Origin: Alphaproteobacteria bacterium
GTDB lineage: Bacteria; Pseudomonadota; Alphaproteobacteria; CACIAM-22H2
Reading direction: 5' to 3'
Assembly: GCA_016793045.1 (NCBI GenBank)
Contig: JAEUKZ010000124.1
Coordinates: forward strand, 1 to 41,567
Length of the DNA stretch: 41,567 nt
Both the position numbers and the translations under genes were made by a program. Numbering within the stretch: position 1 is the stretch's first letter; each line of letters opens with the position of its first letter. Shown here piece after piece: positions 1-41,567 of the stretch. The notes under the pieces were generated by a model. That model worked only from the letters and a program-made list of their open reading frames with translations. It did not search any database and was not told the DNA's origin.

Positions 1-627
1 ATCCCGACCATCCTCAAGGTCAACAGCTCGAACTCGCTCGCCCGCCCGAAGGACCAGGCGGTCACCGGCTCGGTGAAGGACGCGCTGCGTCTCGGCTGCG
101 CGGCGATCGGCTTCACGATCTATCCCGGCTCCGACGACCAGTTCGGCATGATGGAGGAGCTGCGCGCGCTCGCCGAGGAGGCGAAGGCCAACGGCATCGC
201 CGTGGTCACGTGGTCCTACCCGCGCGGCGGGGACCTCACCAAGGAAGCCGAGACCGCGATGGACATCACCGCCTATGCCGCGCACATGGCGGCGCTGCTC
301 GGCGCCCACATCATCAAGGTCAAGCCGCCGACCGCGGTGCTCGCGCAGGACGCGGCGAAGAAGGTCTACGAGAAGCAGGGCATCGACGTCTCGACGCTGT
401 CGGCGCGGATCAAGAACGTGGTGACGTCGTGCTTCAACGGCCGGCGCATCGTCGTGTTCTCCGGCGGCGAGGCCAAGGACGATGCCGGCATCCTCGCCGA
501 GGTGAAGGCGATCTACGAAGGCGGCGGCAACGGCTCGATCATCGGCCGCAACAGCTTCCAGCGCCCGCGCGACAAGGCGATCGAGCTGCTCGACTCGATC
601 ATCCAGGTCTATCAGGGCAAGGCTTGA
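1..627 (+). CDS. Class I fructose-bisphosphate aldolase (DhnA/FbaB type), 5' end cut off
   Basis: The reading frame is open from the first base of the window, so the true start lies upstream; about 208 C-terminal residues are present of the roughly 300 usual for this family. The protein resembles the archaeal-type class I aldolases (DeoC/FbaB/LacD fold), which cleave fructose 1,6-bisphosphate through a lysine Schiff base. The stretch [12 protein letters not shown] carries the candidate Schiff-base lysine, and the C-terminal [14 protein letters not shown] matches the phosphate-binding end of the barrel. Its stop codon overlaps the thiE start, suggesting co-translation. The family is clear; the exact sugar-phosphate substrate is inferred. 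Confidence 0.88.
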
Positions 628-1262
628 GCGCGTCGCGCCTCTACCTGATCACGCCGCCGGCTTTCGAGCCGGCGGCGTTTTCGCTTCTGCTTGCCGCCGC
701 GCTCGATGCGGGCGACGTCGGTGCGGTACAGCTTCGCCTCAAGGACGCGAGCGACGACGCGATCAAGCGCGCGGCCGAGACGCTGCTGCGCGTCTGCAAC
801 GACCGTGACCGGCCGCTGATCGTCAACGACCGTCCCGACATCGCCAAGGCGGTCGGCGCCGACGGCGTCCATGTCGGCCAGCAGGACGCGTCGTATGCGG
901 AGGCGCGCCGGCTGCTCGGCCCCGACCGCATCGTCGGCGTGACCTGCCACGATTCGATCCATCTCGCGATGGAAGCGGCGGAGGCCGGCGCCGACTACGT
1001 CGCCTTCGGCGCGTTCTTTCCCAGCGGCACGAAGGAGAAGCCCGCCGCCAAGGCGTCGCCCGAGATTCTGCGGCACTGGAGCGACGCGACCACGGTGCCC
1101 TGCGTCGCCATCGGCGGCATCACGGTCGAGAATTGCGGCGCGCTGGTCGAAGCCGGCGCCGACTTCCTCGCCGTGGTCGGCGGCGTATGGACCTATCCGC
1201 AAGGCCCCGCCGCCGCGGTGAAGGCCTTCAACGCCGCGATCGCAGCGCACGGCAGGGGCTGA
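624..1262 (+). CDS. thiE: Thiamine phosphate synthase
   Basis: ThiE couples HMP pyrophosphate to the thiazole phosphate to give thiamine phosphate in the cytoplasm. The 212-residue product has the usual length and TIM-barrel motifs: [32 protein letters not shown] (diphosphate and Mg binding), [11 protein letters not shown] and the C-terminal AIGGITVEN phosphate loop. The start is a TTG that overlaps the TGA of the aldolase gene (TTGA), which places the [12 protein letters not shown]-terminus correctly; no ATG fits. Start-stop overlap suggests translational coupling to the aldolase. No TPP riboswitch is visible, as expected for a gene inside an operon. Confidence 0.93.
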
Positions 1263-1269
1263 GGCAGGC

Positions 1270-2196
1270 CTACACCGGCGCGGCGGCGGTGCGCCGGCGC
1301 GCGCGGTGGCGCGCGATGCGCAGGCGGCCCTGCACCCACAGCACGACGCCCGACACGAGCAGGAAGACCAGCGCGATCGACGTGACCACGTTGATCACGC
1401 CGCCCCAGACGCCGCCGTAGACGCCTTCGTGGATCACCCGCGACCAGGCGCGCGGCAGCGCCTCCAGGCCGTCGCGGCCGACGCGGAAGGTCTTGAGCTC
1501 GCCGTCGACGGCGATGCGCGCGACGAGATTCGGTCCGAGCCTTCGGATCCAGCCGAGATTGGCGAGATCGTGGCCCGCGGCGACGAGGCGCACCGCTTCG
1601 ACCATCGGCAGCGGCGCCGCGCGCGGTGCTGGCGGCGGGGCGGCGGCGAGGCTGATGCCGAGGGCGAGGAAGAGGCCGGTCAGCGGGCTCGCGAAGACCA
1701 GCGGCAGCAGGAACCAGCCGGTCGCCTTGTGCCAGCCGAACAGGTTGTTGCGCAGCCGCGTCCAGCCCATCGCGACGCCAAGCACGACCAGCACCAGCAT
1801 CGCGACGGTCGATGCGGTCACCAGCCAGCCGAGATCGAGCAGGAGCGTTTCGTGCATCCGGCGCGCGGTGCGGAAGATCGTGGTGAGCGCGCTCGCGCCG
1901 GCGATTTCCTCGCCGCTGCGCAGATCGATCCAGCGCGCGGCGCCGCCGCCGCCGATCGTCAGCGCGCCGTCCTGCGGCACGATCGCGATCATGCGCGCCT
2001 GGCTCTGCGGGTCGAAGCGCTGAAGAGCCGCCTCGACCGCCGCCGGCGTGACGCTGCCCGGCGCGCGCGCCGCGGTGGCGACGATCGGCTCGAACGACAG
2101 CACCAGGCCGGTGGCGATCACCGCCAGCAGCGGCAGGGCGAAGACCAGGGCGGTCCAGCGATGAATGGACGCAAGAAGGGGGCGGATCGCGGTCAT
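1270..2196 (-). CDS. PepSY-associated transmembrane protein
   Basis: A 308-residue membrane protein with the PepSY_TM architecture. A first helix follows IHRWTALVFALPLLAVIATG, a periplasmic PepSY-like segment (EAALQRFDPQSQARMIAIVPQDGA) comes next, then three more helices near residues 135-155, 175-195 and 270-290. Such proteins occur in ferric-reductase-like and heme-handling systems, but function is not assigned here. I prefer the ATG at 2196, preceded by GGAG eight bases away, to an in-frame ATG at 2229 without a ribosome site. It lies downstream of the Spy-like gene with a hairpin between them, so the pair may be partly co-transcribed. It converges on thiE, seven bases away. Confidence 0.8.
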   Translation of the reverse strand: MTAIRPLLASIHRWTALVFALPLLAVIATGLVLSFEPIVATAARAPGSVTPAAVEAALQRFDPQSQARMIAIVPQDGALTIGGGGAARWIDLRSGEEIAGASALTTIFRTARRMHETLLLDLGWLVTASTVAMLVLVVLGVAMGWTRLRNNLFGWHKATGWFLLPLVFASPLTGLFLALGISLAAAPPPAPRAAPLPMVEAVRLVAAGHDLANLGWIRRLGPNLVARIAVDGELKTFRVGRDGLEALPRAWSRVIHEGVYGGVWGGVINVVTSIALVFLLVSGVVLWVQGRLRIARHRARRRTAAAPV

Positions 2197-2249
2197 GGCC
2201 GGGCTCCGGTTGGCGCCGCTCTTGAGCATGGCGGGCCGTTCATGAAAGA

Positions 2250-2275
2250 GGCGCCCGGCATCGCTGCCGGGCGCC
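2250..2275 (-). terminator. Hairpin between the Spy-like gene and the PepSY gene
   Basis: GGCGCCCGGCA and TGCCGGGCGCC form a perfect 11-bp stem around a 4-base loop, 24 bases after the Spy-like stop codon. On the minus strand it is followed by TCTTTCATG, a short T-rich run, which suits an intrinsic terminator or attenuator that lowers transcription into the PepSY gene. Termination strength is inferred. Confidence 0.6.
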
Positions 2276-2298
2276 CATCGTTCGTCGACCGGTCGACC

Positions 2299-2913
2299 TC
2301 AGCGGCTCGGCGCCGCAGGGGCGGCCGGGGCGTTCGCCGGCGCCTCGGGCGCGCCAGGACCGCCCGGACCGCGGCCGAAGCCCGGTCCGCCGGGGCCACC
2401 GCGCTCGCCGCGGCCGTGATGCCAGCCGCGCATGCCGCCGCGCCCGCCCGGACCCATGCGGCTCATCATCTGCGCGACGACCTCGCGCTGCTCGGGCGAC
2501 AGCGTCGCCTGGAACTGCGCCAGTGCCGGCCGCACGATGCGGATCGATTCGAGCGAAGCGGTCATGAAGCGCTCGCCCATGTCGAGCCGGCCGACGATGT
2601 CGCCGGGCTCGGGCGCCGCCGGCGGATTGGCGCACAGGCGCTGCATCGGCGCAGTGCCGGCGCGCACCGCGTCGGCGAGCTGGTTCCATGCCGGGCGCTG
2701 CTCGGCGCGCAGGTTGAGCTTGGTCTCGGTGTAGGCGAGCATGCCGGCGAGCCGCGCCGGACCGTCGGCGCACATGCGCTGGAAGTGGGCCATGCGGCCG
2801 CCCGGGCCGCGGCCCTGTGCGAGCGCGTCGGCTCCGTAGGTCAGTGCGCCGAGACCGACCGCACCGCCGATGGCAAGGGCGGCCGCCGTCGCGATGATGG
2901 TCTTGCGTTTCAT
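2299..2913 (-). CDS. Spy/CpxP-like periplasmic protein (LTxxQ motif)
   Basis: A 204-residue exported protein. An N-terminal signal peptide (MKRKTIIATAAALAIGGAVG, cleaved near DALAQG) precedes a helical domain with two LTxxQ-type motifs, NLRAEQRPAWNQL and TLSPEQREVVAQMM, typical of the Spy/CpxP/zinc-resistance family of periplasmic chaperones and stress sensors. The C-terminus is a low-complexity Gly/Arg/Pro/Ala tail with GMRGWHHGRGER, which might bind metal. The ATG at 2913 is preceded by AGGAG. A 17-bp palindrome 92 bases upstream matches one ahead of the response regulator at 6909, so control by that two-component system is likely. In known systems Spy and CpxP are targets of Bae/Cpx-type regulators; the specific stress here is unknown. 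Confidence 0.85.
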   Translation of the reverse strand: MKRKTIIATAAALAIGGAVGLGALTYGADALAQGRGPGGRMAHFQRMCADGPARLAGMLAYTETKLNLRAEQRPAWNQLADAVRAGTAPMQRLCANPPAAPEPGDIVGRLDMGERFMTASLESIRIVRPALAQFQATLSPEQREVVAQMMSRMGPGGRGGMRGWHHGRGERGGPGGPGFGRGPGGPGAPEAPANAPAAPAAPSR

Positions 2914-3005
2914 CGAATTCACTCCTGTTGAAGCGGCCAGTCCCGGCCGTCGCATTGGACAATAGACCCGCCCACCTTGCGGGCGATGTCGGATGGGTTT
3001 CGACG

Positions 3006-3022
3006 TGTAACAGTTTGTTGCA
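3006..3022 (-). promoter_or_regulatory. Candidate response-regulator box upstream of the Spy-like gene
   Basis: Read on the minus strand, toward the Spy-like gene, the site is TGCAACAAACTGTTACA: 6-bp inverted arms with one mismatch around a 5-bp spacer. It matches the site at 6844-6860 (TGTAACCAAGTGTTACA) at 14 of 17 positions in the same orientation relative to its gene. The regulator encoded at 6909 is the inferred binder. Confidence 0.55.
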
Positions 3023-3047
3023 ACCCCTTCGGCGCTCGCGGCCGCGA

Positions 3048-3491
3048 TCATGGTTGCGCCGCAGCCTCCGCGACCCATGCGGCGATCTGCCGCGCGGGCA
3101 TCGCGCCGCTGCGCCGCGCCACCTCGCGCCCGCGCGCGAACAGGGCGATCGTCGGCACGCTCTGGATCCCGAGCTCGGCGGCGAGCGCCGGGGCGGCGTC
3201 GATGTCGACCTTGGCGAGGCGGACGCGCGGTTCGAGCAGGCTCGCGGCCCGTTCGAATTCGGGCGCCATCGTCCGGCACGGCCCGCACCACGTCGCCCAG
3301 AAGTCGACCAGGAGCGGGATGTCGTCGCCGCGCAGATGCGCGCGGAACGCCGCGTCGTCGAGCGCCACCGGATGGCCGTCGAACAGCGGCGCCTTGCAGG
3401 CGCCGCAGCGCGGCGCTTCGGCGAGGCGCGCGGCCGGCAGCCGGTTGGCGACGCCGCAATGCGGGCAGAGGACGTGGATCGGATCGGGCAT
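3048..3491 (-). CDS. trxC: Thioredoxin 2 (zinc-binding thioredoxin)
   Basis: A 147-residue cytoplasmic thioredoxin of the TrxC type. The N-terminal zinc ribbon has Cys9-x2-Cys12 and Cys29-x2-Cys32, followed by a thioredoxin fold with the active site WCGPC (Cys69, Cys72) and the cis-proline loop QSVPTIALF. TrxC reduces protein disulfides and is usually stress-induced. GGAG lies 8 bases before the ATG at 3491. It is third in a minus-strand unit with a persulfide-type ArsR repressor and a small ORF, opposite a sulfide oxidase gene. This context suggests reduction of protein persulfides or disulfides formed during sulfide stress (inference). Confidence 0.93.
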   Translation of the reverse strand: MPDPIHVLCPHCGVANRLPAARLAEAPRCGACKAPLFDGHPVALDDAAFRAHLRGDDIPLLVDFWATWCGPCRTMAPEFERAASLLEPRVRLAKVDIDAAPALAAELGIQSVPTIALFARGREVARRSGAMPARQIAAWVAEAAAQP

Positions 3492-3502
3492 CGCAGTCTC
3501 CT

Positions 3503-3601
3503 TCAGGTCGGATCGCGCAGGTCGCGATCGATGACGCGGATGAGCGGCGGCGTCGGTGCCGCCGCGGGCGCCTTCGGCGGGTGATGCGGTTCGCAGCTCA
3601 T
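3503..3601 (-). CDS. Small proline-rich ORF (32 residues) coupled to the ArsR regulator
   Basis: An ATG overlaps the stop codon of the upstream ArsR gene (ATGA), and the ORF ends 11 bases before trxC. The 32-residue product begins MSCEPHHPPKAPAAAPTPP and ends RVIDRDLRDPT; it has one cysteine, two adjacent histidines and a proline-rich centre. There is no signal peptide or membrane segment. I do not recognise a family. The exact ATGA overlap and the tight fit between two real genes favour translation, but composition alone does not prove it. Confidence 0.45.
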   Translation of the reverse strand: MSCEPHHPPKAPAAAPTPPLIRVIDRDLRDPT

Positions 3602-3939
3602 GCCGCCGGCCGCCGGCCGGGCGGCGGGCAGAAGATGTCGCGCAGCGCCCCGATCAACCGGGCGACGCGCGGATCGGCAAGTCGATAGTGAATCGTCGTG
3701 CCGGCACGCCGGGTGGCGACCAGTCCGTCCTCGCGCAGCCGCCCGAGATGCTGAGACAGCGCGGACTGCGACAGCCCGACGAGGTCGGCGAGTTGGCCGA
3801 CCGTCGCCTCGCCGGCGACGGTGAGGTGGCACAGCAGCAGCAGCCGCCGCTCGTTGGCGAGCTGGCGCAGCAACGCTGCCGCTTCGGCGGCACGGGGTGC
3901 GAGATCGTCGTGGTCCATCATGTCTCGGTCTTGATCCAC
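3598..3939 (-). CDS. ArsR-family persulfide-responsive repressor (SqrR/BigR-like)
   Basis: A winged-helix repressor of 113 residues if begun at the GTG at 3939; ATGs at 3921 and 3918 are plausible alternatives. The recognition helix is in VGQLADLVGLSQSALSQHLGRLREDGL, followed by the wing ATRRAGTTIHYRL. It has exactly two cysteines, Cys37 in the LLLLCHL helix and Cys104 in DIFCPP. Their 67-residue spacing is very close to the Cys41/Cys107 pair of Rhodobacter SqrR, which senses sulfide by forming a polysulfide bridge. It is divergent from a sulfide:quinone oxidoreductase operon and upstream of trxC, so it probably represses both sides until reactive sulfur species appear. A metal-sensing ArsR is less likely because no metal-site cysteine cluster is present. 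Confidence 0.87.
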   Translation of the reverse strand: MDQDRDMMDHDDLAPRAAEAAALLRQLANERRLLLLCHLTVAGEATVGQLADLVGLSQSALSQHLGRLREDGLVATRRAGTTIHYRLADPRVARLIGALRDIFCPPPGRRPAA

Positions 3940-3955
3940 GCTAATGTAGCAAATC

Positions 3956-3985
3956 CTTATATAAGAAGAATGTGATGCAAATCAA
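3956..3985. promoter_or_regulatory. Divergent promoter region with AT-rich palindrome and FNR/FixK-like box
   Basis: CTTATATAAG (3956-3965) is a perfect 10-bp palindrome. On the minus strand TATAAG is a good -10, 18 bases from a TTGATT -35 (3980-3985), giving a plausible promoter for the repressor-trxC unit. GTGATGCAAATCAA (3972-3985) matches the FNR/FixK consensus TTGAT-N4-ATCAA at 9 of 10 positions and overlaps that -35. The palindrome covering the -10 is a likely operator for the ArsR repressor. Binding by either protein is inferred. Confidence 0.5.
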
Positions 3986-4037
3986 AGTGCGGTCCGGATC
4001 CCCGGCGGATCGCGTCAGCTGCGGATAATTCATGCAA

Positions 4038-4053
4038 TATCAAATGGTTGATA
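4038..4053. promoter_or_regulatory. Inverted repeat upstream of the anion channel-SQR operon
   Basis: TATCAA-ATGG-TTGATA has perfect 6-bp arms and lies 19 bases before the ATG at 4073. Its position suits an operator near the start of the plus-strand transcript. It differs in sequence from the palindrome at 3956, so it may bind a different factor. Confidence 0.4.
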
Positions 4054-4072
4054 AGATCGTGATGAGGCCGCG

Positions 4073-5050
4073 ATGAGCGCCGGTGCTGCGGCTGGCGGCG
4101 CCGGCGCGCGGCTTGCTCATCTCCCGCTGCCGCTTTTCGCGGTGCCGATGGGCATCGGCGGCCTCGGGCTCGCGTGGCGCGAGGCGGGACGTGTGCTTGG
4201 CGCGCCGACGCTGATCGGCGAAGGTCTGCTGGCGCTCACCGCGCTGCTGTGGGCCGCGATCGTCGCCCTGCATGCGTTGCGCGCGGTGCATCATCCGGAC
4301 GCTCTGCGCGCCGATCTGCGTCACCCCGTGCGCGCGGCGTTCGTCGGCGCGGTGACGATCGGCTTGATGATCGTCGCCGGCGGACTGATCCCCCATGCGC
4401 CCGATCTCGCGGCCGCGATCTGGCTTCCGGCGGCGCTGCTTCACGTCGCGATCGCCGCCGTCACGGTGCGCGATCTGCTGACGGCGCCCCGCGAGTCCGC
4501 CGCGCTGGCGCCGCCGCTGCTCATTCCCCTCGTCGGCAACATCCTCGCGCCGGTGTTCGGGGTGCGGCTCGGGTTCGAGGCGCTGTCGTGGATGCTGTTC
4601 GGGATCGGCGCCTTGCTGTGGGCGGTCCTGCAGCCGCTGCTGCTGGGCCGTCTCGTCACCGGGCCGGCCTTGCCGCCGCGCCTGCGGCCGACGCTGGTGA
4701 TCCTGCTCGCGCCGCCTGCGGTCGGCAGCCTGGCCCTCGCGCAGCTCTCGGGCGGCTTCGGCGCGGCGGCGCTCGCGGTCTTCGGCCTCGCGCTGTTCTT
4801 CGCGATCGTCGTCGCGACGCTGATCGGCGAGTTCGCGCGATCGCCGTTCGCGATGTCGTGGTGGGGCTGGACATTCCCGAGCGCGGCCTTTGCGGCAGCC
4901 GCCCTGGCCGCGGCGCACGCCTATCCGGCGCCGTGGCAGGCGGGGCCGCTGTGGGCCGCGCTGCTCGCAGCAACCGCCATCGTCGTCATGGTCGCCGCAC
5001 GCACGCTGCGCGCCGCGGCCGCAGGCCACCTCCTGCAGCCGGAGGGGTAG
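4073..5050 (+). CDS. SLAC1/TehA-type anion channel family protein
   Basis: A 325-residue integral membrane protein with about ten hydrophobic helices, the size and pattern of the TehA/SLAC1/Mae1 (TDT) family. Family-like signatures are LPLPLFAVPMGIGGLGLAWREA in the first helix and LVGNILAPVFGVRLGFEALSWMLFGIG midway. Members conduct anions such as sulfite, nitrate, dicarboxylates or tellurite. As first gene of an operon with sulfide:quinone oxidoreductase, behind a persulfide-type repressor, a role moving sulfite or another inorganic sulfur anion is the best guess. Two candidate operators lie in the 133-bp upstream region. Confidence 0.82.
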   Translation: MSAGAAAGGAGARLAHLPLPLFAVPMGIGGLGLAWREAGRVLGAPTLIGEGLLALTALLWAAIVALHALRAVHHPDALRADLRHPVRAAFVGAVTIGLMIVAGGLIPHAPDLAAAIWLPAALLHVAIAAVTVRDLLTAPRESAALAPPLLIPLVGNILAPVFGVRLGFEALSWMLFGIGALLWAVLQPLLLGRLVTGPALPPRLRPTLVILLAPPAVGSLALAQLSGGFGAAALAVFGLALFFAIVVATLIGEFARSPFAMSWWGWTFPSAAFAAAALAAAHAYPAPWQAGPLWAALLAATAIVVMVAARTLRAAAAGHLLQPEG

Positions 5051-5106
5051 TCCGCGCGAAGCGATTCCACCAACCGGATCCCGGAAACACGGAAAGGGAG
5101 CGAACG

Positions 5107-6444
5107 ATGCCTATCACCTCGAACAGCACGGACCTGCCGGCGGCGCCCGGGCGGCGGCGCTTCATCATCGGCGGCGCCGCAGCGGCTGCGCTCGCCGGCG
5201 TCGCGACCGCGACGGGCGCACCGGCGCAGACGCAGACGCGTGCGCGCGTCGTCATTGCCGGCGGCGGCGCGGCCGGGCTCGCGACCGCGGCGCGCCTGTC
5301 ACGCCGGCTCGCCGGCGCGGAGATCACGATCCTCGATCGCCGCCGCGAGCACTTCTATCAGCCCGGCTTCACGCTGGTCGCCGCGGGCCTCAAGGGCCCT
5401 TCCTATGTGACCGGCGCGACCGGCGACTTCGTGCCCGCCGGCGTCCGCTGGATCGAGGAGAGCGCGGCGGAATTCGACCCCGCCGGCAGGAAGGTGGTGA
5501 CCGACGCGGGCCGCACGCTGCCCTATGACTTCCTCGTGGTCGCAACCGGGCTGACGCTGGACTACGGCGCGATCGCGGGCATGGACGTCGCCCGCATCGG
5601 GCAGGACGGGCTGGGCTCGGTGTACGCAAGCCCGCAGGCCGCGGCCGCGACCTGGGCGGCGATGTCGAGCTTCGCCGATCGCGGCGGCGTCGCCCTGTTC
5701 GGCCGGCCGTCGACCGAAATGAAGTGCGCCGGCGCGCCGCTCAAGTATGCGTTCCTCACCGACGACACGCTGCGCCGACGCGGCACGCGCGGCCGGGCGG
5801 AATTGATCTACAACGCGCACAACCGCGTGCTGTTCAGCGTGCCGATCGTCGCGGAGAAGGTCCGCATGCTCTATCGCGACCGCGGCATCCGCACCAACTA
5901 CGAGCACGAGCTGCAGGCGATCGACATCGGCCGCAAGGTCGCGACCTTCCGCACGCCGGGCGGCCCGAAGGAGCTGCAATACGACTTCATCAACGTCGTG
6001 CCGCCGATGCGCGCGCCGGAGGCGGTGCGCAACAGCCCGCTGCGCTGGCAGACCGGACCGTTTGCCGCCGACGGCTGGATCGAGGTCGATCGCGCGACGC
6101 TGCGCCATTCGCGCTTTGCGGAGGTCTTTGCGGTCGGCGATGTCGCCGGGGTGCCCAAGGGCAAGACCGCGGCGAGCGTGAAATGGCAGGTGCCGGTCGC
6201 GGTCGACCATCTGGTCGCGCAGATCGCCGGCCGGACGTCCGACGCGCGCTACAACGGCTACACCTCGTGCCCGCTGATCACCCGGATCGGGCGCGCGATG
6301 CTGGTCGAGTTCGACTACGAGGACAATCTGCAGCCGTCCTTCCCCGGCGTCATCGCGCCGCTCGAGGAGCTGTGGATCACCTGGATGATGAAGATCGTCG
6401 CGCTGAAGCCGACCTATCTCGCCATGCTGCGCGGCATGGCCTGA
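5107..6444 (+). CDS. sqr: Sulfide:quinone oxidoreductase, type II-like, with twin-arginine signal
   Basis: A 445-residue flavoprotein that oxidises sulfide and passes electrons to quinone at the membrane. A twin-arginine leader (GRRRFIIGGAAAAALAG, residues 15-31) precedes a Rossmann motif GGGAAG (52-57), a second FAD-contact region VFAVGDVAG (340-348) and a C-terminal amphipathic region (ELWITWMMKIVALKP) suited to membrane attachment. Cys207 in STEMKCAGAPLKYAF and Cys388 in YTSCPL are the only cysteines. This matches the two-cysteine type II class, which includes mitochondrial SQOR, rather than three-cysteine type I enzymes. The Tat leader implies export in folded form to the periplasmic face. 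The ATG at 5107 follows AAGGGAGCGAACG. Confidence 0.9.
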   Translation: MPITSNSTDLPAAPGRRRFIIGGAAAAALAGVATATGAPAQTQTRARVVIAGGGAAGLATAARLSRRLAGAEITILDRRREHFYQPGFTLVAAGLKGPSYVTGATGDFVPAGVRWIEESAAEFDPAGRKVVTDAGRTLPYDFLVVATGLTLDYGAIAGMDVARIGQDGLGSVYASPQAAAATWAAMSSFADRGGVALFGRPSTEMKCAGAPLKYAFLTDDTLRRRGTRGRAELIYNAHNRVLFSVPIVAEKVRMLYRDRGIRTNYEHELQAIDIGRKVATFRTPGGPKELQYDFINVVPPMRAPEAVRNSPLRWQTGPFAADGWIEVDRATLRHSRFAEVFAVGDVAGVPKGKTAASVKWQVPVAVDHLVAQIAGRTSDARYNGYTSCPLITRIGRAMLVEFDYEDNLQPSFPGVIAPLEELWITWMMKIVALKPTYLAMLRGMA

Positions 6445-6464
6445 ACGCACAAGGAGATCGGACC

Positions 6465-6809
6465 ATGAAGGAACTCGACGTCGCCACGTTCCTGGCGGTG
6501 TTTCAGGAAATGCTCGGGCCGCTGCTCTGGGCGCTGATCGCGCTGGCGGCCGCAGCGACGGTCCTCTTCGTCTGGGTGATGCTGCGCGACCGCGGCTTGC
6601 GGCCGCGCCGCCTCGTCTGGGCGGAGGTCGCCGGCCTCGCCGGCGGGATCGCCGCCGTGCTGTTCATGCTCGCGGTGACGCAGTCGCAGCTCGCCGACAT
6701 CGGCGGGCCGGTCGACTGGGTGCTGGTCGCTGTGATCTTCGTCGCCGGCGGCGTCGGCACGGTCGTCGCCGCCTACGGCGTCCTGGGGGCGCTGCGCCAC
6801 CTCGCCTGA
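6465..6809 (+). CDS. Small three-helix membrane protein of the sulfide operon (DUF5368-like)
   Basis: A 114-residue protein with three hydrophobic helices, near residues 15-37 (MLGPLLWALIALAAAATVLF), 51-72 and 84-108, separated by the basic loop RDRGLRPRRL. It follows the SQR gene by 20 bases with a strong AAGGAG site, so it belongs to the same transcript. From memory it resembles DUF5368 proteins found beside SQR genes in Rhodobacter relatives; that assignment needs a profile search. It could help anchor or assemble the oxidoreductase, but no function is known. Confidence 0.75.
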   Translation: MKELDVATFLAVFQEMLGPLLWALIALAAAATVLFVWVMLRDRGLRPRRLVWAEVAGLAGGIAAVLFMLAVTQSQLADIGGPVDWVLVAVIFVAGGVGTVVAAYGVLGALRHLA

Positions 6810-6843
6810 CGGAGCCGCCGCGACCGGTCGCCTCGCGCGCGCC

Positions 6844-6860
6844 TGTAACCAAGTGTTACA
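6844..6860 (+). promoter_or_regulatory. Candidate response-regulator box upstream of its own gene
   Basis: TGTAACCAAGTGTTACA is an inverted repeat with perfect 6-bp arms (TGTAAC/GTTACA) and a 5-bp spacer, 48 bases before the response regulator ATG. A near copy in the same orientation lies upstream of the Spy-like gene at 3006-3022. It is probably an autoregulatory binding site for the encoded OmpR-type regulator. Confidence 0.6.
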
Positions 6861-6908
6861 ATTTGCGGCGCGCGCGGGCCGATTCGCGCGTTAGATTCAC
6901 CGTCAGCG

Positions 6909-7643
6909 ATGGAACGGCAGCCCCACATCCTCGTCGTCGACGACGATCGCGAGATCCGCACGCTGCTGGCGCGGTTCCTCGGCGACCACGGCTTCCGCGT
7001 CAGCGAGGCGCATGACGCCCGCAAGGCGCAGCAGGTCCTCAAGTCGACCAATGTCGACCTCGTCATCCTCGACCTCATGCTGCCGGGCGAGGACGGCCTG
7101 TCCTTCTGCCGCAAGCTGCGCGCCGACGGCACGATGCCGGTGGTGATGCTCACGGCGCTCGCGGGCGACGCCGATCGCATCGTCGGGCTCGAACTCGGCG
7201 CCGACGACTACGTCACCAAGCCTTTCAACCCGCGCGAGCTGGTGGCGCGCGTCAAGGCGGTGCTCCGCCGCAGCGAGGGCGCCGGGCATGCCGGGCCGCG
7301 GCCGGCGCGGCGGGTCGGCTTCGCCGGCTGGTCGCTCGACCTCGTGTCGCGCGAGCTGCAGTCGCCCGACGGCGTCGTCGTCCAGCTCTCCGCCGGTGAG
7401 TTCGACCTGCTGCGCGCCTTCGTCGAGAACCCGCAGAAGGTGCTGAACCGCGACCAGCTGCTCGACATCGCGCGCGGCCGCTCGGCAGCACCCTTCGACC
7501 GCTCGATCGACGTGCAGGTCAGTCGGCTCCGCCGCAAGATCGAACCCGATCCGGAGAAGCCGACGCTGATCAAGACCGTGCGCAACGGCGGCTATCTCTT
7601 CACCGCCGAAGTGGCGCCGCTCGCCGCGGAGCGCGGCGCGTGA
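6909..7643 (+). CDS. OmpR/PhoB-family response regulator
   Basis: A 244-residue two-domain regulator. The receiver domain (1-120) has the acidic pocket D11-D13, phospho-acceptor Asp55 in VILDLMLPGEDG, the T/S residue in VVMLTA and Lys104 in YVTKPFNP. The C-terminal winged helix (about 135-235) has the OmpR-type LSAGEFDLLRAFVENP and SIDVQVSRLRRKIEPD segments. It overlaps the histidine kinase start by four bases, so the two form a cognate pair. A palindrome just upstream suggests autoregulation, and its copy at 3006 points to the Spy-like gene as a target. The signal is unknown, though envelope stress is plausible. Confidence 0.95.
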   Translation: MERQPHILVVDDDREIRTLLARFLGDHGFRVSEAHDARKAQQVLKSTNVDLVILDLMLPGEDGLSFCRKLRADGTMPVVMLTALAGDADRIVGLELGADDYVTKPFNPRELVARVKAVLRRSEGAGHAGPRPARRVGFAGWSLDLVSRELQSPDGVVVQLSAGEFDLLRAFVENPQKVLNRDQLLDIARGRSAAPFDRSIDVQVSRLRRKIEPDPEKPTLIKTVRNGGYLFTAEVAPLAAERGA

Positions 7644-9061
7644 ACCGCCTGGCGCGCTTCGCCCCCAACGGGATCACCGCGCGCATCGTCGTATCGGTGA
7701 TCGCGGCCCTGGCGGCCACGCAGATCATCACCTTCTCGCTCTTGTGGCTGAACCGGCCGACCGATCCGCGGTTCTACAGCGGGCGCTGGCTGGCCGAGCA
7801 GGTGGCCGCCGCCGCGGCGCAGGTCTTCGCCGCGGCGCCGGAGGCGCGCGCGCGGGTCGTCGACTCGATCGAGGATCGCGCGGTGCTCGCGATCGAGTGG
7901 CGGCGCGAGGATCCGCAGGTGCAGAGCGAAGCGGCGTCGTGGCCGTTCGCCCAGCTCCGCGCGATGGTGGAGACGGCGCTTGAAGAGCAGCGTGTCGCTG
8001 GCCAGGTCGCAGTGGGGCGCGGCGATTTCGGGCTGATGGCGCCGGGCGGCGGGCGGCGTGGCGCCGTCGGCTTTCGCGGCGAGGGGCGCGGCCGTGCCCA
8101 GGGCGGCGACATCGGCGTGCCGGCGGCCTTCGTCATCGCGGTGCGCGGGCCCGACGGCAGCTGGCTCGTCGTCACGCCGCGCGAACCGTGGCGCGGCTAT
8201 CGCATGGCGTCGATCGCGCTGTGGTTGCTGCTGGTGGGGACGGTGGTCGGGCTGCTGTCGGTGTGGGCGGCGCGGCGCCTGATCGTGCCGCTCGACCAGC
8301 TCGCCGAGGCGACCGTGCGCTTCGGCATCGACCGCGACGCCCCGGAAATGCGCGAGAGCGGGCCCGCCGAACTGCGCGCGATCGCGCGCGCGTTCAACGA
8401 AATGCGCGGGCGCCTCAAGCGCTTCGTCGACGACCGCACGCAGATGATCGCGGCGATCTCGCACGACCTGCGCACGCCGCTGACGCGGCTCAAGCTGCGC
8501 GCCGAATACATCGCCGACGAGGAGCAGCGCCGCAAGCTGCTGGGCGACATCGACCAGATGGAGGCGATGATCGCCGAGACGCTCGCCTTCGCCGGCGACG
8601 ACGCCTCGCGCGAGAAGCGCGTTCCGACCGATCTCGCGGCGATGCTCGCGAGCATCTGCGACGATCTGTCCGACGCCGGCCGCTCGGCCGGCTACGCCGG
8701 CCCCGCCCGCCTGGTCGCGACCTGCCAGCCGACGGCGCTGCGCCGCGCCTTCACGAACCTGATCGAGAATGCCGCCACGCACGGCAACGCCGCCCACGTC
8801 ACGCTCGCCGACAAGGGCGGGATGGTGGAGGTGGTGGTCGCAGACGAAGGCCCGGGCATCCCCGAGGACGAGCTCGAGAAGGTGTTCGCGCCGTTCTACC
8901 GGCTGGAGCGCTCGCGCAGCCGCGACACCGGCGGGGTCGGGCTCGGCCTGGCCGTCACCCGCACCATCGTGCGCGCGCATGGCGGCGATGTCCGCCTCGC
9001 GAACGCTGCGACGGGCGGGCTGATCGCCACCGTGGCGCTGCCGAAACTGGCGCCGTCATGA
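7640..9061 (+). CDS. HAMP-domain sensor histidine kinase
   Basis: A 473-residue inner-membrane sensor kinase. Helix 1 is near residues 13-35 (ITARIVVSVIAALAATQII) and a periplasmic sensor region runs to about residue 190. It contains a Gly/Arg-rich patch (GGGRRGAVGFRGEGRGRAQGG) that may be flexible. Helix 2 (195-213) leads into a HAMP linker. The H-box is SHDLRTPLTRLKLR with phospho-accepting His275. ATP-binding motifs follow: N-box FTNLIENAATHG, G1 VADEGPGIPEDEL and G2 GVGLGLAV. The GTG start overlaps the TGA of the regulator gene (GTGA), which indicates translational coupling. The sensed stimulus cannot be read from sequence. Confidence 0.94.
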   Translation: MNRLARFAPNGITARIVVSVIAALAATQIITFSLLWLNRPTDPRFYSGRWLAEQVAAAAAQVFAAAPEARARVVDSIEDRAVLAIEWRREDPQVQSEAASWPFAQLRAMVETALEEQRVAGQVAVGRGDFGLMAPGGGRRGAVGFRGEGRGRAQGGDIGVPAAFVIAVRGPDGSWLVVTPREPWRGYRMASIALWLLLVGTVVGLLSVWAARRLIVPLDQLAEATVRFGIDRDAPEMRESGPAELRAIARAFNEMRGRLKRFVDDRTQMIAAISHDLRTPLTRLKLRAEYIADEEQRRKLLGDIDQMEAMIAETLAFAGDDASREKRVPTDLAAMLASICDDLSDAGRSAGYAGPARLVATCQPTALRRAFTNLIENAATHGNAAHVTLADKGGMVEVVVADEGPGIPEDELEKVFAPFYRLERSRSRDTGGVGLGLAVTRTIVRAHGGDVRLANAATGGLIATVALPKLAPS

Positions 9062-9097
9062 GTGGTTAATGGCCCGATAAGGCAGGCGTCGCGCGGG

Positions 9098-9126
9098 TTT
9101 ACAAAGCGCAGACGGTCGGGTAGGGT
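9098..9126 (+). promoter_or_regulatory. Possible sigma-70 type promoter for efp
   Basis: TTTACA (9098-9103) and TAGGGT (9121-9126) are separated by exactly 17 bases, 46 bases before the efp ATG. The -35 is good but the -10 matches the consensus at only three positions. Position and spacing are the main support. Confidence 0.3.
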
Positions 9127-9171
9127 CCGCCGCCTTTTGTCGGCTCATTCCATTCAATCCGGGTTCGCGTC

Positions 9172-9738
9172 ATGAAGATCATCGGCAGCGCCATTCGCGC
9201 CGGCAACATCATCGAAGTTGACGGCCGCATCTTCCAGGTCATCAAGCACAACATCGTGCAGCCGGGGAAGGGCGGAGCCTTCAACCAGATCGACATGCGC
9301 GACATCAAGACCGGAACCAAGACGAACATGAAGTTCCGGTCGGACGAGACCGCCGAGCTGCTGCGCGTCGACGAGAAGGAGCTGCAGTACCTCTTCCACG
9401 AAGGCGACCAGTACACCTTCATGGACCAGGAGAGCTACGAGCAGGTCACCGTCAACCGCGACATGATCGGCGACCCGGCGGATTTCCTCGTCGACAACAT
9501 GATGGTCACGATGAACTTCATCGAGGGCAACCCGGTTGCCGTGAAGCTCCCGCAGACCACCGTGCGCACGATCGTCGAGGCCGACGCGGTGGTGAAGGGG
9601 CAGACCGCCTCGTCCTCCTACAAGCCCGCCGTTCTCGACAACGGCGTGCGCGTGATGGTGCCGCCCTTCATCGGCGCCGGCACGAAGATCGTCGTCAACA
9701 TCGACGAGCGCGCCTACGTCGAGCGCGCCAAGGATTGA
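9172..9738 (+). CDS. efp: Elongation factor P
   Basis: A 188-residue translation factor of normal length that rescues ribosomes stalled on polyproline. The N-terminal KOW-like domain carries the modifiable lysine, Lys33, at the loop tip in IVQPGKGGAF, corresponding to the beta-lysylated lysine in E. coli EF-P. Two OB domains follow, ending with VPPFIGAGTKIVVNIDERAYVERAKD, the typical C-terminus. No EpmA/EpmB modification genes lie in the window. The neighbouring envelope genes encode very proline-rich proteins (runs of PPPP), which are classic EF-P clients; that link is inference. Confidence 0.97.
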   Translation: MKIIGSAIRAGNIIEVDGRIFQVIKHNIVQPGKGGAFNQIDMRDIKTGTKTNMKFRSDETAELLRVDEKELQYLFHEGDQYTFMDQESYEQVTVNRDMIGDPADFLVDNMMVTMNFIEGNPVAVKLPQTTVRTIVEADAVVKGQTASSSYKPAVLDNGVRVMVPPFIGAGTKIVVNIDERAYVERAKD

Positions 9739-9749
9739 GCGGCCGATAG

Positions 9750-10559
9750 ATGGCCGCCCGCTCCGCGCTTTTCACCGTCATGGAACGCGCCGCCCGCAAG
9801 GCGGCGCGCAGCCTCGTGCGCGATTTCGGCGAGGTCGAGCAGCTCCAGGTCTCGGTCAAGGGGCCGGGCGACTTCGTCTCGACCGCCGACCTGGCGGCGG
9901 AGCGCACCCTGCGCGAGGAACTCCACAAGGGGCGCCCGACCTACGGCTTCCTCATGGAGGAAAGCGGCGACAGCGCCGGCGACGGCCATCACCGCTGGAT
10001 CGTCGATCCGCTCGACGGCACGACCAACTTCCTCCACGGCATCCCGCATTTCTGCATCTCGATCGCGCTCGAGCGCGACAAGCAGATCGTCGCCGGGCTG
10101 ATCTACGATCCGATGCGCGACGAGATGTTCTGGGCGGAGAAGGGCCACGGCGCCTACGTCAACGACCGCCGCATGCGCGTCTCCGCACGCAGCAAGCTCG
10201 ACGACGCGGTGATCGGGACCGGCATTCCGTTCCGCGAGCGCGGCGACCATCCGCGCTACCTGGCGATGCTCGAGGCGGTGATGGGCAAGACCGCCGGGGT
10301 GCGCCGGATGGGGGCGGCGGCGCTCGACCTCGCCTACGTCGCGGCCGGCCGCTATGACGGCTTCTTCGAGTTCGGCCTGTCGCCCTGGGACGTCGCCGCC
10401 GGGATCGTCATCATCCGCGAGGCCGGCGGGTTCGTCGAGGCGCTCGGCGGCAAGGGCGACCCCCTCAACGACGGGTCGATCGTCGCGGCGACCGACCGCC
10501 TCCTCAAGCCGCTCGGCGAGACCCTTCTCGCCGCCGCGGCGGCGCATGATCGCGGCTGA
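9750..10559 (+). CDS. suhB: Inositol monophosphatase family protein
   Basis: A 269-residue Mg-dependent phosphatase of the SuhB/IMPase family. Metal and substrate motifs are all present: MEESGD near residue 70, WIVDPLDGTTNFLHGIPHF near 87-105 and SPWDVAAGIVIIREAGG near 210-226. It lies 11 bases after efp, an arrangement I recall as common in alphaproteobacteria, and is probably co-transcribed. Substrates in the family include inositol phosphates and related sugar phosphates; SuhB also acts with the transcription machinery in enterobacteria. Which role applies here cannot be told. Confidence 0.92.
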   Translation: MAARSALFTVMERAARKAARSLVRDFGEVEQLQVSVKGPGDFVSTADLAAERTLREELHKGRPTYGFLMEESGDSAGDGHHRWIVDPLDGTTNFLHGIPHFCISIALERDKQIVAGLIYDPMRDEMFWAEKGHGAYVNDRRMRVSARSKLDDAVIGTGIPFRERGDHPRYLAMLEAVMGKTAGVRRMGAAALDLAYVAAGRYDGFFEFGLSPWDVAAGIVIIREAGGFVEALGGKGDPLNDGSIVAATDRLLKPLGETLLAAAAAHDRG

Positions 10560-10621
10560 ACAGGGCTTCCGGTGCGGCGCCACATTCGCAATTCAGTTGT
10601 TCCAGAACGCGGCGTCCATTA

Positions 10622-13108
10622 ATGTTGTATCTCAAGATGGATCGCGATCCTATCCGTGGGGTACGGGAACGGTTGGGCATCGTGCGCGTTGCGCGCGCTG
10701 TCGCGTTCACCAGCATCATTGCGCTGTCGATCGGCTTCGCCGACAAGGCATCGGCGCAGTCGCGGAGTCGTGCCGGCAGCGTCGACGTCGACTGGTCGGT
10801 GCTTGACGATCTCGGCGGCGCCCGCGGCGCTCGCGACGTCCGCCAGCGTTCCGCCGCGCCGCGTGCCGTCCGTGCGGCGCCCCGCCGCGTCGCGCCGGCT
10901 CGTGCCCAGACGACGACCGAAGCGCTCGACCGCCTCGCCGCCGCGATCGCCGCGCAGACCGCAGAGCTCCAGCGCATCCGCGAACAGGTTGCCTCGACGC
11001 CGAGCAGCGAGCTCGACCAGCTGCGCCAGCAGGTCCAGCAGCAGGGGCAGGAGATCGAGCGGCTCCGCGTCTCTGGCCGCATTCGCGAGGATCGTCCGGC
11101 CGGCGAAGCCGCCGCGGCGCCGCGGGTGCGCACTCCGCGCGTGCGTGACGACTACGCGATGGCGCCGCCGGTCGGCCGTGCCGTCGGTCCGGCGACCAGC
11201 CCCTTTGCGCCGCTCGCCGGCCGCATGGGCAACAGCCAGTATGCGACTTCGGGCCCGGTCGATCCCAGCCTGCTCGCCGCCCCGATCGGAAGCGAGACGC
11301 CTGAAGTCGGCGCCGCGGCGCCGTATGCGCCACCGGGCGCGGTGACGCCGAGCTATCCGGCCGGCGTCGTGCCGCCGCCGCCGATGGCCGGCGGGTCGCT
11401 TGCCGGCCGCTTCGGCAACAGCCAGTACGCGACGTCGGGTGCCGTCGATCCGGCGCTGCTGCAGGGGGGCGCGAGCGCAGCCGTGCCGGCCTATCGCGGC
11501 GCCCCGCCGCCGATGGGGGGCGACCTTCCTGCGATGCCCAGCGGACGGGGGATGGCGCCCGGGCAGCTGGGTGCGCCGGGCGCACGCACGCCGGTGCCCT
11601 CGATCATTGCCGGCCAGGATTACGGCGTGCCCGCGCTCGAAACGCCCGGTCCGCCGGGCGGCGGCGGGGCTGCCGCCGGCCGCGACTACGCAATGGCCGC
11701 TGCGCCGGCGCCGCGCGCGTCGGGCGGCGCGCTCGCCGGCCGCTTCGGCAACAGCCAGTACGCGACCTCCGGCGCGGTCGATCCGGCGCTGCTCGCCGGC
11801 GGCGGCGCGGGCGCGGTGCCGCCGCCTGCCATGGGCGGCGGGTCGCTTGCCGGCCGTTTCGGCAACAGCCAGTACGCGACGTCCGGGCCGGTCGATCCGG
11901 CGCTGCTCGCCGGTGGTGACGCCGGCGCCGTGCCGCCGCCACCGGAAATGGGCGCGCGCGCGCCGTTTCCGCTGCCGCCGGTCGGCCAGACCGTCGGCGC
12001 GCCGGCTTCGGCGCGCGCCGACATTCCGCCGCCGCCGACGCTCACGCCCAACGCCGCGCCGTCGGCCGCCGGCACGCGCACGCCGTTGATGGCGCCTCCC
12101 ACCCTGTCGCCGCGCGCGCCGCTGCCGGCGCCGAGCGTGGCGCGCGCCGACATTCCGCCGCCGCCGGATCTCGTGGGCGGCGGCGCGCAGCCGGTGCGTC
12201 CGCTGCCGCCGTTCCCGACGACGAGCGACATTCCGGCGCCGCCGGTCATGGCGCCGGCACCCGGCACCGCGCGCGCCGTTGCACCCGACCAGACCCGCCA
12301 GGCGCGCGTGGCGCGCGGCACCGCCACCGTGCCCGAGCCGGTCCGCCGTACCGCCGCGCCGCGGACCCCGGTGACACGCGAGCCGATTCCGCCGCCGCCG
12401 ATCGCCAGCAGCGCGCCGGGCGTTTCGGACGCCGCACCGGTGGCACCGCGCGCCCTGCCGGCGACGCCGCCGGCTCCGGCCGCGCCGCTCGCAACGCCCG
12501 CCATTCCGCCGCCGCCGAGCCCGACGGCAACGCCGCCGGCACCCGTCGCGCCGCCGGTCGCCGCGGCCCCGCCGAGCCCGCCGCCGGCACCGCTGGCGAC
12601 CCCGCCGGCGCCGCCAGCGCCGCCAAGCCAGGTCGCGGCCGCGCCGCCGCCGCCGGTCACCCGCAGCGTCGTTCCGTCATCGCCTCCTCCTGCGCCCCCG
12701 CCGGCTCCGCCTGCCGCCGTTGCGCCGCCGGCCCCGGCGCCCACGACGCAGATGGCGGCCGTGCCCGTCGCGGTCGCGGCCGGCAACGCAGTCGCGCGCG
12801 TCGATTTCTCGAACGGCCAGGCGGAACTCGCCGATCCCGGCAAGCGCGCCCTCGATCGTGCGGTTGCCGAACTGCAGCGCGACCAGAACGCGCGGCTGCA
12901 GCTCGTCGCCTACGCCACCGGCGGGTCGGGCGACGATGGCGGCTCGGTGGCGCGGCGCTTGAGCCTCAGCCGCGCGCTCGCCGTCCGCGCCTACCTGATC
13001 GAGCAGGGCATCCGCGCCACCCGCATGGACGTGCGCGCGCTTGGCAACCGCGGCGCCGACGGCAGCCCTGCGGGCGACCGGGTCGACGTCGTGCTGGTGC
13101 GGCGTTGA
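10622..13108 (+). CDS. Proline-rich OmpA-like envelope protein with four internal repeats
   Basis: An exported 828-residue protein. Order: signal peptide ending near KASAQS (about residue 46); a short coiled coil (about 95-150, LDRLAAAIAAQTAELQRIREQV); four near-identical repeats LAGRxGNSQYATSGxVDPxLL starting at residues 198, 260, 371 and 409; and a long Pro/Ala-rich region (440-720) with recurrent IPPPP motifs. A C-terminal OmpA-like domain (723-828) keeps RRLSLSRALAVRAYLIEQGI but lacks the usual TD peptidoglycan-binding aspartate motif, having YATGG instead. The start is uncertain: ATG at 10622 has no clear ribosome site, and ATG 10637 or GTG near 10682 would also leave a good signal peptide. 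It sits between efp-suhB and a MotA/MotB-like pair. Likely an envelope protein tethered by its C-terminal domain; function unknown. Confidence 0.85.
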   Translation: MLYLKMDRDPIRGVRERLGIVRVARAVAFTSIIALSIGFADKASAQSRSRAGSVDVDWSVLDDLGGARGARDVRQRSAAPRAVRAAPRRVAPARAQTTTEALDRLAAAIAAQTAELQRIREQVASTPSSELDQLRQQVQQQGQEIERLRVSGRIREDRPAGEAAAAPRVRTPRVRDDYAMAPPVGRAVGPATSPFAPLAGRMGNSQYATSGPVDPSLLAAPIGSETPEVGAAAPYAPPGAVTPSYPAGVVPPPPMAGGSLAGRFGNSQYATSGAVDPALLQGGASAAVPAYRGAPPPMGGDLPAMPSGRGMAPGQLGAPGARTPVPSIIAGQDYGVPALETPGPPGGGGAAAGRDYAMAAAPAPRASGGALAGRFGNSQYATSGAVDPALLAGGGAGAVPPPAMGGGSLAGRFGNSQYATSGPVDPALLAGGDAGAVPPPPEMGARAPFPLPPVGQTVGAPASARADIPPPPTLTPNAAPSAAGTRTPLMAPPTLSPRAPLPAPSVARADIPPPPDLVGGGAQPVRPLPPFPTTSDIPAPPVMAPAPGTARAVAPDQTRQARVARGTATVPEPVRRTAAPRTPVTREPIPPPPIASSAPGVSDAAPVAPRALPATPPAPAAPLATPAIPPPPSPTATPPAPVAPPVAAAPPSPPPAPLATPPAPPAPPSQVAAAPPPPVTRSVVPSSPPPAPPPAPPAAVAPPAPAPTTQMAAVPVAVAAGNAVARVDFSNGQAELADPGKRALDRAVAELQRDQNARLQLVAYATGGSGDDGGSVARRLSLSRALAVRAYLIEQGIRATRMDVRALGNRGADGSPAGDRVDVVLVRR
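11213..11911 (+). repeat. Four dispersed coding repeats (about 66 bp each)
   Basis: Copies start at 11213, 11399, 11732 and 11846, each about 66 bp and encoding LAGR(M/F)GNSQYATSG(P/A)VDP(S/A)LL. They differ mainly at synonymous positions and are separated by variable Gly/Pro/Ala linkers of 40 to 110 residues, except for the close last pair. This looks like old duplication kept under protein-level selection. Confidence 0.9.
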
Positions 13109-13206
13109 TTCGCGGCGGTCAATTTCGTACGGGACGCTAGCGGCACGAGCGACGACGATCTCCGGGGGCCGACGGCGTGCGAGGGAACGACAATGGTGAC
13201 CAGCGC

Positions 13207-14376
13207 ATGACCGGCCCGCGTCTCTACCTCGTTCGCATGATCGTCTTTCTGGTCGTGGTGTGCGCGGTGGCGATCGCGCTCGCGCCCGGACTTGTTCCCG
13301 CCTATCTCCACCATCCGGCGCTCAACACGCTGATCCTCGGCGTGCTCGTTCTCGGCATCGCCTACAACATCCGCCAGGTCCTCTCGCTCAAGCAGCAGGT
13401 CGAGTGGATCGAGCGTTTCCGCGCCGGCGATCCGCGCGTGACGGCGCAGAACGCGCCGCGGCCGATCGCCGCGATGGGCGCGATGCTCGGCGAGCGGCGC
13501 GGCCGCATCAGCCTGTCGGCGGCGGCGTCGCGCTCGATCCTCGATTCGATCGGTTCGCGGCTCGACGAGGCGCGCGAGATTTCGCGCTATCTCATCGCGG
13601 TGCAGATCTTCCTCGGGCTGCTCGGCACGTTCTGGGGGCTGCTGCAGGTGGTCGGCGGCGTCACCGGCGTGATCTCCAGCCTGTCGGCCTCGCGCGACAT
13701 CGGCGCGCTGTTCAACGATCTCCAGGCCGGACTCCAGGTGCCGCTCGCCGGCATGGGAACGGCCTTCGGCACGTCGCTGTTCGGCCTCGCCGGCTCGCTC
13801 GTGCTGGGCTTCCTCGATCTGCAGTCGAGCCAGGCGCAGAACCGATTCCACAACGAGCTCGAGGAATGGCTGTCGAGCCTGACGCGGCTCGGCGGCGGCC
13901 CGTCGATCGGCGACGGCGAGCAGCCGGCGCCCGCCTTTCTCCAGGCCCTGATGGCGCAGACCGCCGACAACATCGAGGCGCTCCAGCGCACGATGTCGCG
14001 TTCGGAGGAGGCGCGCACGCAGTCGAACCAGACGATCGCCGCCGTGGTCGAGCGGCTCGACCTGTTCACGGATCAGATGCGGACCGAGCAGTCGCTGATG
14101 ATGAAGCTGGCCGAAGCCCAGGCGGAGCTGCGGCCGGCGCTCGCGCGTCTCGCCGATCCGGCCGGCGGCACGCTCGGGCTCGACGACGCGACGCGCCTGC
14201 ACATCCGCAATCTCGACCTGCACCTGCAGCGGCTCAACGAGCGCACCGAGGCCGGCTTCAACCGAATGACCGACGAGCTGCGCGCCGAGATCCGCCTGCT
14301 GGCGCGCACCATTGCGGCGATGGCCGAGGACGACCGGCAGGACCGCGCGCCGCAGATGACCGACCCCGCACGATAG
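13207..14376 (+). CDS. MotA/TolQ/ExbB-like proton-channel membrane protein
   Basis: A membrane protein of 389 residues from ATG 13207; an in-frame GTG at 13177 would add ten. Two N-terminal helices (LYLVRMIVFLVVVCAVAIAL and LNTLILGVLVLGIAYNI) are followed by a cytoplasmic segment. Then comes the paired-helix core typical of MotA/TolQ/ExbB: FLGLLGTFWGLLQVVGGV and GMGTAFGTSLFGLAGSLVLGFL, with conserved threonines that line the ion path in the family. A long cytoplasmic C-terminal part (about 160 residues) is coiled-coil rich. The next gene, ten bases on, encodes a MotB-like partner with the matching membrane aspartate, so together they probably form an ion-driven stator-like complex. Not a flagellar motor gene by context. 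Confidence 0.85.
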   Translation: MTGPRLYLVRMIVFLVVVCAVAIALAPGLVPAYLHHPALNTLILGVLVLGIAYNIRQVLSLKQQVEWIERFRAGDPRVTAQNAPRPIAAMGAMLGERRGRISLSAAASRSILDSIGSRLDEAREISRYLIAVQIFLGLLGTFWGLLQVVGGVTGVISSLSASRDIGALFNDLQAGLQVPLAGMGTAFGTSLFGLAGSLVLGFLDLQSSQAQNRFHNELEEWLSSLTRLGGGPSIGDGEQPAPAFLQALMAQTADNIEALQRTMSRSEEARTQSNQTIAAVVERLDLFTDQMRTEQSLMMKLAEAQAELRPALARLADPAGGTLGLDDATRLHIRNLDLHLQRLNERTEAGFNRMTDELRAEIRLLARTIAAMAEDDRQDRAPQMTDPAR

Positions 14377-14385
14377 GGCCTGCCG

Positions 14386-16410
14386 ATGGCGTCCCTCTCG
14401 CGCCGCCGCAGCCAGGGCCCCGACGTCTGGCCGGGATTCGTCGACGCGCTCGCCACGCTGGTGATGGTCGTCGTGTTCGTGCTGATGGTGTTCACGATCT
14501 TCCAGTTCTACCTGAAGGACGTGATCTCCGGCCGCGACGAGGAACTCGGCCGCCTGCGCAGCGATCTCGCCCAGCTCACCGACGTGCTGGTCGGCCAGCG
14601 CAGCGCGATGACCGACCTCGACCAGCGCCTCGCGAACACGACCACGCAGCTGCGCGACGCGCAGGCGACGCGCGAACGCCTGCAGAGCGAGCTTGCCGCG
14701 GCCGGCGACATGCGCAACCGCCTCACCGCCGAGCTGGCCGCGACCACCGCGCGGGCGGAGTCTGCCGAAGAGAATGCGGAGCGCACCGCCGAGGAACTCG
14801 AGGCCGCGCGCCAGGCGCTCGGCGCCGCGCAGACGACGATCACCGCCGACCGCGCGCGCATCGAGCTGCAGCTCGGCGAGCTGGCGGAGCTGCGTCGCGG
14901 CATCGAGAGCCTGACGACGCTGCGCACCCAGCTCGAGGCCCGCATCGCGGCGCTCGACGGCGAACTCGCCCAGCGTCGCAGCGAGCTTGCGCAGACGCGG
15001 TCCGACCTCGGCCGCAGCGAGCAGGCGCTCGCCGCCGAACGCGAGGAGGCGGCGCGCGGCCGCCGTCTGACCGCCGAACTGCAGTCCAACGTCACGCAGG
15101 TGCGCGCCGAGCTTGCCGCGCAGATCGCCGAACTCCAGCGCGTGCGTGCCGCGCTTGCGGCGGAGGCGGCGGAGGCCGAGCGCCGCCGCGCCGCCGAGCA
15201 GGAGCTGTCGCGCCAGCTCGACCAGATCCGCGTCGCCCTGATGCGTTCGACCGGCGAGGTCGCGGAATCCCGTCGCTCGCTCGCGGCCGAGGAGCGCGCA
15301 CGCACCGAGGCGCAGCGCGCCGCGGCAGCGGAGCAGAGCGCGCGCACCGCGGCAGAGCGCGCGCTCGCCGATCAGCGGACGGCAAGCGAGCGCGCGCTGG
15401 CGGAGGCGCGCGAGGCGAATGCGCGTGCGCTGGCCGAGGCGCGTGCGGCGGGCGAGCGCACGCTGGCCGAAGCGCAGCGCGCCGCGGCAGCGGAGCAGAG
15501 CGCGCGCGCCGCGGCCGAACGCGCGCTCGCCGATCAGCGTGCGGCGAGCGAACGTGCGCTGGCGGAGACGCGCAGCGCGAGCGAACGGGCCCTGGCGGAG
15601 GCGCGCGAGGCGAATGCGCGTGCGTTGGCCGAGGCCCGGGCGGCGGGCGAGCGCACGCTCGCCGAGGCGCAGGCCGCACGCGAGGCGGACGCGCAGGCGA
15701 TGGCGGCGCGCGAGCGCGCGCTGACGGAACAGCGCGCCGCCAGCGAGCGGGCGCTCGCCGAAACCCAGGCCGCGCGCGTGGCGGGCGAGCGCCGCGCGGC
15801 GACGCTCGCCGAGCAGGTGGCGGCGCTGCGCGTCGAAATCGAGCGCCTCGCCGGCGCGCTCGGCAGCGACCAGGCGCGCATCGCCGAGCAGGGCCAGCAG
15901 ATCACCGATCTCAACCGCCAACTTTCGGCCGCACTCGCCAACCGCGTCGAGGAATTGACGCGCTACCGCTCCGAGTTCTTCGGGCGGCTGCGTGCGGTCT
16001 TCGAGGGCCGGCCCGGGATCCGGATCGAAGGCGACCGCTTCATCCTCGAATCCGAGATCCTGTTCGCCGTCGGCTCGGCGGAAATCGGCATCGGCGGGCT
16101 CGACCAGCTCGACCGTGTCGCCGACACGCTGCGCGAGCTGATCGCGCAGATCCCGCCGGAGCTCAACTGGGTGCTCCAGATCGAAGGCCACACCGACCGC
16201 CGCCCGGTCGCCGGCCGCGCCTTCCGCTCGAACTGGGAGCTGTCGGCGGCGCGGGCGATCTCCGTCATGCGCTTCCTCGTCGATCGCGGCATCCCGACCG
16301 ACCGCATCGCGGTCGCCGGCTTCGGCGAGTTCCAGCCGATCGACCGCAGCGACACCGATGCGGGCTACGCGCGCAACCGGCGCATCGAGCTCCGCTTCAC
16401 CGCGCGGTGA
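14386..16410 (+). CDS. MotB-like OmpA-domain protein with very long periplasmic coiled coil
   Basis: A 674-residue protein. A short cytoplasmic tail leads to one helix, WPGFVDALATLVMVVVFVLMVF, whose Asp20 at the start of the helix corresponds to the proton-binding aspartate of MotB/ZorB-type proteins. About 450 residues of uninterrupted coiled coil follow (50-500), with an 11-residue periodicity in residues 324-464. A canonical OmpA domain (about 530-674) ends it: FAVGSAEIG, IEGHTDRRPV, NWELSAARAISVMRFL, with the TD and Arg residues that bind peptidoglycan. It overlaps the CAP-protein gene by four bases (GTGA). If fully extended the coil would be near 65 nm, longer than the periplasm, so it probably folds back. 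Confidence 0.88.
   Translation: MASLSRRRSQGPDVWPGFVDALATLVMVVVFVLMVFTIFQFYLKDVISGRDEELGRLRSDLAQLTDVLVGQRSAMTDLDQRLANTTTQLRDAQATRERLQSELAAAGDMRNRLTAELAATTARAESAEENAERTAEELEAARQALGAAQTTITADRARIELQLGELAELRRGIESLTTLRTQLEARIAALDGELAQRRSELAQTRSDLGRSEQALAAEREEAARGRRLTAELQSNVTQVRAELAAQIAELQRVRAALAAEAAEAERRRAAEQELSRQLDQIRVALMRSTGEVAESRRSLAAEERARTEAQRAAAAEQSARTAAERALADQRTASERALAEAREANARALAEARAAGERTLAEAQRAAAAEQSARAAAERALADQRAASERALAETRSASERALAEAREANARALAEARAAGERTLAEAQAAREADAQAMAARERALTEQRAASERALAETQAARVAGERRAATLAEQVAALRVEIERLAGALGSDQARIAEQGQQITDLNRQLSAALANRVEELTRYRSEFFGRLRAVFEGRPGIRIEGDRFILESEILFAVGSAEIGIGGLDQLDRVADTLRELIAQIPPELNWVLQIEGHTDRRPVAGRAFRSNWELSAARAISVMRFLVDRGIPTDRIAVAGFGEFQPIDRSDTDAGYARNRRIELRFTAR
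15355..15777 (+). repeat. In-frame hendecad repeat with a duplicated 54-residue block
   Basis: The DNA encodes successive 11-residue units such as ERALADQRTAS, ERALAEAREAN, ARALAEARAAG and ERTLAEAQRAA. A 162-bp block starting at 15307 is repeated at 15469 with few changes, and one extra 33-bp unit (ERALAETRSAS) in the second copy shifts later matches to 195 bp. Unequal recombination of 33-bp units explains the pattern. Confidence 0.85.
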
Positions 16411-16925
16411 GCCGCACGCAGACGATGGCGCCGCAATTCCCGCTTCGACGCGACGTGCTGCGGGCGTTCGCGCTTGCCGGCTTCGCGCTCGTGCCCGGCG
16501 GTGCGCGCGCGGCGGAGGATCCGGGCTTCGAGCGCGCGATGATCCAGGCGCTCAACCGGATCCGCCGTGAGCATCGCCTGCGCACGGTCGCGGCGGAGCC
16601 GCGCCTCTCCGCCGCGGCGCTCGACCATGCGCGCGACTGCGCGGCGCGGCGCGACATCGATCACCGCGGCCGCGACGGCAGCGGCGTCGACGACCGCGTG
16701 GCGCGCCGCGGCTATCGTTTCGTGGTGGTCGCGGAGAACCTCGCGGCCGGACTCAAGGACGCGGAGGCGGCCGCGGCGGCGTGGATGGGCAGCGAGAGCC
16801 ACCGCCGCAACATGATCAATCCCGACGTCACCCAGGCCGGCGCGGCGCGCGTCATGGCACTCGATGCCGCCGACCCGTATCGCACCTACGACGTGCTGGT
16901 GCTGGGAATGCCGCGGCGCAGCTGA
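16407..16925 (+). CDS. Secreted CAP-domain (SCP/PR-1-like) protein
   Basis: A 172-residue exported protein started by a GTG that overlaps the stop of the MotB-like gene (GTGA). A basic N-terminus and hydrophobic helix (LRAFALAGFALVPGGARA) form a signal peptide. The CAP domain follows with the usual four-residue constellation: His in ALDHARDCA, Glu in VVAENLAAG, and Glu and His in GSESHRRNM. Bacterial CAP proteins are secreted and their activity is mostly unknown; some are linked to the envelope or to spore coats. Tight linkage to the motor-like pair suggests a shared envelope role. Confidence 0.87.
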   Translation: MSRTQTMAPQFPLRRDVLRAFALAGFALVPGGARAAEDPGFERAMIQALNRIRREHRLRTVAAEPRLSAAALDHARDCAARRDIDHRGRDGSGVDDRVARRGYRFVVVAENLAAGLKDAEAAAAAWMGSESHRRNMINPDVTQAGAARVMALDAADPYRTYDVLVLGMPRRS

Positions 16926-17012
16926 CGGCCGGATGCATCGGCGGCCGCAGCCGCGCCGCCAAGCTTCGTTCCGCGAATAAGCCGATCGAGCCGCCCGTTG
17001 TGGATGCAGGCG

Positions 17013-17049
17013 CGGGCCCTGTGGCCCGGACGCGCGCATGCTTGCGCGC
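17013..17049 (+). other. Two adjacent small hairpins ahead of the MuiA-family gene
   Basis: CGGGCC-CTGT-GGCCCG (17013-17028) and GCGCGCA-TGCT-TGCGCGC (17032-17049) are perfect 6- and 7-bp stems in the 150-base gap after the CAP-protein gene. They end 14 bases before the ribosome site of the next gene. They may end upstream transcription or shape the leader; there is no T run. In DNA this GC-rich, chance hairpins are common. Confidence 0.25.
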
Positions 17050-17075
17050 CGCCGCAATTGCCCAGGGAGGCAGAG

Positions 17076-18860
17076 ATGCAGTCTCGCAGGACGATGTTCC
17101 GGATCGTCGCCGCCGGCGTCATGGCGGCGTCCGCGGCGGTGCCGACGAGGGGCGCCCGCGCGCAGGCGGCGCCGCAGCCGCAGGTGCCGTCGCGCGGGCC
17201 CGTGCGCATCGACGTCGATGCGCGCCCGGTCGCTGCGACCGTCTATGCCGACCAGGCGACGGTGACGCGCGGCGGCCGCATCGAGATTCCCGCCGGCAGC
17301 AGCGTGCTGGTGCTGCGCGGCGTGCCCGCCGGCCTGATCGCCGACAGCATCAATGCCAGCGGCCGTACGCCGGGCCGTGTCGACATCGGCGGCGTCGACG
17401 TGCGCCCAGCCACTTTCGATCGCAGCTCGTCGCATCGCCGCCGCGGCGAGATCGAGGCGGCGCTGCGCGAGATCGACGATGCCGTCGCTGCGCTCGAGGT
17501 GCGCCAGACCGTCTACGCCGCGCAGCAGACGATGGTCGACCGCATCGCTGCCGCGTTCGTCGAATCGCAGCGCCGCCCGCCGGCGCCGACCAACACGACC
17601 GGCGCCAACGATGCGGCGCCGCAGTTCATCCAGAATCCCGCGGGCTGGCGCAGCGCGTGGGAAACCGTCCGCCAGGGCACCGAGGAGGCGGCCGAGGCGC
17701 TGCGCCGCGTGCGGCTGGAGCGGCGCGATCTCGAAACCCGCCGAACCGCGCTGCAGGCCGAACTCGCGTCGCTCGGCGCGCCGCCGGCGCGCGGCACGTT
17801 CGAGATCGCCGTCGCGGTCCAGGCCGAGGAGGCGACGACGCTCGACCTCGCCGTCAGCTACCAGGTGCGCGGCGCGGCGTGGCGTCCCGTCTACGAGGCG
17901 CGGCTCGACACCGCGGCCTCGCGCGTGGCGCTGCGCCAGGAAGCCGTCGTCACGCAGTCGACCGGCGAGGACTGGGACGACGTGGCACTGACCTTGTCGA
18001 CCGCGCGGCCTTCGCAAGGCACGCAGATCCCGCAGCTCTCGCCGTGGCGGATCACGCTGACGCCGCCCGCTCCGGCGCCTCGTCCTCCGCCGGCGATGCA
18101 GATGATGCGCCGAAGCGATCAGCCGGCGGAGCCGCGCGCCGGCCAGGCCGCCGTCGATGCGCTGCAGGGCCGCAGCGAGGTTGCGCAGCGCGAGGCGGAG
18201 ATCGCCGCGGCGACGGTCGCTTCAGCCGGCTTCGCGGTCGAATACGCGATTCCCGGCACCGCGTCGGTGCGTTCCGACGGGACGGAGCGGCGCGTGCGCA
18301 TCGCCGAAATGCCGGTGGAGGCCAAGATGCTGGTGCAGATCGTGCCGCGCGTCGACCGCCGCGCGATGCTGCGCGCGAGCTTCGCAAGCCCCGCGACGGT
18401 GCCGCTGCTGCCGGGGCAGGCGTCGCTGTTCCTCGACGGCGTTCTCGTCGGCCGCGCGCCGGTGCCGATGCTGCGGCCGGGCGAGGAACTGGCGCTCGGC
18501 TTCGGCGCCGACGATCGCATCCGCGTCAGCTATGCCGTGCAGGCGCCGCGCCGGAGCGAAGGCGGCGGCATGATCTCCGGCCGCACGGTCACCGTCACCA
18601 ACGAGGCGGTGATCACGGTGCGCAGCTTCCACGAGCGGCCGGTCGAGGTGACGGTGGTCGATCAGGCGCCGGTGTCGGCCGACGAGAGCCTGAACGTGAC
18701 CCTGATCGCCGATCCCGCGCCGACGGTGCGCGACTTCGAGGATCGTCCCGGCGTCCACGCCTGGATCGCGACCTTCGAGCCGCGCGGCGAGCGCCGCATC
18801 CGCTTCGGCTACGCGATCACGTCGCCGCGCGACGGCACGGTCTACGGGATGGTGCGCTGA
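17076..18860 (+). CDS. MuiA-family protein (DUF4140/DUF4139)
   Basis: A 594-residue exported protein. A signal peptide (FRIVAAGVMAASAAVPTRGARAQ) precedes an N-terminal DUF4140-like domain (about 45-150, AATVYADQATVTRGGRIEIPAG) and a helical coiled segment (about 120-240). A C-terminal DUF4139 beta-rich region has the typical VSYQVRGAAWRPVYEARLD and STGEDWDDVALTLSTARPS. The ATG at 17076 follows AGGGAGG. The family is named after a Streptomyces mucoidy inhibitor, but its molecular role is unknown. It stands alone on its transcript or trails the envelope cluster. Confidence 0.9.
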   Translation: MQSRRTMFRIVAAGVMAASAAVPTRGARAQAAPQPQVPSRGPVRIDVDARPVAATVYADQATVTRGGRIEIPAGSSVLVLRGVPAGLIADSINASGRTPGRVDIGGVDVRPATFDRSSSHRRRGEIEAALREIDDAVAALEVRQTVYAAQQTMVDRIAAAFVESQRRPPAPTNTTGANDAAPQFIQNPAGWRSAWETVRQGTEEAAEALRRVRLERRDLETRRTALQAELASLGAPPARGTFEIAVAVQAEEATTLDLAVSYQVRGAAWRPVYEARLDTAASRVALRQEAVVTQSTGEDWDDVALTLSTARPSQGTQIPQLSPWRITLTPPAPAPRPPPAMQMMRRSDQPAEPRAGQAAVDALQGRSEVAQREAEIAAATVASAGFAVEYAIPGTASVRSDGTERRVRIAEMPVEAKMLVQIVPRVDRRAMLRASFASPATVPLLPGQASLFLDGVLVGRAPVPMLRPGEELALGFGADDRIRVSYAVQAPRRSEGGGMISGRTVTVTNEAVITVRSFHERPVEVTVVDQAPVSADESLNVTLIADPAPTVRDFEDRPGVHAWIATFEPRGERRIRFGYAITSPRDGTVYGMVR

Positions 18861-18871
18861 TCCGCACGGGG

Positions 18872-18897
18872 GGCGCGGCGGTGCGGGCCGCCGCGCC
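18872..18897. terminator. Bidirectional hairpin between convergent genes
   Basis: GGCGCGGCGG and CCGCCGCGCC pair perfectly (10 bp) around a 6-base loop. The hairpin fills the gap between the MuiA-family stop and the DUF1737 stop, the expected place for a shared terminator. There is no clear T run on either strand. Confidence 0.45.
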
Positions 18898-19104
18898 TCA
18901 CTGCTCGGACAGCTTCATGTCCGCGCTGTAGGTCTTGCCCGCCACTTCCTTGACGATGGCCTGACCGCAGATCACGCGACCTTTCACGGGGTCGAAGGTG
19001 AGGGTCGGGCTGCCGTAGAGCTGCCAGCCCTTGTTGAGCGCCTCGGTGACGCGATGGCAGAACGCCGCATCGTCGGGGCCGGTGAGGTAGCGATAGATGT
19101 TCAT
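18898..19104 (-). CDS. DUF1737 domain protein
   Basis: A 68-residue soluble protein. The N-terminal 40 residues match the DUF1737 pattern, with YRYLTGPDDAAFCHRVTEALNKGWQLYGSPTLTFD. The C-terminal half (RVICGQAIVKEVAGKTYSADMK) continues the small beta structure. No signal peptide or membrane helix is present. Members are small proteins of unknown function common in proteobacteria. It is monocistronic and converges on the MuiA-family gene. Confidence 0.88.
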   Translation of the reverse strand: MNIYRYLTGPDDAAFCHRVTEALNKGWQLYGSPTLTFDPVKGRVICGQAIVKEVAGKTYSADMKLSEQ

Positions 19105-19194
19105 GGAGCGGTCATCGGTGGTTGGGCGGCGATGATAGCAGCGTCGACGCGCCGGCCGTAGGGCCTGGGCGGGCCGGAGGCCCGGGCCAAGCCG

Positions 19195-20982
19195 TCAGCC
19201 CGCCGCCGCCTGCTCGAACTGCAGCTTCGCAAGCCGTGCGTAGAGACCGCCCTCGGCGATCAGCGCGCCATGCGTGCCGCTGGCGACCATGCGGCCCTGG
19301 TCGAGCACCAGGATGCGGTCGCTGCGCAGCACCGTCGCGAGCCGGTGCGCGATCACCAGCACCGTGCGGTTGGCGGACAGCCGGTCGACCGCCTGCTGGA
19401 CGAGGCGCTCGCTTTCCGCGTCGAGCGCGCTGGTCGCCTCGTCGAGCAGCAGCAGCGGCGGGTCGCGCAGGATCGCGCGCGCGATCGCGATGCGCTGGCG
19501 CTGCCCGCCGGAGAGAAGCTGGCCGCGCTCGCCGAGCAGCGTCTTGTAGCCTTCGGGCAGGCGGTCGATGAACTCCGCCGCCTGTGCGGCCTCGGCGGCG
19601 CGGCGGACCTCGTCGTCGCTCGCGCCCGGGCGGCCGAAGCGGATGTTCTCGGTGACGTCGGCGGCGAAGATCACCGGCTCCTGCGGGACGAGGCCGATGC
19701 GCGCGCGCAGCGCCGCCGGGTCGGCCCTGGTCGCGTCGACGCCGTCGATCCGCACGATGCCGGCGTCCGGGTCGTAATAGCGCAGCAGGAGCTGGAACAC
19801 CGTCGTCTTGCCCGCACCCGACGGCCCGACCAGCGCCACGCGCTCGCCCGCGGCGACCGCGAAGCTGAGGCCGTCGAGCGCGCTGCGCTCGGGCCGCGAG
19901 GGATAGGCGAAACGGACGTCCTCGAACGCGACGGTGCCGAGCGGCGGCGCGGGCAGCGCCTGCGCGATCGCCGGGGCGGCGATCGCGGGCCTGGCGTCGA
20001 TCAGCTCGAACAGCCGTTCAGCCGCGCCCGCCGCGCGCTGCATCTCCGAGGCGAATTCGGACAGCGAGCCGACCGAGCCGGCGACGAGGGCGGCATAGAA
20101 GATGAACGCCGAAAGCTGCCCGGCGCTGATCGAGCCGTTGATCATCTCGTGCCCGCCGAGCCACAGCACGATGCCGATCGCGCCGAACACCAGCAGCATC
20201 GCCGCCGCGGCGAAGCTCGCGCGCGCCGCGGCGAGCTTGACCGCGGCGTCGAACACGTCGCCGACGCGCGCGCCGAACTGGGCGCGCGAGCGGTCCTCGT
20301 GGTTGAAGGCCTGCACCGTGCGGATCGCGCCGACGACCTCGTCGAGATCGGCGCCGACGGCGGCGACGCGCGCCTGCGTCTCGCGCGAGAGCCGGCGCAC
20401 GCGCCGGCCGAACACGACGATCGGCACGACGACGATCGGGACGACGAGGCAGGCGAGGGCGGTGAGCCACGGCGAGGTCACGACCATCATCGCGACGCCG
20501 CCGATGACCGTGAGCAGGTTGCGCGCCGCCATCGAGGCGGACGATCCCATCACGCCCTGGACGACCGTCGTGTCGGCGGTCAGGCGCGAGACGATCTCGC
20601 CCGAGCGGCTCTTGTCGTAGAAGGCCGGAGACAGCCGCACCAGGTTGTCGAACACGGCGCGGCGCAGATCGGCGGCGACGCGTTCGCCGATCCAGTTGAC
20701 CAAGTAGGCGCGCAGGAACGTCGCCGCCGACATCACGGTGACGAGCACGAGCAGGCCGACCAGCGCCTGGTCGAGCCGCTCGACCGCGGCGCGCGTCATG
20801 CCCTCGTCGATCAGCCAGCGCAAGCCCGCGCCGAAGCCGAGCAGCGTCACCGCGGCGAGCACGAGCCCGGTCGCGGCGCCGAGGATCTGGCGCGCATAGG
20901 GTGCGCCGAAGCGCGCCAGCCGCAGCAGGATGCGCAGGTCGGTCGAACGCGGCGGCGTCGGTGCGGCGGTCGGTTCGGCCAT
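19195..20982 (-). CDS. ABC exporter, fused membrane and ATPase domains (MsbA-like)
   Basis: A 595-residue half-transporter with six membrane helices in residues 30-330 and an ATPase domain after 350. ATPase motifs: Walker A GPSGAGKTT, signature LLSGGQRQRIAIARAIL, Walker B PLLLLDEATSALD and switch histidine in VIAHRLAT. It works as a homodimer that exports lipids, drugs or other hydrophobic compounds. Lipid A flippase MsbA is one possibility, but ABCB-like multidrug exporters look the same from sequence. The ATG at 20982 lies two bases after the cyaY stop, so cyaY and the exporter are co-transcribed. Confidence 0.92.
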   Translation of the reverse strand: MAEPTAAPTPPRSTDLRILLRLARFGAPYARQILGAATGLVLAAVTLLGFGAGLRWLIDEGMTRAAVERLDQALVGLLVLVTVMSAATFLRAYLVNWIGERVAADLRRAVFDNLVRLSPAFYDKSRSGEIVSRLTADTTVVQGVMGSSASMAARNLLTVIGGVAMMVVTSPWLTALACLVVPIVVVPIVVFGRRVRRLSRETQARVAAVGADLDEVVGAIRTVQAFNHEDRSRAQFGARVGDVFDAAVKLAAARASFAAAAMLLVFGAIGIVLWLGGHEMINGSISAGQLSAFIFYAALVAGSVGSLSEFASEMQRAAGAAERLFELIDARPAIAAPAIAQALPAPPLGTVAFEDVRFAYPSRPERSALDGLSFAVAAGERVALVGPSGAGKTTVFQLLLRYYDPDAGIVRIDGVDATRADPAALRARIGLVPQEPVIFAADVTENIRFGRPGASDDEVRRAAEAAQAAEFIDRLPEGYKTLLGERGQLLSGGQRQRIAIARAILRDPPLLLLDEATSALDAESERLVQQAVDRLSANRTVLVIAHRLATVLRSDRILVLDQGRMVASGTHGALIAEGGLYARLAKLQFEQAAAG

Positions 20983-20984
20983 CG

Positions 20985-21305
20985 TCAGTCGAAGCGGATG
21001 TCGCTGCCGCTGATCTGCGCGAGCTCGGTCGCCAGGACGTCGGCGAGGATGGCGCCGCCGCGGGTCGAACGCCACGCCCGGGCGGCGTCGTCCCAGGCGT
21101 AGTGCGAGGCGCCGGACAGCGGCGAGGAAAGCCAGATCTGCCGGTTGGGCGCGTGCTTGTTGACGACGTACTGCCGGCCGTCGTCGAACTCGATCGTGAG
21201 GATGCCGCCGCGCAGGTCGACGTCGGCGTCGAGCGCATCCTCGATGCGCGTCATGAGGCCGCGCAGGGTTTCCTCGGCCAGGGTTTCGAAGGCGCGTTCA
21301 TCCAT
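20985..21305 (-). CDS. cyaY: Frataxin-family iron donor protein
   Basis: A 106-residue frataxin homologue that binds iron and tunes iron-sulfur cluster assembly. Typical features are the acidic first helix (DERAFETLAEETLRGLMTRIEDALDADVDL), strand GILTIEFDDGRQYVVNKHAPNRQIWLSSP, and HYAWDDAARAWRSTRGG. The ATG at 21305 has GGAG before it; an in-frame ATG at 21383 would add 26 residues of non-family sequence. It is directly upstream of the ABC exporter. Confidence 0.93.
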   Translation of the reverse strand: MDERAFETLAEETLRGLMTRIEDALDADVDLRGGILTIEFDDGRQYVVNKHAPNRQIWLSSPLSGASHYAWDDAARAWRSTRGGAILADVLATELAQISGSDIRFD

Positions 21306-21407
21306 CCCGGGGCTCCGGCGGACCGGGCTGCCGGCAGGCGGTTCCCGCCGGCCGGCTTCGATCCAGGAGGGGCCGTCTAACACGGCTGCCGCGGCATTGC
21401 CACTGGA

Positions 21408-21836
21408 TCAGGGCGATGCCTCGCCGGCGCGGCGCAGATAGGCGATCAGGTCCGCCCGCTGGCCTGCGTCCGGGATGCCGAAGAAGCCCATCGCGACGCC
21501 GGGCATGGCGGCCTGCGGGTCGGCAATGAACGCGTCGAGCGCCGCCTCGGTCCAGGACAGCCCCGCCGCCGCGCGCGCGGCCAGCGCTTCGGAGTAGTCG
21601 AAGCCCGCGACCGCGCCGGCGCGCCGGCCGACGATGCGCCACAGTGTCGGCCCGGACAGCGTCGCGCTCTCGTTCGGATCGACCGAGTGGCAGGAATAGC
21701 AGTGCAGGAAGACCCGCGCCCCGCGCGCCGGGTCGCCGTCGGCGGCGACGGCGGGCAAACCCGGCGCCGCCGCCGCGGTCAGCGCGATCGCGGCGGCGGC
21801 GGCGATTCGCGCGCGTTCAGTTCGTCGCGCGGCCAT
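21408..21836 (-). CDS. Monohaem class I cytochrome c, periplasmic
   Basis: A 142-residue exported cytochrome. The signal peptide (residues 1-32, RIAAAAAIALTAAAAPGLPAVAA) is followed by the haem-binding CYSCH at about 45-49. The distal methionine is in PGVAMGFFGIPDAGQRADLIAYLR. The fold matches mitochondrial-type cytochrome c. The ATG at 21836 lies inside the end of the upstream Vgb-like gene (20-bp overlap), so the two are translated from one message. It may accept electrons from a periplasmic partner or serve a terminal oxidase. Confidence 0.9.
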   Translation of the reverse strand: MAARRTERARIAAAAAIALTAAAAPGLPAVAADGDPARGARVFLHCYSCHSVDPNESATLSGPTLWRIVGRRAGAVAGFDYSEALAARAAAGLSWTEAALDAFIADPQAAMPGVAMGFFGIPDAGQRADLIAYLRRAGEASP

Positions 21837-22785
21837 AGGTGATGCGGCGCAGCCGTCCGGTGCCGGACTCCGCCGCCCAGGCCTCGCCCGGCCGGCCGAG
21901 CATCTGGCGGACATTGGAGCGCGGCAGGTCCGACGGGAAGCTGGTGAAGCGCTCGCTGCTGGGGTCGAAGCGCAGCACCGCGTTGGCGCCCCAGTCGCTC
22001 AGCCACACCTGATCCTGCTCGTCGACGTAGACCGAGTAGGCCTGCGGGCGTTCGCCCGGCAGCTTCCACGCGCGCCATGCCTGGCTGCGCGGATCGTAGA
22101 CCGCGACATGGCCGGAATTCCACGCGCTCGCCCACAGCCGCCCTTGCGAATCCGACCACACGCGGCGCAGGCCGCGCACGTCCGCGGGCGGATCGATCAC
22201 GGTCGCGGCGCCGCTGTCGATGTCGACGCGGGCGAGGTAGTTGTTGGCGAGCGAGACGTACCAGATGCCGCCGTCGGGCGTGCGGGTGATGCCGTAGGGC
22301 CCGCGGCCGCGCGGCGCGTCCCACACCTGCATCGCGCCGGTGAGCGGATCGAGGCGCCCGTAGATGCCGTTCTGGCCGGTGAACCAGATGTTGCCGCGGC
22401 CGTCGAAGGCGGCGGTGTTGAGGTTGGTATGGCCGCGCGCCTCCGGCAGCCGCCAGGTGCGGACCTCGCGCGTCGCCGGATCGACGCGCTGGATGGCGTT
22501 GAGGCCGCCCTCGGTGATCCACGCGGCACCGTCGGGTCCGACGATCACGCCGTGCGGATGTGCGCCGGCGCCGAGCGGAATCAGCTCGACCTGGCCGGTG
22601 CGCGTGTCGAGCTGGCCGAGCGCGCCGCCGCGCTGCTCGGTGTACCAGACCGTGCCGCTGGCGGTGACCGCGACGTCGTGCGGATAGGCGCCCTGCGGCA
22701 GCGCGAAGCTGCGCGCCTCCTGCGCTGGTGCGGGCGATGCGGCGGCGATGATGGCGGTGGCGGCCAGGACGGCGAAGCGACGCAT
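21817..22785 (-). CDS. Vgb-like (streptogramin lyase fold) beta-propeller, exported
   Basis: A 322-residue protein. A signal peptide (MRRFAVLAATAIIAAASPAPAQE) is followed by repeated propeller blades with the pattern PHDVAVTASGTVWYTEQ, PHGVIVGPDGAAWITEG, NLNTAAFDGRGNIWFTGQNG and PYGITRTPDGGIWYVSL. This is the virginiamycin B lyase/SMP-30-like fold. True Vgb enzymes are cytoplasmic antibiotic lyases; an exported version fused in one message with a cytochrome c is more likely a periplasmic binding or redox-linked protein. An upstream in-frame ATG at 22875 would destroy the signal peptide, so 22785 is used. Confidence 0.85.
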   Translation of the reverse strand: MRRFAVLAATAIIAAASPAPAQEARSFALPQGAYPHDVAVTASGTVWYTEQRGGALGQLDTRTGQVELIPLGAGAHPHGVIVGPDGAAWITEGGLNAIQRVDPATREVRTWRLPEARGHTNLNTAAFDGRGNIWFTGQNGIYGRLDPLTGAMQVWDAPRGRGPYGITRTPDGGIWYVSLANNYLARVDIDSGAATVIDPPADVRGLRRVWSDSQGRLWASAWNSGHVAVYDPRSQAWRAWKLPGERPQAYSVYVDEQDQVWLSDWGANAVLRFDPSSERFTSFPSDLPRSNVRQMLGRPGEAWAAESGTGRLRRITYGRATN

Positions 22786-22884
22786 GGTTCCCCTCCATTG
22801 CGGTTGACACCGGGTGCCGCGCGGCAGTCTGCGCCGACGGTCGGAGGGGGACAAGGGCAGCCCGGTATGGGCCACTGAAACGTG

Positions 22885-22923
22885 AACGCCCCCGCGACGG
22901 CACGCGGCCGTCGCGGGGGCGTT
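22885..22923 (-). terminator. Strong hairpin terminator after the chemotaxis receptor gene
   Basis: AACGCCCCCGCGACGG and CCGTCGCGGGGGCGTT form a perfect 16-bp stem around a 7-base loop, 15 bases after the receptor gene stop. On the minus strand it is followed by CACGTTTC. Stem length makes termination likely despite a weak T run. Confidence 0.75.
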
Positions 22924-22937
22924 GCGTTCGATCCGGT

Positions 22938-24641
22938 TCAGGCGGCGCGCACGCCGGCGAGGAAGCTGTCGACTTCGCGCTTCAGGACCTCGGACTGCTT
23001 GGCGACGTCGCCCGCGGTCGTCAGCAGCTCGCCCGAGGCGCGCCCCGTTTCCTTGGCGCCGGACGAGACATGGGTGATGCTCGACGCGACTTCGCTGGTC
23101 CCCTTCGAGGCTTCCTGGACGTTGCGCGCGATCTCGCGCGTCGCAGCACCCTGCTCCTCGACCGCGGAGGCGATCGAGGTCGCGATCTCGTTGACCTGCA
23201 CGATCGTGCCGCCGATCGACTTGATCGCGGCCACGGCATCCTGCGTCGCGGCCTGGATCTGCTCGATCTGGGTCGCGATCTCGTCGGTCGCCTTGGAGGT
23301 CTGCGTCGCGAGGCTCTTGACCTCCGACGCGACCACCGCGAAGCCCTTGCCGGCTTCGCCCGCACGCGCCGCTTCGATCGTGGCGTTGAGGGCGAGCAGG
23401 TTGGTCTGGCCGGCGATGTCGTTGATCAGCTTGACGACGTCGCCGATCTTCTGCGCCGCATCGGCGAGGCCCTGCACCTTGGCGTCGGTGCGCTTGGCCT
23501 CGTCCATCGCGCGGCCGGCGATCTGCGCCGACTCCGCGACCTGGCGGCTGATCTCGGCGACCGAGGACGACAGCTCCTCGGCGGCCGACGCGACGGTCTG
23601 CACGTTGGCGGAGGCCTGGCCCGAGGCCGAAGCGACGACCGTCGACTGCTGGCTGGTCTGGTCGGCCGTGGCCTTGAGCGTCTCGGCCGAGCTCTGCAAC
23701 TCGGTCGCGGCGGCGCTCAGCGCGCCGACGATCGCCTGCGACTGGGTGTCGAAGCCCTTGGTCAGGCTCTCGATCTTCGCGGCGCGGCGCTCGCGCTCCT
23801 CCTGCGCGGCCTTCTGTTCGGCGGCGAGCGCGTCGGCGCGAATCATGTTGTCCTTGAAGACCTGCACCGCATCGGCCATCTGGCCGACCTCGTCGCGGCG
23901 CCCGCGCGCCGGAATGTCGGTGGCGAGGTCGTGATCGGCGAGCCGGCGCATCGCGTTGGTCATCGCGACGATCGGGGTCGAGACGCCGCGCACGATCGCC
24001 CAGGCGGCGGCGATGCCGAGGACGAAGGCGGCGATCAGCATCACGAGCGCCGACGTGCTGGCGGAGGCCGCGGTCGCCCCGGCCGCCTCGCCGGCGGCAT
24101 CCGCGCCGCGAACGTTGAAGTCGGTGAGCGCATTGAGCGCGGCCTCGAAGCGCGAGAAGGACTCGGAGGTCGGCCCGAGCAGCCGCGCCGCTTCGGCCTG
24201 ATCGCGGCGGCGGCCCGCCGCGAGCGCCGGGGCCACCTGTTCCTGGTAGGCCTGATAGGCCGTGCCGACGGCGCGCAGCAGCGTGCGCTCGTCCTCGGAG
24301 GTGACGAACTCGCGCTCGTAGCGCGTGAAGCTGTCGCGCACCACGGCGCCGAACCGGTCGAGCGCCTGGTCCATCGCGCGCAGGCCTTCGTCGGTCGTCT
24401 CGGTCATGATGCGATAGGCCACCGTGCGCTGGCGCGCCGCGTTGTAGCGCATGTCGCCGAGCAGGCGGATGCTCGGCATCCAGTTGGCCACGATATCGTT
24501 GGTCGAGGCGTTCATGCGGCTGGTGCCGAGCAGGGCTGCGCTGCCGAGGGCGGCGATGAGCAGAAGCAGCAGGCCGAAGGCCCCGCTGATCTTGTACGAT
24601 ATGCGCAGATTCGCGAACGCGGCGGAGATAGTCGAGAACAT
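22938..24641 (-). CDS. Methyl-accepting chemotaxis protein
   Basis: A 567-residue receptor. Helix 1 (about 17-38, [20 protein letters not shown]) and helix 2 (about 187-210) enclose a roughly 150-residue helical sensor domain of the four-helix-bundle type. HAMP follows (about 212-265), then the signalling hairpin with its tip [30 protein letters not shown], which binds CheA and CheW. The C-terminus ([14 protein letters not shown]) has no CheR-docking pentapeptide. AGAGG precedes the ATG. No che genes are in the window, so it is an orphan receptor. The ligand is unknown. Confidence 0.94.
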
Positions 24642-24820
24642 GTTGCCTCTGGTGATCGAATGGGTGTCCTAGCGGTGGGACTATCGGGGCAAGTGCTGAA
24701 CGGAGATTTAATCGGCCCGTCGCAGGGACGTGCGGCGCAGATCATGGCGGCCATGCGCATTCGGCAGGTCCGCGGCCGGTCTGCCGGCGCCCCGGCGGCG
24801 ATGAACGCCGTGCAGGCGCC

Positions 24821-24845
24821 GCGCTGCCCACGAAATGGGCAGCGC
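24821..24845 (+). promoter_or_regulatory. Perfect hairpin/inverted repeat upstream of the MFS gene
   Basis: GCGCTGCCC-ACGAAAT-GGGCAGCGC has 9-bp perfect arms and lies 53 bases before the preferred MFS start, inside the 257-base gap separating it from the divergent chemotaxis receptor. The A/T-containing loop stands out from GC-rich surroundings. It could be an operator or a leader hairpin. Confidence 0.4.
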
Positions 24846-24898
24846 AGCCCTGCGCGCGGATGGTCGTGCCGGGCGGATGTCCGCGCGGGGCGGCGGCG

Positions 24899-26143
24899 AT
24901 GGCCGTGACGCCGGCCGCATCGGCTGCGGCGCCGCGCGGCTTGGCAGGCTTCCTCTTCATCGGCGGCCTGGGCATCGGCCAGATCATCTCCTGGGGCACG
25001 CTCTACTACAGTTTCCCGCTGATCGCGGAGCCGATGGGCCGCGAGTTCGGCCACGCCAAGGCTTCGATCTACGGTGCGCTCACCTTCGGGCTGATGGTGG
25101 CGAGCCTCGCCGCCTATCCGGTGGGCGTCGCGATCGACCGCGGGCGCGGCCGTGCGGTGCTCGTCCTCGGCGCCGCGGCGGGCGGCCTCCTCCTCGCGGC
25201 ATGGTCGCTCATCGACTCGCTGTGGGCGCTCTACGCCGTGATGGGCGGCATCGGCCTCGTCCAGGCGATGACGCTCTACGAACCGGCCTTCGCGGTGGTC
25301 GCGCGCCGGTTCGGTTCCGACGCGCGCCGCGGGATCACGGCGCTGACGCTGTGGGGCGGCTTCGCCAGCACCGTCTTCGTGCCGGTGCTGCAGGTGCTGA
25401 TGGACCGGCTGGGGTGGCGCAACGCGCTGCTGGCGCTCGGCCTGTTCAATCTCGCGGTGCTGGTCGCGCTGCATCTTGTCGTGACGCGCGGCGAGCCGGC
25501 GGCGCCGGCGGCGGCGGCCCCGAAGCCGGCGGAGGCCAAGGTGCCGCGCCGCAGCGGCGCCGGGCCGGTGGCGTGGGCGGTGCGCCAGCCCGCGTTCTGG
25601 GGGCTGATGGTCGCCTTCACGCTCTACAACGCCGCGTTTTCGGCGATGACGTTCCACATCTATCCGCTGCTGCTCGAACGCGGCCTCGACGCCGCAGCGG
25701 TGGTCGGGACGATCGCGATGATCGGCCCGGCGCAGGTGGCGGGGCGCGTCGCCGTCTGGCTGTTCGGGCGTGACCGCCCGATCCGCACGATCGGCATCGT
25801 CGCCGCGGCGACCCTGCCGGTGAGCCTGATCCTGCTGGCGGCGCTGCCCGCGAGCGCCGCAACCCTGATCGCCTTCGCGGTCATCTACGGCGCGGCGAAC
25901 GGCGTGATGACGATCGTGCGCGGCCTCGCGGTGCCGGAGATGCTGACGCGCGAGGCCTATGGCGCGATCAACGGCCTGCTGACGGGGCCCAGCGCGGCGG
26001 CCAAGGCGCTGGCGCCGGTCGGCGCGGCGGCGCTGTGGGCGGCGACCGGGACCTATGATCTGGTTCTGTGGGTGGCGATCGCCGGCACCGTCGTCGTGGT
26101 GGCGGGCTTCGGCTTCGCCGCGGCGAACGCAGTGCGTCGCTGA
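24899..26143 (+). CDS. Major facilitator superfamily transporter
   Basis: A 414-residue permease with twelve hydrophobic helices in two halves, joined by a cytoplasmic loop rich in Ala, Pro and Lys (PAAPAAAAPKPAEAKVPRR, about residue 205). The first helix contains GGLGIGQIISWGTLYYSFPL, and the loop after helix 2 has the MFS motif region GVAIDRGRGR. The pattern resembles the oxalate/formate-antiporter-like MFS branch, but the substrate cannot be assigned. ATG 24899 is chosen over an upstream ATG at 24860 because the extra residues are not membrane-compatible. It ends seven bases from a convergent gene. Confidence 0.88.
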   Translation: MAVTPAASAAAPRGLAGFLFIGGLGIGQIISWGTLYYSFPLIAEPMGREFGHAKASIYGALTFGLMVASLAAYPVGVAIDRGRGRAVLVLGAAAGGLLLAAWSLIDSLWALYAVMGGIGLVQAMTLYEPAFAVVARRFGSDARRGITALTLWGGFASTVFVPVLQVLMDRLGWRNALLALGLFNLAVLVALHLVVTRGEPAAPAAAAPKPAEAKVPRRSGAGPVAWAVRQPAFWGLMVAFTLYNAAFSAMTFHIYPLLLERGLDAAAVVGTIAMIGPAQVAGRVAVWLFGRDRPIRTIGIVAAATLPVSLILLAALPASAATLIAFAVIYGAANGVMTIVRGLAVPEMLTREAYGAINGLLTGPSAAAKALAPVGAAALWAATGTYDLVLWVAIAGTVVVVAGFGFAAANAVRR

Positions 26144-26149
26144 CCGCGC

Positions 26150-26614
26150 CTACTTGCCGGCGCGCGAGAGCGCGAAGACGGTGCAGCCTTCGGCGATCAC
26201 CCGGCCGGACAGGCTGTTCCCGTCGCGCGCGAGCACGCCTTCCAGGCCGACCATGACGTAGCCTTCCGGCTGATCGAACCATTCGCGCGGCTCGAACACG
26301 AAGCGTCCGCTCTTCGCGTCGATCCTGCCGGCCATCCGGAACGAACCGGACGGAACGCGCGGATTGCTCGGATGCGCCGAGAACACGAAGCGCGCATCGA
26401 CACCCTCGACCGCCGGTTCGACCACCAGTTCGAGCGCGGTCAGTCCCTGGTAACAGGTGTAGGTCCCGCGCCACGTACCGATCAAGCCGGCACCGCCGCT
26501 CTGCGCCGCGACGGGCGACGCGGCGAGGGCGACGGCCAATGCGCCGGCCAACGCGGCGGCTCGGGAGCGGACGCGCCGCATCGGGGTGCTGCTGTCTCGA
26601 CCGCGGAACATCAT
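26150..26614 (-). CDS. Exported hypothetical protein
   Basis: A protein of about 154 residues from ATG 26614, which has GAGG eight bases upstream; ATG 26581 is an alternative that starts right at the signal peptide. The signal peptide (RAAALAGALAVALAASPVAAQ) is followed by a beta-rich domain beginning LIGTWRGTYTCYQGLTALELVVEP, with two cysteines that could form a disulfide (TYTCYQG and AEGCTVF). The GTWRGTYTC opening resembles small lipocalin-like periplasmic domains, but I do not recognise a named family. Confidence 0.75.
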   Translation of the reverse strand: MMFRGRDSSTPMRRVRSRAAALAGALAVALAASPVAAQSGGAGLIGTWRGTYTCYQGLTALELVVEPAVEGVDARFVFSAHPSNPRVPSGSFRMAGRIDAKSGRFVFEPREWFDQPEGYVMVGLEGVLARDGNSLSGRVIAEGCTVFALSRAGK

Positions 26615-26730
26615 CGGCACGCCTCGTTCGACGACATCGTACACATCTAGCAGGTCGAACCGCACCGCTCAATCGAGGGCGCATGCCCGCGCATGCAGCG
26701 CGGTAGACGGCCGGCCGCCGTTCGAGAACA

Positions 26731-27300
26731 ATGGAACGGCGGTCAACCCGTTTGAGGGATTCGGCGGTGACGCTTTCCTTTCGCGGTCATATCGCGCATC
26801 CCACGCTGCAAGGCCTCTACGACTACTGGCTCGCGCGCCGCGGCGCCGGCGGCGCGATGCTGCGGCGCGACTTCGATCCGATCGCGATCCCGTTCGCACT
26901 GCGCCATCTCATCCTCGCCGACGTGGCGGATGGCGGCCGCGCCATCCGCTATCGCGTCGTCGGGACGGAAGTGGTCGATGCGCACGGCATGGACTACACC
27001 GGCAGGACCGTCGAGCAGATCACCAGCGGCGCGACGCTCGACTTCACGCGCTCGCTCTACGGCGTCGTCGTGAATCAGGTCGTGCCGGTCTATTCCGAAG
27101 GCCGCTTCCGCTGGGAGGGCAAGGAGTTCAACTGGACCAAGCGGCTGCACCTGCCGATGTCGCGCGACGGAGCCGCCGTCGATCTCGTCCTCGCGGGTCA
27201 GGTGTTCGAGGCGGGGCCCAAGGACAGCACCGATCTCGTGCGGCCGGCGCGGCCGGAAGAACTGGCCGCCGACCGGGCGGCGCTGCCAGCCGATAGGTGA
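26731..27300 (+). CDS. Stand-alone PAS_5-family protein
   Basis: A 189-residue cytoplasmic protein that matches the alphaproteobacterial PAS_5 pattern. It begins HPTLQGLYDYWLARRGAGGAMLRRDFDPIAIPFALRHLILADV, then RYRVVGTEVVDAHGMDYTGRTVEQI, and the closing strands LHLPMSRDGAAVDLVLAGQVF. No output domain is attached, so it may act by binding a partner or ligand. The ATG at 26731 is used; a GTG at 26767 is possible. It converges on the leucine-rich-repeat gene. Confidence 0.85.
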   Translation: MERRSTRLRDSAVTLSFRGHIAHPTLQGLYDYWLARRGAGGAMLRRDFDPIAIPFALRHLILADVADGGRAIRYRVVGTEVVDAHGMDYTGRTVEQITSGATLDFTRSLYGVVVNQVVPVYSEGRFRWEGKEFNWTKRLHLPMSRDGAAVDLVLAGQVFEAGPKDSTDLVRPARPEELAADRAALPADR

Positions 27301-27329
27301 CGGCGCGCGCGGCAGCCCTGCGCGGTCGG

Positions 27330-28523
27330 CTAACGCGAAATCCGCAAGGCCGGCTGCGGCGGCCGGCCCTGGGTCGCGGCCTCGATGCCGGCCGGCGTCA
27401 CGCGAGTCCGCCGCACCGAGATCGAGGTGAGGGTGCGGATCTGTGCCAACGTCGCCAGCCCGGCGTCGCCGACCTCGGTTTCGTTGAGCTGGACCTGCCC
27501 GAGCGGCAGGCCGACGAGATGCTGCATGCCGGCATCGGTGACGCGCGTGCCCGACAGCCACAGGGTGCGCAGATTGGTGAGCCCCGTGAGGCGGGCGAGG
27601 CCGGCGTCGCCGACTTGCGTGTTGTCGAGATAGAGCGTCTCGAGGTTGGCGAGCCGTCCGATCGTCTGCAGCGCTGCGTCCGTCACCTGGGTGCGCCAGA
27701 TGAACAGGCGCTGCAGCCCCTGCAGCGGCGCCAGATGCGCGGCGGCGGCGTCGTTGAGGCCGGTATTCATCATCGACAGCGAGCGCAGCTTCGAAGCCGC
27801 GCCGAAGAAGCGGAGACCGGATCCGTCGACGCGCGTCTGGTCGAGATTGAGATCCATGAGATTCGGGATCGCGGCGACGTGCTCGAGGCCTGCATCGGTG
27901 AGGCCAGCGAGGCCCGCCATCGACAGCGTCTGCAGGGCGGCGCAGCCGCGCAGCGCCGCGAGCCCGCCATCGGTGATCGCCGTGATGTTGATGTTGAGGC
28001 TGCGCAGGCGCGGGATCTGGGCGAATTGCGGCGTCGCGGCGTCGGTGATGTTGCGCACGCCGTCGAGGTTCAGTGTCTCGAGCCGCGCCGCGCCCGCAAG
28101 GGCGGCGACGCCCGCGTCGCCGATCTGGGTCTGGACGAGACTGAGGCCGGCCAACGTTGGAATCTTGGCGAGCGTCGCGACACCCGCTGCGGTCAGTGCG
28201 CGCGCCCCGGCGAGCGAAACGTTGGCCAGGCGCGACAGCTGGAGCAGGTGGATCATGTCGGCGTCGGTGACCTGCTGCGACATCGGGCTCCCGATCGACA
28301 GCGACATCAGCCGCGGCGCGGTCTCAGCCGTGATCGGCTTGTTGTCGACGCGCACGCCGAGCGCCGCCAGGCGCGCCACCGCCGCTTCGAGGGCCGCCGG
28401 ATCGGCGGGAGCCTGCGCGCGGGCGACGCGCGCCAGGACGGGCGCGACCGTGCCAAGGCCGACTGCGGCGAGCAGGCGCCGCCGCGCCAGTCCGGCGTTT
28501 GCGGTTCCGATCGTCCTGGCCAT
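27330..28523 (-). CDS. Exported leucine-rich-repeat protein
   Basis: A 397-residue protein. The N-terminus LARRRLLAAVGLGTVAPVLARVARAQA reads as a twin-arginine or Sec signal. Nearly all of the rest is about 12 leucine-rich repeats of 23-24 residues, with the pattern LxxLxLxxTxVTDAGLxxL, for example LETLYLDNTQVGDAGLARLTGLTNL. These give a curved solenoid used for protein binding. GGAG precedes the ATG at 28523. It follows the malate synthase gene by 57 bases on the same strand and may be co-transcribed with it. The binding partner and function are unknown. Confidence 0.85.
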   Translation of the reverse strand: MARTIGTANAGLARRRLLAAVGLGTVAPVLARVARAQAPADPAALEAAVARLAALGVRVDNKPITAETAPRLMSLSIGSPMSQQVTDADMIHLLQLSRLANVSLAGARALTAAGVATLAKIPTLAGLSLVQTQIGDAGVAALAGAARLETLNLDGVRNITDAATPQFAQIPRLRSLNINITAITDGGLAALRGCAALQTLSMAGLAGLTDAGLEHVAAIPNLMDLNLDQTRVDGSGLRFFGAASKLRSLSMMNTGLNDAAAAHLAPLQGLQRLFIWRTQVTDAALQTIGRLANLETLYLDNTQVGDAGLARLTGLTNLRTLWLSGTRVTDAGMQHLVGLPLGQVQLNETEVGDAGLATLAQIRTLTSISVRRTRVTPAGIEAATQGRPPQPALRISR

Positions 28524-28580
28524 GGTCACGCTCCGAGGTGATGAAGAGGGGCTGTGCAAGGGGCGGCGGCGCGATGTGGG

Positions 28581-30524
<1,944 letters not shown>

Positions 30525-30543
30525 GGCGAATTCCCTGTTCCTT

Positions 30544-30557
30544 GGTTCTATCGAACC
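30544..30557. promoter_or_regulatory. Small palindrome upstream of malate synthase
   Basis: GGTTC-TATC-GAACC has perfect 5-bp arms and lies 19 bases before the malate synthase start, where an operator would act. The 181-base gap to xerD otherwise holds only a weak GGGGC-AAA-GCCCC stem at 30685-30697, just after the xerD stop. The factor that might bind is unknown. Confidence 0.35.
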
Positions 30558-30705
30558 GTTTTATCCGGCCCGGGACGGCCCGGCAACCGGGAGTGCTGGC
30601 CCCATCAGCGATTGCCCGCACGGCCATTTTCCGGCGTCCGGCCGGTCGGCGGACCGCCGCCCGCGCGGTTGGACCTTCACCGCAGGGGCAAAGCCCCGGG
30701 CATTC

Positions 30706-31668
30706 TCATTTCGACTTCCTCCGCCCCTTCGCCAGCGGATGATGGGCGTCGACGACGCGCTTGAGGCGCTCGCTCGCGACATGGGTGTAGATCTGCGTCG
30801 TCGCGATGTCGGCATGGCCGAGCATCTGCTGCACCGCGCGCAGATCGGCGCCGTGGTCGATCAGGTGGCTCGCGAAGGCGTGACGCAGCACGTGCGGCGA
30901 CACACGGCGCGGGTCGATCCCGGCGGCGGCGGCAAGGTCCTTGAGCAGCTGGGCGATGCGCGCGGGCGTGATGTGGCGGCTCACCCCGTGCGAGGGGAAC
31001 ACGAACGGGGTGGGCCTGTCCTTCGGCACCTGCGCGGCGCGGATCGAGAGCCACTCGGCAAGCGCCGCGCGCGCGGGCGGGCTCAGCGGCGCCAGCCGTT
31101 CCTTGTTGCCCTTGCCGCGCACCAGCAGCATGCGCCCGACGCCCTCGGGCCCGCGCTGGATCGCGCCGACGGTGAGTGCGGCGACCTCCGACACGCGCAG
31201 CCCGGCGGCATAGAGAATCTCGACGAGCGCCACCAGCCTTGCGCCGTCGGCACCGCCCTGCGCGCGCGCCGCGGCGACGAGCGCCGCCATCTCGGTCTCG
31301 GACAGCAGCTTGGGCAGCGGCCGGCCAAGGCGGGGGCTGTCGATCTTCGCGGTCGGGTCGTCGTCGCGGCGCTTCTCGGCGACCAGGAAGCGGTGGAACT
31401 GGCGCAGCGCCGAGAGCCGCCGCGCCTGGGTGCGCGGGCTCAGCCCCGCGTCGGCCTGGCTCTTGACGTAGGCGGCGACGTCTTCGGGGCGCGCCTGGTC
31501 GACGGCGACGCGCCGGCGCGCGAGGAAGCCGCCGAAGTCGTGCAGGTCCTTGTCGTAGGCGACGCGCGTGCGCTCGGCGGCGTTGCGTTCCGCCGCCATC
31601 ATCTCGATGAACGCTTCGATCGGGCGTTCGTCGATCGCCGGCGCATCGGCGCCGCGCACCGGCTTCAC
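30706..31668 (-). CDS. xerD: Tyrosine recombinase XerD
   Basis: A 320-residue site-specific recombinase. The N-terminal SAM-like DNA-binding domain covers residues 15-100, and the catalytic domain has Arg158 (AAGLRVSE), Lys186 (RGKGNKERL), His259 and Arg262 (SPHVLRHAFASH), His285 (MLGHADIATTQ) and nucleophile Tyr294 (IYTH). Length and motifs match the chromosomal XerD that resolves dimers at dif, rather than phage integrases. The start is a GTG overlapping the stop of the upstream 588-residue gene (GTGA). The divergent aroK-aroB neighbours support a housekeeping role. Confidence 0.92.
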   Translation of the reverse strand: MKPVRGADAPAIDERPIEAFIEMMAAERNAAERTRVAYDKDLHDFGGFLARRRVAVDQARPEDVAAYVKSQADAGLSPRTQARRLSALRQFHRFLVAEKRRDDDPTAKIDSPRLGRPLPKLLSETEMAALVAAARAQGGADGARLVALVEILYAAGLRVSEVAALTVGAIQRGPEGVGRMLLVRGKGNKERLAPLSPPARAALAEWLSIRAAQVPKDRPTPFVFPSHGVSRHITPARIAQLLKDLAAAAGIDPRRVSPHVLRHAFASHLIDHGADLRAVQQMLGHADIATTQIYTHVASERLKRVVDAHHPLAKGRRKSK

Positions 31669-33431
31669 AACCCGGCGGCCACCGCCGCCTCAAGCGCAAC
31701 CGCGCGCGCCTCGGCGACGAAGCCGACGGCGCCGAGCGCACGCACCACCGTGGCAACCGCGTTGGGGCCGGGATTGGCGCCGAGCACGCGCACCGCCTGC
31801 AGCGCGGTCTCGCTGCGCCGCCCGGCCGTCGCGGCGGCGCGCAGGGCGGCGAGGCCTTCGCCCTCGGCGGCGAAGTCGCGCAACGAACTGCGCCGGGCGT
31901 TCGCGTCGGCGATCGCATCGGTCGCGGCGATCAGCGCGCGCACGATGTCGAGCCGGGTGCGCGCGAAGCCGGCATCGCGCGGCGCCAGCGCGCGCTGCCA
32001 GGCGCCGATGCCCTCGTCGGCGGCGCGGCGCGTGCGCTCTGCGCCGGCGATGCGCAGCAGCGGCCACAGCGCGTCGGCATCGTCGCGGCTGGCGACGGTG
32101 AGCCAGCGCGCCGCCAGGTCGGCGTTGCCCGCCAGCAGCAGGGCGCGCACGGCATCGCGCGCAAAGTCTGCCAGCGCCGGGCTGGGGCCGATCGCCGTCA
32201 GCGTCGGCATGCCGATGCGCACCGCCTGCGGGAGGAATCCGCGCTCGCGGCCGGTACGCCACAGCCGCTGCAGCGCGGCGGCGCGCGCGTTGTCGTCGCC
32301 TGCCGCCTTGACGAGGCGGTAGAGCGCGGCGCGTCCGCGCGGGCCGCGGTCGCTGTCGGCGACCTCGGAAAGATTGGTGTTCTCGCGCGCCGTGAAGCCG
32401 ACGCCGTCGTAGATCTGCAGCAGCGCGCGGGTATCGAGCGCGCCGTAGAGTTCGGCCCGGTCGGCGGCGACGAGGCGCTGTGCGGGCGGGGTCGCGGTGC
32501 TGCCGGCGAGCGCGGCGAGAACCGCCGGCGAGGCGGTATCGAGCAGCGAGGCGGGCAGGGCCACGCGGGCGCCGCGCAGCATCGCGAGCAGCAGCGGCGA
32601 GGCGTCGCGCAGCGCGCCGACGTTCGGCCGCCGGTTGCCGATCAGCGCCAGCGCGGTCTGCGCGAAGACCGCATCCTCCGGCGTCCCGCCGTCGGGCAGC
32701 ATCGACAGGCCGAGCTCGGCGAGGCCGGGCTCGTTGTCGAGGATCTGGCAGTAGATCAGCGCGCGCTGCCACGCCGCATCCTCGCTTTGCGCCGCCTGTT
32801 CGCGCGCCAGCGGACACGCCGCCGCGGTGTCGTTGTTGAGCAGCAGCACGTCGAGCCGCACGCGCTCCTCGGCGCCGGGACCTGCGCGCCGGCCGGCATC
32901 GAGCGCCGCGGTGACGTCGCCGGTCGCGAGCAGCCGCGTCGCGCGCGCGACGCTCGCGGCGTCGCCCTGCTGGTCCGCTGCGCCCATCAGGCCGCGGCGG
33001 AGCAGCGTTCGCGCAGCCGGCGATGCCTGACGCACCGGAATCTGGCCGATCAGGGTATCGAGCGGCCCGCGCGGCGCCGCCTCGGCGGGGCGGGCTGGCG
33101 GGCGCACCGGCGCGGCCGGTGTGCCCGGCGCGGCGGGCTCCGGCGCCGCCTGGACCGGCGGCGGCGTATCGGGTTCCGGCGCGGGCGCCAGCGTCGGCGC
33201 CGGCGCGCGCTCGACCGGCTCGTCCAGCCGCAGCGGACCCGATGGCGGCGGCGGGGCGATCGTCGAGTTGCCCTCCGGCTTGCCGCCTTCCGGGGCTGGC
33301 GCCGACGGCGGCCCGAGCCGGATCGGCGGGCCGACCTGCGCGGGCGCGCCGCCCGCACAGACCGCCAGGACCAGCGCGGCGACGAGCGCGGCCGCCTTCC
33401 GGCGCCGACGCTCAGCGCGGCAGGCGGTCAT
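31665..33431 (-). CDS. Large exported alanine-rich protein of unknown function
   Basis: A 588-residue protein. The N-terminus (RKAAALVAALVLAVCAGGAPAQ) is a signal peptide, and a Pro/Ala-rich linker runs to about residue 115. The remaining 470 residues are alpha-helical, Ala/Leu/Arg-rich and read like degenerate helical repeats (ARATRLLATGDVTAALDAGRRAG, DAAWQRALIYCQILDNEPG). I recall similar proteins at this place in alphaproteobacteria, sometimes misnamed antifreeze glycopeptide polyprotein. It overlaps xerD by four bases and the small membrane-protein gene upstream by 20 bases. Probably periplasmic, with protein-protein contacts; function unknown. Confidence 0.82.
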   Translation of the reverse strand: MTACRAERRRRKAAALVAALVLAVCAGGAPAQVGPPIRLGPPSAPAPEGGKPEGNSTIAPPPPSGPLRLDEPVERAPAPTLAPAPEPDTPPPVQAAPEPAAPGTPAAPVRPPARPAEAAPRGPLDTLIGQIPVRQASPAARTLLRRGLMGAADQQGDAASVARATRLLATGDVTAALDAGRRAGPGAEERVRLDVLLLNNDTAAACPLAREQAAQSEDAAWQRALIYCQILDNEPGLAELGLSMLPDGGTPEDAVFAQTALALIGNRRPNVGALRDASPLLLAMLRGARVALPASLLDTASPAVLAALAGSTATPPAQRLVAADRAELYGALDTRALLQIYDGVGFTARENTNLSEVADSDRGPRGRAALYRLVKAAGDDNARAAALQRLWRTGRERGFLPQAVRIGMPTLTAIGPSPALADFARDAVRALLLAGNADLAARWLTVASRDDADALWPLLRIAGAERTRRAADEGIGAWQRALAPRDAGFARTRLDIVRALIAATDAIADANARRSSLRDFAAEGEGLAALRAAATAGRRSETALQAVRVLGANPGPNAVATVVRALGAVGFVAEARAVALEAAVAAGL

Positions 33432-33552
33432 TGGGGATCACGCGCTCCACGCGCGAGGTCGGCGGCGGCATTTCCCAGATCGCGAGGATCGCGACGCCGA
33501 TGCCCGCGAGGACGAGGAGCACGCCGAGCGCGCCAAGAATCCACTTCAACAC
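33412..33552 (-). CDS. Small single-helix membrane protein (46 residues)
   Basis: A short gene started by GTG at 33552 whose stop lies 20 bases inside the downstream 588-residue gene. The product begins with one clear membrane helix, WILGALGVLLVLAGIGVAIL (residues 4-23). A periplasmic-looking tail EMPPPTSRVERVIPNDRLPR follows. The long overlap, same strand and sharp membrane-protein composition make it a real first gene of the xerD unit. The start is uncertain by one codon, since TTG follows at once. I cannot name a family; the VIPNDRLPR tail is probably the conserved part. Confidence 0.7.
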   Translation of the reverse strand: MLKWILGALGVLLVLAGIGVAILAIWEMPPPTSRVERVIPNDRLPR

Positions 33553-33725
33553 AAGGTCCAGCCTCGACGAAGAAGGGGCGCGCCATCCTCGCCCGGCGCG
33601 GCCCCGAACGGGGCGACACGACCGCCGGACTCTGGTAGACTCGCCCCATGTCCATTCCGTGTCAGTCTATCGGCTCGCTTGGCGGCGATCAATCGAGGCC
33701 GGGCCGCCTTTCAAAATCTTGAGCC

Positions 33726-34310
33726 ATGTCCGACGCCGAACTGCCTGCGGCGCGCAGCGAGCCGCTGCGGATCCCGCGTACCATCGTCCTGGTCGGCCTC
33801 ATGGGGGCCGGCAAGAGCGCCATCGGCCGCCGTCTCGCGGGGCGGCTCGGCCTGCCGTTCGTCGATGCCGACCGTGAGATCGAGCTCGCCGCCGGCTGCA
33901 CGATCGACGAGATCTTCGAGCGCTTCGGCGAGCCCGCGTTCCGCGACGGCGAGCGGCGGGTGATCCTGCGCCTCCTCGGCGAGCCCGTCCACGTGCTGGC
34001 GACCGGCGGCGGCGCCTTCATCGATCCCGAGATCCGCGCCGCGGTCAAGGCGCGCGGCCTGTCCGTCTGGCTCAAGGCCGATATCGAGCTGCTGGTGCGG
34101 CGGGTGAGCCGGCGCAGCGACCGGCCGCTGCTCAAGCGCGAGGAGCCGCGCGTGGTGCTCGAACGGCTGATGGCGGTGCGTCACCCGATCTATGCCGAAG
34201 CCGACATTACGGTGGAGTCCGCCGACGGTCCGCCCGAGGCGATGGTCGAGCGGGTGATCGCGTCGCTGTCGGCCTGGCTCGACAGCCGCGCCGAACGGGC
34301 GTCGGCATGA
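33726..34310 (+). CDS. aroK: Shikimate kinase
   Basis: A 194-residue kinase that phosphorylates shikimate in aromatic amino acid synthesis. The P-loop is GLMGAGKSAIGRRLA (about 22-36). Substrate residues are in FVDADREIE and FGEPAFRDGERRV, the family motif is LATGGGAF, and the lid has DRPLLKREE. The stop overlaps the aroB start (ATGA), so the two are translationally coupled. It opens a plus-strand operon that diverges from the small membrane-protein/xerD unit across 173 bases. Confidence 0.95.
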   Translation: MSDAELPAARSEPLRIPRTIVLVGLMGAGKSAIGRRLAGRLGLPFVDADREIELAAGCTIDEIFERFGEPAFRDGERRVILRLLGEPVHVLATGGGAFIDPEIRAAVKARGLSVWLKADIELLVRRVSRRSDRPLLKREEPRVVLERLMAVRHPIYAEADITVESADGPPEAMVERVIASLSAWLDSRAERASA

Positions 34311-35410
34311 GCGGCGAGATGCAGACCGTCCGCGTCGAGCTCGGCGCGCGCGCCTACGACGTCCATATCGGACGCGGGCTGCTCGAGCGCGCGCCCGCGC
34401 TGCTGGCGCCGGTGCTGCGCGAGCGCCGCATCTTCGTCGTGTCGGACGAAACCGTCGCCGCCGCGCATTGGCCGCGGCTCGAGCGCGCGCTCGGCCAGGC
34501 CGGCATCGCGGCGACGCTGGTCGTGCTGCCGCCGGGCGAGCGGACCAAGGACTTCGCGCACCTCGAATTGCTGCTCGACCGCATCCTCGACCGCCAGCCG
34601 GAGCGGCGCTCGCTGCTGCTCGCGCTCGGCGGCGGCGTGATCGGCGATCTGGTCGGCCTCGCCGCCAGCCTGCTGCTGCGCGGCGTCGACTTCGTGCAGG
34701 TGCCGACGACGCTGCTGGCGCAGGTCGACAGCTCGGTCGGCGGCAAGACCGCGATCGACACGCGCCACGGCAAGAACCTGGTCGGCAGCTTCCACCAGCC
34801 GCGCCTCGTCCTCGCCGATCTCGATGCGCTCGCGACCCTGCCCGCGCGCGAGCGGCGCGCCGGCTATGCCGAGATCGTCAAGTACGGCCTGATCGATGAA
34901 CCCGCGTTCTTCGACTGGCTCGAGCGCAACGGCGCCGGCGTCGTCGACGGCGACGAGGCGGCGCAGGCGCACGCGGTGGCGCAGAGCGTGCGTGCCAAGG
35001 CGCGCATCGTCGCGGCCGACGAGCGCGAGGGCGGGGCGCGGGCGCTGCTCAATCTCGGCCACACCTTCGGACACGCGATCGAGACCGCGCAGGGCTTCGG
35101 CGGACTGCTGCACGGCGAGGCGGTCGGCGTCGGCATGGTGCTCGCCTTCGACCTCTCGGTCCGGCTCGGACTCTGCCCGGCGGAGGATGCGGCGCGGCTG
35201 CGCCGCCATCTCGGCGCCCTCGGCATGGCGGTGGCGCCGCCCCCGGGGCTCGACCCGCGCCGGCTCGTCGCGCTGATGGGCCACGACAAGAAGGTGCAGG
35301 ACGGGCGGATCACGTTCATCCTCGCGCGCGGCATCGGGCGCGCCTTCGTGACCGCCGACGTGCCGGCGGACGCGGTGCTCGACCTGCTCGGCGCCGCCCT
35401 GGCGGCGTGA
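34307..35410 (+). CDS. aroB: 3-dehydroquinate synthase
   Basis: A 367-residue NAD- and Zn-dependent enzyme that cyclises DAHP to 3-dehydroquinate, step two of the shikimate pathway. Family motifs are intact: LPPGERTKDF, LALGGGVIGDLVGLAAS, VPTTLLAQVDSSVGGKTAID, then metal ligands Glu in GYAEIVKYGLI, His in NLGHTFGHAIE and His in LLHGEAVGVGM. It overlaps aroK by four bases and is followed seven bases later by the CorC-like gene. Confidence 0.96.
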   Translation: MSGEMQTVRVELGARAYDVHIGRGLLERAPALLAPVLRERRIFVVSDETVAAAHWPRLERALGQAGIAATLVVLPPGERTKDFAHLELLLDRILDRQPERRSLLLALGGGVIGDLVGLAASLLLRGVDFVQVPTTLLAQVDSSVGGKTAIDTRHGKNLVGSFHQPRLVLADLDALATLPARERRAGYAEIVKYGLIDEPAFFDWLERNGAGVVDGDEAAQAHAVAQSVRAKARIVAADEREGGARALLNLGHTFGHAIETAQGFGGLLHGEAVGVGMVLAFDLSVRLGLCPAEDAARLRRHLGALGMAVAPPPGLDPRRLVALMGHDKKVQDGRITFILARGIGRAFVTADVPADAVLDLLGAALAA

Positions 35411-35417
35411 GGCGCCG

Positions 35418-36719
35418 ATGGAGCCGACCTTCGATCTGCCGCTGCCGGGCTGGCTCGCCAGCGCGATCATCGTGCTGCTGATGGCCGCATCGGCGTTCTT
35501 TTCGATGGGCGAGACGTCGCTCACCTCGTCGTCGCGCCCGCGCATCCATGCGCTCGCCCGCAAGGGCAGCGCGCGCGCCAAGCTGGTCGACGCGCTGCGC
35601 GACCGCCAGGACGAGGTGCTGTCGGCGATGCTGCTCGGCAACAACCTGGTCAACGTCCTCGCCTCGGCGCTGGCGACCGGCGCGCTGATCGAGCTGTTCG
35701 GCCAGGCGGGCGTCGCCTATGCCGCGGTGATCATGACGCTGCTGATCGTCATCTTCGCCGAGGTGATGCCGAAGACGCTGGCGCTCAACCGCGCCGACCG
35801 CGTCATCCTCGCGATCGCGCCGGCGGTGCACGCTTCGGCGCTGGTGCTGATGCCGGTAAACCGGACGGTGCAGTGGATCGTGCGGCGGACGCTGACGCTG
35901 TTCGGCGGGCATGGCGAGGAAAATACGCCGGGCAAGGCCGCCGACGAACTGCGCGGCGCCATCGAGCTGCACGCCGAGCCGGAAGGACCGGCATCGGAGC
36001 GCGCGATGCTGCGCTCGATCCTCGACCTCGCGGAGGTCCAGCTCGAGCAGATCATGGTCCATCGCCGCCAGGTCTATTCGGTCAACATCGAGCAGCGGCC
36101 GAGTGCGGTGATCGAGCAGGTGCTCGCCGGGCCGCACACCCGCGTGCCGCTCTATCGCGGCCAGCAGGAGAACATCGTCGCGGTGCTGCACGTGCGCGAT
36201 CTGCTGCAGGCGCTGCGCGCCAACCGCGAGAACCCCGACGCCATCAACATCATGGAGATCGCGCAGCGCCCGTGGTTCGTGCCCGAATCGACGCTGCTGA
36301 TCGACCAGCTTTCGGCCTTCCGCCGGCGCCACGAGCATTTCGCGCTGGTCGTCGACGAATACGGCGCCCTGATGGGCGTGGTGACGCTCAACGACATCCT
36401 CGAGGAGATCGTCGGCGACATCGGCGAGCATCCGGCCTCGATGGTGCCGGGCTGCCGTCGCGAGCCCGACGGCAGCTACGTCGTCGACGGGCACGTCGCG
36501 CTGCGCGATCTCAACCGCGAATTCGACTGGCGACTGCCGGACGAGGAGGCCTCGACGATCGCCGGCCTCGTGCTCGAAGAGGCGCGGCGCATTCCCGAGG
36601 TCGGCCAGGTGTTTACCTTCCACGGCTTCCGCTTCGAGATCCTGCGGCGCAAGCGCAACCAGATCGCCGCCGTGCGCATCACCCCGCCCGTCGCCGCGCG
36701 CCAGCGGGCCGTCGCCTGA
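35418..36719 (+). CDS. HlyC/CorC (CNNM-type) transporter with CBS pair
   Basis: A 433-residue membrane protein. A DUF21 domain with about four helices (1-190, starting WLASAIIVLLMAASAFFSMGETSL) is followed by two CBS domains (about 205-330, including MVHRRQVYSV and FALVVDEYGALMGVVTLNDILEEIVGD). A C-terminal CorC_HlyC domain has GSYVVDGHVALRDLNREF and VGQVFTFHGFRFEIL. The family is linked to Mg/Co efflux and the CBS pair probably binds Mg-ATP. It is third in the aroK-aroB operon, an arrangement I recall from related bacteria. Confidence 0.92.
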   Translation: MEPTFDLPLPGWLASAIIVLLMAASAFFSMGETSLTSSSRPRIHALARKGSARAKLVDALRDRQDEVLSAMLLGNNLVNVLASALATGALIELFGQAGVAYAAVIMTLLIVIFAEVMPKTLALNRADRVILAIAPAVHASALVLMPVNRTVQWIVRRTLTLFGGHGEENTPGKAADELRGAIELHAEPEGPASERAMLRSILDLAEVQLEQIMVHRRQVYSVNIEQRPSAVIEQVLAGPHTRVPLYRGQQENIVAVLHVRDLLQALRANRENPDAINIMEIAQRPWFVPESTLLIDQLSAFRRRHEHFALVVDEYGALMGVVTLNDILEEIVGDIGEHPASMVPGCRREPDGSYVVDGHVALRDLNREFDWRLPDEEASTIAGLVLEEARRIPEVGQVFTFHGFRFEILRRKRNQIAAVRITPPVAARQRAVA

Positions 36720-36883
36720 AGCCGGCGCGGCAGGCGGGGCTGGCCGCGACCCCGGCCTTGCGTTATACTGCTTGAAACAAAACGAGAATCGCGGCCGGTA
36801 CAAGGCCGCTGCCCAGTCGAGGAAACGCGGCGTGTCGGCCGTATCCGGGCCGTCGGCATCGCCGGACGCAAGGGAGATACGCC

Positions 36884-37333
36884 ATGCAACGCAAGATCGT
36901 CCCAGACGTGGTGCGCGAGCAGAAGCTCGCCCAGGTACCCGAAACGATGACCGTCCGCGACGCCGCGTCGCTGATGGCCAAACGGCACATCGGCGCCGTG
37001 CTGGTCATGGAGGGTGCGCGGCTGATCGGCATCTTCACCGAACGCGACCTGATGAGCCGCGTCGTCGCCGCGGGCGTCGATCCCGACCGCACGCCGATCG
37101 GTCAGGTGATGACGCGCAACCCGGACACCATCGGCGGCGACGAGGCGGCGATCGAGGCGGTGCGCAAGATGCAGCGCTTCGGCTATCGCCATCTGCCGGT
37201 CGTCCAGGGCGCCCAGGTGGTCGGCATCATCTCGGTGCGCGACCTCTATGCGGCCGTGCTCGACGAACTCGAGGAAGACATCAAGGACCGCGACGCCTTC
37301 ATCCACGGCACGGCTTACGGCGTCAGCAACTAG
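36884..37333 (+). CDS. Stand-alone CBS-pair protein
   Basis: A 149-residue cytoplasmic protein made of two CBS motifs, RDAASLMAKRHIGAVLVMEGARLIGIFTERDLMSRV and EAVRKMQRFGYRHLPVVQGAQVVGIISVRDLY. Such modules dimerise and bind adenosyl nucleotides to sense energy state. The C-terminal HGTAYGVSN tail is not part of the module. Its own 164-base upstream gap contains TATACT, a possible -10 near 36764. It converges on the solute-binding-like gene. The regulated partner is unknown. Confidence 0.9.
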   Translation: MQRKIVPDVVREQKLAQVPETMTVRDAASLMAKRHIGAVLVMEGARLIGIFTERDLMSRVVAAGVDPDRTPIGQVMTRNPDTIGGDEAAIEAVRKMQRFGYRHLPVVQGAQVVGIISVRDLYAAVLDELEEDIKDRDAFIHGTAYGVSN

Positions 37334-37361
37334 CGTTCCACCGCGCGACGTCCGCCCGGCG

Positions 37362-38084
37362 TCACGCCGGCGGCGCCACCGTGAGGCCGCGCACGCGGTG
37401 GCGCGCGATCAGGCCGGCGACGAGGCCGGATGATTTCGCCGCCTCGACGAAGCCGCGCAGGAACGCGGCACCGGCTTCGTTGCTCCTGGCCGTGCCGATC
37501 GCCTGCTGCACTGCGGTGAAGGCCCCGTCGAGAATGCGCGCGCCCGCCAACGCTTCGACATCGGCCAGCAGGCGCGGCCGGAGGCCGGCGAGGGCGTCGA
37601 GCCCTTCGTCGACGAACTGGCGGAACGCCGCGTCGAGCGAATCCGAGCGCACCAGCGACGCGTGCCTGATGTTGCGGGTCAGCCACAGGTCGTAGGCCGT
37701 GCGCGCGGTCACCGCGATGCGACGTCCCGGCTGGTCGACGTCGGCGATCGTTGCGAGCGCCGAGCCCGCGGGCACGAGATAGGTCGCCGCGATCTCGGCA
37801 TAGGCCGGGCTGAACGCGATCTTCGCGGCGCGCGCCGGCTCGGCGCCGATCAGGCCGATGTCCCAGACGTTCATGCCGCCTGCATCGGCGAGCTCGCCCG
37901 GCGTCTTGAACGGAACGAACGCGACGGGCACATCCAGGCGTTCGGCGATCGCACGCGCCATGTCGGGCGCGACGCCGTCGGGCTCGCCCGCGGCGTTGGT
38001 GCCGCTCACCAGCAGGAAGTTGGAGAGATTGATCGCCGCGCGGAGCGCGCCGGTCGGGGCAAGTTCGCTTCTGATATCGGGCAC
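37362..38084 (-). CDS. Family 3 solute-binding-like protein without signal peptide
   Basis: A 240-residue protein with the amino-acid ABC-transporter binding fold: LRAAINLSNFLLVSG, GVAPDMARAIAERLDVPVAFVPF, WDIGLIGAEPARAAKIAFSPAYAEI and the hinge-crossing RIAVTARTAYDLWL. No signal peptide or lipobox is present with any start. I choose GTG 38084, which has CGGAG eight bases upstream; a TTG at 38099 would place that site inside the gene. A cytoplasmic role, such as ligand sensing or enzymatic activity (cyclohexadienyl dehydratase-like folds also look like this), fits better than transport. No permease genes are adjacent. Confidence 0.8.
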   Translation of the reverse strand: MPDIRSELAPTGALRAAINLSNFLLVSGTNAAGEPDGVAPDMARAIAERLDVPVAFVPFKTPGELADAGGMNVWDIGLIGAEPARAAKIAFSPAYAEIAATYLVPAGSALATIADVDQPGRRIAVTARTAYDLWLTRNIRHASLVRSDSLDAAFRQFVDEGLDALAGLRPRLLADVEALAGARILDGAFTAVQQAIGTARSNEAGAAFLRGFVEAAKSSGLVAGLIARHRVRGLTVAPPA

Positions 38085-38197
38085 GGCCAGCTCCGGCAAG
38101 GGATGTCGCGATCAGTATGCGGCGCGGTGCCGTCGCGATCCATCGGCGCGTGACCGGCCCGTCACGCCGATGTCATCGCCGCGGACGACTGCGCCGC

Positions 38198-38245
38198 TTG
38201 ACTCCGCGCGCAGCTCCCATTATTTAACCCATAGGTTATTTAACC
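38198..38245 (+). promoter_or_regulatory. Promoter with overlapping operator for the ArsR-led cluster
   Basis: TTGACT (38198-38203) and TATTTA (38221-38226) are spaced by exactly 17 bases, a good -35 with a moderate -10. TATTTAACC occurs twice as a direct repeat (38221-38229 and 38237-38245). Between the copies TAACC-CATA-GGTTA (38225-38238) makes an inverted repeat. The repeats cover the -10 and the expected transcript start, which is where a repressor such as the encoded ArsR protein would block transcription. Confidence 0.6.
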
Positions 38246-38247
38246 AG

Positions 38248-38616
38248 GTGGTACATAACGTGACACCGCACGACCATCTCAGCACCACGTTCGCCGCGCT
38301 CGCCGATCCGACGCGGCGCGCGATCCTGGCGCGGCTGGCAACCGGCGAGGCGGCGGTGACCGAGCTGGCCGAGCCTTTCGCGATGACGCTTCCGGCCATC
38401 TCGAAGCACCTCAAGGTGCTCGAGCGCGCGGGCCTGATCACGCGCGGCCGCGAGGCGCAGTGGCGGCCGTGCCGGATCCGGCCGGGCGCGCTCAAGCAGG
38501 TCGACGAGTGGCTCGAGCACTACCGCCGCTTCTGGGACGAGAGCCTCGACCGGCTCGACGTCTACCTGCGCACCCTGCAGGGCAAGGCGACGAAGCGCCC
38601 CCGCCGCAAGCCATAG
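38248..38616 (+). CDS. ArsR-family winged-helix regulator (SRPBCC-associated type)
   Basis: A 122-residue regulator from GTG 38248 (118 from GTG 38260, which has a weak AGGTGG site). The DNA-binding domain is FAALADPTRRAILARLATGEAAVTELAEPFAMTLPAISKHLKVLERAGLITRGREAQWRPC in outline, the subgroup commonly paired with AHSA1/SRPBCC proteins. It lacks the ArsR metal-site cysteine cluster; the only cysteine is in RPCRI. Inverted and direct repeats just upstream suggest autorepression of the whole cluster to the end of the window. The inducer is unknown. Confidence 0.88.
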   Translation: MVHNVTPHDHLSTTFAALADPTRRAILARLATGEAAVTELAEPFAMTLPAISKHLKVLERAGLITRGREAQWRPCRIRPGALKQVDEWLEHYRRFWDESLDRLDVYLRTLQGKATKRPRRKP

Positions 38617-38655
38617 CCGCACCGTCCGCAGACACGGGGAATTGGGGAGGAACCA

Positions 38656-39192
38656 ATGCTGGAGATCGTTGCCATCGCCGCCGCCGTGCTCGCGGCCATC
38701 GTCGTCGCGCTGCTCGCCTATGCCGCCACGCGGCCCGACACGTTCCGGATCGCGCGCAGCACGACGATCGACGCGCCGCCCGAATCGATCTTTCCGCTGA
38801 TCGACGATTTCCGGCGCTGGGCCGCGTGGTCGCCCTACGAGAAGCTCGACCCGAACATGACGCGCAGCTTCAGCGGGGCGCCTTCGGGCAGGGGCGCGGT
38901 CTATGAGTGGAACGGCAACAAGAACATCGGCCAGGGGCGCATCGAGGTCACCGAATCGCGCCCGCACGAGAAGGTCGTGCTGAAGCTCGACTTCTTCCGG
39001 CCGTTCGAGGCCCACAACGTCGCCGAATTCACGCTCGAGCCGCAGGGCGGCGCCACCCGCGTCACCTGGGCGATGCACGGCCCCAACCGCTTCATGAGCA
39101 AGCTGATGGGCCTGTGCATGAACTTCGACCGCATGGTCGGCGGCCAGTTCGAGGAAGGCCTCGCCAACCTAAAGGCGCGCGCAGAATCCTAG
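38656..39192 (+). CDS. SRPBCC-family protein with N-terminal membrane anchor
   Basis: A 178-residue protein. An N-terminal hydrophobic helix (EIVAIAAAVLAAIVVALLAYAA, residues 3-24) would anchor it in the inner membrane. A START-like SRPBCC hydrophobic-pocket domain follows: IARSTTIDAPPESIFPLIDDFRRWAAWSPYEKLDPNM, then RVTWAMHGPNRFMSKLMGL. GGAGG precedes the ATG. Proteins of this polyketide-cyclase-like group bind hydrophobic ligands; no enzymatic residues can be named. It is the first structural gene behind the ArsR regulator. Confidence 0.87.
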   Translation: MLEIVAIAAAVLAAIVVALLAYAATRPDTFRIARSTTIDAPPESIFPLIDDFRRWAAWSPYEKLDPNMTRSFSGAPSGRGAVYEWNGNKNIGQGRIEVTESRPHEKVVLKLDFFRPFEAHNVAEFTLEPQGGATRVTWAMHGPNRFMSKLMGLCMNFDRMVGGQFEEGLANLKARAES

Positions 39193-39231
39193 GCAGCCGG
39201 CGGCGCCACCGACCGTTCAAGAAGGAGATCA

Positions 39232-39765
39232 GTGATGGAAGCAATCGCCACGGCGGGCGCGCGCATGACGGACGGCGAGTTCGTCATCAGCCGCACCTTC
39301 GATGCGCCGCGCGACCTCGTGTTCAAGGCGAACACGGACCCCGAGCATCTGAAGCACTGGTGGGGCCCGAAGGGCTTCGCGGTCATCGCCTGCACGGTGG
39401 ACCTGCGCCCCGGCGGCGTCTTCCACTACGGCCTGCGCTCGGCCAACGGGGTGGAAATGTGGGGACGCTGGGTCTATCGCGAGATCGTGGCGCCCGAGCG
39501 GCTTGTCGTCGCCGGCGGCTTTTCCGATCCCCAGGGCGGGCTCGCGCGCAATCCCTTCAGCCCGAGCTGGCCGCTGGAGACGCTGTCGACGTCGACCTTC
39601 ACCGAGAAGGCCGGCAGGACGACCCTGACCATCCATTGGGCGCCGCTGAACCCGACGGAGGAGGAGCGCAAGACCTTCGCCGCCGGACGCGACGGCATGG
39701 AGCAGGGCTTCGCCGGCACCTTCGCGCAGCTCGATGCGCATCTTGCAACGATGCGGGCGAGGTAG
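39232..39765 (+). CDS. SRPBCC/AHSA1-family protein (first of two)
   Basis: A 177-residue soluble protein of the Aha1-C-terminal-like group. It begins DGEFVISRTFDAPRDLVFKANTDPEHLKHWWGPKGF and has the family strands DLRPGGVFHYGL, LVVAGGFSDPQGGL and the closing helix MEQGFAGTFAQLDAHLA. A ribosome site (AAGGAG) lies before the ATG. It is about the same size and fold as the next product and the two are probably diverged duplicates. Likely binds a small hydrophobic ligand; no function assigned. Confidence 0.88.
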   Translation: MMEAIATAGARMTDGEFVISRTFDAPRDLVFKANTDPEHLKHWWGPKGFAVIACTVDLRPGGVFHYGLRSANGVEMWGRWVYREIVAPERLVVAGGFSDPQGGLARNPFSPSWPLETLSTSTFTEKAGRTTLTIHWAPLNPTEEERKTFAAGRDGMEQGFAGTFAQLDAHLATMRAR

Positions 39766-39769
39766 CGCC

Positions 39770-40267
39770 ATGGCGACGATCGACATCCCGGTCGTGCGCG
39801 ACGACGCGCGCGCCATCGTCATGACCCGCGTCCTCGATGCGCCGCGCGCGCTCGTCTTCGCGGCGTGGACCGAACCGCGCCACATGGCGCGCTGGTGGGG
39901 CCCGCACGGCTTCGCCAGCCCGGTCTGCGAACTCGACGTGCGGCCGGGCGGGGCCTGGCGCATCGTCATGCAGGGGCCGGACGGCACCAAGGTTCCGGTC
40001 GGCGGCGTCTATCTCGAGGTCGATCCGCCCCGGCGCCTCGTCTACACCGCGATGGTGGACGAGGAAGCCTCGCGCGGCTGGGAGCACGGACCGCCGCCGC
40101 CTGCGGTCCACATCATCCTCTTCGAGGAACACGGCGCGAAGACGAAGCTCACCGTCGTCACCCAGCTCGAGACCGCTGCCGATCGCGACCGCATCGCGAA
40201 GATGGGTCACGAAGCGGGCATGGGGCAGAGCCTCGAGCGCCTCGCGGCGCTGCTCGCGGAGCGTTGA
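39770..40267 (+). CDS. SRPBCC/AHSA1-family protein (second of two)
   Basis: A 165-residue protein, four bases after the previous gene, with the same fold: IVMTRVLDAPRALVFAAWTEPRHMARWWGPHGF, DVRPGGAWRIVMQGPDG and closing helix GMGQSLERLAALLAER. ATG 39770 has GAGG upstream; an earlier in-frame ATG at 39734 lies inside the previous gene and is rejected. The WWGP motif and overall identity to its neighbour suggest tandem duplication followed by divergence. Confidence 0.9.
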   Translation: MATIDIPVVRDDARAIVMTRVLDAPRALVFAAWTEPRHMARWWGPHGFASPVCELDVRPGGAWRIVMQGPDGTKVPVGGVYLEVDPPRRLVYTAMVDEEASRGWEHGPPPPAVHIILFEEHGAKTKLTVVTQLETAADRDRIAKMGHEAGMGQSLERLAALLAER

Positions 40268-40340
40268 AATTTTCCATCTCGCATCGTCCGTGGCGCCGGC
40301 CGGTCCGACGCCGCAACCACCATCACCAGGGAGCACCACC

Positions 40341-40700
40341 ATGGCCTATGTCGACGGATTCCTCCTGCCGGTCCCGAAGAAGAAGCTGCAGGCCTATCGC
40401 CGCATGGCGCAGAAGGCGGCAAAGATCTGGCGCGAGCACGGCGCGCTCGAGATCCGCGAATGCGTCGGCGAAGACCTCGCCGTGAAGATGGGCGTGCCGT
40501 TCCCGCGCCGCGCCGCGCTCAAGGCCGGCGAGACGGTCGTGTTCTCGTGGATCATGTTCAAGTCGCGCGCCCATCGCGACCGCGTCAACGCCAAGGTCAT
40601 GAAGGACCCGCGCATCTCGAACATGTGCGACCCCAAGGACATGCCCTTCGACTTCAAGCGCATGTGCTACGGCGGCTTCAAGGTCATGGTGGCGGCATAG
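40341..40700 (+). CDS. DUF1428 protein (YbaA-like)
   Basis: A 119-residue soluble protein matching the DUF1428 pattern from end to end: YVDGFLLPVPKKKLQAYRRMAQKAAKIWREHGALEIRECVGEDL, FSWIMFKSRAHRDRVNAKVMKDPR and DMPFDFKRMCYGGFKVMV. The fold is a dimeric alpha/beta barrel, ABM-like. E. coli YbaA belongs here and its role is unknown. It lies 73 bases after the second AHSA1 gene with an AGGGAG site and is probably in the same transcript. Confidence 0.93.
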   Translation: MAYVDGFLLPVPKKKLQAYRRMAQKAAKIWREHGALEIRECVGEDLAVKMGVPFPRRAALKAGETVVFSWIMFKSRAHRDRVNAKVMKDPRISNMCDPKDMPFDFKRMCYGGFKVMVAA

Positions 40701-40728
40701 CCCGCCGCGGCCGGAAAGCGAGGTTCGA

Positions 40729-41376
40729 ATGGCGCTCACGCTCTATTTCCATCCGCTGTCGTCGTACTGCCAGAAGGCGCTCATCGCGCTCTACGAGAAC
40801 GGCACGGCGTTCACGCCGCATTTCGTCGACCTCATGGATCCGGCCGCCCGCGCCGCGTTCATGAAGATCTGGCCGATCGGCAAGTTCCCGGTGCTGCACG
40901 ACGATGCAGGCGACCGGACGATCCCGGAATCGAGCATCATCATCGAGTATCTGGCGCGGCACTACCCGGGGCCGTCCGCGCTCGTGCCTGCCGATCCCGA
41001 TCGCGCCCGTCAGACGCGCATGCGCGACCGCTTCTTCGACAACTACGTGATGACGCCGATGCAGAAGCTCGTCTTCGACCGCATGCGTCCGGAAGGCAAG
41101 GCCGATCCGTACGGCGTCGAGGAAGCCAAGGCGCTGATGGCGCGCGCGCTCGACCTGATCGAGCCCGAAATGGCCACGAAGCGCTGGGCCATGGGCGACG
41201 ACTTCACGATGGCCGACTGCGCCGCGGCGCCGGCGCTGTTCTATGCGGACATGCAGATGCCGTTCGGCGCGACGCACCCGAACACCGCCGCCTATCTCGC
41301 GCGCCTGCGCGAGCGCCCGTCCTATGCGCGCGCGCTGAGGGAGGCGGAGCCCTATCTCGCGCGGGTTCCCCGATAG
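40729..41376 (+). CDS. Glutathione S-transferase family protein
   Basis: A 215-residue cytoplasmic transferase. The N-terminal thioredoxin-like domain opens LYFHPLSSYCQKALIALYENG, with Ser/Cys at the catalytic position. The cis-proline segment is IGKFPVLHDD and the glutathione contact is ESSIIIEYLARHYPG. The helical C-terminal domain includes the N-capping box MGDDFTMADCAAAPALFY. It conjugates or reduces with glutathione, so the cluster may handle an electrophile or lipid-derived stress compound (inference). GCGAGG lies upstream of the ATG. Confidence 0.93.
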   Translation: MALTLYFHPLSSYCQKALIALYENGTAFTPHFVDLMDPAARAAFMKIWPIGKFPVLHDDAGDRTIPESSIIIEYLARHYPGPSALVPADPDRARQTRMRDRFFDNYVMTPMQKLVFDRMRPEGKADPYGVEEAKALMARALDLIEPEMATKRWAMGDDFTMADCAAAPALFYADMQMPFGATHPNTAAYLARLRERPSYARALREAEPYLARVPR

Positions 41377-41417
41377 CGGCGCGCCCGCAGGCAGCCACAC
41401 CAGGAGGAGGAGAGACC

Positions 41418-41567
41418 ATGCTTGTTCAGAACTATCTGATGTTCGACGGCCGCTGCGACGAGGCGCTGGCCTTCTACCGCAAGGCGCTCGGCGCCGAAGT
41501 GCAGATGCGCATGACCTTCGCGGACAACCCCGACAAAGGGAAGTCGGAGATGTGCATGAAGGTGCCC
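41418..41567 (+). CDS. VOC-family (PhnB/glyoxalase-like) protein, 3' end cut off
   Basis: The first 50 residues are present before the window ends. MLVQNYLMFDGRCDEALAFY and KALGAEVQMRMTFADNP match the opening of PhnB-like vicinal-oxygen-chelate proteins of about 140 residues. A strong AGGAGGAGGAG site precedes the ATG. It continues the ArsR-led cluster; such PhnB-like genes often accompany DUF1428, AHSA1 and GST genes. Metal ligands and activity cannot be judged from the fragment. Confidence 0.85.
   Translation, partial: MLVQNYLMFDGRCDEALAFYRKALGAEVQMRMTFADNPDKGKSEMCMKVP

Follow-up and report, generated by a model that had tools for sequence, protein, structure and literature searches.

Channel proteins of the MotA/TolQ/ZorA superfamily are known from the flagellar stator MotA/MotB, from TolQ/TolR and ExbB/ExbD, and from ZorA/ZorB of the Zorya anti-phage systems. 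In a 2025 phylogeny of MotAB and its relatives, non-flagellar B subunits are described as being without an OmpA-homologous domain (PMC12505986). The two genes discussed here, A and B, lie in a stretch of DNA of 41,567 nucleotides, which was analysed as a whole and is called the window. With ZorA/ZorB, the pair shares the two-gene plan of a channel and a peptidoglycan anchor, an OmpA domain on B and a membrane aspartate. The OmpA domain is of the MotB type and, as in MotA/MotB, B has one transmembrane helix with an Asp, while the channel fold and the motif GLLGTxWG are shared with TolQ/TolR and ExbB/ExbD. The explanation preferred here, which is considered somewhat probable, is that the pair forms a third, non-flagellar and non-Tol, ion-driven motor of the 5:2 type, in which a continuous shaft would link ion flow to the cell wall.

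Layout and distribution of the gene pair

The features of the locus are as follows.

9172 to 9738, plus strand: elongation factor P gene (efp), kept as upstream neighbour in 83 of 124 loci
9750 to 10559, plus strand: inositol monophosphatase gene, kept as upstream neighbour in 96 of 126 loci
10622 to 13108, plus strand: candidate third component X, a secreted, proline-rich protein of 828 aa with a degenerate C-terminal OmpA-like domain; about half of the loci have a homologue immediately before A
13207 to 14376, plus strand: A subunit, a four-helix channel protein of 389 aa of the MotA/TolQ/ZorA superfamily, with GLLGTFWG (Thr141), an invariant Ser190 and a helical cytoplasmic tail at about residues 243-380
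14386 to 16410, plus strand: B subunit, a predicted peptidoglycan-binding protein of 674 aa (NCBIfam PRK09039 group) with a transmembrane helix at about residues 15-42 that includes Asp20, a coil at about 45-529 and an OmpA domain at about 545-674
14521 to 15972, plus strand: DNA of the B coil (about residues 46-529), with hendecad (11-residue) tandem repeats at about 15340-15761
16425 to 16925, plus strand: gene for a secreted CAP/SCP-domain protein

The first-pass annotation had described a channel gene followed by a MotB-like gene, and both open reading frames were found at those positions, 9 nt apart and on the same strand. Homologues of A are present in 46 of 61 relatives and a B homologue directly follows A in nearly all loci examined, so the pair is not a chance finding. 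The annotated interval had been extended to position 16925 and thereby took in the separate CAP/SCP-domain gene, which is not conserved in the family. As a partner of the pair this gene was rejected, with tblastn matches in 4 loci only, and it probably stands outside the system.

The pair usually lies downstream of efp and the inositol monophosphatase gene, in a conserved locus. The OmpA-domain gene directly upstream of the pair, which had been overlooked, encodes X; homologues of X are found between the phosphatase gene and A in 65 of 91 loci by motif and in 54 of 130 by tblastn, and if the system has a third component, X is the likeliest candidate. Further downstream in the window, the region 19195-21075, to which PADLOC assigns a mad3 match, is an ABC transporter by Pfam.

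The pair belongs to a known but uncharacterised family and is not an orphan. B scores 370.9 bits against a cut-off of 305 on NCBIfam NF006543 (PRK09039.1-2, 'peptidoglycan-binding protein'), and the five PRK09039 models match each of the 44 B homologues that were scanned. This group is a name only, and that its coils vary is already implied by the lengths of its models (342-350 and 627). No functional study of the pair or of the PRK09039 group was found in the literature searched, a search with subscription papers and preprints outside its scope. The papers on Rgs and DalA deal with other proteins.

The gene for A is present in 256 of 386 genomes of the class (171 of 266 genera), and a sample from across the phylum gave matches in 112 of 397 genomes, only 7 of them outside the class. 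Named relatives come from Bradyrhizobiaceae, Rhodospirillaceae, Taklimakanibacter and a few Lysobacterales, and on the basis of these names the class is probably Alphaproteobacteria.

The channel subunit and the possible direction of its output

The AlphaFold2 model of A (45 homologues, pLDDT 86.9) is that of a membrane protein of four helices; long helices span residues 105-158 and 165-225, and two helices form a cytoplasmic tail. A has the superfamily feature of a four-helix channel whose TM3 and TM4 carry polar residues. None of 45 sequences departs from Thr141 or Ser190, and the motif around Thr141 corresponds to GLFGTVWG in the TolQ of the same genome. On A alone, neither Pfam (MotA_ExbB included) nor the NCBIfam MotA models gave a match, and 13 of the 45 A homologues are matched by MotA_ExbB. 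Comparison of an A profile with PDB sequences returned no channel, only coiled-coil noise.

Both HMM and fold comparisons place A nearest to ZorA. In the fold search against the PDB, type I ZorA (8vvn, E=5.7e-4) was the sole match with E < 0.001, followed by TolQ and ExbB, and flagellar stator chains first appeared at rank 49. The TM-scores of A against ZorA are modest (0.34 and 0.54), indicating a superfamily member with ZorA as its nearest relative and not proving ZorA orthology. PADLOC ZorA1 gave a partial match (E=5.5e-14), and the NCBIfam ZorA_2 score of 16.5 bits is far below the cut-off of 100.

This kinship, together with the two-helix cytoplasmic tail, could suggest that the pair works in the direction of ZorAB and MotAB. 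The wall-fixed B would then be the axle, and the output would be the moving cytoplasmic tails of A, and these would either sense stress in the wall or act on a partner in the cytoplasm. In Zorya, the cytoplasmic extension of ZorA is required (PMC11890865), which is consistent with such an arrangement. However, the tail of A is short and variable compared with that of ZorA. Its information content is 0.55-0.56 against 0.74-0.75 for the channel core (TM3/TM4), the 45-sequence alignment has no invariant or nearly invariant column beyond residue 237, and in several members of the family A is far smaller, with lengths as low as about 267-315 aa. Furthermore, no conserved cytoplasmic effector gene was recognised next to the pair. 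Because the tail is less conserved than the core, an output toward the periplasm is taken to be somewhat likelier than a cytoplasmic one of the Zorya kind, and the ZorAB/MotAB-like direction is regarded as rather unlikely.

The predicted wall-binding subunit and its coil

Asp20 of B had been annotated as a membrane residue, and it does lie within the sole membrane helix of the protein, in the motif WPGFVDAL. Together with Trp15 and Gly17, it is invariant in an alignment of 44 proteins, and it was found in 40 of 40 further homologues. The canonical OmpA domain was likewise confirmed (Pfam, E=2.1e-15). Its motif GHTD...N...LS..R is invariant or nearly so, with Gly601, His602, Asp604, Asn616, Ser620 and Arg623 invariant in the 44-protein alignment, and its fold matches MotB, PA0833, TssL and OmpA. 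PADLOC ZorB3 gave a partial match to B (E=7.2e-22).

A long coil with a predicted peptidoglycan-binding domain would also suit a structural tether, in which B would connect wall and inner membrane and A would only mount it in the membrane, without ion flow. If ions had no path through the complex, the invariance of Asp20 in B and of Thr141/Ser190 in A would be difficult to account for, which makes a plain tether unlikely. Conservation extends to the Thr/Ser of the channel, the Asp in the membrane and the residues that would bind the wall, and this favours the preferred reading of an ion-driven, wall-anchored motor.

The coil of B comprises about 484 residues, or about 72 nm as a straight helix; it had correctly been called very long, with figures (about 450 residues and 65 nm) that were slightly low. 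It is not peculiar to this gene. In 136 relatives, the coil spans 113-594 residues, corresponding to 17-88 nm with a median of 31 nm, and the coil here is thus long yet part of a family continuum. In the single-chain model, B consists of three long helices with the lowest confidence at about residues 193-217 and 367-376, and on the model these two stretches could be real breaks in the coil.

Coil length was measured in 136 homologues as the distance between Asp20 and the conserved SEFF motif, which marks the end of the coil and lies at a fixed distance from DRF in 132 of the 136. This gave 66 distinct lengths from 138 to 619 residues, with 509 in the protein described here. Each distinct length entered the count a single time, which reduces the influence of shared ancestry without eliminating it. 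Among periods of 2.5-16 residues, the best was 3.50 (R=0.69), and when lengths were jittered by up to 5 residues no R above 0.39 was obtained in 20000 trials. As controls, the length of X from its start to its motif and the length of A gave R values of 0.05 and 0.03, respectively. An earlier measure from Asp to GHTD had shown a weaker comb (R=0.40 in the second sample); re-anchoring to SEFF removed misreads and resulted in the overall R of 0.69. For f23, the family whose coils are longest, the comb is less strict (R=0.46, 12 lengths).

The 3.50-residue comb indicates a continuous coiled coil that is kept in register. Across species, the coils differ in length by whole coiled-coil turns in almost all cases. 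In the first sample, the lengths fall modulo 7 into classes that match net four-residue stutters of -1 to +3, the signature of mixed heptads and hendecads; an 11-residue repeat is also present in the coil here, at residues of about 291-470. It had been claimed that a coil of this size must fold back or lie along the wall. Folding back is not favoured by the lengths, which change in steps of 3.5 and 7 residues and show no preference for steps of 14. An antiparallel hairpin should favour 14-residue steps, and it was rejected as the general state of the coil, since heptad numbers are even as often as they are odd (18:18). The shaft may instead be tilted or run along the wall.

A 3.5-residue period has also been described for engineered Smc arms, whose function follows arm length with this period and for which force transmission has been proposed (PMC5344682). 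The same period occurs in the natural lengths of B, and the Smc arms are, by analogy, a precedent for the B coil, not proof. Smc additionally shows a period of about 91 residues, whereas a Smc-like superhelical quantisation (about 91-100 residues) was looked for among the coil lengths of B and was not found. Since the register is kept while the length varies about fivefold, a continuous stiff shaft is favoured over a loose tether. The conserved register is evidence of a continuous coiled coil, not of torque passing along it.

Other stators in the genome and the proposed motor

The absence of flagellar and Tol genes noted in the first-pass annotation holds for the window, but the genome has both elsewhere. 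It encodes a TolQ over the TIGR02796 cut-off with an adjoining TolR match, TolB, a flagellar MotA1 over its cut-off, a MotB-like protein at another position and FlhA. These Tol genes and the superfamily kinship could point to a TolQ/TolR variant serving the Tol-Pal system encoded elsewhere. Against this, the genome has its own TolQ and TolR, B ends in an OmpA domain instead of a TolR/ExbD domain, and the kept neighbours are efp and the phosphatase gene, with neither tol genes nor a tol/ton operon around the pair. A Tol variant is therefore very unlikely.

The pair is also separate from the flagellar stator. It has no MotA/MotB match over the cut-off and no flagellar linkage, and a coil of hundreds of residues sets B apart from MotB. 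Among 61 genomes, A occurs without FlhA in 16 (10 of which are at least 90% complete) and FlhA without A in 9. The independence of the pair from Tol and the flagellum is thus upheld, both by the separate TolQ/TolR and MotA/MotB proteins and by a distribution that varies apart from that of the flagellum.

The proposed plan of ZorA/ZorB without the defence genes agrees with the ZorA1 match and with type I ZorA as the best fold match in the PDB, and PADLOC found no linked ZorC, ZorD or ZorE in the 20 other open reading frames of the window. Apart from this, the pair differs from ZorA/ZorB in its very long B coil and in its widespread housekeeping locus. A diverged Zorya system or an accessory flagellar stator, to which the ZorA and ZorB model matches and the flagellated genome might point, is highly improbable, since no ZorC/ZorD/ZorE-type gene was seen among the window ORFs scanned, the gene for A is widespread and keeps its place in the chromosome, as a mobile defence island would not, and A and FlhA occur without each other.

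In the motor favoured here, A would form a probably pentameric channel around a dimer of B. Ions would pass Asp20 in B and the ring that Thr141 and Ser190 form in A, and their passage would make the two subunits turn against one another. B would be a parallel coiled-coil shaft, about 72 nm long in this protein and presumably tilted in the periplasm or placed along the wall, and it would end in the OmpA domain bound to peptidoglycan. Ion flow across the inner membrane would in this way be mechanically coupled to the cell wall, possibly in a housekeeping role in the envelope. More tentatively, most members of the class may carry a third, unrecognised rotary motor, in which a register-locked coiled-coil axle of tens of nanometres might deliver torsion or stepwise motion from the inner membrane to distant peptidoglycan, and to X where present, for example in wall remodelling or tensioning.

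The A/B family is a widespread counter-example to the statement on non-flagellar B subunits in the phylogeny of MotAB and its relatives. It places a motor-like complex in roughly two of every three genomes sampled from the class, yet the literature searched holds no described function for it. The comb of coil lengths makes it a testable question whether B transmits twist or merely tethers.

Genes flanking the A/B pair

The pair formed by the MotA/TolQ/ZorA-superfamily channel protein (A) and its OmpA-domain partner (B) is accompanied in the window by the following genes:

10622-13108, + strand: X, a secreted, proline-rich protein of 828 aa with a degenerate C-terminal OmpA-like domain
16425-16925, + strand: secreted CAP/SCP-domain protein, weak match to the DalA model
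16998-18860, + strand: MuiA-family protein (mucoidy inhibitor, DUF4139/DUF4140), above the cut-off of NCBIfam TIGR02231

The OmpA-like domain of X carries the ARRLSLSRALAVR motif without the canonical Asp, and an X homologue adjoins A on the upstream side in about half of the loci. Repeated 'AGRFGNSQYATSG(A/P)VDP' segments are observed in the proline-rich part. DalA is a divisome lipoprotein, and the similarity of the CAP/SCP protein to its model is weak (64.6 bits, below the cut-off of 200).

An antisense open frame

12991-16191, - strand: open frame of 1066 aa, antisense to A and B

This frame is a GC-rich shadow ORF, also found opposite A/B in many relatives, and gives no evidence for a gene.

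Probable type VI secretion and atypical loci

The OmpA anchor of TssL, from the type VI secretion system, is of the same type as that of B. A long-form TssL was observed at one locus (L046, G000:C357), so a type VI secretion system is probably present in the genome.

Two loci (L078 and L086) have a clear A homologue that is not immediately followed by a B gene recognisable as the WPGFVD type. In three Lysobacterales contigs (L033, L034 and L035), the A/B pair is present with the apparent end of an hrpB-type helicase gene upstream, replacing efp and the inositol monophosphatase gene, and with no OmpA-like gene upstream. The Lysobacterales pair looks like a transfer out of the main class.
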